A DNA stretch of 64,000 nt from Moesziomyces globuligerus (taxonomy: Eukaryota > Basidiomycota > Ustilaginomycetes > Ustilaginales > Ustilaginaceae). Under the pieces are notes generated by a model that was given only the letters and a program-made list of their open reading frames with translations, ran no database searches and was not told the origin of the DNA. Shown one piece after another: positions 1 through 64,000 of the stretch. How positions within the stretch are numbered: the stretch's first letter is position 1; each line of letters opens with the position of its first letter. Both the position numbers and the translations under genes were made by a program. Where the stretch lies: positions 124,001-188,000 of the forward strand of contig JARVLF010000023.1 in assembly GCA_030849465.1 (NCBI GenBank), read 5' to 3'.

Positions 1-609
1 TCACCTTTTCGGAAGGATACAGCATTGGTTCGGGTGCAAGTGTGACGACAGGCAGCGACCTTCCTACGCAGCAGCTGGACTCAAGTTTTGACTGTAGACA
101 CGCAAGGCGGGCCATCTACAGTACCGTTGCACTGGCCTTTGGACAGTCGCAAGTTTTCTTGCACTTTTTTCTCTCTTTTTGGCGCGAGGCGAGCGGGCGA
201 GCGGGCGAGCCTTACTCCACTCATGCACCTCGAGCTTGAAAATTGGCCAAAGCTGCCGAAAAAATTTCTTGACGAGCGGCGGGCGCACCACAAATTTTGC
301 ATCTGAGCGCAAGTTTTCTTCTCGAGGCAATCACCAGTACCAGCCCAGGCACGAGCGCACAGGAACTGGTGTGGTCCATCCTCGCCTCTTGGCCGTCTCG
401 CCGCCTCGCCGCCCAGCCTCGGGACTTGCCAGGGTCTCGCTCTGCTGCCAGAGGAGCCGGCTCCCATACCTTCCATCCACGAGCGCGCTCATCCCCCTTC
501 CCACCCACCAACCCCTTTTCTTCGTGCAAGACCCCTCCCTGCTCGAAGGCTTCTTTTCCCTCCCTAACACTTGCACACATACCCCCCATCCGTCCATAAC
601 ATAGACATC
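1..609. promoter_or_regulatory. Upstream region of the nucleolin-like gene
   Basis: No supported gene lies here; all reading frames are short and overlap one another. The final 200 bases are C/T-rich on the plus strand, as is common just upstream of highly expressed fungal genes, and lead directly into the ATG at 610. The region probably holds the promoter and 5' UTR of the downstream gene, and the first part may hold the end of a gene outside the window. Confidence 0.5.
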
Positions 610-1980
610 ATGGGCAAGAAGGACACCAAGGTCGCCGCCGCCGCCCCCGTGGTCGACGCAAAGAAGGCCAAGAAGGACAAGAAGGCCGCCAAGGCTGTCG
701 AGGAGCAGGAGCCCAAGGCCAACGGCGTCGACAAGAAGGACAAGAAGGACAAGAAGGCTAAGAAGCAGCCCACCCCCGAGCCCGAGTCGGACTCGGACGA
801 TGACTCTTCGTCTGCCTCGTCGTCCGACTCTGAGTCCGACTCCGACTCTTCCTCCTCCTCTTCGTCATCCTCTTCGTCGTCCTCTTCGTCGTCCGACTCC
901 GACTCGGACTCGAGCGACGCCGAGGAGGCTGCTGAGCCCAAGAAGGCCGCTGCCGAGCCCAAGGCCAACGGCAAGGCTGCCGTCGAGGCCTCCTCGTCCG
1001 ACTCGTCCGACTCGGACTCGGACTCGGACTCGGACTCTGACTCTGACTCCTCGTCGTCCGACTCGTCCGACGACGCGCCCGCCGCCGACTCGAAGAAGCG
1101 CAAGGCCGACGACGAGGCTCCCGTGACCAAGAAGGCCAAGACCGAGGAGACCGCCGCCGCCGCCGCCGCTGCGCCTGCCGAGCTCCAGGAGGGCGAGACC
1201 AACCAGATCTGGGTGGGCCAGCTCAGCTGGAACGTCGACAACGACTGGCTCAAGTCCGAGATGGAGGCGTTCGGCGAGGTGACCAGCGCGCGCGTCCAGC
1301 TCGACCGCACCACGGGCAAGAGCCGTGGCTTCGGCTACGTCGACTTTGCCACCGCCGCTGCTGCCAAGAAGGCCTTTGAGGAGGGTCAGGGCAAGGAGGT
1401 CGACGGTCGTGCCATCCGCATCGACCTCTCGACGCCCAAGGGCGACGTGACCGAGAACCGCGCCAAGAAGTTCAACGACCAGCGCTCGGCGCCCTCGTCG
1501 ACGCTCTTCATCGGCAACCTCTCGTTCGACATCACCGAGGACGACGTCTGGAACGCCTTCTCCGAGCACGGCGAGGTCTCGGGCGTTCGTCTGCCCAAGG
1601 ACCCGGACTCGGGTCGTCCCAAGGGCTTCGGCTACGTCGAGTTCGCCGCGCAGGAGAGCGCGCAAGCTGCCATCGACGCCCTCACCGGTCAGGAGCTCGC
1701 AGGCCGTCCGCTGCGCCTCGACTTCTCGCAACCGCGTGACCGTGACGCCGGTGCCTCGCGTGGCGGCGGACGCGGCGGCGGATTCGGCGGCCGTGGCGGT
1801 GGACGCGGTGGCGGATTCGGTGGCCGCGGCGGCGGACGCGGTGGTCGTGGTGGCGGAGACGGCTCCTTCCGCGGCATCCCCCGTGGTGGCGGATGGGGCG
1901 CCCGTGGCGGCCGTGGTGGCAGCGCACGCACTGGTGGCGCCGCCGACTTCTCGGGCAAGAAGATGACCTTCGACGACTAA
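610..1980 (+). CDS. GAR2: Nucleolin-like RNA-binding protein (Gar2/Nsr1 family)
   Basis: A 456-residue intronless protein with the Gar2/Nsr1/nucleolin architecture. The N-terminus is Lys-rich (KKAKKDKK type). Residues about 58-190 carry long Ser/Asp runs broken by short Lys/Ala stretches. Two RRM domains follow at about 198-275 (RNP motifs IWVGQLS and GFGYVDF) and 297-378 (LFIGNLS and GFGYVEF). The C-terminus is a Gly/Arg (RGG) tail. Family members act in the nucleolus in pre-rRNA processing and 40S assembly, and the Ser/Asp blocks are typical CK2 substrates. The frame is open further upstream but has no earlier ATG, so the ATG at 610 (context ATC-ATG-GGC) is taken as the start. Assignment to the family is firm; the choice between the yeast names is not. 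Confidence 0.93.
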   Translation: MGKKDTKVAAAAPVVDAKKAKKDKKAAKAVEEQEPKANGVDKKDKKDKKAKKQPTPEPESDSDDDSSSASSSDSESDSDSSSSSSSSSSSSSSSSDSDSDSSDAEEAAEPKKAAAEPKANGKAAVEASSSDSSDSDSDSDSDSDSDSSSSDSSDDAPAADSKKRKADDEAPVTKKAKTEETAAAAAAAPAELQEGETNQIWVGQLSWNVDNDWLKSEMEAFGEVTSARVQLDRTTGKSRGFGYVDFATAAAAKKAFEEGQGKEVDGRAIRIDLSTPKGDVTENRAKKFNDQRSAPSSTLFIGNLSFDITEDDVWNAFSEHGEVSGVRLPKDPDSGRPKGFGYVEFAAQESAQAAIDALTGQELAGRPLRLDFSQPRDRDAGASRGGGRGGGFGGRGGGRGGGFGGRGGGRGGRGGGDGSFRGIPRGGGWGARGGRGGSARTGGAADFSGKKMTFDD

Positions 1981-2784
1981 ATATAGTCGCTTCGTTCGTT
2001 CTCACCTCGCTCCTCATTCGGGTCGGTCCGCTGAGCGTCGAAGGCCATCCACACTCCCTCGACTCTTTTCCTCGATGACATCAAAAGCGCCCATCACTCC
2101 TTGCCTCACCGCCGCCTCGAACGTAGGCGGGGGAGAAGAAAGGGGCGATGTGGTCTCGGATGCTTTCGTGCCGATCCTTCCGCTTTCCCCTTTCCAGTGT
2201 CCTCCGTGTTCCCTTTTTTTGCAGCATCTGTACATCTCGCTCGAGCGTCGCCAATCCCGTGTAAATGTTTTCCCTCTTTCTCTGGCCGCCCGCTCTACGC
2301 TTCGTCCACTCGGTCTTGTCTCCCCCATCCTGGCGCAATGGGATGCAGATCTGGAAATCACATGCCCAAGAGCAAAAACCCTCTCGTCCTGTTGCGTGTC
2401 GTGCCAACTTGCGGTGATGATAGTATCGAGGAAGAGGCCAAGATTCAATGAGGTTTTGATAAAAAATGTGAGATAAAACGGTGTAACAACAAAGGGGGGG
2501 AATTTTGCGAATGACGTGCGATGACCGGTCGAAGCGTCGGCCTGTGCATTGCCGAGCAAGCGCGGTGCGAGGTGGGGGAGCTGTCGTGTGCCCGGCCAAA
2601 TGGCAGCGCCGGGTCCGCAGCGGATGCTAGCCCGACGAGAGCGATCGAGAGCTCGAGTCGGCACGGGCGCCACGTCTCTCTCTTGCGACCCTACCACCAT
2701 CTCAACTTTACCTGCCAGCGTGCCACTTTGTCCCGCAATCCCGTTGTGAGGAACCGCTGTCGACGTCTGCACGCGCTCTGCTGC
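1981..2784. promoter_or_regulatory. Intergenic region, nucleolin-like gene to NADH pyrophosphatase
   Basis: About 800 bases between two plus-strand genes. It should contain the 3' UTR of the nucleolin-like gene and the promoter of the Nudix gene. The Nudix frame is open from 2521, but that part looks like untranslated leader. I see no RNA gene or repeat. Confidence 0.45.
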
Positions 2785-4455
2785 ATGTCCTGGCTCGCCC
2801 AACGAGCCCTTTCCTCGGTCCGCACGCAAGGCCGTCTCGTCCTCTCGGCGCCTCTCAGCCGCACTCTCTACACGTCAACGCTCGCAGCTCTCCGACCTCG
2901 CACGCGTCCAACTCGTAGCATCATGGCAGCCACGCAGAGCACTCAAGGTGCTCAGGGTACGCAGGCTGCGCCGGGGACGCCGGCGGGGCAGTTTCCGTCG
3001 TTTTCGACGGTCAACTTCTACGCGGGGAGCAAGCTGAACCGGCTCTCGTGGCTGCGTACCTCGACGTCGTTCCTCAACGCGACGATCGGTTCGGAGGCGA
3101 CGCGGTTCGTGCTGATGAAGAACAACAATCCGCTCTGCCACGGCTCGGGCGAGAACCAGGGGATGCTGGCGACGCTCTCGTGGGACGAGGTCAAGCCGCA
3201 CGTGCTCGCCAACGTCGGCGCCTCGGGTGGCGTTCAGACCGAGCACGACGCTCCGCTCGTCTTTGGCCCTCAGGCGTATGCGTTGACCAACGCCTGGGAC
3301 GGTGAGACGGACAAGGAGTTTGCACGCGCTACGGATGGCGTCGGACCGAGTCGGCTCGCGCTCGTGTTTCTCGGTATCGACGAGACCGCGCTCACCCAGA
3401 CGTCGCTCCCGGGACAAATGGCCGAGGACTCGGACAAGAAGCTCGAGACCGGTAGCGAAGGTGCTACTCCGGCGGGAGTGCCGTACTTTGCGCTTTCGCT
3501 CACCTACCGACCTCCGTTCCTGAACGAGGCGGACGAGGCGCCGATGCAGAAGCTGCTCGAGCAGATCGAGGCGCAGGGGGACAAGTACGACTTTGTGGAT
3601 CTGCGCGCGTCGTCGCGTGCTGCGGCGTGGCCGAGGGAGGATGCGGCGATCGTAGCGCAGGCCAAGAGTCTGCTGGACTGGAACGAGCGTCACCGGTTCT
3701 GTCCCGGATGCGCTCGTCCGCAGTACTCGCTCTGGGCAGGCTACAAGCGAGGCTGCAGTTCTTCGCTCGGCCATGCTACTGCGGGGAGCGAGTTTTCAAA
3801 CGCCTTCCTCTCGGACGGCAATGCGACGTTCGAGTCGGACGGACGCGGTGTATGTCCGTCTACGCAGGTGCTGAGCAACTTTCACTATCCACGAACGGAT
3901 CCTGTGATCATCATGGCCATCATCTCGCGCGACGGCGAACGCGTGTTGTTGGGTCGACAGAAAAAGTGGCCCAAGGGCTTCTACTCTTGCCTGGCCGGAT
4001 TCTGCGAACCTGGCGAATCGTTCGAAGAGGCAGTCCGACGAGAGGTTCTCGAGGAATCAGGAATCCAGGTCGATCAAGTCATCTACCACTCTTCGCAACC
4101 CTGGCCGTATCCGACCAACCTCATGGCGGGCTTCTACGGCATCGCCAAGAGCGACGACGCCGAGTCGATCCGTTTGGACCTCGACAACGAGCTCGAGGAC
4201 GCTAGGTTCTACTCGCGCAACGAGATCCTCGACGTGCTACAGAGCAAGAAGGACTCCCACTTCACCCGCGCCGAACTAGAGAAGATCGACAAGGAACATC
4301 ATGCAGACAAGGACAGCACGGACAAGAACAAGGACACTGCGGCGATTCGATTGCCCCCCGAAACCGCCATCGCTAGAGTCCTCGTAGAGGCTTGGGCAAA
4401 AGGCCACGCCGTCCTGCCAACCCACATGGACAACTTCCAAAAGACGCGCATGTAA
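2785..4455 (+). CDS. NPY1: NADH pyrophosphatase, Nudix family (Npy1/NUDT12-like)
   Basis: Hydrolyses NAD(P)H, and in this subfamily also NAD-capped RNA, to NMNH plus AMP. The 556-residue protein has the family order: an N-terminal domain, a zinc ribbon with Cys at about 306 and 309 (FCPGC) plus later Cys, then a complete Nudix box at about 405-427 (G-x5-E-x7-R-E-V-x-E-E-S-G). The subfamily signature SQPWPYP lies just downstream. From the ATG at 2785 the first 45 residues are rich in Arg, Ser and Leu without acids, like a mitochondrial presequence. A second in-frame ATG at 2923 (context ATC-ATG-GCA) would give a form without it. The frame is open upstream to 2521, but that part looks like leader. 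The C-terminus ends T-R-M, at best a weak peroxisomal signal. Confidence 0.92.
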   Translation: MSWLAQRALSSVRTQGRLVLSAPLSRTLYTSTLAALRPRTRPTRSIMAATQSTQGAQGTQAAPGTPAGQFPSFSTVNFYAGSKLNRLSWLRTSTSFLNATIGSEATRFVLMKNNNPLCHGSGENQGMLATLSWDEVKPHVLANVGASGGVQTEHDAPLVFGPQAYALTNAWDGETDKEFARATDGVGPSRLALVFLGIDETALTQTSLPGQMAEDSDKKLETGSEGATPAGVPYFALSLTYRPPFLNEADEAPMQKLLEQIEAQGDKYDFVDLRASSRAAAWPREDAAIVAQAKSLLDWNERHRFCPGCARPQYSLWAGYKRGCSSSLGHATAGSEFSNAFLSDGNATFESDGRGVCPSTQVLSNFHYPRTDPVIIMAIISRDGERVLLGRQKKWPKGFYSCLAGFCEPGESFEEAVRREVLEESGIQVDQVIYHSSQPWPYPTNLMAGFYGIAKSDDAESIRLDLDNELEDARFYSRNEILDVLQSKKDSHFTRAELEKIDKEHHADKDSTDKNKDTAAIRLPPETAIARVLVEAWAKGHAVLPTHMDNFQKTRM

Positions 4456-4642
4456 AGAGAGACTTCTCACTCCCTCCCAAATCAAATCACCTCAATTCTC
4501 GAAACACTTTTGCGATGCTGCACTGTGGCGACTTTGTAGCGAGGATGCGCGGTGATACCAAAAGACAGGATGAGCATTGCAAGCAAAAAAAAAAAACACG
4601 AAAGCGGTCCGCCCGATTGGCCCAGTCGGCGCGGGTGTCAAG

Positions 4643-5791
4643 CTATACGACGCCCCAAAAGTCCTCGAGGGCGCAGCAGAATTTGCCGCAGGCGACCGAG
4701 GCGCTGAGCGAGTATTCGGAGATGGAGATCTTTTCGTCGACGACGGCATCGGCAAAGGTATCCTTGCCGTGTGCCATTGCGCCTACGAAGACGGCGATGC
4801 TGTGGTTCTCGGGGATGGTGGGGAGGTAGTTGCTGAGACGCTGGACGGGCGAGTCGAACGAGAGCGTGATCTTGTGCGTGTTTGCGGGGAAGTGATCCGT
4901 GACGGGGTTCTTGATGACGCGGAGGAGCTTCTCGGAGCCGCCCATGGAACGGATGCTGAGCTTGTGGAGGAGCTGGACCATGAGGCCGGAGAAGCGCTTA
5001 AAGGTGCGTGGGATGCGGACGTGGGGGTTGACCTCGATGAGGACGCCCTTTGCGGTGTGGATGTAGACCTGGAGCATGCCGGCCTTGTTGAGGGGCGAGT
5101 CGAGGAGGGTGAGGAGGCACTGGTGGGTGATGTCGGGACGGGCCTCTGCAATGTCGCGGCCCATCTTTGCGAGGACGCGCTGGTGGTCGTCGCAGTTGAG
5201 CAGCGCATACTTGTCGCCGCCGTCCTTGTTGTTGCGAGCGCCTGCGCCGCCAGCGGGACCGCGGCTTGCGGAGCCGGTGGAGACCTTGTAGGTCTCGAGG
5301 CAGGCCTGTTCGAGGACGACGATGAGGCGCGGAGTGTTTTCCTTGTCGGCGGCGGTCTTGGGCACCTTGGGCACCTGGGGTACGAGCGACGAATCGACGC
5401 GCGAGCGCTTTGCGCTGTTGGCCTTGGCGGCGGCGGAAGCGGACGAGGCAGCGCCGTTGGCGGAGGTGGAGGCGGAGGAGTTGGTGGCGTTGAGGGCGGT
5501 GACGGGCTTGGGGGGTAGCGCGTGGCGCATGGTGGGAGCCGACTTGTTGGAGGAGGAGGCGGAGTGGGAGGAGGCGACGGAGGCGGTGTCGTTGAGGCGC
5601 GATGCGATCGAGTCGGCGGCGGGTTGGTCGCGACGGCTCGTCTCGCCCGAGGCGGTGGAGCGCGAGGAGGGCGAGGTGGCGCGGGGCGAGTGTGGAAGCG
5701 GCGCGATGGGACGATATGTGGTGGCGGGAGCCGAACGCGTGGTCATTCGGTCGTCCTCCGAGTCCGAGCCTGCCGAAGAAGCGGACGACAT
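4643..5791 (-). CDS. EMG1: rRNA pseudouridine N1-methyltransferase Nep1/Emg1
   Basis: The SPOUT-family enzyme that N1-methylates a pseudouridine of 18S rRNA and is needed for 40S biogenesis in the nucleolus. The C-terminal 225 residues match the family end to end: the start [11 protein letters not shown], then [28 protein letters not shown], the [22 protein letters not shown] block, and the loop [11 protein letters not shown]. The 382-residue protein carries an N-terminal extension of about 155 residues rich in Ser, Thr and Ala with no recognisable domain. The ATG at 5791 is preceded by GACATC-like context, and the longer open frame to 6610 holds low-complexity leader. It is intronless. The 3' end is convergent with the Nudix gene, 187 bp away. 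Confidence 0.95.
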
Positions 5792-5810
5792 GATGTGGCT
5801 AGGAGACGGC

Positions 5811-5850
5811 GAGGGTGCGAGGGTGCGAGGGTGCGAGGGTGCGAGGATGC
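5811..5850 (+). repeat. 8-nt tandem repeat GAGGGTGC, five copies
   Basis: Four perfect copies of GAGGGTGC followed by one GAGGATGC, lying 20 bp upstream of the EMG1 start codon and so probably in its 5' UTR. Confidence 0.9.
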
Positions 5851-6165
5851 GAGCTTTAACTCTATCGGAAATGAAGGGCGGCGTGGGTTGGCGGTGGGGA
5901 CGCGGCTGGCTGTGTGACGAGTGATCCCGTAGCCCGTAGCGTGTTGCTGGTTGGGGGTATGAAAGAGGGATGACGAGGGAGGGCGGTCGATGGTGGAGGG
6001 AAGCGATGGGATTGGATTGGATTGGATGCGTTGGACAGCGTCGAGTCGAGCCCGAGTGCTGATGATTGCCGTGTGAGGCCTTTAGAGTGAGGTTATCGGC
6101 CAGGCCCTCGTGAGTGGGACAGCGACCCTGAAAGTCCAAATTTTCTTCCCACTTTTTTTTTTTCT

Positions 6166-6167
<2 letters not shown>

Positions 6168-6200
<33 letters not shown>
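6168..6200 (+). repeat. (CTG)11 microsatellite
   Basis: Eleven uninterrupted CTG triplets preceded by a long T tract, in the EMG1/MBP1 divergent promoter and outside any coding frame. Confidence 0.95.
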
Positions 6201-6201
<1 letters not shown>

Positions 6202-6562
6202 ATCTCTGGCTCAGCCGAGAAATGGCGCGGGTCTGGCGGGCGTGCCTCGCCTTGCTGCCTCGCCTTGCTTGGCGTGGCAACCGCATTCTTTCGGCCGATT
6301 CGAATTTGAAGATGGTGTTAGACTGGCCCAGCCCAAGACGCGAAACCAACACTCGCACTCGGCCGCTATGCGCTCCCAGCCGATGCGATGCGCCCCAAGT
6401 CGCGTCACGAAACTCGAGCGAGGATCCAAAGGAGCCATTTAACACCACGCACACCGCCCTCACACCTCGAGCACCAGCGAGCCACAGTGCCCAGCGCCCA
6501 GTGCCTTCCCCCCTCTTCTCCGCTCCCTCACACCATCCAGAGCTCGCCGACATCATCACATC

Positions 6563-7250
6563 ATGAGTGGCGAACCAACCATCTTCAAGGTAAGTGCCAC
6601 GCCAAGCCACGCCACGCCGTCTTGTCCCACCCAGCCTCGTCCCCCTCTGACCCTTCCGCCGTTCTCTCCCTCCAGGCCACCTACTCGGGCGTGCCCGTGT
6701 ACGAGTGCATCATCAAGGATGTCGCCGTCATGAGGAGGCGCTCCGACAGCTGGCTCAACGCCACACAGATCCTCAAGGTCGTCGGCCTCGACAAGCCACA
6801 GCGCACCCGTGTCCTCGAGCGCGAGATCCAGAAGGGCATCCACGAAAAGGTCCAGGGCGGCTACGGCAAATACCAGGGCACCTGGATCCCCCTCGACATT
6901 GCCATCGAGCTCGCAGAGCGCTACAGCATCCAGGCCCTCCTCGCTCCCATCACCTCCTACGTACCCTCCGCCACCGACTCGCCTCCCCCCGCTCCCAAGC
7001 ACACCATCTCCACCTCCAACCGCACAAAGAAGGCGCTCCCCGCAGACGCCGGCGCCCTCGGCCGCTCCCGTCGCGCAACCAGCATCGAGACCGAGTCCGA
7101 GGCCATCGGCGCCACCCAGAACAACGCCTCCGAGGGCAGCATGAGCCCTTCCCCCAGCGACATCAGCAGCTCCTCCCGCACACCCAGCCCCATGCCCGCA
7201 GATCGCCTCAACGGTCAACCCTACGCTCCTCACACCGCTGCTGCCGCCGC

Positions 7251-7281
<31 letters not shown>

Positions 7282-8802
7282 GGCTACAACGGCAGGGAAG
7301 CCAACAACCAGGCGCGCTACGCCGACATCATCCTCGACTACTTTGTCACCGAGAACACCACCGTCCCCTCGCTCCTCATCAACCCGCCCCCCGACTTCAA
7401 CCCAGACATGAGCATCGACGACGACGAGCACACTGCGCTCCACTGGGCGTGCGCCATGGGCCGCATCCGCGTCGTCAAGCTCCTCCTCTCGGCCGGCGCC
7501 GACATCTTCCGCGTCAACACCAACCAGCAGACCGCGCTCATGCGCGCCACCATGTTCTCCAACAACTACGACCTCCGCAAGTTCCCCGAGCTCTTTGAGC
7601 TCCTCCACCGCTCCATCCTCAACATCGACCGCAACGACCGCACCGTCTTCCACCACGTCGTCGACCTCGCCCTCAGCAGGGGCAAGCCCCACGCCGCGCG
7701 CTACTACATGGAGACCATGATCAACCGCCTCGCAGACTACGGCGATCAGCTCGCCGACATCCTCAACTTCCAGGACGACGAGGGCGAGACGCCGCTCACC
7801 ATGGCCGCGCGCGCCAGATCCAAGCGCCTCGTCCGCCTCCTCCTCGAGCACGGCGCCGATCCCAAGGTGCGCAACAAGGAGGGCAAGAACGCCGAGGACT
7901 ACATCATCGAGGACGAGCGCTTCCGCTCCTCGCCGTCGCGCACGGGCCCGGCGGGCATCGAGCTCGGCCCGGATGGATTGCCCGTGCTGCCGACGGCGTC
8001 GCTGCATACCTCGGAGGCGGGCCAGCGCACGGCGGGCCGTGCGGTGACGCTGATGAGCAACCTGCTGCACAGCCTCGCCGAGAGCTACGACAGCGAGGTG
8101 CACACGGCCGACAAGAAGCTCAGCCAGGCGCATGCGCTGCTCAAGCAGATCCAGACCGAGATCGAGGACAGCGCCAAGCTCGCCGAGGGCCTCCAGCACG
8201 AGGCGGCCGGCGTCGCCGAGGAGCGCCAGCGCGTCGATGCGCTCCAGCTCGCGCTCAAGCACGGCATCAACAAGCGCGCCCGCGACGACCTCGAGCGTCG
8301 CTGGGCCGAGGGCAAGCAGGCGATCAAGCGTGCGCGCACCCAGGCGGGACTCGAGCCAGGCGCTCTCTCCACCAGCAACACCGCCAACCAGGCCACCGCC
8401 GCCGGAACGGTGGATGAGGAGGCTAGCAAGTGCCTCGAACCGCTGCCAGAGGGTCGCGACGTCAAGACGGCCATCGCCGAGCTCAAGGCGCAGCTCGGCG
8501 AGGTGCAGACCAGGCGCACCGAGCTCGTCGAGAGGTTCGTCGAGCGCGCCCGCGAGCAGGGCACGGGCAAGACCATGGCCGCCTACCGCAGGCTCATCGC
8601 CGCAGGCTGTGGCGGCATCGCGCCCGACGAGGTCGATGCCGTCGTCGGCGTCCTCTGCGAGCTCCTCCAGGAGGGGCAGACCGGTTCGGGCGGCGCGGGA
8701 GGAGCAGACGGTGCCTCGGCTGGAGACCGCGCGAGGGACGCAGCTATGATGCTCAAGGGCGCTGGCGCCGCCGCCCTCGCGGCTAATGCGAGTGCCGCTT
8801 AA
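6563..8802 (+). CDS. MBP1: APSES transcription factor, MBF subunit Mbp1-like
   Basis: DNA-binding subunit of the MBF cell-cycle factor that recognises ACGCGT at G1/S promoters. Exon 1 is 6563-6589 (MSGEPTIFK); a GTAAGT intron spans 6590-6675; exon 2 runs 6676-8802, giving 717 residues. The APSES/KilA-N domain occupies about residues 10-100, with [13 protein letters not shown] and [13 protein letters not shown] disordered Ser/Pro region with a poly-Ala run follows. Ankyrin repeats lie near 265-440 ([52 protein letters not shown]). The C-terminal third is a long helical coiled-coil region of the kind that pairs with the Swi6-type partner. The short first exon places the start unambiguously. The Mbp1 name is favoured over other APSES members by the N-terminal placement of the domain and the ankyrin block. 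Confidence 0.92.
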
Positions 8803-9144
8803 GAGGCTCCGCTTGCCTGCTTCGATCTCGCACTCTGTACTCTAGTTTATGTTCGTTTCATTTTGGTTACTTGGCCGAACCGGTCTTTGACTGTGACTGT
8901 GAGCATGTGTATGGCGAGGTCGGTGTGTGCTACGATCGAGCAAAGGTGTGTGCGCTCGAGCAGGTTGAGGGTCGAGGAGGAAGGGTGGGAGTGGAGAAGG
9001 GTGAGGGATGGTCACGTGACGCGAAGGTGGGCAATTTTGGACTTTGCGGAATTGGTGGGGCGAGTTGGACTTTCTTCTCGACACCATCGCAACTCGACAG
9101 CATCCACTCGAACGGAACGGCATCGACGAGGGGGGAAAAGGACA
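8803..9144. promoter_or_regulatory. Intergenic region, MBP1 to mS34
   Basis: 342 bp between two plus-strand genes; presumably the MBP1 3' UTR and the mS34 promoter. Nothing else is apparent. Confidence 0.45.
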
Positions 9145-9710
9145 ATGTTGCGCGGGACACTTGCACAGATTCAAAAGGCGGGGCGAGCGTTTTCGACCTG
9201 TTCGGTGGCGGGGTCGAGTACGCGGGATGTGTTGACGGCGCATCTGGTTCCGGCTTCGCTGCCGCCGACGCTGGCGCGCAAAGCGCAGCCGCACAAGAAC
9301 CTGTACCAGCTGCTCTCGACGCTGCCCAACGACGGCGTCGGCGCGCGTGTACGTCAGCGTCGCTGGGCCGCTAAAGGCCTCGATGTTCCCGCAGACGTCA
9401 ACCTAAAGACGCACCTCGCCGACTTCCACGCCCAAGGCGCCAGCCGAAAACCCCGGCAGGACGAGTTCCACTGCTACTGGCAAATCACCAAGGTCAAGCT
9501 CAAGGATGGCGGCAACCACGGAAAGGCCTGGGGCAAACTCGTTTGGAGAGGTAAGTCCATCCCCACCCTTGCGCTCCATCGACGTCGGAAACAAGCATGG
9601 CCCGATACTGATCTCGATGCTCGTGCTCTACAGGCAAAACCATCACGTCCAGGGAAGAGGGCGAACGCATCCCCGGCTCGCTCAAGTACCTCTGGGCACC
9701 AGCGCACTAA
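9145..9710 (+). CDS. MRPS34: Mitochondrial small-subunit ribosomal protein mS34
   Basis: A 160-residue protein from two exons, 9145-9550 and 9634-9710, with an 83-nt GTAAGT...CAG intron that splits a Gly codon. The first 30 residues are basic and Ser-rich, as for mitochondrial import. The core matches metazoan MRPS34 in order: LYQLLSTLPNDGVGARV, CYWQITKVKLKDGGNHGKAWG, then GKT and a short tail ending in a W-A-P segment. Without the intron the reading frame would run on into unrelated sequence, and the spliced tail restores the family ending. It acts in the mitochondrial 28S/37S subunit. Recognition rests on remembered similarity to the animal protein; the overall order and spacing make it convincing. 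Confidence 0.83.
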
Positions 9711-10354
9711 TTGCTGCCTCCCCCCCCTTTTGAGGAAGTTGGTTGTCTTCGAACGAGGATCGATGCCTACCATCCACACGCTGCGCGCGCACATGACATG
9801 TACTATAGCTCTCCCCCTTTTATTTTGCAAGTGGCGCCGATACAGCGCCGCGTTGAGCCTGCCCAACACTTTTGACTCTCCAAGGCCGACACTTGGCGAC
9901 GAACCAAGGCGTGCGGGCCGGGAGAGGCGTGCTGAATAGTGAGTCCACTGTGCTATCCGGGGCGGCTGGATCGGCGCACGAGGACCGTGGTGCGTGGGCA
10001 CGGCTCGGGTCAGCCGAGCAAGCTCGCGAGACGGTCGAGCGCCGACAACTTTTTTTTGTCGGCCTCGATCCGGACGACGTTTCACGCGGCTTAACACCAT
10101 CGTGCTCAAATTGAGGTTCGTGCTGAGCTTCTGCGGATTTGGATTTTGTCTAGCAAAAAGGGTCCAAGTTGCTCCACATGGAATGCTGCGCTCCACCGCA
10201 CACCGTCACGAAAAGGGCGCTCCGAGTCGCGACCGACACGCGCCTTTGGAACCACGAACCGTCCCTAGCTCACCCCGACGCTCTCCACCATATCCACCAC
10301 CGCTGCTCATCATCTTCCACGAGCAGCAACGCGCGCTGGTGAGCCATCGGAAGC
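9711..10354. other. Intergenic region with no supported gene
   Basis: 644 bp between mS34 and the PIP-box protein. Only overlapping short frames are present. It contains a T-rich stretch near 10050 and no recognisable repeat or RNA gene. Confidence 0.45.
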
Positions 10355-12241
10355 ATGCCGACACACGCGTCGTCTTCGCAGCTGCCGGCGCGGCACGCCT
10401 CGCCCGGCTCGAGCAGCTCGATCAAACCCACGGGCTGGATCCGAGCCAGCTCGGCGACGAGCTCGGCGTCCAAGCCGCGGCCAGCCGTGCTGTCGGACCG
10501 TACCAACCTCCCGTCCGCGTCGATCCGCACGCCCTTGAGCGTCTCGTCGAAGCACGCCGTGGCGGCGCACAAGGCGTCGCGGCTGATTCAGCACACGCGC
10601 ACACCCGCCACCGCTAGAGCCACCAAGCAGCAGACGATCTCGAGGTTCTTTGCGCCCCACACCGCCCCAGCTGCGATGGCGAAGCCAAGGCACGAGGATG
10701 CGGTGGGATCGCCGAGTCTCGATCGACCACGCGCGCGCGAGGGTCGCGCGCAGCGCGCAGCGTCCGAGATGCACGCATCCAAGGTGGCAGGGTTGGACGA
10801 CGACGAGCTCGAGGCGCGTGCGGCCAATCTGCTCCGCGGCAGGTTCGGCAGCGTCTCGCGCTCGCTCAGCGCCAGCAGGTCGTCAACCCCGACCACAGCC
10901 GTCTCGCCCCCCACACCGCCCCAGCACCACCCACCACCAGCGCCCTCGCCACCGCAGCCGAAAGCGCGCCTCCACACCGAGCCCAAGAGGCCGGCACTGC
11001 CTCGGGCAGAGCGAAGCCGCACACCGCCATCGAGGCGCGTCGAGGCGGATCCGCCGTCGTCGCCGTTCCAGCCGACGCTGATGGCCGAGTCGCTCTCCAA
11101 CTTCACGCCGCCCAGCTGGGCGCGCGGCATGGAGCGCAAGCTCGCGCTCTTCCAGCGCATCGCCGGCGTACCGCCCGAGGTGATTCGCGAGCAGGAGCGC
11201 AGGCAGATGCGCGACGAGCTCGCCCGTGCGCATCGGCGCATGCAGGGCGCCACGCCTGCGGCGCTCAATACCGGTGCACGACGCAGAGTAGCCCAGCCCA
11301 GCGAGCGTGCTGCCTCGACGAGCAGGACGACGATCATGCGCAAGCAGACCAGAACAGAGGACGAGGAGGGGCCGGAGGTGTTGTTGCGGTCGCCGACGAC
11401 GAATCGGCGCATCTATGCGCTCGAGACGCAGCTCGGCGCGCCGATGAAGAGCGCGTTGACGCTGCAGCCCGCGTCGAGAAAGCAGCAGGACGAGGTGAGC
11501 GCGCAGCAGCGATGGGCGTCGGCTGGCGCCGACAGCTCGCGAACAAGAGACGAGGTCGAGGTGGGCGAGGATGCGACGGAGGACGAGTCCGAGACGCTGC
11601 CTCTGGCGTGGCCGGAAGCGGAGGAGCCGCGACTGCACGCGCAAGACGCAGACGAGACGCAGCCGCTTGCGTGGGACGGTGACGATGAGGCAGCGTGCGC
11701 GGCCGGAGAGCACAGGCTGATGGAGGTGCCGACGTCGGACGATGACGACCTGCTCACCGAGGCGGTGGCGGCAGTAGAGGCGCCGAGCGCCACCAGCTCG
11801 GCAGGGTCGAGCAAACGGCGTCGGACGGATGGCACGCCGACACGCGCGACGCACGCGCGTACGGCGAGTCCGGTCTCGCTCGTCTCGCAGGCGCGAGGCG
11901 CGGCTCGGTTCGACAGCGTCGTCGCCGCGCTGCGCAAGGAGGAGCGACGACACAACGTCGGCGCTCAGCTTAGCCTCGACGGCTTCGTCGCACGTCCCCA
12001 TCGCTCGGCCTCGCGAGACCAACCGATCGAGGATCTCGAGGATCTCCAAGATGTCTTGTCCGACGATGCCGACGAGACGCAGCCGCTCGAGTGGGACGAG
12101 ACTCGGTCAAGGCAAGGCGCAAGCATGTTGCACCTCGCCTCGTCGCAGCTCACCACTGCCAGCCAAGTGAGTCTGCCGAGCCCAGAGACGCTCGCCAGGG
12201 ATGCAGACACTCAGACGCGCGCGTTCTTCGATCGGCTCTAG
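10355..12241 (+). CDS. Unrecognised PIP-box protein with repeated ETQPLxW motifs
   Basis: A 628-residue, largely disordered protein that I cannot place in a family. A canonical PCNA-interacting motif, Q92-x-x-I95-x-x-F98-F99 (QQTISRFF), lies near the N-terminus. A short acidic motif occurs three times: T414 in ESETLPLAW, T435 in DADETQPLAWD and T575 in DADETQPLEWD. Two of these are Thr-Gln sites of the ATM/ATR type with Leu at +3, a spacing FHA domains can bind. A second, imperfect PIP-like string QLSLDGFV precedes the last copy. The middle holds a possible helical block near residues 225-310. Together these suggest a chromatin or replication-fork protein, but that is inference. The first ATG of the frame is used; no intron is evident. 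Its stop is 95 bp from the convergent CNX1 stop. Confidence 0.72.
   Translation: MPTHASSSQLPARHASPGSSSSIKPTGWIRASSATSSASKPRPAVLSDRTNLPSASIRTPLSVSSKHAVAAHKASRLIQHTRTPATARATKQQTISRFFAPHTAPAAMAKPRHEDAVGSPSLDRPRAREGRAQRAASEMHASKVAGLDDDELEARAANLLRGRFGSVSRSLSASRSSTPTTAVSPPTPPQHHPPPAPSPPQPKARLHTEPKRPALPRAERSRTPPSRRVEADPPSSPFQPTLMAESLSNFTPPSWARGMERKLALFQRIAGVPPEVIREQERRQMRDELARAHRRMQGATPAALNTGARRRVAQPSERAASTSRTTIMRKQTRTEDEEGPEVLLRSPTTNRRIYALETQLGAPMKSALTLQPASRKQQDEVSAQQRWASAGADSSRTRDEVEVGEDATEDESETLPLAWPEAEEPRLHAQDADETQPLAWDGDDEAACAAGEHRLMEVPTSDDDDLLTEAVAAVEAPSATSSAGSSKRRRTDGTPTRATHARTASPVSLVSQARGAARFDSVVAALRKEERRHNVGAQLSLDGFVARPHRSASRDQPIEDLEDLQDVLSDDADETQPLEWDETRSRQGASMLHLASSQLTTASQVSLPSPETLARDADTQTRAFFDRL
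10628..10651 (+). other. PIP-box coding segment (QxxIxxFF)
   Basis: Encodes Q-Q-T-I-S-R-F-F, a complete match to the PCNA-interacting consensus Q-x-x-[ILM]-x-x-[FY]-[FY], flanked by basic residues on the N-terminal side. Confidence 0.7.
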
Positions 12242-12336
12242 AACTCCACCCAACACAAACACACACACATGGGATCGACGAGCTTCGCCCCGGCACGGCG
12301 AGATTGAGGAGTGAAGTGTGACAGGGAGAGAGGAGA

Positions 12337-14462
12337 TTAGAGGATGGGGCCTAGGATCATGGCTTTGACGGCCGAGCCTGGAGCGAGGGTGGGCGAGGGA
12401 GAATCCGAGGTGAGCGGCGGGAGGGCGATGAGGGCGTTGGCCATCGACATGCTCTGCATGCCTCTGCACACGCTCAAGACGAACGTGGTCAGTCAAGTGG
12501 GATGGGCGGACATTTGTCGAAAGCAGGCGGGTTAGGATCGACTTACGAGGAGCGTTGGTTGCCGGTGGTCGTAGCGACGAGGCCTTGTTGGGGAGTGTTG
12601 CGGAGCGTAGCACGGTGGAACTCGGGCCTAGGGTCCAAACGCATCTGGCTGCCCAACGCCACGTCTACCAGCGGCAGACTCCACGCATTCGCCCCCGCCG
12701 AATCGGCCTCGACGGGTCGGATGCCGGCGAGCTTACGCAGTGCGGGGAGGACAAAGAGGTAGAAGGTGACGAGCGCCGAAGCCGGATTGCCGGGGAGCGC
12801 AAAGACGAGCTTACCCCCGGCGAGGGTAGCGAAGGTGGTGGGTTTGCCCGGTTTCATGGCGACGCGACCAAAGACAATGTGGGCCGAGAGATGGCGTTCG
12901 ATGAGCGGCTTGAGCAGGTCCGACTCGCCCATGCTCGTGCCACCGGTGGTGACGATGACGTCCGCCTCGTCCCTTGCGCGTCGGAGAGCGGCGAGGGTGG
13001 CGCCAACGTCGTCGCCGACAATGCCGAGGTCGATGACCTCAAACCCCTGACCGCTGATCGCAGCATGTAGACCAGGTCGGTTCGCATCATACACGCCGAA
13101 CCCCCACGACGCTGCCGACGCAGCAGACGAGCTGGTGGTGCCCGCGTCGAGCAGTTCGTTGCCCGTGCTCAGCAGCGCGACGCGCGGTTTACGGTACACC
13201 TCGACGCTGGAGCGACCGAGGAAGGCGAGCGTACCGATCTCGCCACCAAGAGCGCTGAGCATCGTGCCTCGAGGAAGCACCACCTGTCCTGCCGCAACAT
13301 CGCTCGCCTTGGCACGCACGTTCTCGCCCGCATCGACCTGGGCCAGCACGCGTACGCTGAGCTCCTCGCCATCGTGCGCAGTCAGCAGCTCGGTATCCTC
13401 CACCATGACCACAGCGTCCGTGCCGTGCGGCAACCCCTGACCGGTGTTGATGCGGAAGACCTCGCCCGCGCGCAGCGCACGCTGCTGGAGCGTCTTGAGC
13501 GTCACCACCGCATAGTCGCCCGCAGGCGTGGAGGCAGCGTGGACCGCATAGCCATCGACGTTGGTCGTGGCGCCCGGAGGAAGGTCCTGTTGGGCGACTA
13601 CGTCTTCGGCGAGCACGTGGCCGGTGAGCGCCGAGCCGAGGGGTAGCGTCTCGACGGTGCTGGCGTGCGGCGTATGGGTGGCGATGAGCGCGAGCGCGTC
13701 GTCGAGCGGCACGAGCGGATACGGCGAGACGCGGTGTCGCAGCGACGGCCCCGCGGCAGGATCGACGGTGCGAAACCCCGCATGCTCCGCAGCGGTAGTG
13801 CGCGGTTTGGGAGCAGAGTGACTATGCAACCCCGCACCGCCCGAGTGGTTGTGATGATGATGATGGTGGTGGTGGTGGTGTGAGTGGGCGTGACCGGTAT
13901 CGGTAGCGGTAGCGAGGGTTGATCTGTGTAGGCCTGCCTGCATCTGTCTGTGTCTGTCTTCGCCCGAGCCGCCAGCCAGCAGTTCGAGCGCATGCGAGAG
14001 GAGGCCGTTTGCGAGCAAGAGCTCGAGGCACTCTTTGACCGCCTTTGGCGACCCGGGCAGCGCCACGAGCAACGCGTCGGCGTCTCTGGCTTCGGACTTG
14101 CGGACGCCGGTGATGCTGCGCGAGAGGGCGGCGAGCGGGGTCTTTGCGAGCGAGTGGGCGGTGAGCGCATGCGTGAGCGCAGGCGTCGGACGCGTGATGA
14201 GCGGCGCCAGCGCCTCGGGCGTCACATCGCGCCGTCCGAAGCCCGTCCCACCCGAGGTGACGACCAACTCCAGCCCCTCGTCATCGACCATGCGGCGCAC
14301 GTGCTCTCGGATCTGAACCACATCGTCGGCGCATACGCTCCGCGTCACCGTGTAGCCCGCTTGGCCCAACTGCTCCGCCAGCAACGCCCCCGATCGGTCG
14401 GCACTCGGATCCGAGGCTGCAGTGTCCGAAATGGTCAGCACTCCCGCCCTGAACGACGCCAT
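12337..14462 (-). CDS. CNX1: Molybdenum cofactor biosynthesis protein, MogA-MoeA fusion (gephyrin/Cnx1 type)
   Basis: Carries out the last two steps of molybdenum cofactor synthesis: adenylation of molybdopterin (MogA-like G domain) and molybdate insertion (MoeA-like E domain). Exon 1 is 14462-12547; an 83-nt intron (12546-12464, GTAAGT, CTGAC, CAG) precedes a short exon 12463-12337, giving 680 residues. The G domain (1 to about 175) has VTSGGTGFGRRDVTPEAL. The E domain (about 236 on) has NVDGYAVHA, GEVFRINTG, GTDAVVMVEDTE, STGNEL, VTTGGTSMGESD, ALPGNPASA, and ends PGSAVKAMILG. The domain order is that of gephyrin and the reverse of plant Cnx1. The linker contains ten consecutive His (195-204) within a His/Ser segment. 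Splicing restores the conserved tail, which the unspliced frame lacks. Confidence 0.95.
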
Positions 14463-14859
14463 TGCGGTGATCGTTCTAACGTATTCGAAAGGATGCAGGC
14501 GGATGCGAAGGCGGTGGAAGAGGTGGATGGTGGATGCGGAGCAAGGCATAAGTGGAGTACGCACGCCCCCACGCTCAATATTTGCCCGCCGCCGCCGTTT
14601 CTCAGGGTCCCAGACGCGCTCTGGATTCCGGCTTTGGCATCCGCACAGGCTTCGCACACTGCGGCAACGTCTAGACCGCCGTCGACACGCACACATGGGT
14701 CCGACGCACGCACCGACACACGCACGCAAGCAGCGCCAGCGGCCAACACGGTCACAGGCAAAGTGTGGCCGGTGAGGTTTGAGAGTACAAGGGCAGAATA
14801 CAAGTAAGGACCAAACGGGTATACAGGGGGTTGATTTTGGTGCGCTTCGCGTGTGTGAT
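14463..14859. promoter_or_regulatory. CNX1 promoter and SH3-gene 3' region
   Basis: 397 bp between two minus-strand genes. It should contain the CNX1 promoter and the 3' UTR of the SH3 gene. No gene or clear repeat is seen. Confidence 0.45.
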
Positions 14860-16319
14860 CTATGCTGGCAGGGGGCCGGACCACTCGAGATAAGTGGCGG
14901 GCACGAGGCCCTTGACGTTGTGGTCGTCGCTCTTGACGGCGATGGCCCAGCCGCCCTCGAGCGAGCCTACGACGTGGAGGGTCTCTCCGGGGACGACGGC
15001 GAGCTCGTGCTCGGAAACGGGGTCGAACTCGTAGAGGACGGTGTAGACGCCCTCGGGGACGTTGGCATCGTCGCCGTCGTCGCCGTCGAACTCGTTTTCG
15101 TCGTCGGCGCCCTCGATGTAGAAGTCGTGCTCGGCCGAGTCGGCCTCCTCGTCCCGCTCGTCGTCGATCTGGGATTCCGAGGGCTCGGAGGGCTCGACGA
15201 GCGGCGCGCCGACGTGGCGTGGATCGTCTGGGGCAAAGGCAAAGTCGCGCACCTTGATGCTGGGTTCGGCGTCTAGGTGAGCCGCCTCGGTCGCCTTGGC
15301 AGTGTGGTAGCTGGTGCCGGAGCTTGGACGTATTGGCTGCATGCGCGAATCGGAGCTCGACTCGGGCTGATCCGCCGAGGAGGGCTGGGTCGAGACGGCG
15401 TGAGCTTGGGTGGACTCTGCGGAGCCTTTGAGAGACGCGGCTGCTGCTGCTTCGGTTGCTGATGGCGTCAAGGGAGACAGGCTGGTCGAGGCGGTGCTGA
15501 GGCGGCTGTGCGAGCTGGCCGAGCCCGAGGCAGGACGTAGTTGGGGCGATGCGATCGAGGTGGATGCCTGGGAGCTGCGCCGCGACGAGGCGCTTGCGAT
15601 CTTGGCGGCGGTCTGGTCGGAGTTGGGGAGCGAGGGCGGGCGTGTCGGCGTCGAAGGGCCGACACTGGAAGCGGGACGAGCGACGCCTTCTGCGACGGGC
15701 GAGAGAGGGCGGGACGATGCGGTTGGAGAAGGAGCGGCGGCCGAGGCCGAGGTCGACGAGGCGGCGCTGGCTGCGCTGGCTGCGCTGGCTGCGCTGGCTG
15801 CGTTGGCGGCGATTTGGATGTTGCGGCCGGGGGGAGGCGGTTTGAGGCGCCAGTCCTGGCCTTCCTCGGGCGCGGGGACGAAACCTCCCGAGGGGCTAGG
15901 ATAGAGGGTGTCGGCGGGGCCTGGTTTTGGCGGAGCGAGGGTGAGGGGCGATGGCTCGCTGGGCGAGTGTGCTAGGCTGGGTGAGGGGGAGGGCTGGAGG
16001 GAGAGCGCGCCGAGGGCGTCGGACGAGAGCGGGGTGGAGTTGACGCGGCTGAGCTCGGGCGTGAGTGTGGATGCCGAGAGGAAGACGGCGTCGGCCGATT
16101 TACGATCGGGCCTGGTGGAGGGCGCATCTGCATCCGCACCCGCATCCGCCTTGGCATTGGCAGCTGCGAGTTGGAGAGACGAGGCCGAGGCAGAGGCCGA
16201 GGCAGAGGCCGAGGCAGAGCGGATCGAGGTCAGCGAGGCGGTGGGCAAGCAGCGTGTTGCGGCGGAGGCAACGAATCTGGGCAGCACTTACATTTGAGCC
16301 TCGCTTCTATGGACGGCAT
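14860..16319 (-). CDS. SH3-domain protein (Nbp2/Skb5-like)
   Basis: A 443-residue protein with a single C-terminal SH3 domain at about 375-438 (YTVLYEFDPVSEHEL, GETLHVVGSLEGGWAIA, GLVPATYLEW). This layout, an acidic stretch and then a terminal SH3, resembles budding-yeast Nbp2 and fission-yeast Skb5, adaptors for PAK kinases and phosphatases. The rest is Ser/Pro/Ala-rich and disordered. The long open frame has no ATG near its 5' end, since its first codon at 16287 is GTG. The supported model is a 28-nt first exon, 16319-16292 (MPSIEARLK), a 128-nt intron (16291-16164, GTAAGT, GCTGAC, CAG) and exon 2 at 16163-14860. Splicing removes a repetitive Ser/Ala stretch. The SH3 call is firm; the orthology is tentative. 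Confidence 0.82.
15762..15811 (+). repeat. 9-nt tandem repeat in the SH3 gene
   Basis: GCTGCGCTG-type units repeat about five times and encode an (Ala-Ala-Ser)n run on the minus strand within the disordered part of the SH3 protein. Confidence 0.8.
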
Positions 16320-17085
16320 GCCGTAGGAGCGGCGGATCCAAGCTAAAGGCTAACCAGATTGGAGCGACGAGGTGTGTGTGTTGCGGATGTGGCCTTCCGT
16401 GGCGGTTTGCGCAGAGGGAGGTGAGTGCGTACGCACTTGGGCTGAATGGATGCGATGTGGACGAGAAGCGGACGAGGATGGGTGGATGAGGGCAAGCAGT
16501 GCGTGCGGTCGGCTCGAGTGGCCGTGTGTTGGTTGGCGCACCGCCATTGAGCTGAGCCAGCCGCCGCAGTCTCCGAGTGCCGCGGATAGCATCGTCGGCG
16601 CTGCGCTGCTGCTCCCGCAAATTTCATCGAGCTGTCGAGCCGCTGTCGAGCCGCTGTCGAGCTGTCGAGCCTCGGACGCGTTGGCAATGGCGCCAACCAA
16701 AGCTCGCCGCGGTGGTCGGCAGACCCAACTCGGCTCATCCGCCACTTCATTCCGCTCAAATTCACGGCCGGATAAAACCACACTCGAGCCGATCCATTCT
16801 GTTAGAGCCAAGAGCCGCACCGCTCGCGGGCGACAAGACGGCCAAAAGAAAAAGATTTTGAGAGCGAGAGCGCACACGATCAGTGCCTTCAACCGCTTGC
16901 ACTTCTTCCAGCTCGTCTCACCCACCACCCGTCCACCTCGACCCTACCTGTCCGAGCAGCTTGCCCTTCTTCGTCGACACCTTCTGCATCCGCCACACTC
17001 GTCGCATCCTCTGCTTCTCTGGAAGCCGCCTCTTCCACCCGCATCGCATCCCGGCCTGGCTCGCACCGCGCATCCTACACTCAGC
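16320..17085. promoter_or_regulatory. Divergent promoter, SH3 gene and uL24m
   Basis: 766 bp between two divergent starts. It carries a GAGCCGCTGTC-type direct repeat near 16630-16672 and an ACGCGT site at 16676-16681. The uL24m frame is open through part of it, but that translation looks like leader sequence. Confidence 0.55.
16627..16672 (+). repeat. TCGAGC(CGC)TG direct repeat
   Basis: Four or five imperfect copies of an 8- to 11-nt unit with the core CTGTCGAGC, upstream of uL24m. Confidence 0.75.
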
Positions 17086-18405
17086 ATGTCGGGCAACGGC
17101 ACCACCAGCAGCGTGCTCCGCTCCCTCCGCCATCTCACCCCACCCACCAAGGGCTCCAAGTTCGCCATCCGAGCGCCCTCCCATGCCGCCCACACGCCCA
17201 AATTCGTCCAGCCAAAAGATCGCATCCCCTTCTGGAACATCGTTCCCGGTGACCATGTCAAGCTCCGCTCCGGCCGCGTCGGCCAGGCAGAGGGCCTCGA
17301 TGCGTCCGAAAAGATCCGAGGCGAAGGCGTCGTCGTCAGCGTAGACAGGGAGAAGAACTGGCTCTGGCTGCGCGACGTCGACGAGTCCAACAAGCTCGCA
17401 CCCAAGGCGCTCCGACACATTGTCCCCCGTCTCGTCGACCCCACCGCTCCCGAAAAGGGCTACGGCCCCAACGTCACCGAGATCCCCCGTCCCATCCACT
17501 ACTCGAACGTCATGCTCAAGATCCCCGGCTCGGACCAGTACGCCGTGCGTCTCTCCCGCTCCGCAGCAAAGTACGACAAGCGCAAGGGCATCTACGTCTG
17601 GAAACGCTTTGCCACCATCAAGGCTTCCGAAGAGAAGCTCCTCCAGACCGGCAAGGCGTTTGAAAAGGTCGAAGTCCCCTGGCCTACCCTGCCCGGCAAG
17701 CGAAGGATCCGCGACACCTCATCCATGAGCGCTAAGAACGTCGTCGAGGGCGAGACCTGGGCGCCGTGGAGACCCGAGGACCCCGTCTTGCTCCCCGAAC
17801 GCAAGGGCCTCACCTCGCCCCAATCCGAGCGCCGCGCAGAGGCGCTTGCCCGCGAGAGGTTGCAGCGTGCATCCCAACGCGCGTCCGACGCCGGCCCCTC
17901 GGCTCCCGCGGATGCGCTCGGCACCTATGCTGGATTCAAGCAGGGCCGCGTCAAGCCTCCCCCCATCGCCCAGCCGCCCACGCCTGCAGAGACCATCCGA
18001 CTTCGTGCGCAAGCCGCCTCGGCCTGGGCCAGCGGCGATGCCATCGAGGCGCACCGTCAGGAGGGCGGCCTCTCGTTCCTCTGGCGCGACTACCTCGACG
18101 TCGCCCCGCGACACGGTCCTGCAAGCGGCGGCGACTGGGGCGAATTGCCAGATGGCTCGTCCAACGCCGGTCTGGATGCGCCAAGAGACCCGCGCGACGG
18201 TCGTCTCACCGACGGCGTCAGTCGCAACGACGTCGACCGCATGCCCATCGAGCTCCTCATGACGCGCGACCTCACCAACGAGCGCGGCCTCAAGTGGAGG
18301 ATGAGGAGGTGGAAGGACAAGCAGGCCCAAAAGCAACAAGAGGCCGCAAAGGAGCATCGCGCACGCTCCGATCTGCTCAAGGAACTCGACGCCCTCAAAG
18401 TCTAG
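17086..18405 (+). CDS. MRPL40: Mitochondrial large-subunit ribosomal protein uL24m
   Basis: A 439-residue intronless protein. The N-terminus (MSGNGTTSSVLRSLRHL) has the character of a mitochondrial presequence. A KOW/L24-type core lies at about 65-115: IVPGDHVKLRSGRVGQ, followed by GEGVVVSVDREKNWLWL. The following PRPIHYSNVMLKIP segment is typical of fungal mitochondrial L24 proteins, which like this one are much longer than bacterial L24. Budding-yeast Mrpl40 is the counterpart. The C-terminal 100 residues are charged and end in a Lys/Gln-rich helix. The ATG at 17086 is preferred over in-frame ATGs upstream because translation before it is low-complexity and basic. The gene is convergent with the ACBP gene, with stops 153 bp apart. 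Confidence 0.88.
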   Translation: MSGNGTTSSVLRSLRHLTPPTKGSKFAIRAPSHAAHTPKFVQPKDRIPFWNIVPGDHVKLRSGRVGQAEGLDASEKIRGEGVVVSVDREKNWLWLRDVDESNKLAPKALRHIVPRLVDPTAPEKGYGPNVTEIPRPIHYSNVMLKIPGSDQYAVRLSRSAAKYDKRKGIYVWKRFATIKASEEKLLQTGKAFEKVEVPWPTLPGKRRIRDTSSMSAKNVVEGETWAPWRPEDPVLLPERKGLTSPQSERRAEALARERLQRASQRASDAGPSAPADALGTYAGFKQGRVKPPPIAQPPTPAETIRLRAQAASAWASGDAIEAHRQEGGLSFLWRDYLDVAPRHGPASGGDWGELPDGSSNAGLDAPRDPRDGRLTDGVSRNDVDRMPIELLMTRDLTNERGLKWRMRRWKDKQAQKQQEAAKEHRARSDLLKELDALKV

Positions 18406-18558
18406 CCCGTGACCGTCATTCGCTCAGCAGCATGCATCTTAGACCTCTGTTTCCTTGCGCCTTTCGGTTGCAATCCATCGCTTGCCAAGCACCTCGCTGC
18501 TGATCGTGATTGAAGAATAGGATTGGGATTTTCTAAGCTGTGAGCAGCGTGAGAAAGC

Positions 18559-20157
18559 TCAGACGCCTGCTTCCGCCACCAGCTGCTTTGCCGTGGGCGA
18601 TCTTCGGAGCACTGCCTGTTGGAGACGCTTGAGCAGCCGCAGCATGAGCAAGGGATCGCCGCGGCCCGTGATGCGCTTGAACGCGTAGAGGAAGAAGCTC
18701 GAGACGAGTGCGAGGCTGATGACGTCCAGAGCCAGTCTGGCGCCGAGGTTGATGAGCGCCACCAGGATGCGAACGGGCGAGGTCAAAAGATGCAAAGCCG
18801 CCGCGCTGCGGTCGTTGGCTCCTCCGCCTTCCGCCAGGAAGCTGGGCGCAAGCGCCTCGGATCGAGCGCCGCGAGCGACGGCGTTGAGGCCGATGAGCTG
18901 GCGCACATCGTCGACAATGTTCATGATGGCCGCATACAGGCGTGCACGGCCAGACTGGTTGGAGCGTGCATGCGGACGCCTCGCATCGTCGGAGCCTCCG
19001 GATGGCGATCGGCTCTCGACGCGATTCAGGCGCTCGTGCAGCGCGGCGAGGGATGCCTGGATCGACTGGAGCGCCATCTCCATGTCCGGCCGCGGCGTGC
19101 GCTGCGTCGAGCCCGCATTGGACGGCGGTCGTGGCGGATAGACGGGAGCGGGCGCTGTTCTGGTCCCAACTGAGCGACCGCCGACGGAGGAAGCGGCGTA
19201 TGTGCTGCGTTGATAGTGACCCGGTTCGCCCTGGCGAGGATAGTTGGAGCCGGCGACGGATGCGGCGGTCGATTGAGGCGCATAGGCGTGGCGCGCGTAG
19301 CCGCCCTGCACCGAGGAAGGACCTCGAGGACGAAGGCCGTGAGATGGCTCGTGGGCCGAGGGGGTAGGTTGGTTGGAGCGAGAGGGCGGAGCGCGAGCGT
19401 AGCCTTCGGTGGCCGAGACGGAGCCTGGCCGAGGCTGAGGGCGGTAGGATTGAAGGGAAGGGGGTGCGTGAGAGGTGGAAGGACGAGGCGCACCGCGAAA
19501 GGGACCCGGTTGAGAGCCGAGATGGTCGTCCTCGGAGGATGTGTGCTCCGAGTCTGACGCAACGGGAGTCCTTCCTGGCGAGATGGCAGAGGGAGCGCCG
19601 CCACCGCGGGTGGCAGCGGTGCTGGTGCCAGTGACGGAAGGAGGATGAGGAGCGAGGTGGATGGGCAGCTGGGGGCCAGCTTGACGGGAAGGGCCAGAGG
19701 GAGGTGGATGGAGGCCAGTGGGGTCGAGGCGCTGCTGGTCGTCGATGTCGGTGTCGGTGAGCGAGTCGTCGTCCGAGTCGACCTGGGCTAGGGATCCGTC
19801 CATGACGCGCTGAGCGACCTGTCCGGAAAAGTTTTCGAGCTCTTGGATGAGGGCTGCGGCCTGGGGACGGTCGCTGAAGCGGCGGAGGATCCTCAGCATG
19901 GACTCGACGTACATCTGCTTTGCATCGCGCGGGGGCAAGCCGCTGACTTTGGCCCAAGCGTCCCACTTTGCTCTGCCGAGCATGTCGAGCATGCCTGGCC
20001 GCTTGGAGCGCACGTCGCCCTCTGTGGCTTGCTTGTAGAGGCTGTAGAGGGCCAGCTTCTCCTCGTAGGACGTCTGTATTGGACCCGACTTTGGAAGGCT
20101 CTGGACCATGTCGACGGTCTTGACGAACAGCGCGTCGATGACATCTGCGCTGCTCAT
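18559..20157 (-). CDS. Acyl-CoA-binding membrane protein (ACBD5/Atg37-like)
   Basis: A 532-residue intronless protein. Residues about 5-100 form a complete acyl-CoA-binding domain with the signature KLALYSLYKQATEGDV, KRPGMLDMLGRAKWDAW and DAKQMYVESM. A long disordered Ser/Pro/Gly/Arg region follows, then a helical stretch near 360-385. A hydrophobic segment at about 460-495 ends in a basic tail, as in a C-terminally anchored membrane protein. This is the layout of ACBD5 and of yeast Atg37, which sit in the peroxisomal membrane, handle very-long-chain acyl-CoA and support pexophagy and ER contact. The divergent neighbour is PEX3, which fits that location. The ACBP domain is certain; orthology to Atg37 is inference. 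Confidence 0.87.
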   Translation of the reverse strand: MSSADVIDALFVKTVDMVQSLPKSGPIQTSYEEKLALYSLYKQATEGDVRSKRPGMLDMLGRAKWDAWAKVSGLPPRDAKQMYVESMLRILRRFSDRPQAAALIQELENFSGQVAQRVMDGSLAQVDSDDDSLTDTDIDDQQRLDPTGLHPPPSGPSRQAGPQLPIHLAPHPPSVTGTSTAATRGGGAPSAISPGRTPVASDSEHTSSEDDHLGSQPGPFRGAPRPSTSHAPPSLQSYRPQPRPGSVSATEGYARAPPSRSNQPTPSAHEPSHGLRPRGPSSVQGGYARHAYAPQSTAASVAGSNYPRQGEPGHYQRSTYAASSVGGRSVGTRTAPAPVYPPRPPSNAGSTQRTPRPDMEMALQSIQASLAALHERLNRVESRSPSGGSDDARRPHARSNQSGRARLYAAIMNIVDDVRQLIGLNAVARGARSEALAPSFLAEGGGANDRSAAALHLLTSPVRILVALINLGARLALDVISLALVSSFFLYAFKRITGRGDPLLMLRLLKRLQQAVLRRSPTAKQLVAEAGV

Positions 20158-20701
20158 GGTGGCGTGTCGTGCGGCGAGGAGGATGAGAGCTACAGAAAGA
20201 GGAGAGAACTACCGATGCCGAGATGGGTGCTTGGCTGTTGGGTGGGGGAAGAAACACAGAATGCTGGTCGAGTCGAGTCGAGTCAAGCTTGGACCCCACA
20301 CGACTCTGCGCACTGCTGTGCACTGCTGTGCACTGCTGTGCAAAGGCCCTCGAAAGCACTCGACGGGCCGCGGAGGCGAGACGCGTTGGGCGGCGTGACG
20401 AGGCGCCGCTTTCAACACTCACAGACTGGCGGCGGCAACCACCAAGCTGGGCAGCGAGGCTCAGCAAATGAGTTAGCCGGTTAGCCGACGCTGCGCTCTA
20501 CAGCCGCACGAAAAACCAGCCAAGCGAAGCCCAAAGCGAAGCCCAACATGCCGCCTCCGTGTGGAGCGAGACTGTCAGTCCCTCGACCCCCGCACGGCCA
20601 CTTTGGAATTTCGTCCGAATCCGACTTCATTCCTTCCTTCGTCCTCCTCATCCACCAACACTGCTCCCCGCCACCATCGCTCCCGGCACCTCTCTCTCAC
20701 C
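20158..20701. promoter_or_regulatory. Divergent promoter, ACBD5/Atg37-like gene and PEX3
   Basis: 544 bp between the two start codons. It contains (TCGAG)-type repeats near 20266-20283, three copies of a 10-nt repeat (20311-20340), and an ACGCGT site at 20381-20386. No gene is present. Confidence 0.7.
20311..20340 (+). repeat. 10-nt tandem repeat CACTGCTGTG, three copies
   Basis: Three perfect tandem copies of CACTGCTGTG in the PEX3 divergent promoter. Confidence 0.92.
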
Positions 20702-22551
20702 ATGACCAGTTGGTGGAGAAGGACGTCGCGATACGTCTCTTCCCATTCCAACTTCTTCTTCGTCACAGGCGGTCTCGTCGGCGGCGCCTACCTTCTCTCC
20801 CAATACGCAATCTCCAAGTTCCACCAGGTACAAGAGAAGCTCGTCAACGACAAGAATGCAAAGGAAAAGTAAGCCACTCCCATCCATGCGTCCCTTCTTC
20901 CGCTTCACCCCGCCCCGCATGCTCACATCCGCCTTCTCTCCTCCTTCTCCTTCTTCTCTGCCTCAGCCTTCGACGCAGGTTCGCTCAAAATCAGGAGGAT
21001 TGCACCTTCACCGTCCTCGCACTCCTCCCCACCCTAGGAGACCAGCTCTTTGCCAAACATGACGTCGAACAGCTAACCGAAAGCTTGCGCTCGCAAGCCG
21101 CCCCTCCGGCCTCGTCCTCCTCGCTTCCCGCCCAATCTTCGCCGTCGATACCAGAACCACAACAATCATCTGCAGAGCCCGCCCAGATCGCCGAGCATTC
21201 CGAGGTGCAGTTGCACAACATCGCCTCGGATCCCACGCCCGAATCTCAATCGCCTCCCGAAAGCTCGAATCAGCATACCAGCCCTTCGCCTAAACTCAAT
21301 CCACTCGCCAAATCCTTCGTTCCCGGCGGCGCTCCGTCGCCTTCCGACACCACGCATGTCAACGGTAGCCAGCACACATCAGATGCTAATGGCGCCCCAC
21401 CAACGTCGCAAGAGCCTCCTCTCGCTGCTCCTCGCGCTTCCGACGAGCCTGCCACTGTGGCACAAGCCACCACGCAACAATCCGAAGAGCAGATCGTAAA
21501 CACCGACTCGTCGCCATCAGCATCTGCTCCCCCGGCTCTCAAGTCGGATCACTCGCACCTGGATGCACAGGAGCAGCGCAACAAGATTCTCGCCGACAGG
21601 CAGGCAAAGCTTCGCCTCTGGAACGACCTCAAGCTCACCTCGTTCACGCGCGCCATCACCTCGCTCTACTGCGTCGTCCTTCTAACTCTCCAGACTCACA
21701 TCCAACTCAACCTCATCGGCAGGTACGCATACCTTGCTTCCGTAGAGGCTCTCGCCCGCGACGCCGACGACCCCTCTTCCGCCCTCCCGCCTTCTTCAAA
21801 CGCCGACTCTTCCCGTGTCCTCGACCACGACACCGAACGTCTCTATCTCACCTCGAGCTGGTGGTTCCTCCACAGAGGCTGGGACAAGCTCTCGGATCGT
21901 GTCGCCGACGCCATCGCAAAGACCCTCTCGCCACTCTCGGTCAAAGCGCAGCTCTCCCTAGCCGATCTCAAGGCTCTCGTCAACGACGCGCGCTTCATCG
22001 TCGAACACGACGCCACTTCAGACGCAACGCCCGCAGATCAACCCGCGTGGAAGCGATCCCACTTCCTCGACGTCTTGTTCCCCAACTCGACCGACGATGA
22101 AGCCGACGTTCTCGTCGGTGCAGGTGCGCTCGACGGCGACGCCGCGATCCACGCCCTCGCCACTAACAAGAAGCTGAGAGCTCTTTTGGATGAGACCAAG
22201 GACATCATCGAATCACACGATTTCGGCACCATCCTCACTCTCTGCTTCGACCGCGTATTCGAGACCTTCTTCGACAGCCTCGGCCCCACCTTTGGCATTC
22301 AGAAGTCCGGCAGGATCAACTCCACCGTCCAGGTCGAGCCCCTCTCGGCGCTCGAGTCGCGCTTCCAAGAGATCACCGACGAGATGCAGCACGGCAAGCG
22401 CGTTCGTCTCGCTTCCCTCTTTCCCCTCGTCTCTCGTCAGAGCCAGATGGCTATCCGCGGCGTGCCCAACGAGTACATCGAGGTCCTCGCAGATGCCAAG
22501 GAGCTCCGAGCCTTCTCCGCCGTCCTGTATGCAGCCTGGTCGCCAGTTTAG
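20702..22551 (+). CDS. PEX3: Peroxin-3
   Basis: Membrane receptor for Pex19 that inserts peroxisomal membrane proteins. Exon 1 is 20702-20868, a 98-nt intron spans 20869-20966, and exon 2 is 20967-22551, giving 583 residues. A short basic N-terminus precedes a membrane segment at about 17-36 (NFFFVTGGLVGGAYLLSQ). Splicing joins it to the family signature LRRRFAQNQEDCTFTVLALLPTL. An inserted disordered Ser/Pro/Ala region of about 150 residues follows, then KLRLWNDLKLTSFTRAITSLYCVVLLTL and the conserved C-terminal part (LTSSWWFLHRGWDKL). The insertion makes it longer than yeast Pex3 (about 440 residues). The ATG at 20702 is the first one that yields the membrane anchor. Confidence 0.95.
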
Positions 22552-22887
22552 TTGTACGCTGCTAGTCCAAAGAAATACACCAGTAAGTTAATCACATTCG
22601 AGACTCGGGTGAGCGGTTTCATGTTGAGCATGTGCATGCGATCAAAGTGCGGATTCTGGCCTGCTCTTGTGGCAATGCTCAAAACACTCGACGCGCCTCG
22701 ACTCATGACTCCCCAGGCCTGTACCAGGTCGGGGACCGCTGCACAAATGGTGACGCACACCTCAAGGCGGACACGAACATGCTGAGACCAGATGGATGCT
22801 TGTGGGCGATCATACCAGGAGTGTCGTTTTTCTTTGTTCTACAAGTACAGTCGCGACCGTGCGCCGTCACGGTGAGCACGGCTATGA
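22552..22887. other. Intergenic region between convergent PEX3 and RVB1
   Basis: 336 bp that should hold both 3' UTRs. Nothing further is visible. Confidence 0.45.
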
Positions 22888-24537
<1,650 letters not shown>

Positions 24538-25668
24538 TGTTGTCGGGTGGCAGTGGCGACCGCGGTTTCCACGCTCAGCTGATCTCTGATGCTGTTGGTG
24601 AGGGTGCTGCTGTACGGTCGAGTCGCAGTGCAGCCTGGATGGGTGGGTGGTGATCAGGAAGAAGAAAGTGGAGACGCGATGGAACCACGCAGATCCAACA
24701 CAGTGGAGTTGGGTATTCTAGCCGCCCCCAAAAGCGCACAGGTCACGAACTTTTCGGCCAGTCTGCGAGACACGTGATGAAAATTCTTGCTTGTGTCTGT
24801 TAAGCTGTCGTCCGACCAAGTCGCGCTTGCGGACCGCGAAAGATCTGTCCGGGGTCGTTTTCGGGAATTAGTCACCCTTCCAACTTGGCGTCGAAACACG
24901 CTCCATGCTCACCCTAACCCGAGGAGCGTTCTTTGGCTCTCATGATCACATCACTGTGCACTCATGCTATGCGCGCAGCTTGGCGTCTTACTGCGCAGGC
25001 TTCCCCGCCCATCTGAGCTGGGTTGCCCTGCTCAGCGTGTTGTCTTGTGTCCAAAACTGTGCTCATCGAGACAAGCGCGGTGGGCGGTCGCCACCACAGC
25101 CTTCAACTTGCTTCAAACGTCTGCAAGTGCACTGGCGCCTCCGGTATCAACGGGTGTGCCCGTGCCCACCTGCGATGCTCCACCCCAATGTTGAAGTGGT
25201 TGCCATCATGGACATTCAGGACACTTTGCATTTTCGTTTGCGCCCCGAGGTCTGAGAAGCAAAAGGCCGACTGCAACAGCCTTCGGCATGCACATTTCTG
25301 AGATTCTCGGGCGGCTCGACGCTCATAACTTTGCGCAGCCGGTAAACGAAGCATTCATGAATGTCGGCACAGTATGCAGGTCTCGCACCGAGGGTGTCAG
25401 TCAATTTGCCGACCGCGTGCCGAACCGGAAGACCAGCCACAGTGTCAGGTATTGCAAAGCGAACGTGGCGCTCGAAGTCATTTGCATATAGGTACTGTAC
25501 AGAAGCGTACAGAGGTGCATTTCATGCGCGCTTTCTATCACTTCCTCATACTGTACGGTGATCTCTGAGGGACAGGGGAGTTTGAGTCGATCGTCTCCCA
25601 TAATTGACCTGCTTAGTCCTTTCGAAGATACATGGGTCCTGCTTTGACATGGCTTGCCATGGCCCAAG

Positions 25669-25692
25669 CCCCCCCCCCCCCCCCTCCCCCCC
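25669..25692 (+). repeat. Poly-C tract, C16-T-C7
   Basis: Sixteen C, one T, then seven C. It lies in non-coding sequence of the repeat island. Confidence 0.9.
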
Positions 25693-26346
25693 GGCCCGGT
25701 TACCTCTTCGTCGACAAGGCCAGCTTTCGCTTTGCTCCTCGGCAGGCCTTCTTTTCTCCGGCCTGACCCTTGCAACACAGACCGACCCCGATTCTGGCTT
25801 CGCATGGGCCATCCTACTCAATTTAGCCTTGCTGGCTCGTACAGGCTCCTTCTACAGCCGCTGGATCGACACCCCTGGCCCGAAGCGTTCCTGCGAAGTA
25901 TCATCAATGGGCAGGATCTGGTGGTTGGTCTGCTACTAGGCTCTGGGCCACTCTTCCTTTACTTCTGTCAGCGATCGAGTAAAATTCGGTCAGCATAAGT
26001 CACCCTAGCATCTTGTAGCCAGCGGACACCTTCTCGGACTTTCTGAAACGAGATTCAGTGCACAATGGCGCTTCTCGCCATGTCTTTGACTGAAATCGTG
26101 CACTTGTAGACTCTGCGTCTGGACCTTACACCTCCTCATCGCTTCCTTGACTGTCGTGAAGATAGCTGTTCAAGGGGCCTGACCCGCCAGCGACGAACTC
26201 GTCCGTCTCAATGGACACGGGGTCTCTGTCACTCCTTGAAACTCCCACCACAACATATCAAAGAGCACGATGGTTTCTGATGACCACGTCTTGTGGTCAC
26301 CCACGAACGCTCATCATGAGAATCTCGACACTTTGCAGGCAATCAT

Positions 26347-26566
26347 ATCGCGAAAAAAGGAGTCATGTGTGTAACATGAGCCAAGCCACTCGCAAGCCAC
26401 CACGAGTGGCTTCCTTACAAGCAACCCTCCAAGCCACCCATAGTGGCTTGATATTCCAAGCCACTAGAGTGTGCGTGGGTGGCTTGCGAGTGGCTTGGAG
26501 AGGAAGCCACCCGTAGTGGCTTACCTGGTGGCTTACCCCACGTTACACTTCGTCTTTTGAGATGCG
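26347..26566. mobile_element. Palindromic AAGCCACCC element 1 (MITE-like)
   Basis: The left edge is ATCGCGAAAAAAGG followed by GTGTAACATG (26369-26378). The right edge is CACGTTACAC (26539-26548) followed by a T-rich GATGCG end. The two 10-nt blocks are inverted copies with one mismatch, and the inverted similarity continues inward through AAGCCACC and GGTGGCTT units. The interior is a chain of such units in both orientations. It has no coding capacity. The structure resembles a small non-autonomous element with terminal inverted repeats; no clear target-site duplication was found. Confidence 0.55.
26433..26524 (+). repeat. 92-bp repeat copy A
   Basis: Part of element 1. It is nearly identical, in inverted orientation, to 28729-28818. 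Shared landmarks are AGTGGCTTGATATTCC, GCCACTAGAGTGTGC and GAGTGGCTTGGAG. Confidence 0.8.
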
Positions 26567-26636
26567 AAAATCACTCGGGGTGGCTACACGATGGCTTGGC
26601 GAACGTACGCCGCGAGCTTTTCCGCGATGAAGAGGG

Positions 26637-26772
26637 GCGGCTGCTCGCCATCAGCTACACAGCAGCCGCCCAGGGTGGCTTCTACAGGCATACTCTAAAA
26701 AGCAGCGGGGTGCTGATCGAGCAGCCACCCGGGGTGGCTGATGGGTGGCTGACGGCGAGCAGCCAGCCGAAT
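26637..26772. mobile_element. Palindromic CAGCCACCC element 2
   Basis: Bounded by GGCTGCTCGCCATCAGC on the left and GGCTGACGGCGAGCAGCC on the right, which are inverted copies with few mismatches. The interior holds CAGCCACCCGGGGTGGCTG, itself palindromic. It represents a subfamily with CAGCC instead of AAGCC units. Confidence 0.5.
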
Positions 26773-27399
26773 TTCAAAAAATAATTGAGGCCGCTCCCGA
26801 ACTTGGACCTGAGGCTCACAAATCATGAAATTGGTTCCATCCACGGATGCTCACCTCCACACAAACGTGTGTGCAGCAAGGATCCCTACACTGCTGCCCC
26901 ACAGCCCTCTCATCAATTTCAGAATTTGACGAGGGAGGCATCGGAGGTGTTGCTTTCAATTCCCGTGATCACAAGACCACTTGGATTGCCCAGGATGTCC
27001 CGTGCCTCATCAATGCATGTACCGCATATCAAATTTGCACAGCCAGACTCGAAATCGCTTATTCATATAAGTCGTATTCTGAACTGATGGGTGGCTGGTG
27101 GACCGCCGCCTCGCCGATTTTCAAGACGAGACTCTCTTTTGAGTTCACCCTCCCCCGGACAAAATACTAATTCCATTTCTCTTTCGACAGATATAAATGC
27201 TTGTAGCAATCCCACATCAATCTGAGCGCTGAGGGGCCGTTGAAAGCGGTTTGAGCCGATATTTGCAACTAACGAACATAAAAATCACGCTTCTTAAACA
27301 ATTCTCTGACCAATTTATGGTTGTTCATCATCTCCTGCGTTTCATTCATGGATGTCGTGCGAATGGATGGGAAAGCGGATGAATAGGATGGCTTCGCGT

Positions 27400-27545
27400 C
27401 GAAGGCATCCAGCTCAGCCTGAAGCCACCCGCTGAAGCAACCTGGGGTGGTTTCACGTCCAAGCCATCCCCTGAAGCCCTTTGATATCATCTGGATGGCT
27501 TCGGGAGACCTCAGGGTGGCCAAGCCGACCGGGTTGGCTTAGAGG
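27400..27545. repeat. Degenerate GCCACCC/GGGTGGC array
   Basis: Multiple diverged GAAGCCACCC, GGGTGGTTTC and GGTTGGCTT units in both orientations, ending with CAGCGAACGTG, a form of the right-edge motif of the other elements. Confidence 0.5.
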
Positions 27546-27840
27546 TGGCTCAGCGAACGTGCCCGGACTCAAGCGTCACCTCGCCTCCTCTTCAGAACAA
27601 CTGTATATCGTGAAGCAAGAAGCTGTGATGGTCTCGTGACCGCAGAAAAATAAGGAACCTACAGTTCACCTGCACATCATGCATCTCGACCGCATGCATG
27701 ATGAGCAGCAACCTCTCTGCAAAATTCATGCATGATGCTTGATGCATGATGCAGCTGGTCAAGAAAAGGATTCATGACCAGAAGTTTTAAAGGTCAGGTC
27801 GCTTGAAACCCCAAAGCAAAACAATCATATCCTGAAGAAC

Positions 27841-27925
27841 GGCCAGTTGGCGAAGAGCAGCCACCCATCAGCCAACCCGGGTGGCTGCGACATACCAGCC
27901 ACCCATACACGATGGCTGATCATGG
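27841..27925. repeat. CAGCCACCC palindromic array
   Basis: GCAGCCACCCATCAGCC followed by GGGTGGCTG, CAGCCACCC and GATGGCTGATC, all alternating in orientation. Confidence 0.5.
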
Positions 27926-28120
27926 ATGAATGCCAAAATTCGGAAGAATAAGAAATTGACGCGTCTCTTGATGAGTCGAGCCTGTGGCCCGCAGAGGTCA
28001 CCTACACATCCATACAGGCGTACTCGGGCCACGCGTGGTACCGCCGCCCCACAGCCCCTGCAATAACAGGTATGCAATTCAAAGCAATTTGATCATCACG
28101 ACGCAATTTGGGCCTTTTAC

Positions 28121-28295
28121 AGCGCTATTCAGGCCCATTCTGAACGGTTTTGAGTCGGGTTTTGCGAGGCATATCATGATTCTCAGCGATCCTCTAAACG
28201 ATGGATGCTTTGCATTGCAGGTATCGTGATTATTCATCATCTGCTGCGGATGGATGGAGTGCAGCTGGAGGGGTGCGGACGGATGGGGTGGCAAC
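28121..28295 (+). repeat. Diverged duplicate segment, copy 1
   Basis: Aligns by eye with 29716-29908. Shared landmarks in the same order are AGCGCTATT, GGCC, GGTTTTG, CTCAG-GATC, GCATT-CAGG, ATCGTGATTAT and CTGC-GATGGA. Both copies run into GGTGGC units. Confidence 0.5.
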
Positions 28296-28367
28296 GCAAT
28301 CAGGCAGCCAAAACACGCGAATTTTGCACAATTTAGACGTGCAGTGTCAAAATTGGCAGGGGAGGTG

Positions 28368-28570
28368 GCGGAGAGCAGGCACCCATCACCCGGCGAGAGG
28401 GGGTAGCTCCTCGTGATCAGCCACCCATCAGCCACCAGGGGGTGGGTGGCTAATATTTGGCAGCCATCCAGCAGCCACCCATCAGCCATCGTGTTTGGGT
28501 GGCTGATGGGTGGCTGGCGCGTCGCAGCCACCCCGAGTGGCTGGTGTGTGGCTGCTTGATTGCCACCTCG
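28368..28570. repeat. CAGCCACCCATCAGCCA array
   Basis: The densest array in the island. CAGCCACCCATCAGCCA occurs repeatedly, facing GGGTGGCTGATGGGTGGCT on the same strand, so the segment can fold into long hairpins. Confidence 0.6.
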
Positions 28571-28728
28571 CCACTTGTTCGGGTATGACTGCTCCACGCA
28601 CCACTCCATACAAGGACATAGAGCTCGAACATCCATATACACGTCAAATTCCAAAATTCGAGCTTCACGCGTGCTTGTAAAGTGAGGTAAGCCACCCATA
28701 TCCCGAAAAACGGCTTGTGACATTTTCG

Positions 28729-28818
28729 AAGCCACCACGGGTGGCTTACCCTCCAAGCCACTCGCAAGCCACTCATGCACACTCTAGTGGCTAGGAATAT
28801 CAAGCCACTACGGGTGGC
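28729..28818 (-). repeat. 92-bp repeat copy B, inverted
   Basis: Reverse complement of the repeat at 26433-26524 with only a handful of differences, 2.2 kb away. Confidence 0.8.
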
Positions 28819-28889
28819 AAAAATCCCAAAATACGCGTCGCTCCAAAGGCAGCCCACCACAGCTCCACAGCTCAAAATTGCAAAAATAC

Positions 28890-28965
28890 GCATCTCTCCG
28901 GAATCGAACCCGGGCCCTCCACATAATTTTGCCATGCCTGCAAGTGGGACACTCTGACTCTCAAA
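28890..28965 (-). pseudogene. tRNA-like fragment with a perfect B box
   Basis: The minus strand carries GGTTCGATTCC (28910-28900), the consensus tRNA T-loop/B-box, preceded by AGAGTGTCCCACTTGCA, which looks like a D-arm and anticodon arm. A TGC anticodon with a short intron can be drawn, but the T-stem has mismatches and the acceptor arms do not pair. It is more likely a decayed tRNA or tRNA-derived element than a working gene. Confidence 0.3.
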
Positions 28966-29070
28966 TCACTCCACACACCCCCGCATAACAATTCTAGACG
29001 CCAGAGCACGTATAAATTTTACACCCCTCAAATTGGTGAACTGCGGTCAAATTCCAAAATTTGACGCGTC

Positions 29071-29241
29071 TGTAACATGTTCCAAGCCACCCCTTAAGCC
29101 ACTCACCCTTAGTGGCTTATTTTGGAAGTCACCCCTGAGCCACCCGTGGTGGCTTAGGGGTGGCTAAGCTCACGTTACACACCTTTTTTCGCGATGTGAT
29201 TGCGGGTGGCTAAGCTCACGTTACACTCCGTTTTTCGCGAT
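29071..29241. mobile_element. Palindromic AAGCCACCC element 3 with duplicated right end
   Basis: Begins TGTAACATG and has CACGTTACAC twice (29171-29180 and 29217-29226), each followed by a T-rich CGCGAT end. The second end, with its GGGTGGCTAAGCT lead-in, is a tandem duplicate of the first. The interior alternates AAGCCAC and GTGGCTTA units. The right-edge sequence is the inverted counterpart of the left edge of element 1. Confidence 0.55.
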
Positions 29242-29715
29242 AAGATGTGTGGAGGAGTAAGATGAGCATCAAGGGCTGGAGCTTGGGCGAATCATGAACT
29301 CGGGCGGAGAGCCTCTCTGTCTTGCCATGGCACGGTCTCAACTACAGAGAGACGCATATTTCCTTTGTTTTGAGCTGGGGCTGGGGTCGGTGGATTGCCT
29401 ACTAACGAGCCATGGATAATGAGGCATCAGGCTCCATGCTTGGCTCATAACAGTTATCAAGATCGTGCTTTAAGAAACGGGGAGGTTGTAATGATCGGCT
29501 CCTCGCCACTTTCCAGAATATGTATCATAACACATGAAGTGGATATGAAATTCCCATTTTCGTAGAATGGGCGAGGACGGCACCAATTCTGAATAGCTCG
29601 GGCACAAAAACGAAACCAGTGCTTATGCTTGATGCTTCATGATCATTAATTTATGCATGAGTACTTGCATCAATTTTCAGAATTATGCATCATGAATTAC
29701 GAATACCTGAATTTC

Positions 29716-29908
29716 AGCGCTATTTCGGCCTACTAAGCGGTTGGACTCGGTTTTGTTTTGCAATTCTCGATTCATGTTACACGGGTAACGTTTCTCAGTG
29801 ATCATCTGAACATCGCATGCATCGCATTCCAGGGATCGTGATTATGATGCGCTGCAGATGGAAGGGATCATATGGATGGAACGCAAATGGATGGAATAGC
29901 TACGCTTT
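29716..29908 (+). repeat. Diverged duplicate segment, copy 2
   Basis: Counterpart of 28121-28295 and more diverged. It runs into a GGTGGCTTCG unit. Confidence 0.45.
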
Positions 29909-29965
29909 GGGGTGGCTTCGACGCGTAGCCAACCCCCCTCAGCCACCCGGCCCGGGTACGTTTCA

Positions 29966-30121
29966 CATCGGAAAAAGTCGGCGAGTACGTTTGCTAAGCC
30001 ACCCCTAAGCCGCCCCAGGTGGCTTGCCCCTGGACGTACCTCTGTGCCACCACCACGCGCAATTGGGTGGCTTGCGGGTGGCTTTGGGAACGTACCCCGC
30101 ATCTTTATGCTTCTTCCGATG
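29966..30121. mobile_element. Palindromic AAGCCACCC element 4
   Basis: Starts CATCGGAAAAAGTCGGCG-AGTACGTT and ends AACGTACC-...-CTTCTTCCGATG. The outermost 13 bases and the ACGTT core are inverted copies. The interior holds AAGCCACC and GGTGGCTTGC units. It lies only 175 bp from the end of the ALG3-GAA1 gene. Confidence 0.55.
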
Positions 30122-30297
30122 TGAGTGTCGCAGCGTCTGCTGCGACAGCCTCACTTCAACCACACTTCCCTTCATGCTGAAGAGCTTCTCGTCAAATCAC
30201 GAGACTCACGACTTCGGACGATGCACTGTAGGAAGGCACAAGCTACCCATCGGAGTCATCGAGTGTACCATGCACGACGATTACAATTCTGCCGTTT

Positions 30298-33200
30298 CTA
30301 AAAGGTTAGCAGCAGGCCGATCTGGGCCTGCAAGATGATCGGGAGGTAGGCCATGCAGAAGACGGGCACGGTGGCTGTGTTGAAGAGCCTGTAGTGCATC
30401 ATCAATGCTTCGACAGCTGCTCTGCCCAGTCGAGACGGGAAGACTTGTATCAGCGCCACCCATGTCACTGGGCTGAAGACGGCGATCGCGACGTATCGCG
30501 GCAGGAAGGAGAGAAGGATCCGAGCAGGTAGGGTGTGCGAAACGGATCTCCAAGAAGCGATCGCGAGAGCAGGATACGCGAGAAGGGCGAGCGTCGTGGC
30601 CAGGGCAAAGTTGAGCACACTCAGGATAGCGACGAGCATACCAGCCTGCAGATACGCAAAGGCGATGAGTAGCGAGCCGATTCGCCGCCTGCGCGGCGCG
30701 GAGCACCGCGAGCGCAAGTAGATCGTCTCGGCCGCCTGCAGCAGCATCGATCCTGCCAATGTGGCGAGCGCGCTTTGGATCTGTGGTGCAAGGTGGACAA
30801 TTGCAAAGTTCTCATGCGGTCCGTCAGTGTCAGTCCTCCCGGACCGTCTCGTGGTGAAGAAAAGGCTTACCTTGGGTCCCTCTGAGTGCGTCAGACTGTG
30901 CGGCAGCGATTCGCAGTAGTGGAGAAGCCCGATGCCCACTGCGATGGTCGAGCCAATGCAAGCCAGAGCGGCAGCACAAGGTCGCATCGACTCGACGAGC
31001 GACTGCGACAGCAAGTCTGTCTCAGCCATCATTCCTTCGCCTGCCTTGTTCGCAAGACTGGCCTCCACCAGCTGCTCGCGATACCACGTCAGAGTGGGCG
31101 AGTCCGGCTGAACGTCGCCTGCATCCTGCTGGACGTCATCGGCTCCACGTTGCAACTGGGCGAGAATCTCCTCGCGCAAGTTTTTGGAGCGGGTCTCCTC
31201 TGCTCGCCACGATGCGAAGCCGCTGATGGTGAGGGAGATGGAGAGGAAGAGCGGGACGAGGATGGCGATGCCGATGGGCACGAAGCGGCGCGGGTTGAGG
31301 AGGAGGTAGAAGAACTGCGAGTGGTGCAGTCGCTCGAGCAGATTCGACATGGACCGCACAAAGGATTCGACGAGTCGACCCATTTGGAAGAATCCATAAG
31401 GCCCGGTAGCAGGCACTGCGTAGAGGGTTATCGCATCGACGTGATGCCTCTGGAAGAATCCATGCGGCCCGCTCGCTTGGCCGGCGAGACCGTGTCCCAC
31501 CTGTCGCAGAGCTGCACGCACGCCCTGCTCGTAGCTCTGCAGCTCGTACTCGATATCCGAGCGGAGGGAGATGCCGAATCGTCGGGCCAGTCCTCGAGCC
31601 GGTTCGGCGAGGAGCGCAGCGGTCGTCTTCTCCTCGAGGTCGACGGGAATGCCTCCCGCGACGCTGTCGGCGATCCGGACGATGGTATTGACCACGTCCA
31701 TGTTGGGCAGCTGACCATCGAAGCCCTCGTACTGCACCACGAGCGACGAGAAGGAGTCCGAAGGATAGTCGAGCGAGATGGCGTTCCACACCTGCGAGCC
31801 GCCCGAGACGACGGGCTCGACCTCGAGCCCCGTCACTCTGCTCCCAAAGTAGGCCGAGGACCAGGCGTTGATGCCTTCGAGATGGCCGTCGCTGATGACG
31901 AAGAGGAGATCCTTGCTGAGGTGCGCCTGCGTCGTGAGGTATCGCGCCAGGGCGAGTAGCGAGGCGATGCCCCTAACGTTGACTCGGCCTTCAGGCTCGA
32001 TGGACGCTTGCGTAGCGTTTTCCGACGGCGCAAAGGGATCGTTGTTGCCTGTCCACCGACTCCGCCAGCTGGCAGTGAGGACGATGGCTTCGCGGCCATC
32101 GATACGTGGCGTGGCAGATCGGGCGTAGACGTTGGTGCCCGAGACTGACGCGCTCTGCCCTGGCGCAGGATGATACTCGTAGTTCTGCTGGTGGGCGTCG
32201 AGGCCGTAGGACTGAAGCTCGGACCAGACGAACTCGGCGCGGACGGCGCTGGAAGCTGCGCCCAAGCGCGCGACCTTTTCCGAGAGCATGTCGGCGTAAG
32301 TGACGTCAAAGTAGTCCCAGTAGACACGTGCCTGGCCTGGCTGAAGGGCATTCTCGTCGACGTAGGTTCCTTTGGATACGGGCGAGCGCGGATGCGGGAT
32401 GACAAGCATGAGTGCGAGAGCGAGCACGATGAGGAGCGATCGAAGCACGAGGACGAATCGGCCGAGGAGCGACAGCACCCTACGTCTGGCCTGGATGCGG
32501 CGTCGAAAGGCGAGGCGCAGCTTTTCCTCCTTTGCCTCTCGCGCGATCCGAGCTTCTGCGAAGCGGTCAACCTCGTCATCATCGCTAATCTCCTGCGATG
32601 CTGCCGCTGCAACATCCGCATGCGATTCACCTTTTTGGTCTGTAGCCGTGCGGTCGAGGTCGGCGGCGAGCAGCAGATCCACCTCGACTTCTTCGGCGTC
32701 TTGGCGGACGGGAGAGTCATCCGCGAAAGCCGGCAGAGTAAAGCAACCGAGCACGAGAACAGCGTGACACGCGAGGAGCACTGAAGACGAAGTCTCGGTC
32801 GAAGGGAACACGTTCCAGCACCACTCGATCGCCAGCGGCAGCGCGAGCTTGACGACGACGGGGAGCCTGGCGAACCAGAGGACCAGGGGGAGCTGATGAA
32901 AGTACCACGAGTAGAACTGGTAGTGCAGGCTGCGCGCGCAGAGGATGCCGACGAGGTTCGAGGCGAATGCGCTGCAGAGGATGTTGGTCTGCGCCGGTCG
33001 GGAGAGCGTTGGCTTGCGCTGGGACAGGTTTTGGACGAGCCAGGAGGGGCCGTGCTGCAAAATGGGCGTCCAGCGGCAGAGGCCAAAGATCCCCAGCAGG
33101 ACGAGGTGAGCGGCGAGCAGGGCCCTGGCGAAGGCGGAAGACAAGAAGGTCTCTTCTGGGAGGAAGCGCCAGTTGACGGTCCAGACGTAGAGGAAAGCTC

Positions 33201-33930
33201 TGGAGAAGTCGAACGCGCGACCGAGGTATGCGGCTGGGTCGTGCTGGGTGAAGGGTAGCGAGACGAGCACCTGGACCGCCGCGACGATCGAGAGGTAGGA
33301 GAGTGTGCCGAGCAAGCCGGTGTAGGCGAAGCAGGCGGCGGCGATACCGGGCAAGAAGAGGAGGACGTTCATCTTGATGCCGAGTCCGAGGCTGAAGAGT
33401 AGCGCGGAGGAGGTCCACCTGGCGTGGGTGAGGGCGAGAAGCGCAGCATAGACGCAGAGCATGGCGATGGGATCGTTGAACATGCGGAGTACAAAGACCG
33501 ACGCGATGCGCTTGGAGGCGATCAGCGGCAGAAGCGCGATGGGGGGCAGACCGGCTCGACGGTAGAGGAGCGCGACGACGAGCACGTTGAGCGCCAGCAG
33601 ACCGGCAAAGACGTGCTGAGCAGGGAGGATGTTGGCGCCACCGTCGGTGAGCCAGTGGAAGAAGGCATAGGTGTAGACGTGGACGGCGGGATAGACGCAG
33701 GGTCCGCTGCCACCGGGAGGGTCGAGGTTGGTGTAGATTCGTTCGCCCTGCAGGAAGAGGTGGGCCTGGTCGACGTACGTCTGGAAGTCGATCTCGGTGA
33801 AGCTGACGCGTCGGATCACCGCTTCCGAGACCAGGGCAGAGGCGATCGCCAGCGCTGGCAGCGCCAGCCGATAGCCCTCGTCGTGCAGGCAGACGCGGCG
33901 AAGCCACGCCAGCGCGGACGAGCGATCCAT
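30298..33930 (-). CDS. ALG3-GAA1 fusion: Dol-P-Man mannosyltransferase joined to GPI transamidase subunit
   Basis: One open frame of 1210 codons encodes two ER proteins. Residues 1-400 are Alg3, the alpha-1,3-mannosyltransferase that acts on Man5GlcNAc2-PP-dolichol: GSGPCVYPAVHVY, SKRIASVFVLRMFND, LGIKMNVLLFLPG, YLGRAFDFSRAFLYVWTVNW and LHYQFYSWYFHQLPLVLW. Residues about 401-485 are a charged linker. Residues about 486-1210 are Gaa1 of the GPI transamidase, starting with its first membrane helix, then YVDENALQPGQ, GTNVYARSATPRIDGREA, NVRGIASLLALARYL and SKDLLFVISDGHLEG, then several C-terminal helices. No Met codon occurs between residues 187 and 508, so Gaa1 has no ATG of its own. A 60-nt in-frame intron (30870-30811) is likely near the end; its removal gives 1190 residues. 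Confidence 0.93.
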   Translation of the reverse strand: MDRSSALAWLRRVCLHDEGYRLALPALAIASALVSEAVIRRVSFTEIDFQTYVDQAHLFLQGERIYTNLDPPGGSGPCVYPAVHVYTYAFFHWLTDGGANILPAQHVFAGLLALNVLVVALLYRRAGLPPIALLPLIASKRIASVFVLRMFNDPIAMLCVYAALLALTHARWTSSALLFSLGLGIKMNVLLFLPGIAAACFAYTGLLGTLSYLSIVAAVQVLVSLPFTQHDPAAYLGRAFDFSRAFLYVWTVNWRFLPEETFLSSAFARALLAAHLVLLGIFGLCRWTPILQHGPSWLVQNLSQRKPTLSRPAQTNILCSAFASNLVGILCARSLHYQFYSWYFHQLPLVLWFARLPVVVKLALPLAIEWCWNVFPSTETSSSVLLACHAVLVLGCFTLPAFADDSPVRQDAEEVEVDLLLAADLDRTATDQKGESHADVAAAASQEISDDDEVDRFAEARIAREAKEEKLRLAFRRRIQARRRVLSLLGRFVLVLRSLLIVLALALMLVIPHPRSPVSKGTYVDENALQPGQARVYWDYFDVTYADMLSEKVARLGAASSAVRAEFVWSELQSYGLDAHQQNYEYHPAPGQSASVSGTNVYARSATPRIDGREAIVLTASWRSRWTGNNDPFAPSENATQASIEPEGRVNVRGIASLLALARYLTTQAHLSKDLLFVISDGHLEGINAWSSAYFGSRVTGLEVEPVVSGGSQVWNAISLDYPSDSFSSLVVQYEGFDGQLPNMDVVNTIVRIADSVAGGIPVDLEEKTTAALLAEPARGLARRFGISLRSDIEYELQSYEQGVRAALRQVGHGLAGQASGPHGFFQRHHVDAITLYAVPATGPYGFFQMGRLVESFVRSMSNLLERLHHSQFFYLLLNPRRFVPIGIAILVPLFLSISLTISGFASWRAEETRSKNLREEILAQLQRGADDVQQDAGDVQPDSPTLTWYREQLVEASLANKAGEGMMAETDLLSQSLVESMRPCAAALACIGSTIAVGIGLLHYCESLPHSLTHSEGPKVSLFFTTRRSGRTDTDGPHENFAIVHLAPQIQSALATLAGSMLLQAAETIYLRSRCSAPRRRRIGSLLIAFAYLQAGMLVAILSVLNFALATTLALLAYPALAIASWRSVSHTLPARILLSFLPRYVAIAVFSPVTWVALIQVFPSRLGRAAVEALMMHYRLFNTATVPVFCMAYLPIILQAQIGLLLTF

Positions 33931-34320
33931 GCGAGGCGAGAGAGGGTGGAAGGGAGGAGGCAGCGAGATGCAGGTCTATCTCGGATGCATTCCTGGAACG
34001 GCAGGGGCCAAGCAGTAGCCGCAGGGGATGGGAAGAGCTGGACTAAGGAAGGACGCGAGGTGTTCGAGACGATGACGGCGGCTGGAAGAAGTTGCACTTG
34101 GCACCGATGCACCGTGTTAGCTTTAGCCGCAGAATCGACGTTTCGGATTCACATTTTCGGGTCAGTGCGCGTTGGAACCGGCGCGTCTTGGTTAGCAGCA
34201 TGTCGCCAACCTCATCAGCAAGCTCGACCGAATGGGGCATTCAACTCAACACACAAGGCATGACTGTCAGACGATGACCGGAAGGCATGTATTGATTGAG
34301 CTTAGGCCGCGGTGGCGGCT
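33931..34320. promoter_or_regulatory. ALG3-GAA1 promoter and TAF4 3' region
   Basis: 390 bp between two minus-strand genes. No gene or repeat is apparent. Confidence 0.45.
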
Positions 34321-35682
34321 TCAGACCTGCCTTTGTTTGAGGAACTGCTCGTCGCCGGCACGTATGCGGTAGAGGAGCGCCTCGCCGCTTCCGTGGCCTG
34401 CGCCGGCCCTTCTCTCGTACTCGAGCGCAAACAGTGCATCGCGCAGGGTGACCTTGAGCCGTGCTTGGCGCTCCTCCTCATCCTTGGCCGCCTGACGCGC
34501 CGTCACATCGCCCCAGGCGCCCGCCGCAGACGCTGCATTGGAGCCAGCACCGGCCGAGCCACCGGCCGAGCCACCGTCCGCGCCACCCGCGCCGCTCCAG
34601 TTGGAGACCGCGGGTTGGGGCGCGAATTTGGGCTTGGGTAGCCGGCTTGGCGTCTTGTCGTCGTCGGCTGCAGCTTCGGCCTTGGCCTTCTTACCGCCCA
34701 GGGGGCTGCTGAAGCTGGTCGGAAACGATGAACCGCCCGAGAGCCACGAGTACTTTGCCGAACCGCCGCCGAGGTTGCGCATGGCCGTGCTGTCGGCGAG
34801 CCGCTTGCGCACGTCTTCGGACATGTTTCTCGCCGCCACACCGGGTCCCATCTTCTTGGGCCGCTTCCTGCCGTCGGCACGAGGTGTTCCTGTACCATCG
34901 TCGATGTCCATGTCGGCGCCATCGCCGCCGAGGCCTGCGGCTGCGGCGGACGACTCTTGGTCGCGCGCGAGGCGTTCGCGCCGCCTGCGCGCCTCGTCGC
35001 CGCGCTCTGCCTTTTCGAGCGCGGCGAGTTGCTTGAGCGGATCGCTGAGGATCGACTCGTGGTACATGGGCTGGGAGGTCGAGGCGTAGAGCGGAGGCGG
35101 ATGCTGGTGCGACGACCAGCTTCGGTGGCGCGAGGCGGCGATCATGGCCTCGAGCACGTTTTTCAGCCGCGTCCGTGCGGCGAGCGAGAGGTAGTTGAGC
35201 ACCGCCGCATCGACGCTGAGTCCGTGCTGCTGGGCGAGCGTATGCACCTTGTACGCGAGCGGATATACCTGCAGGAAGAGCTCATCGTCGTCCGCCTGCG
35301 CCGCGCCTCGCTGCTGCTGCTGCTGCTGCTGCTGCGCGTGCTGCGACTGCTGCATGAGCTCGCGCCTTTGGATCGCCTCTTCCTCCGCTTGCAGATCGAC
35401 TCCCGAGGCTCCCATCACGTCGACCAGGCTGTCGAAGTTGTCCTTCTGCTCCGGTGCCGCTGCGGCGGGCTTGAGACCGTTGGCGGATGCATTTGCCGAC
35501 GTCGACGCGATGGGTGTCGAGGGGGACGCGGCCGAGGCGTCGGGGTGGTCGGCTTTGAATCGCTTGGCTAGCGGCACGGAAGAGTTGGAGCGCTCTCTGG
35601 CGCCTTGCGATGCTGTATTTGGCGCATCGTTGGTGGGTGTGGGAGGCGCATTCGGACTGCTCACGGCTGGCGAGGATGCCAT
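34321..35682 (-). CDS. TAF4: TFIID subunit TAF4
   Basis: A 453-residue protein whose C-terminal two thirds match the TAF4 family. The histone-fold region has LSVDAAVLNYLSLAARTRLKN and LEAMIAASRHR, a charged block with KQLAALEKAERGDEARRRRERL follows, and the extreme C-terminus has the conserved VTLRDALFALEYER. Residues 1-130 are Ser/Pro/Ala-rich and carry a Gln run encoded by consecutive CAG triplets. TAF4 pairs with TAF12 in TFIID. The frame is open to 35934 with an ATG there, but the ATG at 35682 (MASSPAVSS) starts the Ser/Ala-rich tail common in such proteins and is preferred. It is intronless. Confidence 0.9.
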   Translation of the reverse strand: MASSPAVSSPNAPPTPTNDAPNTASQGARERSNSSVPLAKRFKADHPDASAASPSTPIASTSANASANGLKPAAAAPEQKDNFDSLVDVMGASGVDLQAEEEAIQRRELMQQSQHAQQQQQQQQRGAAQADDDELFLQVYPLAYKVHTLAQQHGLSVDAAVLNYLSLAARTRLKNVLEAMIAASRHRSWSSHQHPPPLYASTSQPMYHESILSDPLKQLAALEKAERGDEARRRRERLARDQESSAAAAGLGGDGADMDIDDGTGTPRADGRKRPKKMGPGVAARNMSEDVRKRLADSTAMRNLGGGSAKYSWLSGGSSFPTSFSSPLGGKKAKAEAAADDDKTPSRLPKPKFAPQPAVSNWSGAGGADGGSAGGSAGAGSNAASAAGAWGDVTARQAAKDEEERQARLKVTLRDALFALEYERRAGAGHGSGEALLYRIRAGDEQFLKQRQV

Positions 35683-36218
35683 GTTTGCCAGTGAGCCGGG
35701 TTCGGCGGGGCTGTCGCGTAGGAGTGAGATGCGGATGCGGTGCGAGCACTCGTTGCGGACAGCAGTTTCGCGGTCGTGGGCGCCGGTCGACAGAGGATGG
35801 TGATGATGGGTGCAGATGGCAGTCGTAGAAGGGACGGGGCAGTGCGAGGTGATGCGAGGTGGAGCCAGTCGAGTCGTTGGCCCTCGACGCTCAGTGCGAA
35901 ATTCGGATTGCGGGAAAGCGCTTCTTTGATGCATTTCACTCGTCGCGGCTTTCAGAGACGCGTTGGATTTTCCACGTTTTCAAGGTGTGAGATCGTCTGC
36001 TCACACCACGAGCAGCTTGCTCAGCATTCACTTTCACATTGGCGGTCGCAGCCCTTCGACCCGCCCATACCGTATCGCCTTTGCACCGATGCGAATGCTA
36101 AAGCCTTTCGAGTTACTGTACACTGTTGTCATCATGTGTTGTCATGGCATCTTGTCGTTCGACTCGCCTGCAGTGCATATGCATTCGCAAGTCGGGAAGC
36201 GTGCGGGGATCGACAGTA
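35683..36218. promoter_or_regulatory. TAF4 promoter and GOT1 3' region
   Basis: 536 bp between two minus-strand genes. It contains one ACGCGT site (35958-35963). No gene is visible. Confidence 0.45.
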
Positions 36219-36836
36219 TCATACAGCTGATTGACGCGCTCCCGCCAGCCTGTCCAGCACCTTTGAATACGACGTATAGGGGTTAGGGTGGTGATTCGGA
36301 TCAGTAAGCCATGATCGGCACTTGCGCAAGCGAACGTTGGAAGAAGAAAAAGGGGGGGGGGAAGAGGAAGGACTTACGTTTGCGATTCCCGGGAGGGAGA
36401 GGAAGTTGCCGATGAGGGGGAGTTGGCGGAGGAAGTTGAGGATGACGGGGAAAAAGTCGCCAAAGAGGTTGAGGAAGCCGAAGGCCTCGACGGCCATGCC
36501 TACGACTGCCCACTTGCAGAAGACGAGCAGCATGCCGGCAAAGAAGCAGATGGTGCCGCGGATCTTTTGCTTGCGTGCGAAAAAGTAAAACGTCTTTTGC
36601 GGGCCGATGAGCAGCGCGATGCCCGCCGTGAAGAGCACGTTGCCCAGCGCAAGAAGCGCAGCATCAAAGAAGAGCAGGATGCCCACAAAGATGAAGAACG
36701 TCCCAAACGAGACCAGTCCCGCACCGATCTCTGTTGCCGCCAGTCAAGCGTAAGGTTGCAATCCAGCGTCAGCTTCTCCCCACCCTCCGCTCGGAGAGGT
36801 CGCGTGGTACTCACTTTGCTGATCTGTAAGCCACAT
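36219..36836 (-). CDS. GOT1: Vesicle transport protein Got1
   Basis: A small four-helix membrane protein of ER-Golgi transport. Three exons give 138 residues, the same length as yeast Got1: 36836-36815 (MWLTDQQ plus one base), 36730-36378 and 36260-36219. The introns are 84 and 117 nt with GTGAGT and GTAAGT donors. Splicing yields MWLTDQQKIGAGLVSFG, then ILLFFDAALLALGNVLF, GIALLIGPQKTFYFFARKQKIRG, GDFFPVILNFLRQLPLIG and LPGIANVLDRLAGAR, in family order. Without the outer exons the protein would lack the conserved start and end. Confidence 0.94.
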
Positions 36837-37295
36837 CTTGAAACGAACCGACCGTTGGGCGATCGCGACTCTGGCTTCTTCCGAGGTGGTGGAAGCCGGT
36901 TGACGTGCGTTGGACGCGTTAGCCGCCTCGATGCCAAATTCCGCCGCCCAGACCGCGTTCAGCTGTCAGTCAGTCGCAGAGTGGCGCTCATCATCCGCAC
37001 CTCCGGCTCCCGAGAACACGTCTATTTCCTCAGACCCCTCTCTCTTCCCAGCTCTCCTTACCCCCAAGCCCCGGCGTCCCAATGCAATGTGCAACACAAA
37101 CGGTAGCCGCAAGCGAAACGGGTGACGTGGATTGCAAGCTACACCATCGACAAGGGTACAAGGGTACTAGTACACACAACAAAAAAAAAACAAACCAACA
37201 TACACATACACAAACACACGTACAGTTCTGTAGCGCGGCGGGACATGCGCGCGCGCGCCAGGCCAGGTCAGTCGGACCACTCGCTGGCGGGACGA
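36837..37295. promoter_or_regulatory. GOT1 promoter and 3' region of the LIM-binding gene
   Basis: 459 bp. An ACGCGT site lies at 36914-36919, about 80 bp upstream of GOT1. The stretch 37165-37225 is A/C-rich (T/G-rich on the minus strand) and probably lies in the 3' UTR of the next gene. Confidence 0.45.
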
Positions 37296-39288
37296 CTATC
37301 GCTGTCTCTTGGCCGGGTTGGCCGCATGCGCCAGCTTGGGACTCGGGCTCGGCGCGCTTTTGCCCTTGCGCTTGAGGTTCGAGACGCCGTTGACCGTGGG
37401 CGAGGCATGGTTCGACGCCGAGCCGTTCTCTAGCGGTCGGCCTTGCGCGCTTGGCGGTCGACCCGGAACCTGTCCCGGCGTCGCCACCGAGCCAGCTACA
37501 CCCTGCGCAGCGCCGCCGTTGCCCTCCGACATGGCAGCACCGCCCGTGAGCGGGGCCGAGCTTCGCTGCTGCATCTCGCGATACTGCGTCGCAAACTTGC
37601 GCAGCGAGTCGATCGGCCCCAGCTTGTCGCGCATGCTCATGTCGATCAGATCGCGCAGCTGGCAAACGCTCTCGGTGATCTCGAGGCATCGCATCGCACG
37701 CAGCGAAATCCCGTACTCGTTCACAGGATAGTCCGGCAGGAACGTCTTCTCCACCGACACGCTGTAGCCACTCTGACCGAGGTCGTCGTCGCCCGAACCG
37801 GCACCCTCCTCGGTCTTGATGGTGGGACCTCCGTTGTCGTCGTGGGTCTGCTCGTCACGGCCGTCCTTGCCCTCGTCATTACGAGCTGCACCTGCTCGCG
37901 CTCCGGCCTTCTTGGTGCCGTTGGCCAGCGAGCCGGTCGGGTCGGGCGTACTCCGGATGGTGGTGACCAAGCTCGAGGGCAGAGGATGGTCGACTTTGGA
38001 CTTCTGGATAGCCACGCGCGGGATGTAACCGGCATGCGCATGTACAGTAAAGTCGAGCGACTCGAGCCGCAGCTGAACATCCATCTTGCCCGGCTCGCCT
38101 ACCTGATCCACGGCCCAGGGCACGAACGAGGCGCGCAGCCGTCCGGACATCTGCACCTGCCATCCGCTCTCGAAGCTCGAGACAAAGGTGGCCTTGGCAG
38201 CCTCGACCTGGTGCGTGACGTTGGCCGAGGGGAAGCTGTTGAGGAACTTGTGCGAGGTGGGTGGCGGCGGAAGCGGATTGACGGGCGGCCAGCCCGTGTG
38301 GAACTCCCTCGGATTCTCGAGCTGCAGCTGCGAGGAGCGTAGACCGGAGACGTAGTTGGTGAGCATGAAGCGCGGCAGGACGCAGGTGGGGACCTCGAAG
38401 CCCTTTTGCTCGCGTGAGGTGGCGTTCCAGAGGATCAGACGGAAGACGCCCGTGGGCACAAAGAACTCATCGACAAACATGCGCCAGTAGTCAATGTCGG
38501 CGCGATTCGCGCCGCTGCCCAGCGCCTCGGAGTACTGGAGCAGCCGGAGCACCGCCGTGCCTGCGGGGAAGTGAGACTGGAGGTGCGGGTTCGGCCCAGG
38601 AGCGCCAGCCATGGCCTCGACGCCGGCCGCGGTGGAAGTGGCGAGGGGCCCATTGAGGCCAGCGGGGGCGCCTGCCGGGGTAGCGAGAGGTCGCGCGGCG
38701 AGTTTTTGCGCCATCTGACTCGAGTTGGGCGAGGTGGTGCTTGGTCGAGCGATGACGGGGCCCTGAGCCGCAGCAGGAGGATTTGCGGGCTGAAGGGCCG
38801 GAGTGGGCGCGGCGGAAGGGGGGCGAGTATGGGTGGGTGTTGGAGGTCCGGGATGATTGAGGGGAACGGAAGCCTGGCGAAGAGGCATGGGTGCGTTGAC
38901 CTGAGGGCTGGGCATGGAGGAAGCGGCGGCGGGCGGAGCGGAACCAGCGGAGGCGGTGGACTGCATGGCATGAGCCGCGTGGGAGATGGGCGTGGAAGTG
39001 CGGTGCGGGGCAGGCTGGCCTGGTCGCTGGGCGAGGGAGGAAGGGAGGGGGCTGTTGTGAGCGGTTGCGGGCTGCGAGTTGTTGTTGCTGTGCTGGGAGG
39101 GAGGGAGCGAGTTTTGACGATGAAGGGCGGGTGCGGAGAGGGAAGTCTGCTGGAGGGCGTGCTGGGCCTGCGGATGCGAATGGAGGGTGACCTGGGAGTG
39201 GGTCTGGATGTGCTGCTGCTGAGGTTGATGCTGTGGTGTCTGAGGCTGTGCGTTCTGCTGATGAGGGTGGTGAGGTTGCGACTGCTGT

Positions 39289-39338
<50 letters not shown>

Positions 39339-39407
39339 AAGCTGCTGCTGACGCTGCTGCTGCTGTTGCTGATGCAACAGGACCTGCTGATGTTGCTGTG
39401 CGGCATG

Positions 39408-39446
<39 letters not shown>

Positions 39447-40080
39447 CGGATTGGATTGTTGTGCGTGCTGTTGCTGTGCGTGCTGTTGCTGCTGCTGCTG
39501 ATGTTGCTGCATGAGTTGCACCTGATGTTGGTGTTGCTGAAGCTGGAGATGCTGCTGGTGTTGCGCTTGTTGATGTTGTTGCTGCGGATTGAAGCCGACT
39601 CCAGCGGGTCCAGGCGGTCGCTGCTGCTGCTGCTGCTGTTGTTGTTGAGCGTTGGCGAGCTGTTGTGGCTGGTTTGCGTGCGCTATCCTTGCCATTTGGG
39701 CCTGGTGCTGCTGCATGGTGGGATGATAGGCGGAAGAGCCCGAGGCGTTTGCCATGTGAGGCTGTTGATTGACTTGAGGAGCAGCGGCGGGGCCACCGGT
39801 GTAGACGACGGAGGGCTGTGGCGGGTGCTGGTGTTGCTGCTGGGAAGGCTGCTGCGGATGCTGCTGCTGGTGTTGGAGGTGGTGACTCTGGAGCTGTTGC
39901 TGCTGTTGTTGTTGTTGCTGTTGTTGCTGCTGAAGCTGTTGCTGCTGTTGGAGCTGATGCGGATGCGAGGATGGCGGCTGCATCTGCTGCGGGAGCGAAG
40001 GTTGCTGCGGGTGTGGCGGGTGCTGGGCGTAGACGGAGGGCTGCATGCTGTAAGTCGGATTGGATTGCATGGCGCCCGGG

Positions 40081-40112
<32 letters not shown>

Positions 40113-40199
40113 CGGGTGAAGCTGCTGTTGCTGGTGTTGTTGATGATGCTGCTGCTGTGCCATGTGAGGCTGCATGTGGAACGCGTTGTTGGGCATCAT
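37296..40199 (-). CDS. Gln-rich LIM-domain-binding co-regulator (PtaB/Mfg1/Adn1-like)
   Basis: A 967-residue protein. The N-terminal half is dominated by Gln and His runs from CAG/CAA triplets, followed by Pro/Ser/Ala-rich sequence. Residues about 540-840 carry a LIM-binding (Ldb1/SEUSS-type) domain: AVLRLLQYSEAL, DIDYWRMFVDEFFVPTGVFRLILWN, FEVPTCVLPRFMLTNYVSGL. A nuclear-targeting Lys/Arg tail (KRKGKSA ... PAKRQR) ends the protein. Fungal members (Aspergillus PtaB, yeast Mfg1, fission-yeast Adn1) partner with a LisH protein (SomA/Flo8) to control adhesion, filaments and development. Start: tandem ATGs at 40199 (MMPNNAFHMQ); the upstream open frame to 40688 reads tandem-repeat leader. No intron is evident. 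Confidence 0.88.
39290..40165 (-). repeat. CAG/CAA-rich polyglutamine coding tract
   Basis: Long runs of CTG/TTG on the plus strand encode Gln tracts of up to fifteen residues interrupted by His. The antisense strand reads as a long Leu-rich frame, an artefact of this tract. Confidence 0.9.
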
Positions 40200-41048
40200 G
40201 GTTGCGAGAACGGGGTGGTGGTTACGGCGAGTGAGCGCGGACGTCTTGGGGTGGCATGAGAGACGAGGAGCAAGGTCAACGCCTCGAGGAGAGCCGACGG
40301 CGACGACGAGGACGAGGAGGGTCGAGGCGGAAAGGAAAGTTGTAGATCTGGACGAAGACGCCGAGGAGGCGAGAGGTGTGCACAAATGGACGAGATAGAG
40401 TGGCTTGACTCTGCGAGCTGAGCGGCAAATCGGCCCAACCCAAAAGGCACGTTGGCCAAAGTCGGCGTCGCTCTTTGGCGTCGCTCTTTGGCGTCGCTCT
40501 TTGGCGTCGCTCTTTGGCGTCGCTCTTTGGCGTCGCTCTTCGGCCTCGCCGCTCGGCATCACACGGCCGCCACACCTCCATCCAACCCGATCCGCCCCTA
40601 GCGCTCGCCATCCGATCCGATCCGATTCGACTCGCCCCAGCCACGACGCCATCCACGACGCAGCGGCGCTCATGCCGTTTGAGCCCAAAATCCCACGGTT
40701 TCCTAATTGGGCGTGGCTGCATGATTGGGCCAGAACAGCCGATCAATTTGCGATCACGCACACGCCGTGGGATCGCCCGATCTGACGTGATGCTCGGGCG
40801 AGGCGAGTCGCGAATCGAGTCGAGTCGAGTCGAAACGAGTCGCTGCTTCTGCAATTTGGAAGGATTCCGAGGTCGCATCCACTCTACCTTCTCTTCCCCC
40901 ATCGCTCGGCCCACACTTCATCAACTTAGAAGACGCGCGCCTGCCACCACCCTCATCAGCTTGGATTCCACCCACACCCGGCGGCCTCTGGTGTCTGCAT
41001 TCCCTTCCACCATTCCTCGTCCCGCCTCGGATCCGCTCCTAGACAGGC
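40200..41048. promoter_or_regulatory. Divergent promoter, LIM-binding gene and ARS2
   Basis: 849 bp between the two start codons. It holds a six-copy 13-nt tandem repeat (40464-40541), a GAGTC/TCGAG repeat near 40800-40840 and C/T-rich sequence before ARS2. No gene is supported. Confidence 0.6.
40464..40541 (+). repeat. 13-nt tandem repeat GGCGTCGCTCTTT, six copies
   Basis: Five perfect copies and a final copy differing at its last base (C for T), in the divergent promoter of the LIM-binding gene and ARS2. Confidence 0.95.
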
Positions 41049-41314
41049 ATGGACTACCGGTCCTCCTCCTACCGTCACTATGACCGCTCCGCCCCTGGGG
41101 CGGGGTCCGACCCTTACGCTCCTCCCACCGACGACTACAAGCATCCCGTAGACGACAACACCTACGACCGCTCCAGGAAGCGCGGTCGCTCCCCTTCCCC
41201 TTCCTACTACCGCGACGAACGACGCACGAGCGCCTACAACGACTACCCCACCAACGACCCATGGGACCGTCCACGCGACTACCGCGACCCCTCTCCCTAC
41301 GCATCTCGCTCGGC

Positions 41315-41351
<37 letters not shown>

Positions 41352-43577
41352 GGCGCCTACGACCACTACCGCTCCGCCGACCCCTACGACGACCGCCCAG
41401 ATCGCTCCCGCGCCGCAGAGTGGGATCGTTACTACCGCGACAGGGAGAGCAGAGATCACGACTACCGCCCTCAGTACGACGACCGCGAGCGCTACGAGGC
41501 TCGCTCTCGATACGACGAGCCCAACTCCGCCTCGGATCGCGACGACCGTCCGCGCATTCGCGACCGCGAGCGCCCCTACCCTCCCTACGACGCCCACTAC
41601 CGCAGAGACGACCACGCTGCCCCCTCCGATCCCGCATCCAACGCTCCCTTCAACGCACCCGATCCCATGCAGTCCGACTCCCTCCTCCCCTTCCGTCAGT
41701 ACGCACAGATGATCAAGGCTGCGCATCCCTCGGCGCGCGACAGATCCATCGATCAGCCCTCCACCCAGGAGATCTACGACGGCTACCAGGCGTACAAGGC
41801 CGCCTTCAACAAGAAGGCCATCGCCGTCTTCTTTGAGCATCGCAATGACGAGGCCTGGTTCAAGGAAAAGTACTCGCCCGCCGAGCCCTGGCTGAGCGCA
41901 CGCATCCAGCGCAAGCGAGCCGCACGCGCGGGCAAGAAGCAGGCCTGGCTCGACGAGCTCCGCGCTGGCAAGCTCGACAAGCTCAACTACGACATCGTCG
42001 GCACCGACGATGACACCTCCGCCGCTTCGCGTCACGCCGCCGAGTCCTTCGACGGCGACCAACACCACCACGATCACCACCGCGGCCGCTCCGAGCCCGC
42101 CGACGTCACGCTGCTCTCGCGCTACGGCGAGCCCGAGCTGCTGCACGCCGAGCAGGCGGTGATTCCGGCGTGCAACCACCAGATCCTCGTCAAGACCTAT
42201 CCTGCCGATCTGCCGCGCGAAAAGCTCGAGCAGCTCCTCCAGACCAAGCCGGGCTTCCGCTACCTGGCGCTTGGCGAGCCGCACGTCGGCAAGCGCTGGC
42301 ACCGCGTCGGCTGGGCCATGTACGAGCCGCACATCGACATGGACGACACGCTCAACGCGCTCCAGGGCGCCGAGCTCGACGGCTTCACGCTCAACCTCGC
42401 GCCATGCTCCAAGCCCACCTCGAGCAAGCTGCGCACGGTGCCCGAGTATGCCAACTCGTTCCACCGCCTCATCACCGACGTTCGCCACTGCAAGCAGCTC
42501 GTCGAGCGCTTCGAGGCCGAAGACCGCCAGCTCCTCTTCCGCGACGAGGCCGAGGCGGGCGGCGAGGCGGCGGCGTGGCTCGAGACGCGTGCGTCCGAAG
42601 CCATCCTGCAGCGACTCAAGCAGCTCGAAGCTGGCCTAGGCGAGGAGGAGCTGGAGCGCGGCTACGATGCCGACGAGGAGGCGGGCAGGCGCGAGGAGCG
42701 CAGGCGGTGGATCAAGAAGCAGCTCGATCTGCATCTCGATCTGCTGCGCACCGTGTACCACTGCGACTACTACATCTCGCTCGTGTGCGAGTTCGAGGAG
42801 GAGCTGCTGCGTCGCAGTCCGCGGCACGGGCGCAAGCAGCCGCCCGCGGGCGCGCTGGTCGAGGAGCCACGCGAGTCGACCAACGACGAATCGTGGGCGC
42901 GCAGCGTCGATCAGAAGACGGCGTTGCTGCTGGCGGACGAGCGCACCGATCTCACCGAGGCGGGCGGTCGGAGCGTGGATGGCGAGCTCATGACGGCGGC
43001 GCTGCCGCACGTCAAGGAGGAGGACAAGGAGAAGCATCGATGCACCGTCGAGCTCAACGGCGCGCAGTGCGGCAAGCTCTTCAAGGCGGCCGTCTTTGTG
43101 CAGAAGCACATCCTCAACAAGCACCGCGGCTTCATCGAGGCGCAGGCGCAGACGACGCTCGAGCACACGCGCTTCTTCAACAACTACGTCCGCGATCCGT
43201 GCCGCGCCACGACGCAGCTCGGCCTCAACGCCAAGAGCGAGAGGGAGGCAGGCGGCGTGCTGGCGCAGCGGCTCGAGGCGGGCGGCGCCAATGGCGCCGG
43301 CATGTTCAACAGCGGTGGCAGGATGGGTATGATCCGCTTTGGCGGTACCAGTGCTGTGGACTCGCCCAGGAGAGGTGGCGGTGGAGGCGCGACGACGGGC
43401 CCGCCGCTGGGGATGCGTCTCGGTGGCGTGGTCCAGACGCCAGACGGTACGCCCATCAAGCCCGACCCGCTCCCGCCGGCGCCCAAGCCGCTCGACCCGC
43501 GCGCCGCACGCGCCGCGCCCAAGTCCTACCAGGACCTCGACGGCGCCGCCGAAGGAGACGTCGACCTCGCCTACTAA
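41049..43577 (+). CDS. ARS2: Ars2/SERRATE homologue (Pir2-like)
   Basis: A nuclear RNA-processing factor that binds the cap-binding complex and directs capped transcripts to export, processing or decay. The 842-residue intronless protein starts with an Arg/Asp/Tyr-rich region containing RS/RD dipeptides and a poly-Ala run. The conserved N-terminal block follows (LLPFRQYAQMIKAAHPS, YDGYQAYKAAFNKKAIAVFFEHRNDEAWFKEKY). The central domain contains HVGKRWHRVGW, an RRM-like fold. The C-terminal half carries the diagnostic C2H2 zinc finger near residue 665 (CTVELNGAQCGKLF ... KHILNKH) and a Gly-rich tail. Fission-yeast Pir2 is the counterpart. It is convergent with the gene for CBC80, its physical partner. 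Confidence 0.94.
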
Positions 43578-43802
43578 CCTGCGTCGCACCCAACTCGCCC
43601 ACCCCTCCTTTCACTGCCCAAGTCTTCAGCCGTAAGAAATGCCCACCCCCCACCACAAGCAGCACAATGCACAATGCACCATGCACAATCCACCCAAGCG
43701 CGAAGCGCCAAGAACCAAAGCATGAAGCACGAGGCACGGAGGCGATGGTTTTATTTTTGAATTGACTTTGATTGAGAAAAAGTAGGAGAGGGGGGTTTTT
43801 TT

Positions 43803-46739
43803 TTATTCGGAGAGCATGTCGATGGCGCGGAGGAGGAGGAGTTTGGGTTGGTAGTCGTCTGGGAGGGTGGGGAAGACGAGGGAGAGGAGGGTGTGTTTGT
43901 TGTCGCGGAGCTGTTTGTTGTAGCCACGGACAAAGGCGATGTACCAGCCTTTGATCCACCACTCTGACCACCTGTCGTGGTCTGCGTCGAGCAGCTTGAC
44001 AAAGCCCTGGACGACGGTGAGGAGCACCTTGCGTTGTTCGGCGGTGATGGCCTCGAGGCTGGCGCGCGCGTCGGTGGCCGTGGGAGCCTTCTTTTCCTCC
44101 TCGGGTCGGATGGGCAGCGTGGCACTGGTAGGGAACAGGGGCAACACCTCGGCCTCCGTCTCGAGCTGTTCGGTAGCTTCTTCCACCAGTCCTGCCGCCG
44201 CAGCCGCTTCCTTTCGTTCCTGCTCCTCGGCCTCCTGTCGTTCGCTCTGCTCCAACCGACGTCGAAGCTGGTCCACACGTCCGTTGACCTTGTCCAACGT
44301 AAGCTTCAACAACGTCCACGTGTTGAAACCTTGCCATCGACCCACATCACCCTCCACCTCGCTCCGAATGCTCGCCGGCTCATCCCGAGGAGGAGAAAAG
44401 AGGAACTCGACCACATCGCCAGGTTCGACGATCCGATACTGCAGCAGCTTATCCACCACAATGTGCACCCACTGCGGCGAACGAACCCAAAACCGAACCG
44501 CCGCCGCCAACATGGCGCTGCGCATCCTCGCGCTCCTCGAGAGCGTACGCAGCAGCGCGTGGTAGCGCTCCACAATGTTGAGCAGATGCGAAAACGAACG
44601 CGAACCCACCTGCAGCACGCACTGCACCACCACATCCCTCACCACCACCTCGGCCTCCTCCACCCGCACCACCTTACCCGCCACCGCCTCCTCGTCGCCG
44701 GGCAGGTCGGTGGCGCCTTGGACGATGCTCGCCTTGAAGCTCTCAAAGTCGGCGAGGATGACGTCGGCGGAAGCTTTGGCACGGATCGAGGCGAGCAGCC
44801 TCGCCGCCTGCGCATGGTACGGATGCGTCTCGGCCGCATAGGTAAACGTAGCACCCGGCTCCTCGGCCGGCAGAGCCAACGTCTGGATCTCGCCAGGAAG
44901 CGTCTGCTTGATCCGATCAAAGTACGCCAACCGCACCTCGAGCTCGACGATGCGACGCATAAACACCACCTTGGCCTCCACCGCCGGCAGCGCCGCATCC
45001 GACGTCCACTCGTGCCACGCCCAGCCAAAGTTGAAGTTGCTCAGATGCACGCCGAACCAGTCTGCGAACCTCGCCACCACCTCCACGTCCATCTTGGGCT
45101 CGGCGAGCGCGTTGTAGAACGTGCGGATCGTCCGACCCAACGACGGCGCCACGGTTCCGGGCGTGAGGCTGACGATCTCGCGCAGCAGCGAGGTGTAGTA
45201 GAGCGGATTGCGCGGCGGCGCGGGCAGCACAAACGCCGTGCCCAGGATGGTCTCGACGAGCAGATCGTCGAGCGACCATCCGCGCTCCTCGTGGCTCGCC
45301 TCGTCGTGTTCGCCAAACAGGCCCGCGTCCGGCGAGACCTTGCCGGCAAACGTACCGCGACGCAGCCAGTGCGGGAGGTCGAGCAGCAGCCGCGCCGCCT
45401 CCTTGCGATTCACCTCGTACAGGTCGATCATGTCGGCGACGACGCCGCGCAGCACCACGCTCGCCGGCGTCGCCACGGCGGGCACGCCAGCACCGAACCA
45501 ACGCGGCTCGAGCGCGACGCGCTCTGCTCCGACCGCCGCCTTCTTCTCCTCGAGCTCGCCCTTGCCCGTGTCGAGCTTGCGGCGCTTGACCTGGTGCTGG
45601 CCGAGCTGGGCGTAGGCGACGTCGAGGCTGGGCTGCTCGGCCTCCTCCTCGGGCGGGACGAGCACGTCGGGGAGCGCGACGCTGCGCTCGCTCTCGGGCA
45701 CCGTGGTCGCGGCGGGCGAGATGGCGGCGGGCAGCAGATCGGCGGGCGCGGGGAGGAAGGCGGGGCGGCGGTAGTCGCGGGCGCGCAGCGCCTCGAGCGC
45801 GCGGACGGCGTGCGGGAAGCCTTCGAGCGCGATGGCGTCGACTTCGTGCACGGGCTGGGTGAGCTGCACCTCGACCTTGCGCGCGGCATCGTACGCGACG
45901 ACGCTGTGGACGAGCTGGTCGAGCTCGGCGCGCGCGGCGTCGCCGTCTGCGAGCAGGTCGTCGCCGGCGCGGCAGAGCGTGTGGATGATGCACATGGCGG
46001 CGCGGTCGGCGCGCGAGGCGGCGACGGCGGGCTCGTCGAGCACGGCGGCAAACGAGGCGAGCAGCGCACGCAGCGAGGCGGCGGCGACGATCTGCAGCGG
46101 CACGAGCGCGGCAAAGAGGTGGAGGCTCAGCCGCGTGTTGCGCCAGAGCCGCGCGTCGAGGTACGAGCGGAACGCCTTGATGAGGTCGTGCACGATGAGC
46201 ATGCCGAGCGACTTGGGCGCGGGCTCGTCGTCGTGCTTGGCCTCCGGTTCCGACACCGGTTGGGGCTGCGCTGCGGGCTGCGCTGCGGGCTGCGCGTCTG
46301 CGTGGTGCGCGGGCGGGGAGGGCGGGGACTGGAGGCAGAGGAAGCCGATGAGCGCAGCGATGAGCGGGATCTTGTGTGGCTGTTCGGTGACCATGACGCG
46401 AAAGGCGGCGGTGATGGGTTCTGCGCCGTCTGCGGCCTTGTCGTGGATCCAGCGCGCCATCTTGAGCAGGTCCGAGGGCGGGTGGAAGTCGTCGTCCTCG
46501 CCGAGCTTGAAGAGGTGGGAGCGGATGTAGCGGATGCGATTCTCGTGGCGCTGTTCGGCCGACTGTTGCTGGTGCTGTTGATAGTGGTTGTTGTGGTTGT
46601 GGTAACCACCACGATGAGCGCCTCGACCGCCGCCACCGCCGCCACCGCCGCCGCCACCACGGCGGGGCGAGTTTGCCCAGCCTGCTGCGGCGTTGGTGTG
46701 GGGCGGCTGCGGGTAGGCAGGAGTATCCCAGCCGTCCAT
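43803..46739 (-). CDS. CBC1: Nuclear cap-binding complex large subunit (CBP80/NCBP1)
   Basis: The MIF4G-type scaffold that, with CBP20, binds the cap of nascent Pol II transcripts. The 978-residue intronless protein has a Gly-rich N-terminus (eleven Gly from a GGC/GGT run). The first MIF4G repeat follows (ENRIRYIRSHLFKLGED, then HKIPLIAALIGFLCLQSP and LFAALVPLQIVAAASL), with later helical repeats including NFNFGWAWHEW and GSRSFSHLLNIVERYHALL. The acidic/Gln-rich insertion and C-terminal KGWYIAFVRGYNKQL segment fit the family. The ATG at 46739 begins MDGWDTP and is the last ATG before the Gly-rich part; upstream open frame translates a divergent promoter. It shares that 207 bp promoter with SPT4. 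Confidence 0.93.
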   Translation of the reverse strand: MDGWDTPAYPQPPHTNAAAGWANSPRRGGGGGGGGGGGRGAHRGGYHNHNNHYQQHQQQSAEQRHENRIRYIRSHLFKLGEDDDFHPPSDLLKMARWIHDKAADGAEPITAAFRVMVTEQPHKIPLIAALIGFLCLQSPPSPPAHHADAQPAAQPAAQPQPVSEPEAKHDDEPAPKSLGMLIVHDLIKAFRSYLDARLWRNTRLSLHLFAALVPLQIVAAASLRALLASFAAVLDEPAVAASRADRAAMCIIHTLCRAGDDLLADGDAARAELDQLVHSVVAYDAARKVEVQLTQPVHEVDAIALEGFPHAVRALEALRARDYRRPAFLPAPADLLPAAISPAATTVPESERSVALPDVLVPPEEEAEQPSLDVAYAQLGQHQVKRRKLDTGKGELEEKKAAVGAERVALEPRWFGAGVPAVATPASVVLRGVVADMIDLYEVNRKEAARLLLDLPHWLRRGTFAGKVSPDAGLFGEHDEASHEERGWSLDDLLVETILGTAFVLPAPPRNPLYYTSLLREIVSLTPGTVAPSLGRTIRTFYNALAEPKMDVEVVARFADWFGVHLSNFNFGWAWHEWTSDAALPAVEAKVVFMRRIVELEVRLAYFDRIKQTLPGEIQTLALPAEEPGATFTYAAETHPYHAQAARLLASIRAKASADVILADFESFKASIVQGATDLPGDEEAVAGKVVRVEEAEVVVRDVVVQCVLQVGSRSFSHLLNIVERYHALLRTLSRSARMRSAMLAAAVRFWVRSPQWVHIVVDKLLQYRIVEPGDVVEFLFSPPRDEPASIRSEVEGDVGRWQGFNTWTLLKLTLDKVNGRVDQLRRRLEQSERQEAEEQERKEAAAAAGLVEEATEQLETEAEVLPLFPTSATLPIRPEEEKKAPTATDARASLEAITAEQRKVLLTVVQGFVKLLDADHDRWSEWWIKGWYIAFVRGYNKQLRDNKHTLLSLVFPTLPDDYQPKLLLLRAIDMLSE

Positions 46740-46946
46740 GGTGTTGCGAGAGTGTGTGGTGGAGGCGAGGCAAGAAGAGAAGAGGGTTTCGGTTTGTCTT
46801 GACGTGGATTTTCCATGCGATCCTCTCGCGAAAAAGGCGCGGAAGTCGGAAGTGGAACTGGTCGGGCGGCGCTCGCAGCATTCGTCTTTGCTGCCTCGCC
46901 AACTCGATCTACTCTCCTCCATCATCACCGGCGCCACAACCCAGCC
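46740..46946. promoter_or_regulatory. Compact divergent promoter, CBC1 and SPT4
   Basis: Only 207 bp separate the two start codons, so the genes must share regulatory DNA. Confidence 0.7.
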
Positions 46947-47382
46947 ATGGCGACACGCAAGGAAAAGCTGCGCGCGTGTCTGCGCTGCCAGTTCGTCCAG
47001 TCGCCCCGCGACTTTCACCTCAAAGGCTGCCCCAACTGCGAACCCGTCCTCGAGGTAAGTTGGCCCGCCGCGCACATGGCCTCGGACATGCACAGCTTCT
47101 CACTGCGCTCACACCGTCTCTTTACCAACACGCAGATGCAGGGAAGCCAGGACAGGGTGGCCGAGTGCACCACCTCCAACTTTGACGGCATGATCTCCAT
47201 GCTCCGCCCGGACGAGAGCTGGGTCGCAAAGTGGCAGCGCATCGGTAAGTTGATCGCCCCATCCACATTCCATATCACATGCTAACGTCTTGTCGCTGGG
47301 TTGGGTGCTGCTAGAGAAACGTCTACCGGGGCTGTATGCCGTCAAGGTGGTGGGACGACTGCCGGAGAATCTCGAATCCTAG
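46947..47382 (+). CDS. SPT4: Transcription elongation factor Spt4
   Basis: The small zinc-binding partner of Spt5 in DSIF. Three exons give 94 residues: 46947-47054, 47136-47244 and 47315-47382, with introns of 81 and 70 nt. The zinc ligands are C11, C14, C28 and C31 (CLRC and CPNC). The spliced sequence continues DRVAECTTSNFDGMISMLRPDESWVAKWQRI and ends PGLYAVKVVGRLPENLES, the family ending. The second acceptor could also be AG at 47141, but that would lose two residues (MQ) that fit the family. No single long frame covers this gene, so it is easily missed. Confidence 0.94.
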
Positions 47383-47491
47383 CCGCTTGTTGTTCTTGTT
47401 TTTCTCGCTTTGCTTTGCTTTCTCTGCGCATGTATTACTACGACGCTTGCGGGTTCATTTCGTCTCGACAAGCTACACTGTCTTGTGCGTG

Positions 47492-48592
47492 CTAAACGTG
47501 GTGCGAGGGACGCTGGGCGAGGAGGGCGGTGCGGCGGGAAGAGCGCATGCGGTCGAGGAGCTTGACGATGCGTGGGCCGTCGGCGACGAGCGGGGCGGCG
47601 CGCGCCTGGAGGTGCAACGCCTCGAGCATCTGCTGCACCACCTCGGCCAGCAGCGGGAGCGAGACGTTGAGGCTAGCAAAGAAGGTGAGCGCCTCGTCGG
47701 CGCGTGGTTTGGGCAGCGTCGTCGTCCAGCTGGTCAGATCGGCGACGCTCTTTTGCGTATCCACGAGCAGAGCCTCGAGGGTGGATCGATGCTCGTCTCT
47801 GCGCTCGTTCATCGTGGTGAGCGAGGTGGCGATGCGGTCGTAGGCGGGAGGATGCAGGCTGAGCGCCAACCAGAGCGCGGCGAGCGCGAGCATGTACGGC
47901 GGATGCATCAGCGGCAGTTCGCTGCGGTAGATGTCGTTGAGTACAAACCACGCCAGCTGCAGCACGTGTTCGTCAAACTCTTCCAACCTCGCCTCGACGC
48001 CCTGCTCGGCCTCGGCCTGATCGAGCGCCTTGAGCGCATGCAGCGTTCCGAACGCCTCTACCTCGACGCCCAACCCCGTGGTGGCAGCTGTCGGGCTCGA
48101 AGCTGCGCCGTAGGCGTGGTACATGGCGAGCAGCGAACGATACGGGTGGAAGAGGATCATGTCGAACTCCATCTCTTCGAGCAGGTAGAACTCCATCTCT
48201 GCGAGGCTCGAGTTGTCGGTCGGCATGGCTCGATACCCGACCTCCTGGAAGGTTCGTGCTGCCTCGGCCACCGCAGACTTGATGTGGATGGGCGATTCCT
48301 CCACCTTGGCCGCGACGTAGACGCACGTCGCCGCGACCAGGAACACATCGAGCGCCGCGTAGCTGTTCTTGGCAAAGAAGCGCCGGAACAAGACGTTGGC
48401 GCTCGCCACCACGCGCTGCCGCAGGTTGAGCCGCTTGCACAGCGTCGACAGCAGCTGCGAGAACATCAGGCCGATCGCAGCACACTCGAGCCCAGTCGCA
48501 TGCACCAGGTCCTCGCCACGCGCCAGCTCGAGCTGCGATCGATCCAACAGCCAGTGGTTGCACTGCGAAGACGCCCAGTAGTTGGCAGACAT
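47492..48592 (-). CDS. SSN8: Cyclin C, Mediator kinase module
   Basis: A 366-residue intronless cyclin of the Mediator CDK8 module. The N-terminus MSANYWASSQ is the strongly conserved start of cyclin C. The first cyclin box holds RVVASANVLFRRFFAKNSY and DVFLVAATCVYVAAKVEESP. The second contains EFYLLEEMEFDMILFHPYRSL and ALAALWLAL. A Thr/Ala/Gly-rich loop of about 20 residues lies between these two motifs. The neighbours SPT4 and CBC1 also act on Pol II transcripts. It is divergent from RCE1 with 263 bp between starts. Confidence 0.95.
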   Translation of the reverse strand: MSANYWASSQCNHWLLDRSQLELARGEDLVHATGLECAAIGLMFSQLLSTLCKRLNLRQRVVASANVLFRRFFAKNSYAALDVFLVAATCVYVAAKVEESPIHIKSAVAEAARTFQEVGYRAMPTDNSSLAEMEFYLLEEMEFDMILFHPYRSLLAMYHAYGAASSPTAATTGLGVEVEAFGTLHALKALDQAEAEQGVEARLEEFDEHVLQLAWFVLNDIYRSELPLMHPPYMLALAALWLALSLHPPAYDRIATSLTTMNERRDEHRSTLEALLVDTQKSVADLTSWTTTLPKPRADEALTFFASLNVSLPLLAEVVQQMLEALHLQARAAPLVADGPRIVKLLDRMRSSRRTALLAQRPSHHV

Positions 48593-48855
48593 GTCTCGCT
48601 CGGCGCGCGCTGGCTACGGCCCCCCACCTTGTCCGTTCGGCAGCAGCGTTCGTGATGGATGGCGGTCAAAGACAAGATGGTGCGGGTGGAATTTCGAGCG
48701 AGCGCTTCTTCAGGGTCCTTTGATGCAAAGCTCGCCTTCGCACGAGCCAATCCTCGAAGCCCCTTTGTTCTTGCTCTTCCTCCTCGCCCTTTTGGCAGGC
48801 CCTTGTGTTGCCCCTTTTCTCCTTGTCCCACCACCACCGTGTCTGTGTGCTCGAC

Positions 48856-50053
48856 ATGTCGTTGATGGTGCATCTGGCTGCGCCGCAGCTCTCGCCGCCC
48901 GTCGTGTCGGTGGGGCTGGCGGTGGCCGCTTCGGCGTGCTTCACCGCCTCGTACGTCGGCTCGCTCTACCTCTCGCCCGCCGGCCGTCTCCACGGCGCCC
49001 TCGACCGCGACGGCACTCCGCTCGACCGCGACCATCCGACCGTGATCCGCGCACGCATCAAGACCGCCTCCGCAGCCACCGCCACCACCCTCGTCGCAGC
49101 CGGCTCCCTCGTCTACCTCCGCGCCATCCCGCACCATGTAAGTCCCCCCCCCCCCCCCCCCCCCTTTCCGTGGGTAATGGCGATGCTTGGCTGACGTTGA
49201 CATGCAATGCGAATGCTAGGGGTGGTTGCTGGATACGCTCAACGTGGCGCGGCTTCTCGGGATCCCGCTTCCGGTTCCTAGCGTGCTCACCTCGGGCGTG
49301 CTGCCCATCGCGCCCTCGCTCGGCGCCTACCTCGCTACCGTGGGCGTGCACGTCGCGGCGCCCGTGCTGCTGACGTCGCTGCTGTACCTTGGTCCACTCA
49401 CCACGCTCGCGCTCGATGCCGAGCTGCCTGGCCAAGCCAACTTGAGCTGGTCGAGCGACGTGGTGGACAAGCTCACCTCGCCCGCCGGCGTGCGCAACTT
49501 TGCCGTGGGGCCCTTGACCGAGGAGCTCGTCTTCCGCGCCTCGATCCTCGTCCCGCTCTTCTTGGCCGGCGTTTCGCGCCGCATGCTCGTCTTTGCCACG
49601 CCCGCCTTCTTTGGCATCGCCCATGTCCATCACGCCTACAACGTCTTTGTCGCTCGAGGCCGCACGAGGCGCGCGGCGATCCAGGCTGCGCTGACCGCAA
49701 CAGCCCAGTTCGTCTACACCACCGCCTTTGGCTGGTTCGCAAACACGCTCTTCCTCTCCTCGGGCGCCGTCATCGCTCCCACCGCCGCCCACGTCGTCTG
49801 CAACCTCCTCGGTCTACCCAACCCGGCGGCGGACAGCAAACGACATCCGAAAAACTCGGCTCGTAAGTCCCCTCCCCCACCCCCTTCCCCCGGCGGTTTT
49901 CTCTCGCTCAAACGTGCTTGTGCTGAATGCTCTCGTATACGCGGGTCGGTAGTGATCTGGATCTCGCATGCGGCAGGTGTAGCGCTCTTCGCCCGCTTCC
50001 TCGGCCCGCTCACCTCACCCACACTCTTTGGAGGCTCGCTCTACTGGTCGTAA
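48856..50053 (+). CDS. RCE1: CAAX prenyl protease 2 (Rce1)
   Basis: ER-membrane endoprotease that removes -AAX from prenylated CAAX proteins such as Ras. Three exons give 341 residues: 48856-49137, 49220-49862 and 49953-50053, with introns of 82 and 90 nt. The CPBP/ABI catalytic motifs are complete: GPLTEELVFR with E195 and E196, FGIAHVHH, and the later H-x3-N (HVVCN). Membrane helices are spread along the chain. Exon 1 ends at CAT|GTAAGT, right before a run of 21 C, and a GCTGAC branch precedes the acceptor. The last exon restores a hydrophobic C-terminus. The stop codon is 31 bp from the stop of the convergent ELG1 gene. Confidence 0.93.
49144..49164 (+). repeat. C21 homopolymer in RCE1 intron 1
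   Basis: Twenty-one consecutive C beginning six bases after the exon junction, immediately behind the GTAAGT donor. Confidence 0.95.
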
Positions 50054-50084
50054 ATCCCAGGTTGCAATGCACCAGGCGCGGGGT

Positions 50085-53000
50085 TCATGCGAAGCGGAGC
50101 GCGGTGAGTTTGGCTGTGCGCACCTCTTCCGGACCGAGGGGTAGCCAACGTTGGTAGGCAGCTGTGTGCGGGGTGAGCCAGGACGAGAGGCGCGAGTTGC
50201 GCGTCGGCCTACCGCTGAGCTGCGCCGGTTCGGGCGGCGTCGAGGCCGCATGGAGGTCGCGGTGGATCGCCGCCAGATCGTCGTCGACGAGCGCCATGAG
50301 TCGGACGAGCGGCGCGTAGTCGGTCGCCACCGCCTCGCCGCTCGGCACCGCACTCGTACGTGCAACCACCGGTCGCACCATCTCGCGCATCGCCTGCTCC
50401 ATCTCGCCCGCTCGCATCGAGACATCCCCCAACTCGCTCCCCACCCGCTCCCGCTCGCTAGCCCCGCCGAGGTAGAGCCGCGCTAGCGCTGCGGCGTAGT
50501 CGCAGTGCATCGTGCCACCGAGCCGGCGCGTCGCGAGCGGTTGCGGAAGCAGCTGCGTCCAACTCGCCCACTGCCGTATCGGCGTATGCTCCACACCCAC
50601 CTCTCCCCACTCGTCCACGCTCGCCTCGAGTCCAGACCGCGCTACGACGTCTGCCCAACTCGTACTCTCGGCCACCTCGGCTAGACGCTTCATCTCGACA
50701 CCCCGCTCCACCATCGCCCGCACCACATCCACCTCGTCCTCTTCCGGCGGAACCGCCAGCCCGAACTGCATCTGCATGATCGTCTGCCTCACATCCACCT
50801 CGTCCGCGCCCCGTAGTGCGTTCTCCACCTGCTGTGCTGTGAGCAACCTCCCCGATCCGGCGGCGATGGTCTGCAGGTACGGTATGAGCTCCGCGCGCGT
50901 CGGCCGGCGAAAGTCGAGCACCGCCTGCACCGGAAGGTCGTGCACAGGCACCAGCTCGCGCTCGTTGCACACCAGCACCACCGGCCGCTTGCTCTCGCCC
51001 ACCAACTCGACCACCGCAGCCCAAAAGCCCTTGTCCTCGTCAAACACCACATCGGCCTCCTCGATCAGGATCAACGACTGCCGTACCCCCTTGCCCGAAA
51101 CCGCCGCCGAGGGAGAGGTGGTGGTGGTGGTGGTGGGGGGTGGACCGGTTTTGAAGTGCGCTCCACCTCCCAGTCCACCCGAGCCCACCATGTGGTTGCG
51201 CCCAAGGTCGAGCACCGAGTTGAGCATCTCGCGCCCGCTGCGCTTGCCCATGCCCGCATACAGCTCAAACACCTCGTAGCCCAGCGCGGCCGCACATGCG
51301 TAGACGCACGCCGTCTTGCCCGCGCCGCTCGGCCCCGCCAGCACCATGCAGTTGCTCAATCCCGCCTTCCACCACCCCTCCGCCTCCTCCTGCCCTTTTC
51401 TTGAGACGCTAGTCGCCGCTGCTGCAGCTGCTGCAGCTGCTGCAGCTGCTGGAGTTGCTGGAGTTGCTGGGGTTGCTGGAGCTTCGGTCTCGGAGGCGTA
51501 CGGTTTGCCCATGGTGGCGAACTTGACGAACCAGTTGTCGTCCTCGTCGTCCTCGAGCTCCTCTGGCTCGTCGGCGTCTTCGGCGGCGGAATCGTCGTCG
51601 TCGAGGATAAAGTCGTCCATGCTGTCCTCGTCGTCGCTCGCGCGCGCTCGGCGACGTTTGCTTCGGTCCACACGACGCTGCACCGCCGGCTTTCGTTTGC
51701 GGTCCGACGTCTGCACCGATCCGGCGGGCGCGACCGAGAGTCTGCGTAGCCATTCCAGCAGCAAGCTCGCGTGCGCCTGGTTGGCCGTGCATTCGGCGGG
51801 CTCGCGCGGACGCCACGCATCGCACCACAGCTGTCCCTCGCGCGCCGCCCTACTCGCCTCGACGCAGCGTGCAGACGAGACGGCGACGCGCGACACGTCG
51901 ACGTGCTCCGCTACAAAGTCGTCCGACGACCTGCCCCCCGCATCCCCCGCATCGCCTGTAAGCAAATGCGCGCGAGCGGTTGGGCTTGGTGCGTCCAAGA
52001 GACGCGAGATCAAGTCCGAGTCCAAATCTTGCCTCGTTCGCCGCCGAGCAGAGCTGGATGACCACCATCGCGCTCGAAACGCCGCAAGACACGAGTCGAG
52101 TCTCGAGAGGAGGGCGTGGTCGTCCGCATCCCAACCACGCACATGCACGTCGTCGCCGCTCGGCCAGCCCGCCCCAAGCGCCTTGCTCGGCTTGGTCGCC
52201 GGAGCCCGTGGGGCGGCAAACAGACTCCACGCCGCCGGCTGCGCACCGTTCCCCGCGCCCGAACTCGACGCCTCCGGCGGAACAACCTGGCTCTTGCCTT
52301 CCTCTGCTGGTGGTGCTAGCGATGCTGATTGTGCTGGGTGTGCTGGGTGTGCTGGGAGCGCTGGGAGAGCTAGGAGAGCTGGTGGGTCGGCGGGGGGTGG
52401 TTTGGGTTTCTTGGTGAAGAACGGGTGCGGGTTGGCAGTGGCGCGCGAACCCGTGCCCTTGACCGCCAGACTCAACGGTGTCAGGGGCTGAGGTTTCGGC
52501 GGCGCCTTGGCTGGTGGCTGTGAGGTCTTGGCGGGGGCAGCTACGCGGGTCTCTACGAGTTCAAAGTCGTTGTTCTCTTGGGTCGGTTTGGCGTCTGCGT
52601 TGCGTTGCCTTTTGGGCGCGGGCTGGGCGTGCGTCTGGCTTTGCGCCTTGAGCCTCGCGGCTTCCTCAGCGGCGTCGGCACGCAGGACGGCTTTGAGGTC
52701 CTCGCGGTACGACACGGGCGCCTTGCTCCTGCTCGCGCGCGCCGGCCGTCGCTGCACCCCCTCCTCCTCCTCCGCCTGAGCTCCACCGTTCAATGTGCCT
52801 GCAGTGGACGATGCGGCGCTCGGCTTGAAGAACGCATGCAGCGGTCGCTGCATCTTACCACCCGCTCCGTCGTTGCTCCCCGACGCAGCAGCCCCGCTCG
52901 CACCTCGCACCTCCGAGCTCGAGTCCGCCACAGCTGACGGAGCCATGGACGACGTATCCAAGCCAGTTTTTGCCTGAGCCTGTGCCTGCGACTGTGGTTG

Positions 53001-53231
53001 TGGCTGTGGTTCGGGAGTGGTCACATCAATGACTGTGTGTTGACCATGCTGTGTATCCGTGCTGAACAGCGCCGGATCCAACTGCCCCTCAAGCTCTGGT
53101 TCCTGCTGGGCCTGTGGCTGGCGCTGTGACTGCGGCTGGGATGAGGCAGGGTCGTCCAGCGGCGGTGGTGGGGTGACGAGGTCGACGTGGCGCGGTGGGT
53201 AGGATGCCCATGGCAAGCTGGCCTGTCTCAT
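50085..53231 (-). CDS. ELG1: PCNA-unloading RFC-like ATPase Elg1/ATAD5
   Basis: Large subunit of the alternative RFC that unloads PCNA after replication. The 1048-residue intronless protein has a disordered N-terminus with a canonical PIP box Q128-x-x-L131-x-x-F134-F135 (QRPLHAFF), basic and Ser-rich stretches, then the RFC-like region. That region contains WRPREPAECTANQAHASLLLEWL, a Walker A AGPSGAGKTA, and the Elg1-type Walker B LILIEEADVVFDEDKGF followed by KRPVVLVCNE. These features favour Elg1 over Rad17 and Rfc1. The C-terminus matches only loosely. An ACGCGT site lies about 150 bp upstream of the ATG. Confidence 0.9.
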   Translation of the reverse strand: MRQASLPWASYPPRHVDLVTPPPPLDDPASSQPQSQRQPQAQQEPELEGQLDPALFSTDTQHGQHTVIDVTTPEPQPQPQSQAQAQAKTGLDTSSMAPSAVADSSSEVRGASGAAASGSNDGAGGKMQRPLHAFFKPSAASSTAGTLNGGAQAEEEEGVQRRPARASRSKAPVSYREDLKAVLRADAAEEAARLKAQSQTHAQPAPKRQRNADAKPTQENNDFELVETRVAAPAKTSQPPAKAPPKPQPLTPLSLAVKGTGSRATANPHPFFTKKPKPPPADPPALLALPALPAHPAHPAQSASLAPPAEEGKSQVVPPEASSSGAGNGAQPAAWSLFAAPRAPATKPSKALGAGWPSGDDVHVRGWDADDHALLSRLDSCLAAFRARWWSSSSARRRTRQDLDSDLISRLLDAPSPTARAHLLTGDAGDAGGRSSDDFVAEHVDVSRVAVSSARCVEASRAAREGQLWCDAWRPREPAECTANQAHASLLLEWLRRLSVAPAGSVQTSDRKRKPAVQRRVDRSKRRRARASDDEDSMDDFILDDDDSAAEDADEPEELEDDEDDNWFVKFATMGKPYASETEAPATPATPATPAAAAAAAAAAAATSVSRKGQEEAEGWWKAGLSNCMVLAGPSGAGKTACVYACAAALGYEVFELYAGMGKRSGREMLNSVLDLGRNHMVGSGGLGGGAHFKTGPPPTTTTTTSPSAAVSGKGVRQSLILIEEADVVFDEDKGFWAAVVELVGESKRPVVLVCNERELVPVHDLPVQAVLDFRRPTRAELIPYLQTIAAGSGRLLTAQQVENALRGADEVDVRQTIMQMQFGLAVPPEEDEVDVVRAMVERGVEMKRLAEVAESTSWADVVARSGLEASVDEWGEVGVEHTPIRQWASWTQLLPQPLATRRLGGTMHCDYAAALARLYLGGASERERVGSELGDVSMRAGEMEQAMREMVRPVVARTSAVPSGEAVATDYAPLVRLMALVDDDLAAIHRDLHAASTPPEPAQLSGRPTRNSRLSSWLTPHTAAYQRWLPLGPEEVRTAKLTALRFA

Positions 53232-53252
53232 GCCGATGCCATGTATGCGCTT

Positions 53253-53297
53253 GGTCGGCGAGGTCGGCGAGGTCGGCGAGGTCGGCGAGGTCGGCGA
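53253..53297 (+). repeat. 9-nt tandem repeat GGTCGGCGA, five copies
   Basis: Five perfect copies beginning 22 bp upstream of the ELG1 start codon, probably in its 5' UTR. Confidence 0.93.
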
Positions 53298-53381
53298 AGT
53301 GTTGGGTGTTGGGTGGAAGGACGATCGGTTGGTGGGTTGAGTTGGTGGTGTGACACTTGCTCAATGTGTTTCATCTACGCG

Positions 53382-53387
53382 ACGCGT
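53382..53387. promoter_or_regulatory. MCB-like site ACGCGT upstream of ELG1
   Basis: The palindromic hexamer recognised by MBF, embedded in GCGACGCGTCAAG, about 150 bp before the ATG of a replication gene. Confidence 0.45.
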
Positions 53388-53480
53388 CAAGTTTAGCTGC
53401 GAATGGCGCAGGGTGTGTTGCTGTTAGACCACCTCTTCTGCAGTCTGGGAATGATGACGTCGTTGGATGCAGTTCGAGAT

Positions 53481-53512
53481 GCCAAGCAGCCAAGCAGCCA
53501 AGCAGCCAAGCA
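53481..53512 (+). repeat. 8-nt tandem repeat GCCAAGCA, four copies
   Basis: Four perfect copies in the divergent promoter. Confidence 0.93.
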
Positions 53513-53694
53513 ACGAGAGGCTTGGCTTTCAGGGTTCAACTGCGGACCCCGCCTCCACCTCTATCCCTTTTCACACTGCATCTCGGTCCAACGTCTGGTC
53601 AGCAACCCTCGAACCTTTACCCTCTCTCATCACCACCAACACCCAACCACCATCCACCATCCCGGTCCCACACCCTTCCATCCGAGACTTCAAC

Positions 53695-54128
53695 ATGAGC
53701 AGTGCAGGCCAAAAGATCGGTGACACCATCAAGGGGTAAGCCATTCCCTTGCTCGCTCCCGCCTAACCCGGTTGCCCCCATCTGACATGCTTCTATTTTT
53801 CGTCCGTGGTAGCGTTCTCAACGTAGGACACGGTGCAGGCGAATCGATCCGCGGAAACATCAACCAGGCCCTCGACTCGGCTGGCGAAGGTCTCCGCAAA
53901 GGCTCCTCGAACGACAACCACGCCGTAGACTCCCACCCCGCCCACCACGGCAAGAGCAACGACTACACCCACAACACCTCCCAGCACGACGTCGCCAACA
54001 AGGGCAACCAAGAATTCAAACAGGGCATCGACAGCCTCGCCGGCGTCTTTGGCAAGAACAACTCCACCACAAACACTTCCTCCACCACCACGCCCAACAC
54101 CACCAACACCACCAACACCAACATCTAA
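53695..54128 (+). CDS. Small hydrophilic stress-type protein
   Basis: A 118-residue protein from two exons, 53695-53735 and 53813-54128, with a 77-nt intron (GTAAGC, CTGAC, TAG) that splits a Gly codon. The sequence reads MSSAGQKIGDTIKG/VLNVGHGAGESIRGNI, followed by polar sequence rich in Asn, His, Gly and Ser, a second amphipathic segment (GNQEFKQGIDSLAGVFG) and a Thr/Asn tail. It has no Cys or Trp. It resembles small glucose-repressible or LEA-like fungal proteins (the Grg1/ccg-1 type) in length and in its amphipathic GESIRGNINQALD segments, but I cannot assign a named family with confidence. The exon structure and clean splice signals support a real gene. Confidence 0.72.
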
Positions 54129-54219
54129 TGCCTCCCCCTTTTCGGCCCATGTATACCCGTTCGCCTAGACGCTTCCTGTGGTAATGCACACGTTCGATTC
54201 CTAATCTCCGCTGCGTGCT

Positions 54220-57200
54220 TTAGACTTCTTCGACGCCGAACCCCACCACCTTCTTGGCGGGCGCAGACACCACCCTCTCCGCCTCGACCGGTTCGGCGCG
54301 TCGGCTCCAGTGACCTTTGAGCGTCGACGACCGCATGCTGACTCGCCTCGCCGTAGCCGGAGCCGCTCGACGGCGCATCGATCGAGCCTCGGCAGCATCC
54401 GCATGCAGAGCACGCTGCGCCTCGTCCTGCGATGTGTCGCTCGCCTCGTCGTCCGAAGACATGTTGCTCGACAGTCCCACGCCCTCCTCGCCCGAATCGC
54501 TCTCCTCGCGCTCCTCATCCGAGCCGCCGCGTCGCCTCGCTCGCAACGAGCCCTCCGAGTCGTCGTCCGAGTCCGAATGCAGCGCCGTACTCTCGTCCGC
54601 CCACCCGGCTCCACCAGGCACCTCGCCACGTCGCGCCTGCAGCCGAACCGGCCCGCGCGATCCCGACCGTCGTCCGCTTGGCTCGCTCCGCATCCCCGCT
54701 TCGCCGCCACCTCCGCCTGCGCGCCCATCCGTCCCGCTCCCACGCCGTCCTCCCATCCGCCCTCCAGACTGCCTCGCCGCAGTCGATGTCGAAGCCAACG
54801 TCTGCGAGCGCTTGGCCTCGACGAGCTTCTGCCGGCTCGCGTGGAGCGCCTCGACCACCTCCTCGTCCAGGCTCACGTCAAACAGCTCCCACACGTACCG
54901 CCGCACCGAGACGCGGAAGTAAAAGTGGTCCATCAGCTCGAGCGCGCGCGCGAGCACCGCCACGTCTTCAAACGCCGCGGCGTGCTTCGCCTTGAGCTTG
55001 CCCAGCGACCGCGACGCGTTGGTCGCGAGGATCGAGTTGCCCAGATTCGCCACCGACGTCACAATCTTGTTGACCACCAGCGTCTCGGGCTCGGCCAGCG
55101 CGAGGTAGTCCAGATCCGCCACCTCGCTCGTCTGCCACCGCCGCAGCGAGACGAGCCGGTTGACGTCGTCCGGAATGCACAGCCCCATCGGCGCACCCAG
55201 CGGCGTACACACCGACTGCCACCCGTAGTCCTGCAACACCTCGGCCCCCGCACTCGTCGACGAGATCAGGCCGAGCACAAAGAAGCACGTCCCGCGCACC
55301 GAAAGCACCGGCGAGCTTTCGGCGATCTCGACAATCTGACTCACCACATCCTCGGCCTCGAGGAACGGCAGCCCGAGCTCGTTGGCCCCGATGTTGCCCA
55401 CCGCCCACAGCACGCTCTTGAGCTTGCTGATCAGCTCGCTGTCCGACGCCTCGGCCCCGTGCTGCCGGATCAGGTGCGCAAACTCGCCAAAGTGACCGTG
55501 CTCCGCCAGGATGTGGCATCCCTCGGGCGTCTTGGTCAGCTCGCCGTAAAAGTGCGGCGGCACCACACCCTCCTGCGTCGCATCCACGCCCCATGTCGCC
55601 GGCGTCGCCCATGCGGATTCGGCCGCCGCCGCCTTCTCCGCTGCCGGGTTGCCGCCGCCAGTCTTGCGGTAGATGCTGAAAAAGTCGGCGAGCATCACCT
55701 CGACCTCGACGACGTAGCGCTGGTTGCGCTCGTGGAACCACTCGTCCATCTCGCGATCAATGTACTCGCCATGCCACAGATAGCGGATGCCGACCGAGGT
55801 CGAGAGGAACTTGAGCAGCAGCGGATGGCCGAGCTCGCCGAGGTGGTCGAGCGTCGGCCGCATGGCGACGACCTTTTCGAGGATGTGGCTCGAGGTGCAC
55901 GCCTCCTGGACCACTCGCGTTGCCAGCTGACGCACGTCGACCGACGGATCGTAGAGCTGCGTCAGCAGCAGCCCGATCGTCCAGTCGCTCTGCACGTCGC
56001 CGACGTTCTTGGCGTTGGCCGGTAGCGTCTGCGTGCGGATGAGCTCGGCGAGGTGGCGCGTAGCAAACAAGCGCACGTCGCGGTAGCTCGAGGTGAGCGC
56101 CTTGGCGAGGATGATGCGCGAGTGGCCCTCGATGCTGTAGTCGACGTTTTCAATCACCGCCTTGACAATGTCATCGCGGCTGCGCAGCTCGCTTAGATGG
56201 TAGAGCGGCGTAAAGATCCGGCAGCGCTCGAGCAAGCGGATGCCCTCGGCCGACTGCGTCAGCACGCCGATCATCTCAAAGTAACCCGAGGCGAGCGTCT
56301 CGAGCATGCGCTTGCGCGAGAGCAGCGGATCCGTGCCCGACTGGCCCGAGAGCGGATCGAGCTGTTCGAGACACTCTCGCAGCTCGCGCAGCAGGCGATC
56401 CTCGGCGAGGACGCGCAGCCCTTCCGGCGTGGACGCGAGCGTGCTGAGCAGCAGACAGCCGAGGCGTACGAAGCGACGATTCGTGTTGAGCTTGCGGATG
56501 CTCGAGAAGCGCAGTGCAAAAGGATGGTAGAAGGCCAGCACGCGCTTGAGCAGTTTGGTGCCCCTGACGACGTCCTCGAGGCGTTTGGGATTGAGCAAGG
56601 GCCCTTCGAGCATGTCGGTGAGCGTGTCGAGATTCCACTTTGTGTGGTCCTTGGTCACGAGGACCTGCGTGTCGACCATCATGTTGCGGAACTGGACGTC
56701 GTCGATCTGCATGCCGATGCGCATCTTGGTCTTTTCCACCTGCCGCTGGCCGCGGCGCATCGACTCTTCGATCGAGTTGGACCGATCGCGCGCCGTGCTC
56801 TGTACGGTGCCGCTTAACGCGGCCGCGCTGGTGACCGCCTCGTGGTGCGCGCGATGCCGGTTGGCGCTGTCGATGGTAGAGAGCGCCTGGGCTGCGGCCT
56901 GCCGCTCGTCGCTCTTGTCGAGGTGGAAGTTGGCGGCGAGCGAAAAGAGGCGGGGCAGAGAATGGATGCTGCCGCCCATCGAGGGAGGATGGACGCGTTT
57001 GGAGACCTGGAGCAGCTCTCCCATCAGCATGGTAGCCTTGCGTGCCATCGAAGGCGCATGCTCGATCACGTCGATGAGCGCATCGACGAGGCCCGACTCG
57101 AGGAAGACGACGAGGAGGAGCGCCAGGTAGTGGTCCACCAGGTTGAGTCGACTGCGGGGTTGATCGCCGAGCTCGCCTAAGGGTGCTAGGTTGGTCCGAG

Positions 57201-59217
57201 CCGGATCGAGTGCATCTGCGTCTAGCTTGGGCGAGGACGAGGCCGCCTTTTGGCTGCTCTCGCGCTTGCTCGCTGGATCGACACGTCCCGTTGCGCCGCG
57301 GACGTTGAAGAGGTCGTAGAGCATGTCGAGGAGGACGCTCTTGACCTCGACGGTGTTGACGCGGAGCGCCTGTACGAGCGACTTGATGGCTCGCTTGTCG
57401 TCCATGCAGAGGTAGATGAGACCGGCCCAGGATCGGAGGAGGACGGTGACGACCGAGGCTGTGGAGCGGAGAAGGGCGTCGTAGGTGATGGGTTTCTGCA
57501 CGGGAGCCTCTGTGAAGCCGGAGAGGGCGATCTCGAGGTCGACGCCGGGACGCAAGTGCTGGCGGGTGCCGGGCATGTCGATGAGGTAGACGAAGACCTG
57601 GACCAGCGTGGGCGAAAATTCGGAGGCGCCTTCTGTGAGCGCCTGCAAAGTGGATCGGAGGCCGCCGGCCTTGATGAGGAGACGGAGATCAAAGACGGCG
57701 AGCTCGGCCAAGGTTTCGAGGCAGATGTGGCGCAGCTTGTCCTCGGGATGTTCTGCGACGGCGGCAAGCGCACGGACGACGCCGGAGCCGAGCAAATCCT
57801 GGAGGTCGAGCGAGAGACGATCGGGCGCAGCGCTGATGGAGCGGAGGGCGGCCATCTCCATGATGGCGCGGATGAGCTTGATGGCCTGAATCTTTTCGAG
57901 CTCGAAGCGGTTGTCGCGGATGAGGCTACGGGAGAGGTAGATGTCGAGGCCCTTGCGGCGGCAGCGCGAGACGAGAGGCCAGAGGGGCTGGACGAGGGCG
58001 TAGCGGAGGAGACGATACGTGGCAGCACGGATCTCCTTGCCCGCTCGGTCGCAGAGGTTGGGCATGGCGGCGTCGACGAGGTCATCGAGGGGCAATTCGT
58101 AGCGCACTCGTGCGTGGCGCTTGAGGATGTCGACGAGACGATTGATCTGGTTGATGTGATGCTTGGCGTGGTCGCCGAGGCCGGTGGCATTGCTGGGAGT
58201 GCGCGCGTGGGAAGAGGCACCCGATGCGAGGGCGGCTGCTGCTCGGGAGCGGGCTGCAGTCCTGCGGGCGATGCGGGGTAAGGCGAGTGCCTTGTTGAGC
58301 GGCGAGTCAGGGTCCGTGGCAGCAGGAGGCGTTGGACGGGCGGCGGTGGTGGCAGCTTCGGACGAGGCGTTGGACTGCGAGTGCTGTGAAGGAATCGGAA
58401 GGTCAGCAGGCGGCGGCATGGGGGAGGAAGGGCGCAACGAGCGTATGAGCATCAGAGCCAAAGATCTGGATGCGCGCGCATCGTCTGCATCGCGATTGTG
58501 ATTTTGTGGCAGCCTGGAGGTGGATGCCGAGCCACGGGTTTTGGTATCAGCGGAGGAATAGAAGAGCATGGGAGGCGGCTGCTGATGCGAATCGAAAGAG
58601 TGAGGCGTCGAGTCTGCTGGATTGGAGAGGGAGAGGGGCGCATGGGCGTCGAGGCCGATTCCGAGGCCACCGAAAGGGGCAGCGGAAGGATGGACGGTCG
58701 ACGCAAGATGGTTGACATAGTTGGTGGAGGGAGGTGAGCCATGGTTGGCGGCATCGAGGTGGCTGGGTAGGATGTCGTAGCTGTGATCTTGCAAGGGTGT
58801 ATGATCGCGACCAGCGGCGAAGAGGGGCTGACCCTCGTAGCCTAGCGCGGACTGCTCGAGGCGCGAGACGGTGGAGGCAGGGATGTGCCAGTTTGCGGCC
58901 GAGGCGGAGGCCGAGGCGGAGGCCGAGGCGGAGGGAGGTGCGTTGGTGGCATCGGAAGCGGTGGAAGCCAAGAGAGGCGAGGGGGCGGTGGCATGGATGT
59001 GGCGCCAGTGCTCGAGCTCCGAGGTGAGCGAGGCGATCTTGATGTTGGCCGAGTCGAGTTCGGACTCGATCTGCCTGCGGAGGTGGTGCTTTGCGTCCGA
59101 GGCGAGCTTGAGGTCAAAGACGCTGAGGAGGTTTTCTGCGCCATCCTTGATCTTGGACTCGATGTCGATCTGGCTCTGGATGCGCTGCACCTCGTCGTAT
59201 GCGTTGAGCGAGGCCAT
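54220..59217 (-). CDS. AVO3: TORC2 subunit Rictor/Avo3
   Basis: The large scaffold of TOR complex 2. The 1665-residue intronless protein begins with a coiled-coil N-terminus (residues 1-70), then Ser/Ala-rich sequence. The Rictor N-terminal armadillo region follows (INRLVDILKRHARVRYELPLDDLVD, NRFELEKIQAIKLIRAI, LEIALSGF), then the middle block (WNLDTLTDMLEGPLLNPKRLED, FYHPFALRFSSIRK) and the conserved domain LPFLEAEDVVSQIVEIAES with SVRGTCFFVLGLISST. The C-terminal 250 residues are disordered and rich in Arg, Gly, Asp and Ser. Fission-yeast Ste20 and yeast Avo3/Tsc11 are counterparts. The ATG at 59217 is followed by MASLNAYDEV. Confidence 0.93.
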   Translation of the reverse strand: MASLNAYDEVQRIQSQIDIESKIKDGAENLLSVFDLKLASDAKHHLRRQIESELDSANIKIASLTSELEHWRHIHATAPSPLLASTASDATNAPPSASASASASASAANWHIPASTVSRLEQSALGYEGQPLFAAGRDHTPLQDHSYDILPSHLDAANHGSPPSTNYVNHLASTVHPSAAPFGGLGIGLDAHAPLSLSNPADSTPHSFDSHQQPPPMLFYSSADTKTRGSASTSRLPQNHNRDADDARASRSLALMLIRSLRPSSPMPPPADLPIPSQHSQSNASSEAATTAARPTPPAATDPDSPLNKALALPRIARRTAARSRAAAALASGASSHARTPSNATGLGDHAKHHINQINRLVDILKRHARVRYELPLDDLVDAAMPNLCDRAGKEIRAATYRLLRYALVQPLWPLVSRCRRKGLDIYLSRSLIRDNRFELEKIQAIKLIRAIMEMAALRSISAAPDRLSLDLQDLLGSGVVRALAAVAEHPEDKLRHICLETLAELAVFDLRLLIKAGGLRSTLQALTEGASEFSPTLVQVFVYLIDMPGTRQHLRPGVDLEIALSGFTEAPVQKPITYDALLRSTASVVTVLLRSWAGLIYLCMDDKRAIKSLVQALRVNTVEVKSVLLDMLYDLFNVRGATGRVDPASKRESSQKAASSSPKLDADALDPARTNLAPLGELGDQPRSRLNLVDHYLALLLVVFLESGLVDALIDVIEHAPSMARKATMLMGELLQVSKRVHPPSMGGSIHSLPRLFSLAANFHLDKSDERQAAAQALSTIDSANRHRAHHEAVTSAAALSGTVQSTARDRSNSIEESMRRGQRQVEKTKMRIGMQIDDVQFRNMMVDTQVLVTKDHTKWNLDTLTDMLEGPLLNPKRLEDVVRGTKLLKRVLAFYHPFALRFSSIRKLNTNRRFVRLGCLLLSTLASTPEGLRVLAEDRLLRELRECLEQLDPLSGQSGTDPLLSRKRMLETLASGYFEMIGVLTQSAEGIRLLERCRIFTPLYHLSELRSRDDIVKAVIENVDYSIEGHSRIILAKALTSSYRDVRLFATRHLAELIRTQTLPANAKNVGDVQSDWTIGLLLTQLYDPSVDVRQLATRVVQEACTSSHILEKVVAMRPTLDHLGELGHPLLLKFLSTSVGIRYLWHGEYIDREMDEWFHERNQRYVVEVEVMLADFFSIYRKTGGGNPAAEKAAAAESAWATPATWGVDATQEGVVPPHFYGELTKTPEGCHILAEHGHFGEFAHLIRQHGAEASDSELISKLKSVLWAVGNIGANELGLPFLEAEDVVSQIVEIAESSPVLSVRGTCFFVLGLISSTSAGAEVLQDYGWQSVCTPLGAPMGLCIPDDVNRLVSLRRWQTSEVADLDYLALAEPETLVVNKIVTSVANLGNSILATNASRSLGKLKAKHAAAFEDVAVLARALELMDHFYFRVSVRRYVWELFDVSLDEEVVEALHASRQKLVEAKRSQTLASTSTAARQSGGRMGGRRGSGTDGRAGGGGGEAGMRSEPSGRRSGSRGPVRLQARRGEVPGGAGWADESTALHSDSDDDSEGSLRARRRGGSDEEREESDSGEEGVGLSSNMSSDDEASDTSQDEAQRALHADAAEARSMRRRAAPATARRVSMRSSTLKGHWSRRAEPVEAERVVSAPAKKVVGFGVEEV

Positions 59218-59876
59218 GGCGAGCGGATGGCGAGCGGATGGCGAGCGGATGGCGAGGAGAAGGATGCGTCTCCTGGCTCGATCTAGGCAGCTCGCATGAG
59301 CATCGCAGCCTGGAAGCCCGATCGGCTGGATTCCGAGGCACTTGCAAGAGGCGCTTTGGATGCGGTGCTGCGGTGCTGCGGTGCTGCGGTGATGCGCAGC
59401 CGACGATCAGTGATGGTGGCAGTCTAGGCAGCTACTCGAGGTTGAGAGGCGGATGAGGTGTTGGCTCCGAGGCGTCGGGCGAGGCCTCTGGCAAAGGGAA
59501 GGGGCCGTGCGGAAGCGGCCGACTGCGACTGCAACGCCCACCCAACTCTGAAACCCTGCAGCGGCAAAGCCGAAATGTGAATAATAATAAAGGCAAGAAA
59601 ATGTGGAGTCGAAATTGGCCCACGCTAAGAGCACGTAACTTGGCCGACGCCAAAATCCGAGACTCGCCGGCGGGCGCTTTCTGTTGTCGCCCGCTGTCGG
59701 AGCAGCTGATTGCAGCAGCTGATTGCAGCAGCTGACTGCAGAGTGGCGCGTCACCTGGTGCCAGCAGCAGCGTCTTCGGAGCGTCTTGGGACCCTGAGTC
59801 TGGTCGGCTTGTCCGCGCCACCTGTCAGCTGGCTACTCACGTCTTGACCATCATCACCTCAGCCAACACTGCAGCC
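59218..59876. promoter_or_regulatory. Divergent promoter, AVO3 and PDI gene
   Basis: 659 bp containing an 11-nt ATGGCGAGCGG repeat just upstream of AVO3 (59222-59254), an 8-nt repeat (59361-59392) and a T/A-rich stretch near 59575-59600. No gene is present. Confidence 0.55.
59361..59392 (+). repeat. 8-nt tandem repeat TGCGGTGC, four copies
   Basis: Three perfect copies followed by TGCGGTGA in the AVO3/PDI divergent promoter. Confidence 0.9.
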
Positions 59877-62039
59877 ATGCGGCTCGCCTCGATATCCACC
59901 GCCCGCTCCGCCGCGTCTCTGCACGTTTGGCTCGCCGCCGCTCTGCTCTTGCTCGTGCTCTCGCCCGCCGCTCACTCGGCCGCAGCCTCTTCTTCCTCGT
60001 CCTCGTCCTCTTCTTCTTCCGACAAGGCCACCCACGACGGCCTCCGCAAGCTCACCGCCGCCAACTTCACCCTCACCGACCACGGCGCCTGGCTCATCGA
60101 GTTCTTCTCCCCCACCTGCAAGCACTGCAAGAAGTTCGGCGCCACCTGGAACGAGCTCTCCCAGAACAAGGACTACCTCCGCACACAGTATCCCCAGGCC
60201 CCCTTCACCCTCGCCCAGGTCGACTGCGTCGCTCAGTGGGACCTCTGCAAGGAGCAGGGCGTCACCTTCCTCCCGCGCCTCACCATCTACCAGGACGGCA
60301 AGCAGCACTCGGACGAGTACAAGGGCGACCGCAACTACCCCGAGATCTCGGCCTACATCGACAAGTTTGCTACCCAATACCGCCACGCAAAGGGCGTTGC
60401 CGACGTAGCTCAGCCCGATGCTGCAGCCAGCAAAGACGTTCAAGGCGCGGCGGCCGCAGCACCTGCCGACGCCACCACCACCACCACCACCTCGACCGCC
60501 GTATCTCCCGCTTCATCCACTGATGCTGCTGCCAACAACTCATCCCAGACCGCCCCTCCTGCTCCAGCCTCCTCCGTCGTCAAGGCAGTCGAAGAAGTTC
60601 TGCCTACCGGTCCCAACGGTCCCAACCCCAAGGGCGAGCTTCTCAGCTTCGGCTCGGCGCCCATCCAGACCAAGGAGGAGCTGCACGCCTGGCTCGACAA
60701 GTCGTCCGGTCAGGGCCCCACCTTTGTCAAGTTCTTCGCGCCGTGGTGCCCGCACTGCAAGGCCATGGCCGCTGCCTTCCAGCAGCTCAGCAGCTCCCTC
60801 AAGGGCCGCGTCAATGCGCTCCAGGTCGACTGCGAGGCCAATCGCGCCCTCTGCTCAACCTACGACATTCGCGGCTACCCCGTCCTCCGCCTCTACAACC
60901 AGGGCAACGTCAAGGAGTACAACGGCGGCAGGAACCACGACGCCATGCTCAAGTGGGTGCTCAAGGCCATCTCCACCTCGGGCCTCCGACCCGTCGCTAC
61001 CACCACCGAGCTCGCCACGCTCGCCAAGGACAACGAGGTGCTCTTCCTCTACCTCCTTTCGCCCGGCACGCCTGCCCAAGAGGTCCGCGCCGTCGAGGAC
61101 GCGGCGCAGATCCTCTTTGGTGGGCGCGCGCCCATCTTTGTCTCGTCCGAGCCCGCGCTGCTCGACCGCTACGCGAGCGCGCTGGCCCAGGACACGTCTC
61201 TCTCCCTCCCCGCCAAATCCGGCCTGCTCGTCTTCAAGGACCACTCGATCTCTGAGCCGGTCTCGGTGCTGCATCCGTCCACCTTGCGCACCAGCGACAC
61301 CTCTGGCGCGGCCGTGTACGGCGCGGAGGCGCAGTCGCAGATCTCGCGCTTCCTCTCCCAGCAGAAGTACGCGCTCGTCACCGAGCTGACCGCAGCCAAC
61401 TTTGAGGAGACGGTGCGCAATGCCGAGGATGCGCTCGTCGTCCTCGCTGCGCTCTCGGACACGCACCACGCTGGCGACGTCGCTGGCGAGTCGTCCGAGG
61501 GGATCGCGCGCAAAGATGCCGAGATCGGCGCGCTGCGTTCCGTCGCGCTCCAGTGGCGGCTCAAGAAGGCCGCTTCGACGTCGCGACAGATCGTGTTTGC
61601 GTGGATCGATGCGGATCGATGGAAGTCCCCGCTGCGCAAGCTGTACGGCGTCCAGGCGTCCGATTCGCCCTCGCTCGTGCTCGTCGATGGCAACAAGGCG
61701 CAGTACTACGATCTCGACCTCTCGAGTGGCGGCGCTGCGGATACGCACTCGTTTGGCCAGCAGTGGATCACCCCCGAGAGCGTCTTTGCAGCCATCGACA
61801 AGGTCTTGACCGGTGTCACGCCCGCAAAGTCGTCGCGTACGCTCCTGCAAAAGTCCGTCAGCGGCGCCGAGGTGTACGTCAACACTCTGATGAATGCGTG
61901 CGTCGACCATCCGATCGCAGCGTTCGGCTTCGTCTCCGTCGTCCTCGCCCTCCTCTTTGTCTACCTCGGCCGCGCGAGAAGGAGCCCCGCCTCGGCACTC
62001 CCCATGTACTCCAAGGTCTCCACCGTCAAGGCCGATTAG
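59877..62039 (+). CDS. Membrane-anchored protein disulfide isomerase (two thioredoxin domains)
   Basis: A 720-residue ER-type thiol oxidoreductase. A signal peptide is visible at about 14-40 (WLAAALLLLVLSPAAHS), then a Ser run. Thioredoxin domain a has active site C81-K-H-C84 (SPTCKHCKKFG). A Thr/Ala/Ser linker precedes domain a', with C291-P-H-C294 (APWCPHCKAM) and the cis-Pro loop RGYPVLRLY. A long C-terminal region without further CxxC motifs follows. A single membrane helix (AAFGFVSVVLALLFVYLG) and a short basic cytosolic tail end the protein, which lacks HDEL. This resembles TMX3 or yeast Eps1-type membrane PDIs. The frame opens at 59844 with TTG, and the first ATG is at 59877. No intron is evident. 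Confidence 0.9.
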   Translation: MRLASISTARSAASLHVWLAAALLLLVLSPAAHSAAASSSSSSSSSSSDKATHDGLRKLTAANFTLTDHGAWLIEFFSPTCKHCKKFGATWNELSQNKDYLRTQYPQAPFTLAQVDCVAQWDLCKEQGVTFLPRLTIYQDGKQHSDEYKGDRNYPEISAYIDKFATQYRHAKGVADVAQPDAAASKDVQGAAAAAPADATTTTTTSTAVSPASSTDAAANNSSQTAPPAPASSVVKAVEEVLPTGPNGPNPKGELLSFGSAPIQTKEELHAWLDKSSGQGPTFVKFFAPWCPHCKAMAAAFQQLSSSLKGRVNALQVDCEANRALCSTYDIRGYPVLRLYNQGNVKEYNGGRNHDAMLKWVLKAISTSGLRPVATTTELATLAKDNEVLFLYLLSPGTPAQEVRAVEDAAQILFGGRAPIFVSSEPALLDRYASALAQDTSLSLPAKSGLLVFKDHSISEPVSVLHPSTLRTSDTSGAAVYGAEAQSQISRFLSQQKYALVTELTAANFEETVRNAEDALVVLAALSDTHHAGDVAGESSEGIARKDAEIGALRSVALQWRLKKAASTSRQIVFAWIDADRWKSPLRKLYGVQASDSPSLVLVDGNKAQYYDLDLSSGGAADTHSFGQQWITPESVFAAIDKVLTGVTPAKSSRTLLQKSVSGAEVYVNTLMNACVDHPIAAFGFVSVVLALLFVYLGRARRSPASALPMYSKVSTVKAD

Positions 62040-62437
62040 CCTCCACGTTCCGTACTGTATTTCAGCCGCCACTGTGTCTGTCACCAACGCATCGTCTCTT
62101 GCAAGCATGCTTTCTGCTCCCCAGTGCTCTTCGTGTCCGTACCATGTCCGTACTGTGCCAGTGTCGTGTTCTGCTTCGGCCCTTGGCAAAGTGGGGGGCG
62201 CTTTGTTGGGTCGTGTGCAGGAGCGTCAGAAGAGGGGAATCGGGGAAAAGATGAATCGGGTCTGACGTGGACCCGGGGGAAAAGGCGAAAAAAGTATGTC
62301 CACCTCCACACATCCAAGTTGGCACGCCGGCCTGCGGCTCGAGATGTTTAGCAGTGGCTGCTGCTGCCACTTGGCCATTTCGTTGTTCCACCATCTCTAT
62401 GCTTTCCCATCGGACGGACACGACGACCTCCTGCAAG
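62040..62437. promoter_or_regulatory. PDI 3' region and GST-HIS6 promoter
   Basis: 398 bp between two plus-strand genes. An alternative in-frame ATG for the next gene lies at 62399. No repeat or RNA gene is seen. Confidence 0.45.
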
Positions 62438-63924
62438 ATGAGCGGCGGCAACACTACCGGTGATTCAGGGTCTGGGCTTGTGCTTCATCATCTGGAGCTG
62501 AGTCGATCGAACCGGATTCTATTTCTGCTCGAGGAGCTTCAGGTGCCATACCAAGTCAAGCACTACAAGCGGGACCCTACCACTCGCTTGGCGGGAGAGG
62601 ATCTTAAGCAGATCCATCCACTGGGACGTTCGCCCGTGTTGACGGATGGGGGGTTGACGATCATCGAGACGAATGCGATCGTGGCGCATCTGTTGGGCCA
62701 CTACTACGATCCGACGCGCGTATCGCTCGGTCCGCGTCTGGGCGAGCGCACCCAGGAGAGCGTCGACCTCGCCGCCTGGATCCAGTTCTCGGAAGGCTCC
62801 ATCATGCTCCATGCCATCCCGCTCTTTTACGCCATCAAAGGTGGCGCAGCAACCCACGACGGTTCCGCCGGCATCGAAAAGGTCTGCGCAAGGGGGATTC
62901 GAGCCGATCTGGAATACCTCGAAAACACGCTACTGCAGAATCAAGGTCGACTCGTCAAGGGGTACGACTTTACAGCAGCCGACTGCGCTATGCTCTACAG
63001 CGTGGATATGCTCGGTCACATCCTCGAGACGAGATCGCAGCAGTGGAGGCAGACCTTGACGATCGAGATCGGTTCGGCAACCAAGGCGTGGATGGACAAG
63101 TGCAAGCAACGTCCTGCCTTCCAAGCTGCACTGCGCAAGGAAGGCATTCCCCAAGGCCAGAACGACTGGCTGGCAGCCTTCTTCGCCGCCCCCTCGGATA
63201 AGCAGGCAAGGCGCAAGAGCCTCTTCCGGCCGTGCATCGATCTGCACGAGGGCGTGGTCAAGCAGATCGTCGGCGGTACGCTCAGCGATACGGACGGCAC
63301 GCTGCGCACCAACTTTGTCGCCACGCACGCGCCCGCGTACTTTGCCGAGCTCTACCGCACGCACAACCTCACCGGCGGCCACGTCATCAAGCTCGGTCCG
63401 CGCAACGACGAGGCGGCCACAGCGGCTCTCGCCGCCTGGCCGGGACGCCTGCACGTCGGCGGAGGCATCACGGCAGAGAATGCAAAGCTCTGGCTCGACC
63501 GTGGGGCGGAAAAGGTCATCGTCACCTCGTGGCTCTTCCCCGACTGCAAGTTCTCGCTCGAACGACTCGAGAGGCTCAGCAAGGACGTCGGTAGCGCGAG
63601 GTTGGTGGTGGATGTCAGCTGCCGAAGACGTGGAGATGCGTGGGTCGTCGCTATGAACAGGTGGCAGGACATGACGGATATGGAGGTGAACAAGGACTCG
63701 CTCGCCTTGCTCGCCAGCTACTGCGACGAATTCCTCATCCACGCCGCAGACGTAGAGGGTCTCTGCCAAGGCATCGACCAGCAACTCGTACAGAGTAAGC
63801 ACTCCCCCATCCCCATCCCCGCTTGACTACGTGTAGATGCACTGACCATGTTCTTCCTGACTGTGGCTTGTAGAGCTAGGCGAATGGGTCACCATCCCCA
63901 CCACCTACGCAGGAGGCGCTCGAC
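62438..63924 (+). CDS. HIS6: GST-HIS6 fusion protein, 3' end outside the window
   Basis: One open frame joins two enzymes. Residues 1 to about 240 are a Gtt1-type glutathione S-transferase: LELSRSNRILFLLEEL, the subfamily string YKRDPTTR...KQIHPLGRSPVL, then ETNAIVAHLL and FTAADCAMLYSVDM. Residues 262 on are HIS6/HisA, the isomerase of step four of histidine synthesis: RPCIDLHEGVVKQIVGGTLSD, GGHVIKLGPRND, LHVGGGITAENA, VIVTSWLFPDCKFS, LVVDVSCRR and LIHAADVEGLCQG. HIS6 has no Met of its own near its start. A GTAAGC intron spans 63795-63873; exon 63874-63924 gives GEWVTIPTTYAGGAR, the family continuation, and ends at a GTACGT donor. The gene continues past 64000. The ATG at 62438 has a good context; 62399 is an alternative. 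Confidence 0.92.
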
Positions 63925-64000
63925 GTACGTATAACCCTCTCTCACCCCCCTATTCTCCCCCGGATTGCTCGACACCATACTAACCTTGGATGCTCTCCTG
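63925..64000 (+). other. Second intron of GST-HIS6, cut by the window edge
   Basis: Begins GTACGT and is pyrimidine-rich. No acceptor is reached before the window ends. A GTATAA donor four bases downstream is a weaker alternative. Confidence 0.6.

Follow-up and report, generated by a model that had tools for sequence, protein, structure and literature searches.

The window, a stretch of 64,000 nucleotides from Moesziomyces globuligerus, carries an ALG3-GAA1 fusion gene on its minus strand. As judged from sequence, its most probable product is a single uncleaved membrane protein of the ER with a length of about 1180 residues and with a working Alg3, a cytosolic linker and a working Gaa1 in succession; the fusion would have happened once, in an ancestor of the Ustilaginomycetes. 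Two ER modification pathways, kept apart in textbook organisms, would then be joined across a fungal class including the model smut lineage, in smuts and yeast-like relatives alike. No report of an ALG3-GAA1 fusion was found in the accessible part of the open-licence PubMed Central literature. The original prediction gave the coordinates of the gene correctly and left its strand unsaid. The features are as follows.

30298..33930, minus strand: ALG3-GAA1 fusion gene, ATG at 33930 and TAG at 30298-30300; the open frame has 1210 codons, the probable spliced form about 1180
32731..33930, minus strand: Alg3 moiety, residues 1-400, with PF05208 at residues 26-382 (33855 to 32785)
32509..32730, minus strand: linker, residues 401-474, an acidic disordered part and then a charged helix, putatively cytosolic
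32668..32685, minus strand: conserved motif E-[VI]-[DEN]-x-L-[LV], residues 416-421
32401..32592, minus strand: predicted long helix from the linker into the first membrane helix (TM1) of Gaa1, residues 441-504 of the orthologue P0002 (AlphaFold2) and about 447-510 here via alignment
30301..32508, minus strand: Gaa1 moiety, residues 475-1210, with PF04114 at residues 597-1201 (32142 to 30328)
32350..32364, minus strand: Y523, D525 and N527, aligned with Y49, S51 and N53 of human GPAA1
31321..31326, minus strand: H869-H870, aligned with H354 and Q355 of human GPAA1
30781..30870, minus strand: probable in-frame intron of 90 nt within the Gaa1 half, reading GTAAGC...CACAG, from alignment and a scan for strong donors

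The open frame and its two halves

The minus-strand frame from 33930 to 30298 is free of stop codons over 1210 codons of raw sequence, and Pfam profiles place a complete Alg3 and then a complete Gaa1 in it. With the base composition of the gene, a frame of 1210 codons would be open by chance with a probability of about 1e-13. For the 74-codon linker alone the probability is about 0.16, so that its openness is little evidence of translation, for which conservation of the linker as protein does count. The claim of a single frame with both moieties complete is thus upheld by the open codons and full profiles, but the frame is probably not intron-free as had been supposed, since a probable 90-nt in-frame intron lies in the Gaa1 half. 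This candidate, from 30870 to 30781, covers codons 1021-1050, is a multiple of three and contains no stop. Among the 22 other aligned proteins, 19 extend beyond the site, with 0-2 residues there in 16 and an insert of 29-42 residues in three (P0003, P0018 and P0020); P0016 and P0017 end 9-16 residues from the site and P0019 ends before it. The stretch is probably spliced out, which would give a fusion product of about 1180 aa and 129.6 kDa.

The Alg3 half matches PF05208 with 435.4 bits, above the cut-off and over profile positions 2-358 of 358. The acidic residues E46 and D48 of its TEID sequence, in the first lumenal loop, are kept in all 23 fused rows and presumably have a role in catalysis. 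In the model of the closest orthologue, P0002, the yeast ALG3 fold extends over residues 9-401. Yeast Alg3 (PDB 9s6r), the GT58 Dol-P-Man:Man5GlcNAc2-PP-Dol alpha-1,3-mannosyltransferase, has the full-length family match and the fold in common with the smut protein, at 31-33% identity on the orthologue model, but is a stand-alone protein, whereas the C-terminus of smut Alg3 continues into Gaa1. This half would be expected to work as a mannosyltransferase.

The Gaa1 half matches PF04114 with 264.1 bits, also above the cut-off, over profile positions 1-495 of 497. It has the N-terminal transmembrane helix, M28-like lumenal domain and C-terminal transmembrane bundle found in the GPI transamidase, and the human GPAA1 fold covers residues 475-1159 of the P0002 model. 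In comparison with human GPAA1 and yeast Gaa1 (PDB 7w72, 8imx, 8imy and 9ub7), the human protein aligns from residue 8, near its own start, whereas the fused Gaa1 is preceded by about 400 Alg3 residues and the linker. Human GPAA1 Y49, S51, N53, H354 and Q355 contact GPI, according to the accessible part of PMC10491789. The equivalents of Y49 and N53 (Y523 and N527) are kept in 23 of 23 fused rows, and that of H354 (H869) in 22, the remaining row having a gap. The human letters S51 and Q355 are not kept, being D525 and H870 in the fused protein; because the separate Gaa1 proteins of Tilletia and Parajaminaea also have D and H at these places, the two residues mark the lineage and not a loss of Gaa1 membership. 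It is likely, then, that this half is a working transamidase subunit assembled into the GPI transamidase.

In the 18.5-Mb genome PF05208 and PF04114 have one match each, both at the fused gene, by a profile search in six frames and exon by exon, which a heavily split second copy could escape. A separate ALG3 or GAA1 elsewhere, the presence of which the original prediction had left to be checked, was not found by this search, so that both functions must come from the fused gene. The other transamidase subunits exceed the cut-off in the same genome (PF01650, PF04113, PF06728, PF10510): GPI8 and PIG-S have one match each, GPI16 is found as two pieces in one frame, and PIG-U as three pieces of one gene with one weak match elsewhere. 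Gaa1 is therefore still needed.

The linker

The charged linker expected between the C-terminal and N-terminal membrane helices of the two halves is supported. In the AlphaFold2 model of P0002 (mean pLDDT 89.7, pTM 0.66) the ALG3 and GPAA1 folds are joined by a disordered stretch, with pLDDT below 50 at residues 412-414 and 416-440, and then by a long helix into the first membrane helix of Gaa1, just before which lies a basic cluster. This pTM and the low pLDDT over much of the linker mean that the relative placing of the halves is not given by the model. The fold alignment (A2) comprised 19 of the 23 fused rows and 49 others, with P0011, P0016, P0017 and P0019 omitted as extended, cut or merged models. 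The linker, the C-terminus of Alg3 and the N-terminus of Gaa1 would all face the cytosol, and with both termini on that side no change of membrane topology would be needed for the fusion.

Linker length among the fused rows ranges from 60 to 106 residues. The motif E-[VI]-[DEN]-x-L-[LV], which we take to be acidic-dileucine-like by its consensus, occurs in 22 of the 23 linkers against a mean of 0.06 of 23 after shuffling, a contrast that overstates its weight because the rows are related to one another and the motif was chosen after viewing the alignment. The exception is the Violaceomyces linker, and the check on separate proteins covered 12 Alg3 and 15 Gaa1 rows. Across the linker the relatives were compared as proteins only, many of them gene models, and in this comparison the linker appears conserved as protein, with a motif that looks kept at the protein level. 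A scan for introns with donor, branch site and acceptor gave no candidate over the linker, but it also missed the probable 90-nt intron and so is not a strict exclusion; the scan of the gene for strong donors gave three, none of them in the linker.

Distribution and origin of the fusion

A search with the whole protein gave 28 homologues, of which the best 22 have both domains; the 13 of these 22 that carry organism names belong to Ustilaginales, Urocystidales and Violaceomycetales, three orders of Ustilaginomycetes. The fused proteins of Moesziomyces, Sporisorium, Ustilago, Melanopsichium, Kalmanozyma, Testicularia, Pseudozyma, Violaceomyces and Thecaphora have the identical two domains in identical order. 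The reach of the fusion in Ustilaginomycotina, a point raised with the original prediction, thus extends through the Ustilaginomycetes examined. The matches listed, where names are shortened and clusters shown, do not name U. maydis. The public names of the fused relatives, in this shortened form, refer to Alg3 or read hypothetical/uncharacterized and none includes Gaa1, which leaves the GAA1 half hidden under the Alg3 name in public records.

Alg3 and Gaa1 are found in separate proteins in Tilletia, Malassezia, Parajaminaea and Ceraceosorus. The 120 Alg3-sized matches listed of 1085 include no named Ustilaginomycetes row, the best identity being 52%. Similarly, 120 Gaa1 matches listed of 156 comprise 21 fused proteins and 99 without ALG3, and none of the named ones among the latter is from Ustilaginomycetes. 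Trees were built by a quick method with 13 of the 23 fused rows, 18 Alg3 rows from the 120 listed and 21 rows of unfused Gaa1 (P0024, P0025, P0029 and others from the 99 listed). In the Gaa1 tree the 13 fused rows form one clade (SH-aLRT 99), which adjoins Malassezia (94). In the Alg3 tree no single branch sets the outgroup apart, and the Alg3-only P0030 falls inside the fused clade; this protein breaks off within the Alg3 domain and so says nothing either way. The trees fit a single fusion event, which would have occurred in the Ustilaginomycetes ancestor. Most likely, the stop codon of an upstream ALG3 was lost, so that its frame continued into the acidic 5′ part of a GAA1 lying downstream in the same orientation.

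Alg13 and Alg14 form one enzyme. Their fusion in excavates and some amoebozoa (PMC4973528, accessible part) likewise joins proteins of the N-glycan pathway, whereas Alg3 and Gaa1 come from two distinct pathways. In the part available, Table 1 of that paper lists Alg3 for U. maydis, and the only fusions flagged in its footnote are those of Alg13/Alg14.

Fate and meaning of the fused protein

If the halves stay joined, each assembled transamidase would carry one Alg3, and the two activities would be bound to a single promoter and a fixed stoichiometry. There is about an even chance that the real and uncleaved fusion is a frozen read-through that does not couple N-glycans to GPI, a sub-case of the preferred reading that takes no share from it. 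Alg3 and the transamidase have no common substrate, linker length varies widely, and a single origin with no reversal seen fits drift and loss of the separate promoter; the motif kept in 22 of 23 linkers, however, exceeds the needs of a mere spacer. The use of Dol-P-Man by both pathways, originally offered as the link between them, is weak and indirect and was rejected as the reason for the fusion, as Alg3 uses Dol-P-Man and the transamidase does not. More tentatively, Alg3 may be an obligatory, integral part of the transamidase throughout Ustilaginomycetes: the linker motif, as a hub, would bind a cytosolic partner, the charged helix would serve as a stalk, and N-glycan assembly would be coupled to GPI anchoring. 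Were this so, these cells could not alter N-glycan precursor assembly or GPI anchoring independently. With such a fusion it becomes directly testable whether Alg3 and the GPI transamidase act on one another.

That one chain is made and then cut in the cytosolic linker, with Alg3 and Gaa1 working apart as in other fungi, is rather unlikely. The partial disorder and variable length of the linker would suit such a cut, for which the positively charged stretch before TM1 could be the protease site; this stretch, however, is predicted as a single helix, and a cytosolic linker would be out of reach of lumenal or Golgi proteases. Still less probable is a separate Gaa1 from alternative transcripts or internal initiation, with the long frame only partly used. 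Alternative promoters and starts do exist in fungi, and a Met lies inside the linker in 4 of 23 rows, but 13 of 23 have none between the end of Alg3 and YVDENALQP, and the motif looks kept at the protein level. In the present gene a codon scan bears out the claim that no Met codon lies between residues 187 and 508, so that an in-frame start for a separate Gaa1 is lacking. An artefact, by merging of neighbouring genes in gene models or loss of a stop through sequencing error, deserves hardly any credence: P0019 does join TAF4 to the fused gene, P0155 links Gaa1 with a WD40 protein, and methyltransferase domains lie beside Gaa1 in P0027, P0173 and P0178 of Malassezia, but a merged model was rejected as source of the present join, which needs neither intron nor gene model in a frame already open in the raw sequence, and the identical join in 22 proteins from several sources (ncbi, ena, lgn) already implies an open frame on resequencing.

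The preferred reading, a single uncleaved Alg3-Gaa1 protein, also bears on genetics in these fungi. Deleting the annotated ‘ALG3’ would also remove the only known GAA1, so the phenotypes of such deletions could be misread. A U. maydis alg3 deletion is not borne out by the accessible part of PMC6881057, whose sole mention of alg3 cites Magnaporthe mutants. In Colletotrichum graminicola GAA1 is essential for cell-wall integrity, according to the title of a reference in PMC12244721 and PMC9003368.

The ALG3-GAA1 reading frame

The original prediction of a complete Alg3, the N-glycan precursor mannosyltransferase, followed in one frame by a complete Gaa1, the GPI transamidase subunit, is borne out by 1210 open codons in which both Pfam domains are complete: ALG3 at residues 26-382 (435 bits) and Gaa1 at residues 597-1201 (264 bits). 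In a sequence search against solved structures, yeast ALG3 (9s6r) matches residues 20-394 (E 5e-59) and human GPAA1 (7w72) residues 482-909 (E 8e-29). The organism's own genome (18.54 Mb, 24 contigs), checked for separate copies, has a single match for each of ALG3 and Gaa1, both inside this frame.

Features of the fusion gene
33930 (ATG) to 30298-30300 (TAG), minus strand: ALG3-GAA1 fusion gene, 1210 stop-free codons
Residues 401-474, minus strand: linker, from the last Alg3 membrane helix to the basic stretch preceding the first Gaa1 membrane helix
30870 to 30781, minus strand: probable 90-nt intron, in frame and stop-free, a multiple of three, starting with GTAAGC after AAG and ending with CACAG

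The frame had been described as uninterrupted, which holds for the absence of stops but probably not for the coding sequence, since the 90-nt stretch in the Gaa1 half has intron-like ends and little or no counterpart in 16 relatives. In an alignment of 23 fused proteins (the window protein and 22 homologues), 19 of the 22 others extend beyond this place, 16 of them with 0-2 residues there and three (P0003, P0018 and P0020) with an insert of 29-42 residues; the first three residues and the last one of the P0003 insert are identical to those encoded by the 90-nt stretch. P0016 and P0017 end at most 9-16 residues from the place, and P0019 ends before reaching it. The stretch is thus a probable intron hidden in the open frame. 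Splicing it out would leave a protein of 1180 residues (129.6 kDa), with the ALG3/Gaa1 junction untouched.

A TAF4 gene lies directly upstream (34324-35979, minus strand). The Ustilago loliicola model P0019 merges TAF4 and the fusion gene into one, a hint that the two genes are neighbours in that species as well.

Constraint on the linker

The open frame of the linker is little proof of translation, because a stop-free stretch of such length has p ~0.16 by chance. The absence of Met between residues 187 and 508, noted earlier, was confirmed in this frame, and in 13 of the 23 rows the interval from the end of Alg3 to YVDENALQP in the Gaa1 part is likewise free of Met. Linker columns E416, V417, L420 and L421 are almost invariant in the alignment. 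A pattern, E-[VI]-[DEN]-x-L-[LV], recurs in 22 of 23 linkers (the exception is Violaceomyces), with just 23 occurrences across the 27,206 residues of the fused proteins. Shuffled linkers carry it in a mean of 0.06 of 23 (maximum 2), a figure that serves only as a guide because the pattern was chosen post hoc from an alignment of related rows. It was not found in any of the 12 separate Alg3 proteins checked, nor in 12 of 15 separate Gaa1 proteins; the other three are from Tilletia (P0026, P0162 and P0163), with E-[VI]-E-x-L-L at about residue 575, apparently in a loop that follows membrane helix 2. Judged from the alignment, this constraint speaks for translation of the linker.

Distribution and origin of the fusion

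With the whole protein as query, both domains were found in 22 of 28 homologues (P0002-P0023), and the remaining six have Gaa1 without ALG3. The 13 named sources of the 22 are Moesziomyces aphidis, Sporisorium (three), Ustilago (two), Melanopsichium, Pseudozyma hubeiensis, Kalmanozyma, Testicularia, Pseudozyma flocculosa, Violaceomyces palustris and Thecaphora frezii; U. maydis is not present by name among the fused homologues listed. Those looked up belong to Ustilaginales, Urocystidales and Violaceomycetales, all of the class Ustilaginomycetes. Among the 120 of 1085 matches listed for the Alg3 half, separate Alg3 occurs in Tilletia, Malassezia, Meira, Parajaminaea, Microstroma and Ceraceosorus, and none is named from Ustilaginomycetes. 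The Gaa1 half gave 21 fused and 99 non-fused proteins among the 120 of 156 matches listed, with Gaa1 lacking ALG3 in Tilletia, Malassezia, Parajaminaea, Jaminaea, Sympodiomycopsis and Ceraceosorus. Of these genera, Malassezia belongs to Malasseziomycetes, and Tilletia and Ceraceosorus to Exobasidiomycetes.

The Gaa1 tree (34 rows) groups the 13 fused rows in a single clade (SH-aLRT 99), adjacent to three Malassezia rows and one further row (94). The Alg3 tree (31 rows), in which the intended outgroup does not form one side of a branch, places the fused rows in a clade (93) that also includes P0030, no guide to the fusion because its sequence stops inside the Alg3 domain. Both trees fit a single fusion event in the ancestor of Ustilaginomycetes. 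The separate Meira Alg3 has an acidic C-terminal tail, and separate Gaa1 proteins, for example of Parajaminaea and Sympodiomycopsis, have an acidic tail ahead of TM1; given these, the linker may consist of both old tails joined.

Methyltransferase domains are combined with Gaa1 in the models P0027, P0173 and P0178 from Malassezia cuniculi, M. yamatoensis and M. psittaci; the methyltransferase of P0027, the only one in which the junction was seen, looks COQ3-like. In Malassezia sp. CBS 17886 (P0155), WD40 repeats are joined to Gaa1. Each of the four is either another Gaa1 fusion or a product of gene models run together.

Possible function and neighbouring features

Both halves look functional and needed, because key residues are kept and the other transamidase subunits are encoded in the same genome. 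Alg3 E46 and D48 are kept in all 23 rows. Passages of PMC10491789 name Y49, S51, N53, H354 and Q355 of human GPAA1 as GPI-contact residues; the places of Y49, N53 and H354 are kept in the fusion protein, and S51 and Q355 are replaced by D and H, likewise in the separate Gaa1 of Tilletia and Parajaminaea.

The product would most likely be a single uncleaved ER protein, each transamidase carrying one tethered Alg3. Coupling, ratio control or channelling by the fusion is possible but unproven. Functional coupling and a neutral, frozen fusion have about equal odds, and the chief hint toward function is the linker motif. The metabolic link once offered, Dol-P-Man, is too weak to account for the coupling, because the transamidase does not use it.

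No report of an ALG3-GAA1 fusion was found in the open-licence literature, as judged by titles, abstract openings and some passages. Precomputed Pfam annotation already shows the two domains together in public proteins: the fusion is present in databases but unnamed, with no discussion found. It is a gene fusion, that is, a joining of known enzymes.

Elsewhere in the window, an ARS2/SERRATE-like gene (41043-43574, plus strand) adjoins a MIF4G-like gene (43806-47099, minus strand), which looks like the large cap-binding-complex subunit. The two proteins cooperate in other organisms, and by analogy the genes may be a functional pair. Degenerate copies of GGTGGCTTGCGGGTGGC occur on both strands at 26385-30082, with 10 matches in the window (at most 3 mismatches) versus 0.44 expected, all within ~24.4-30.2 kb, a stretch with a single open frame of at least 200 codons.
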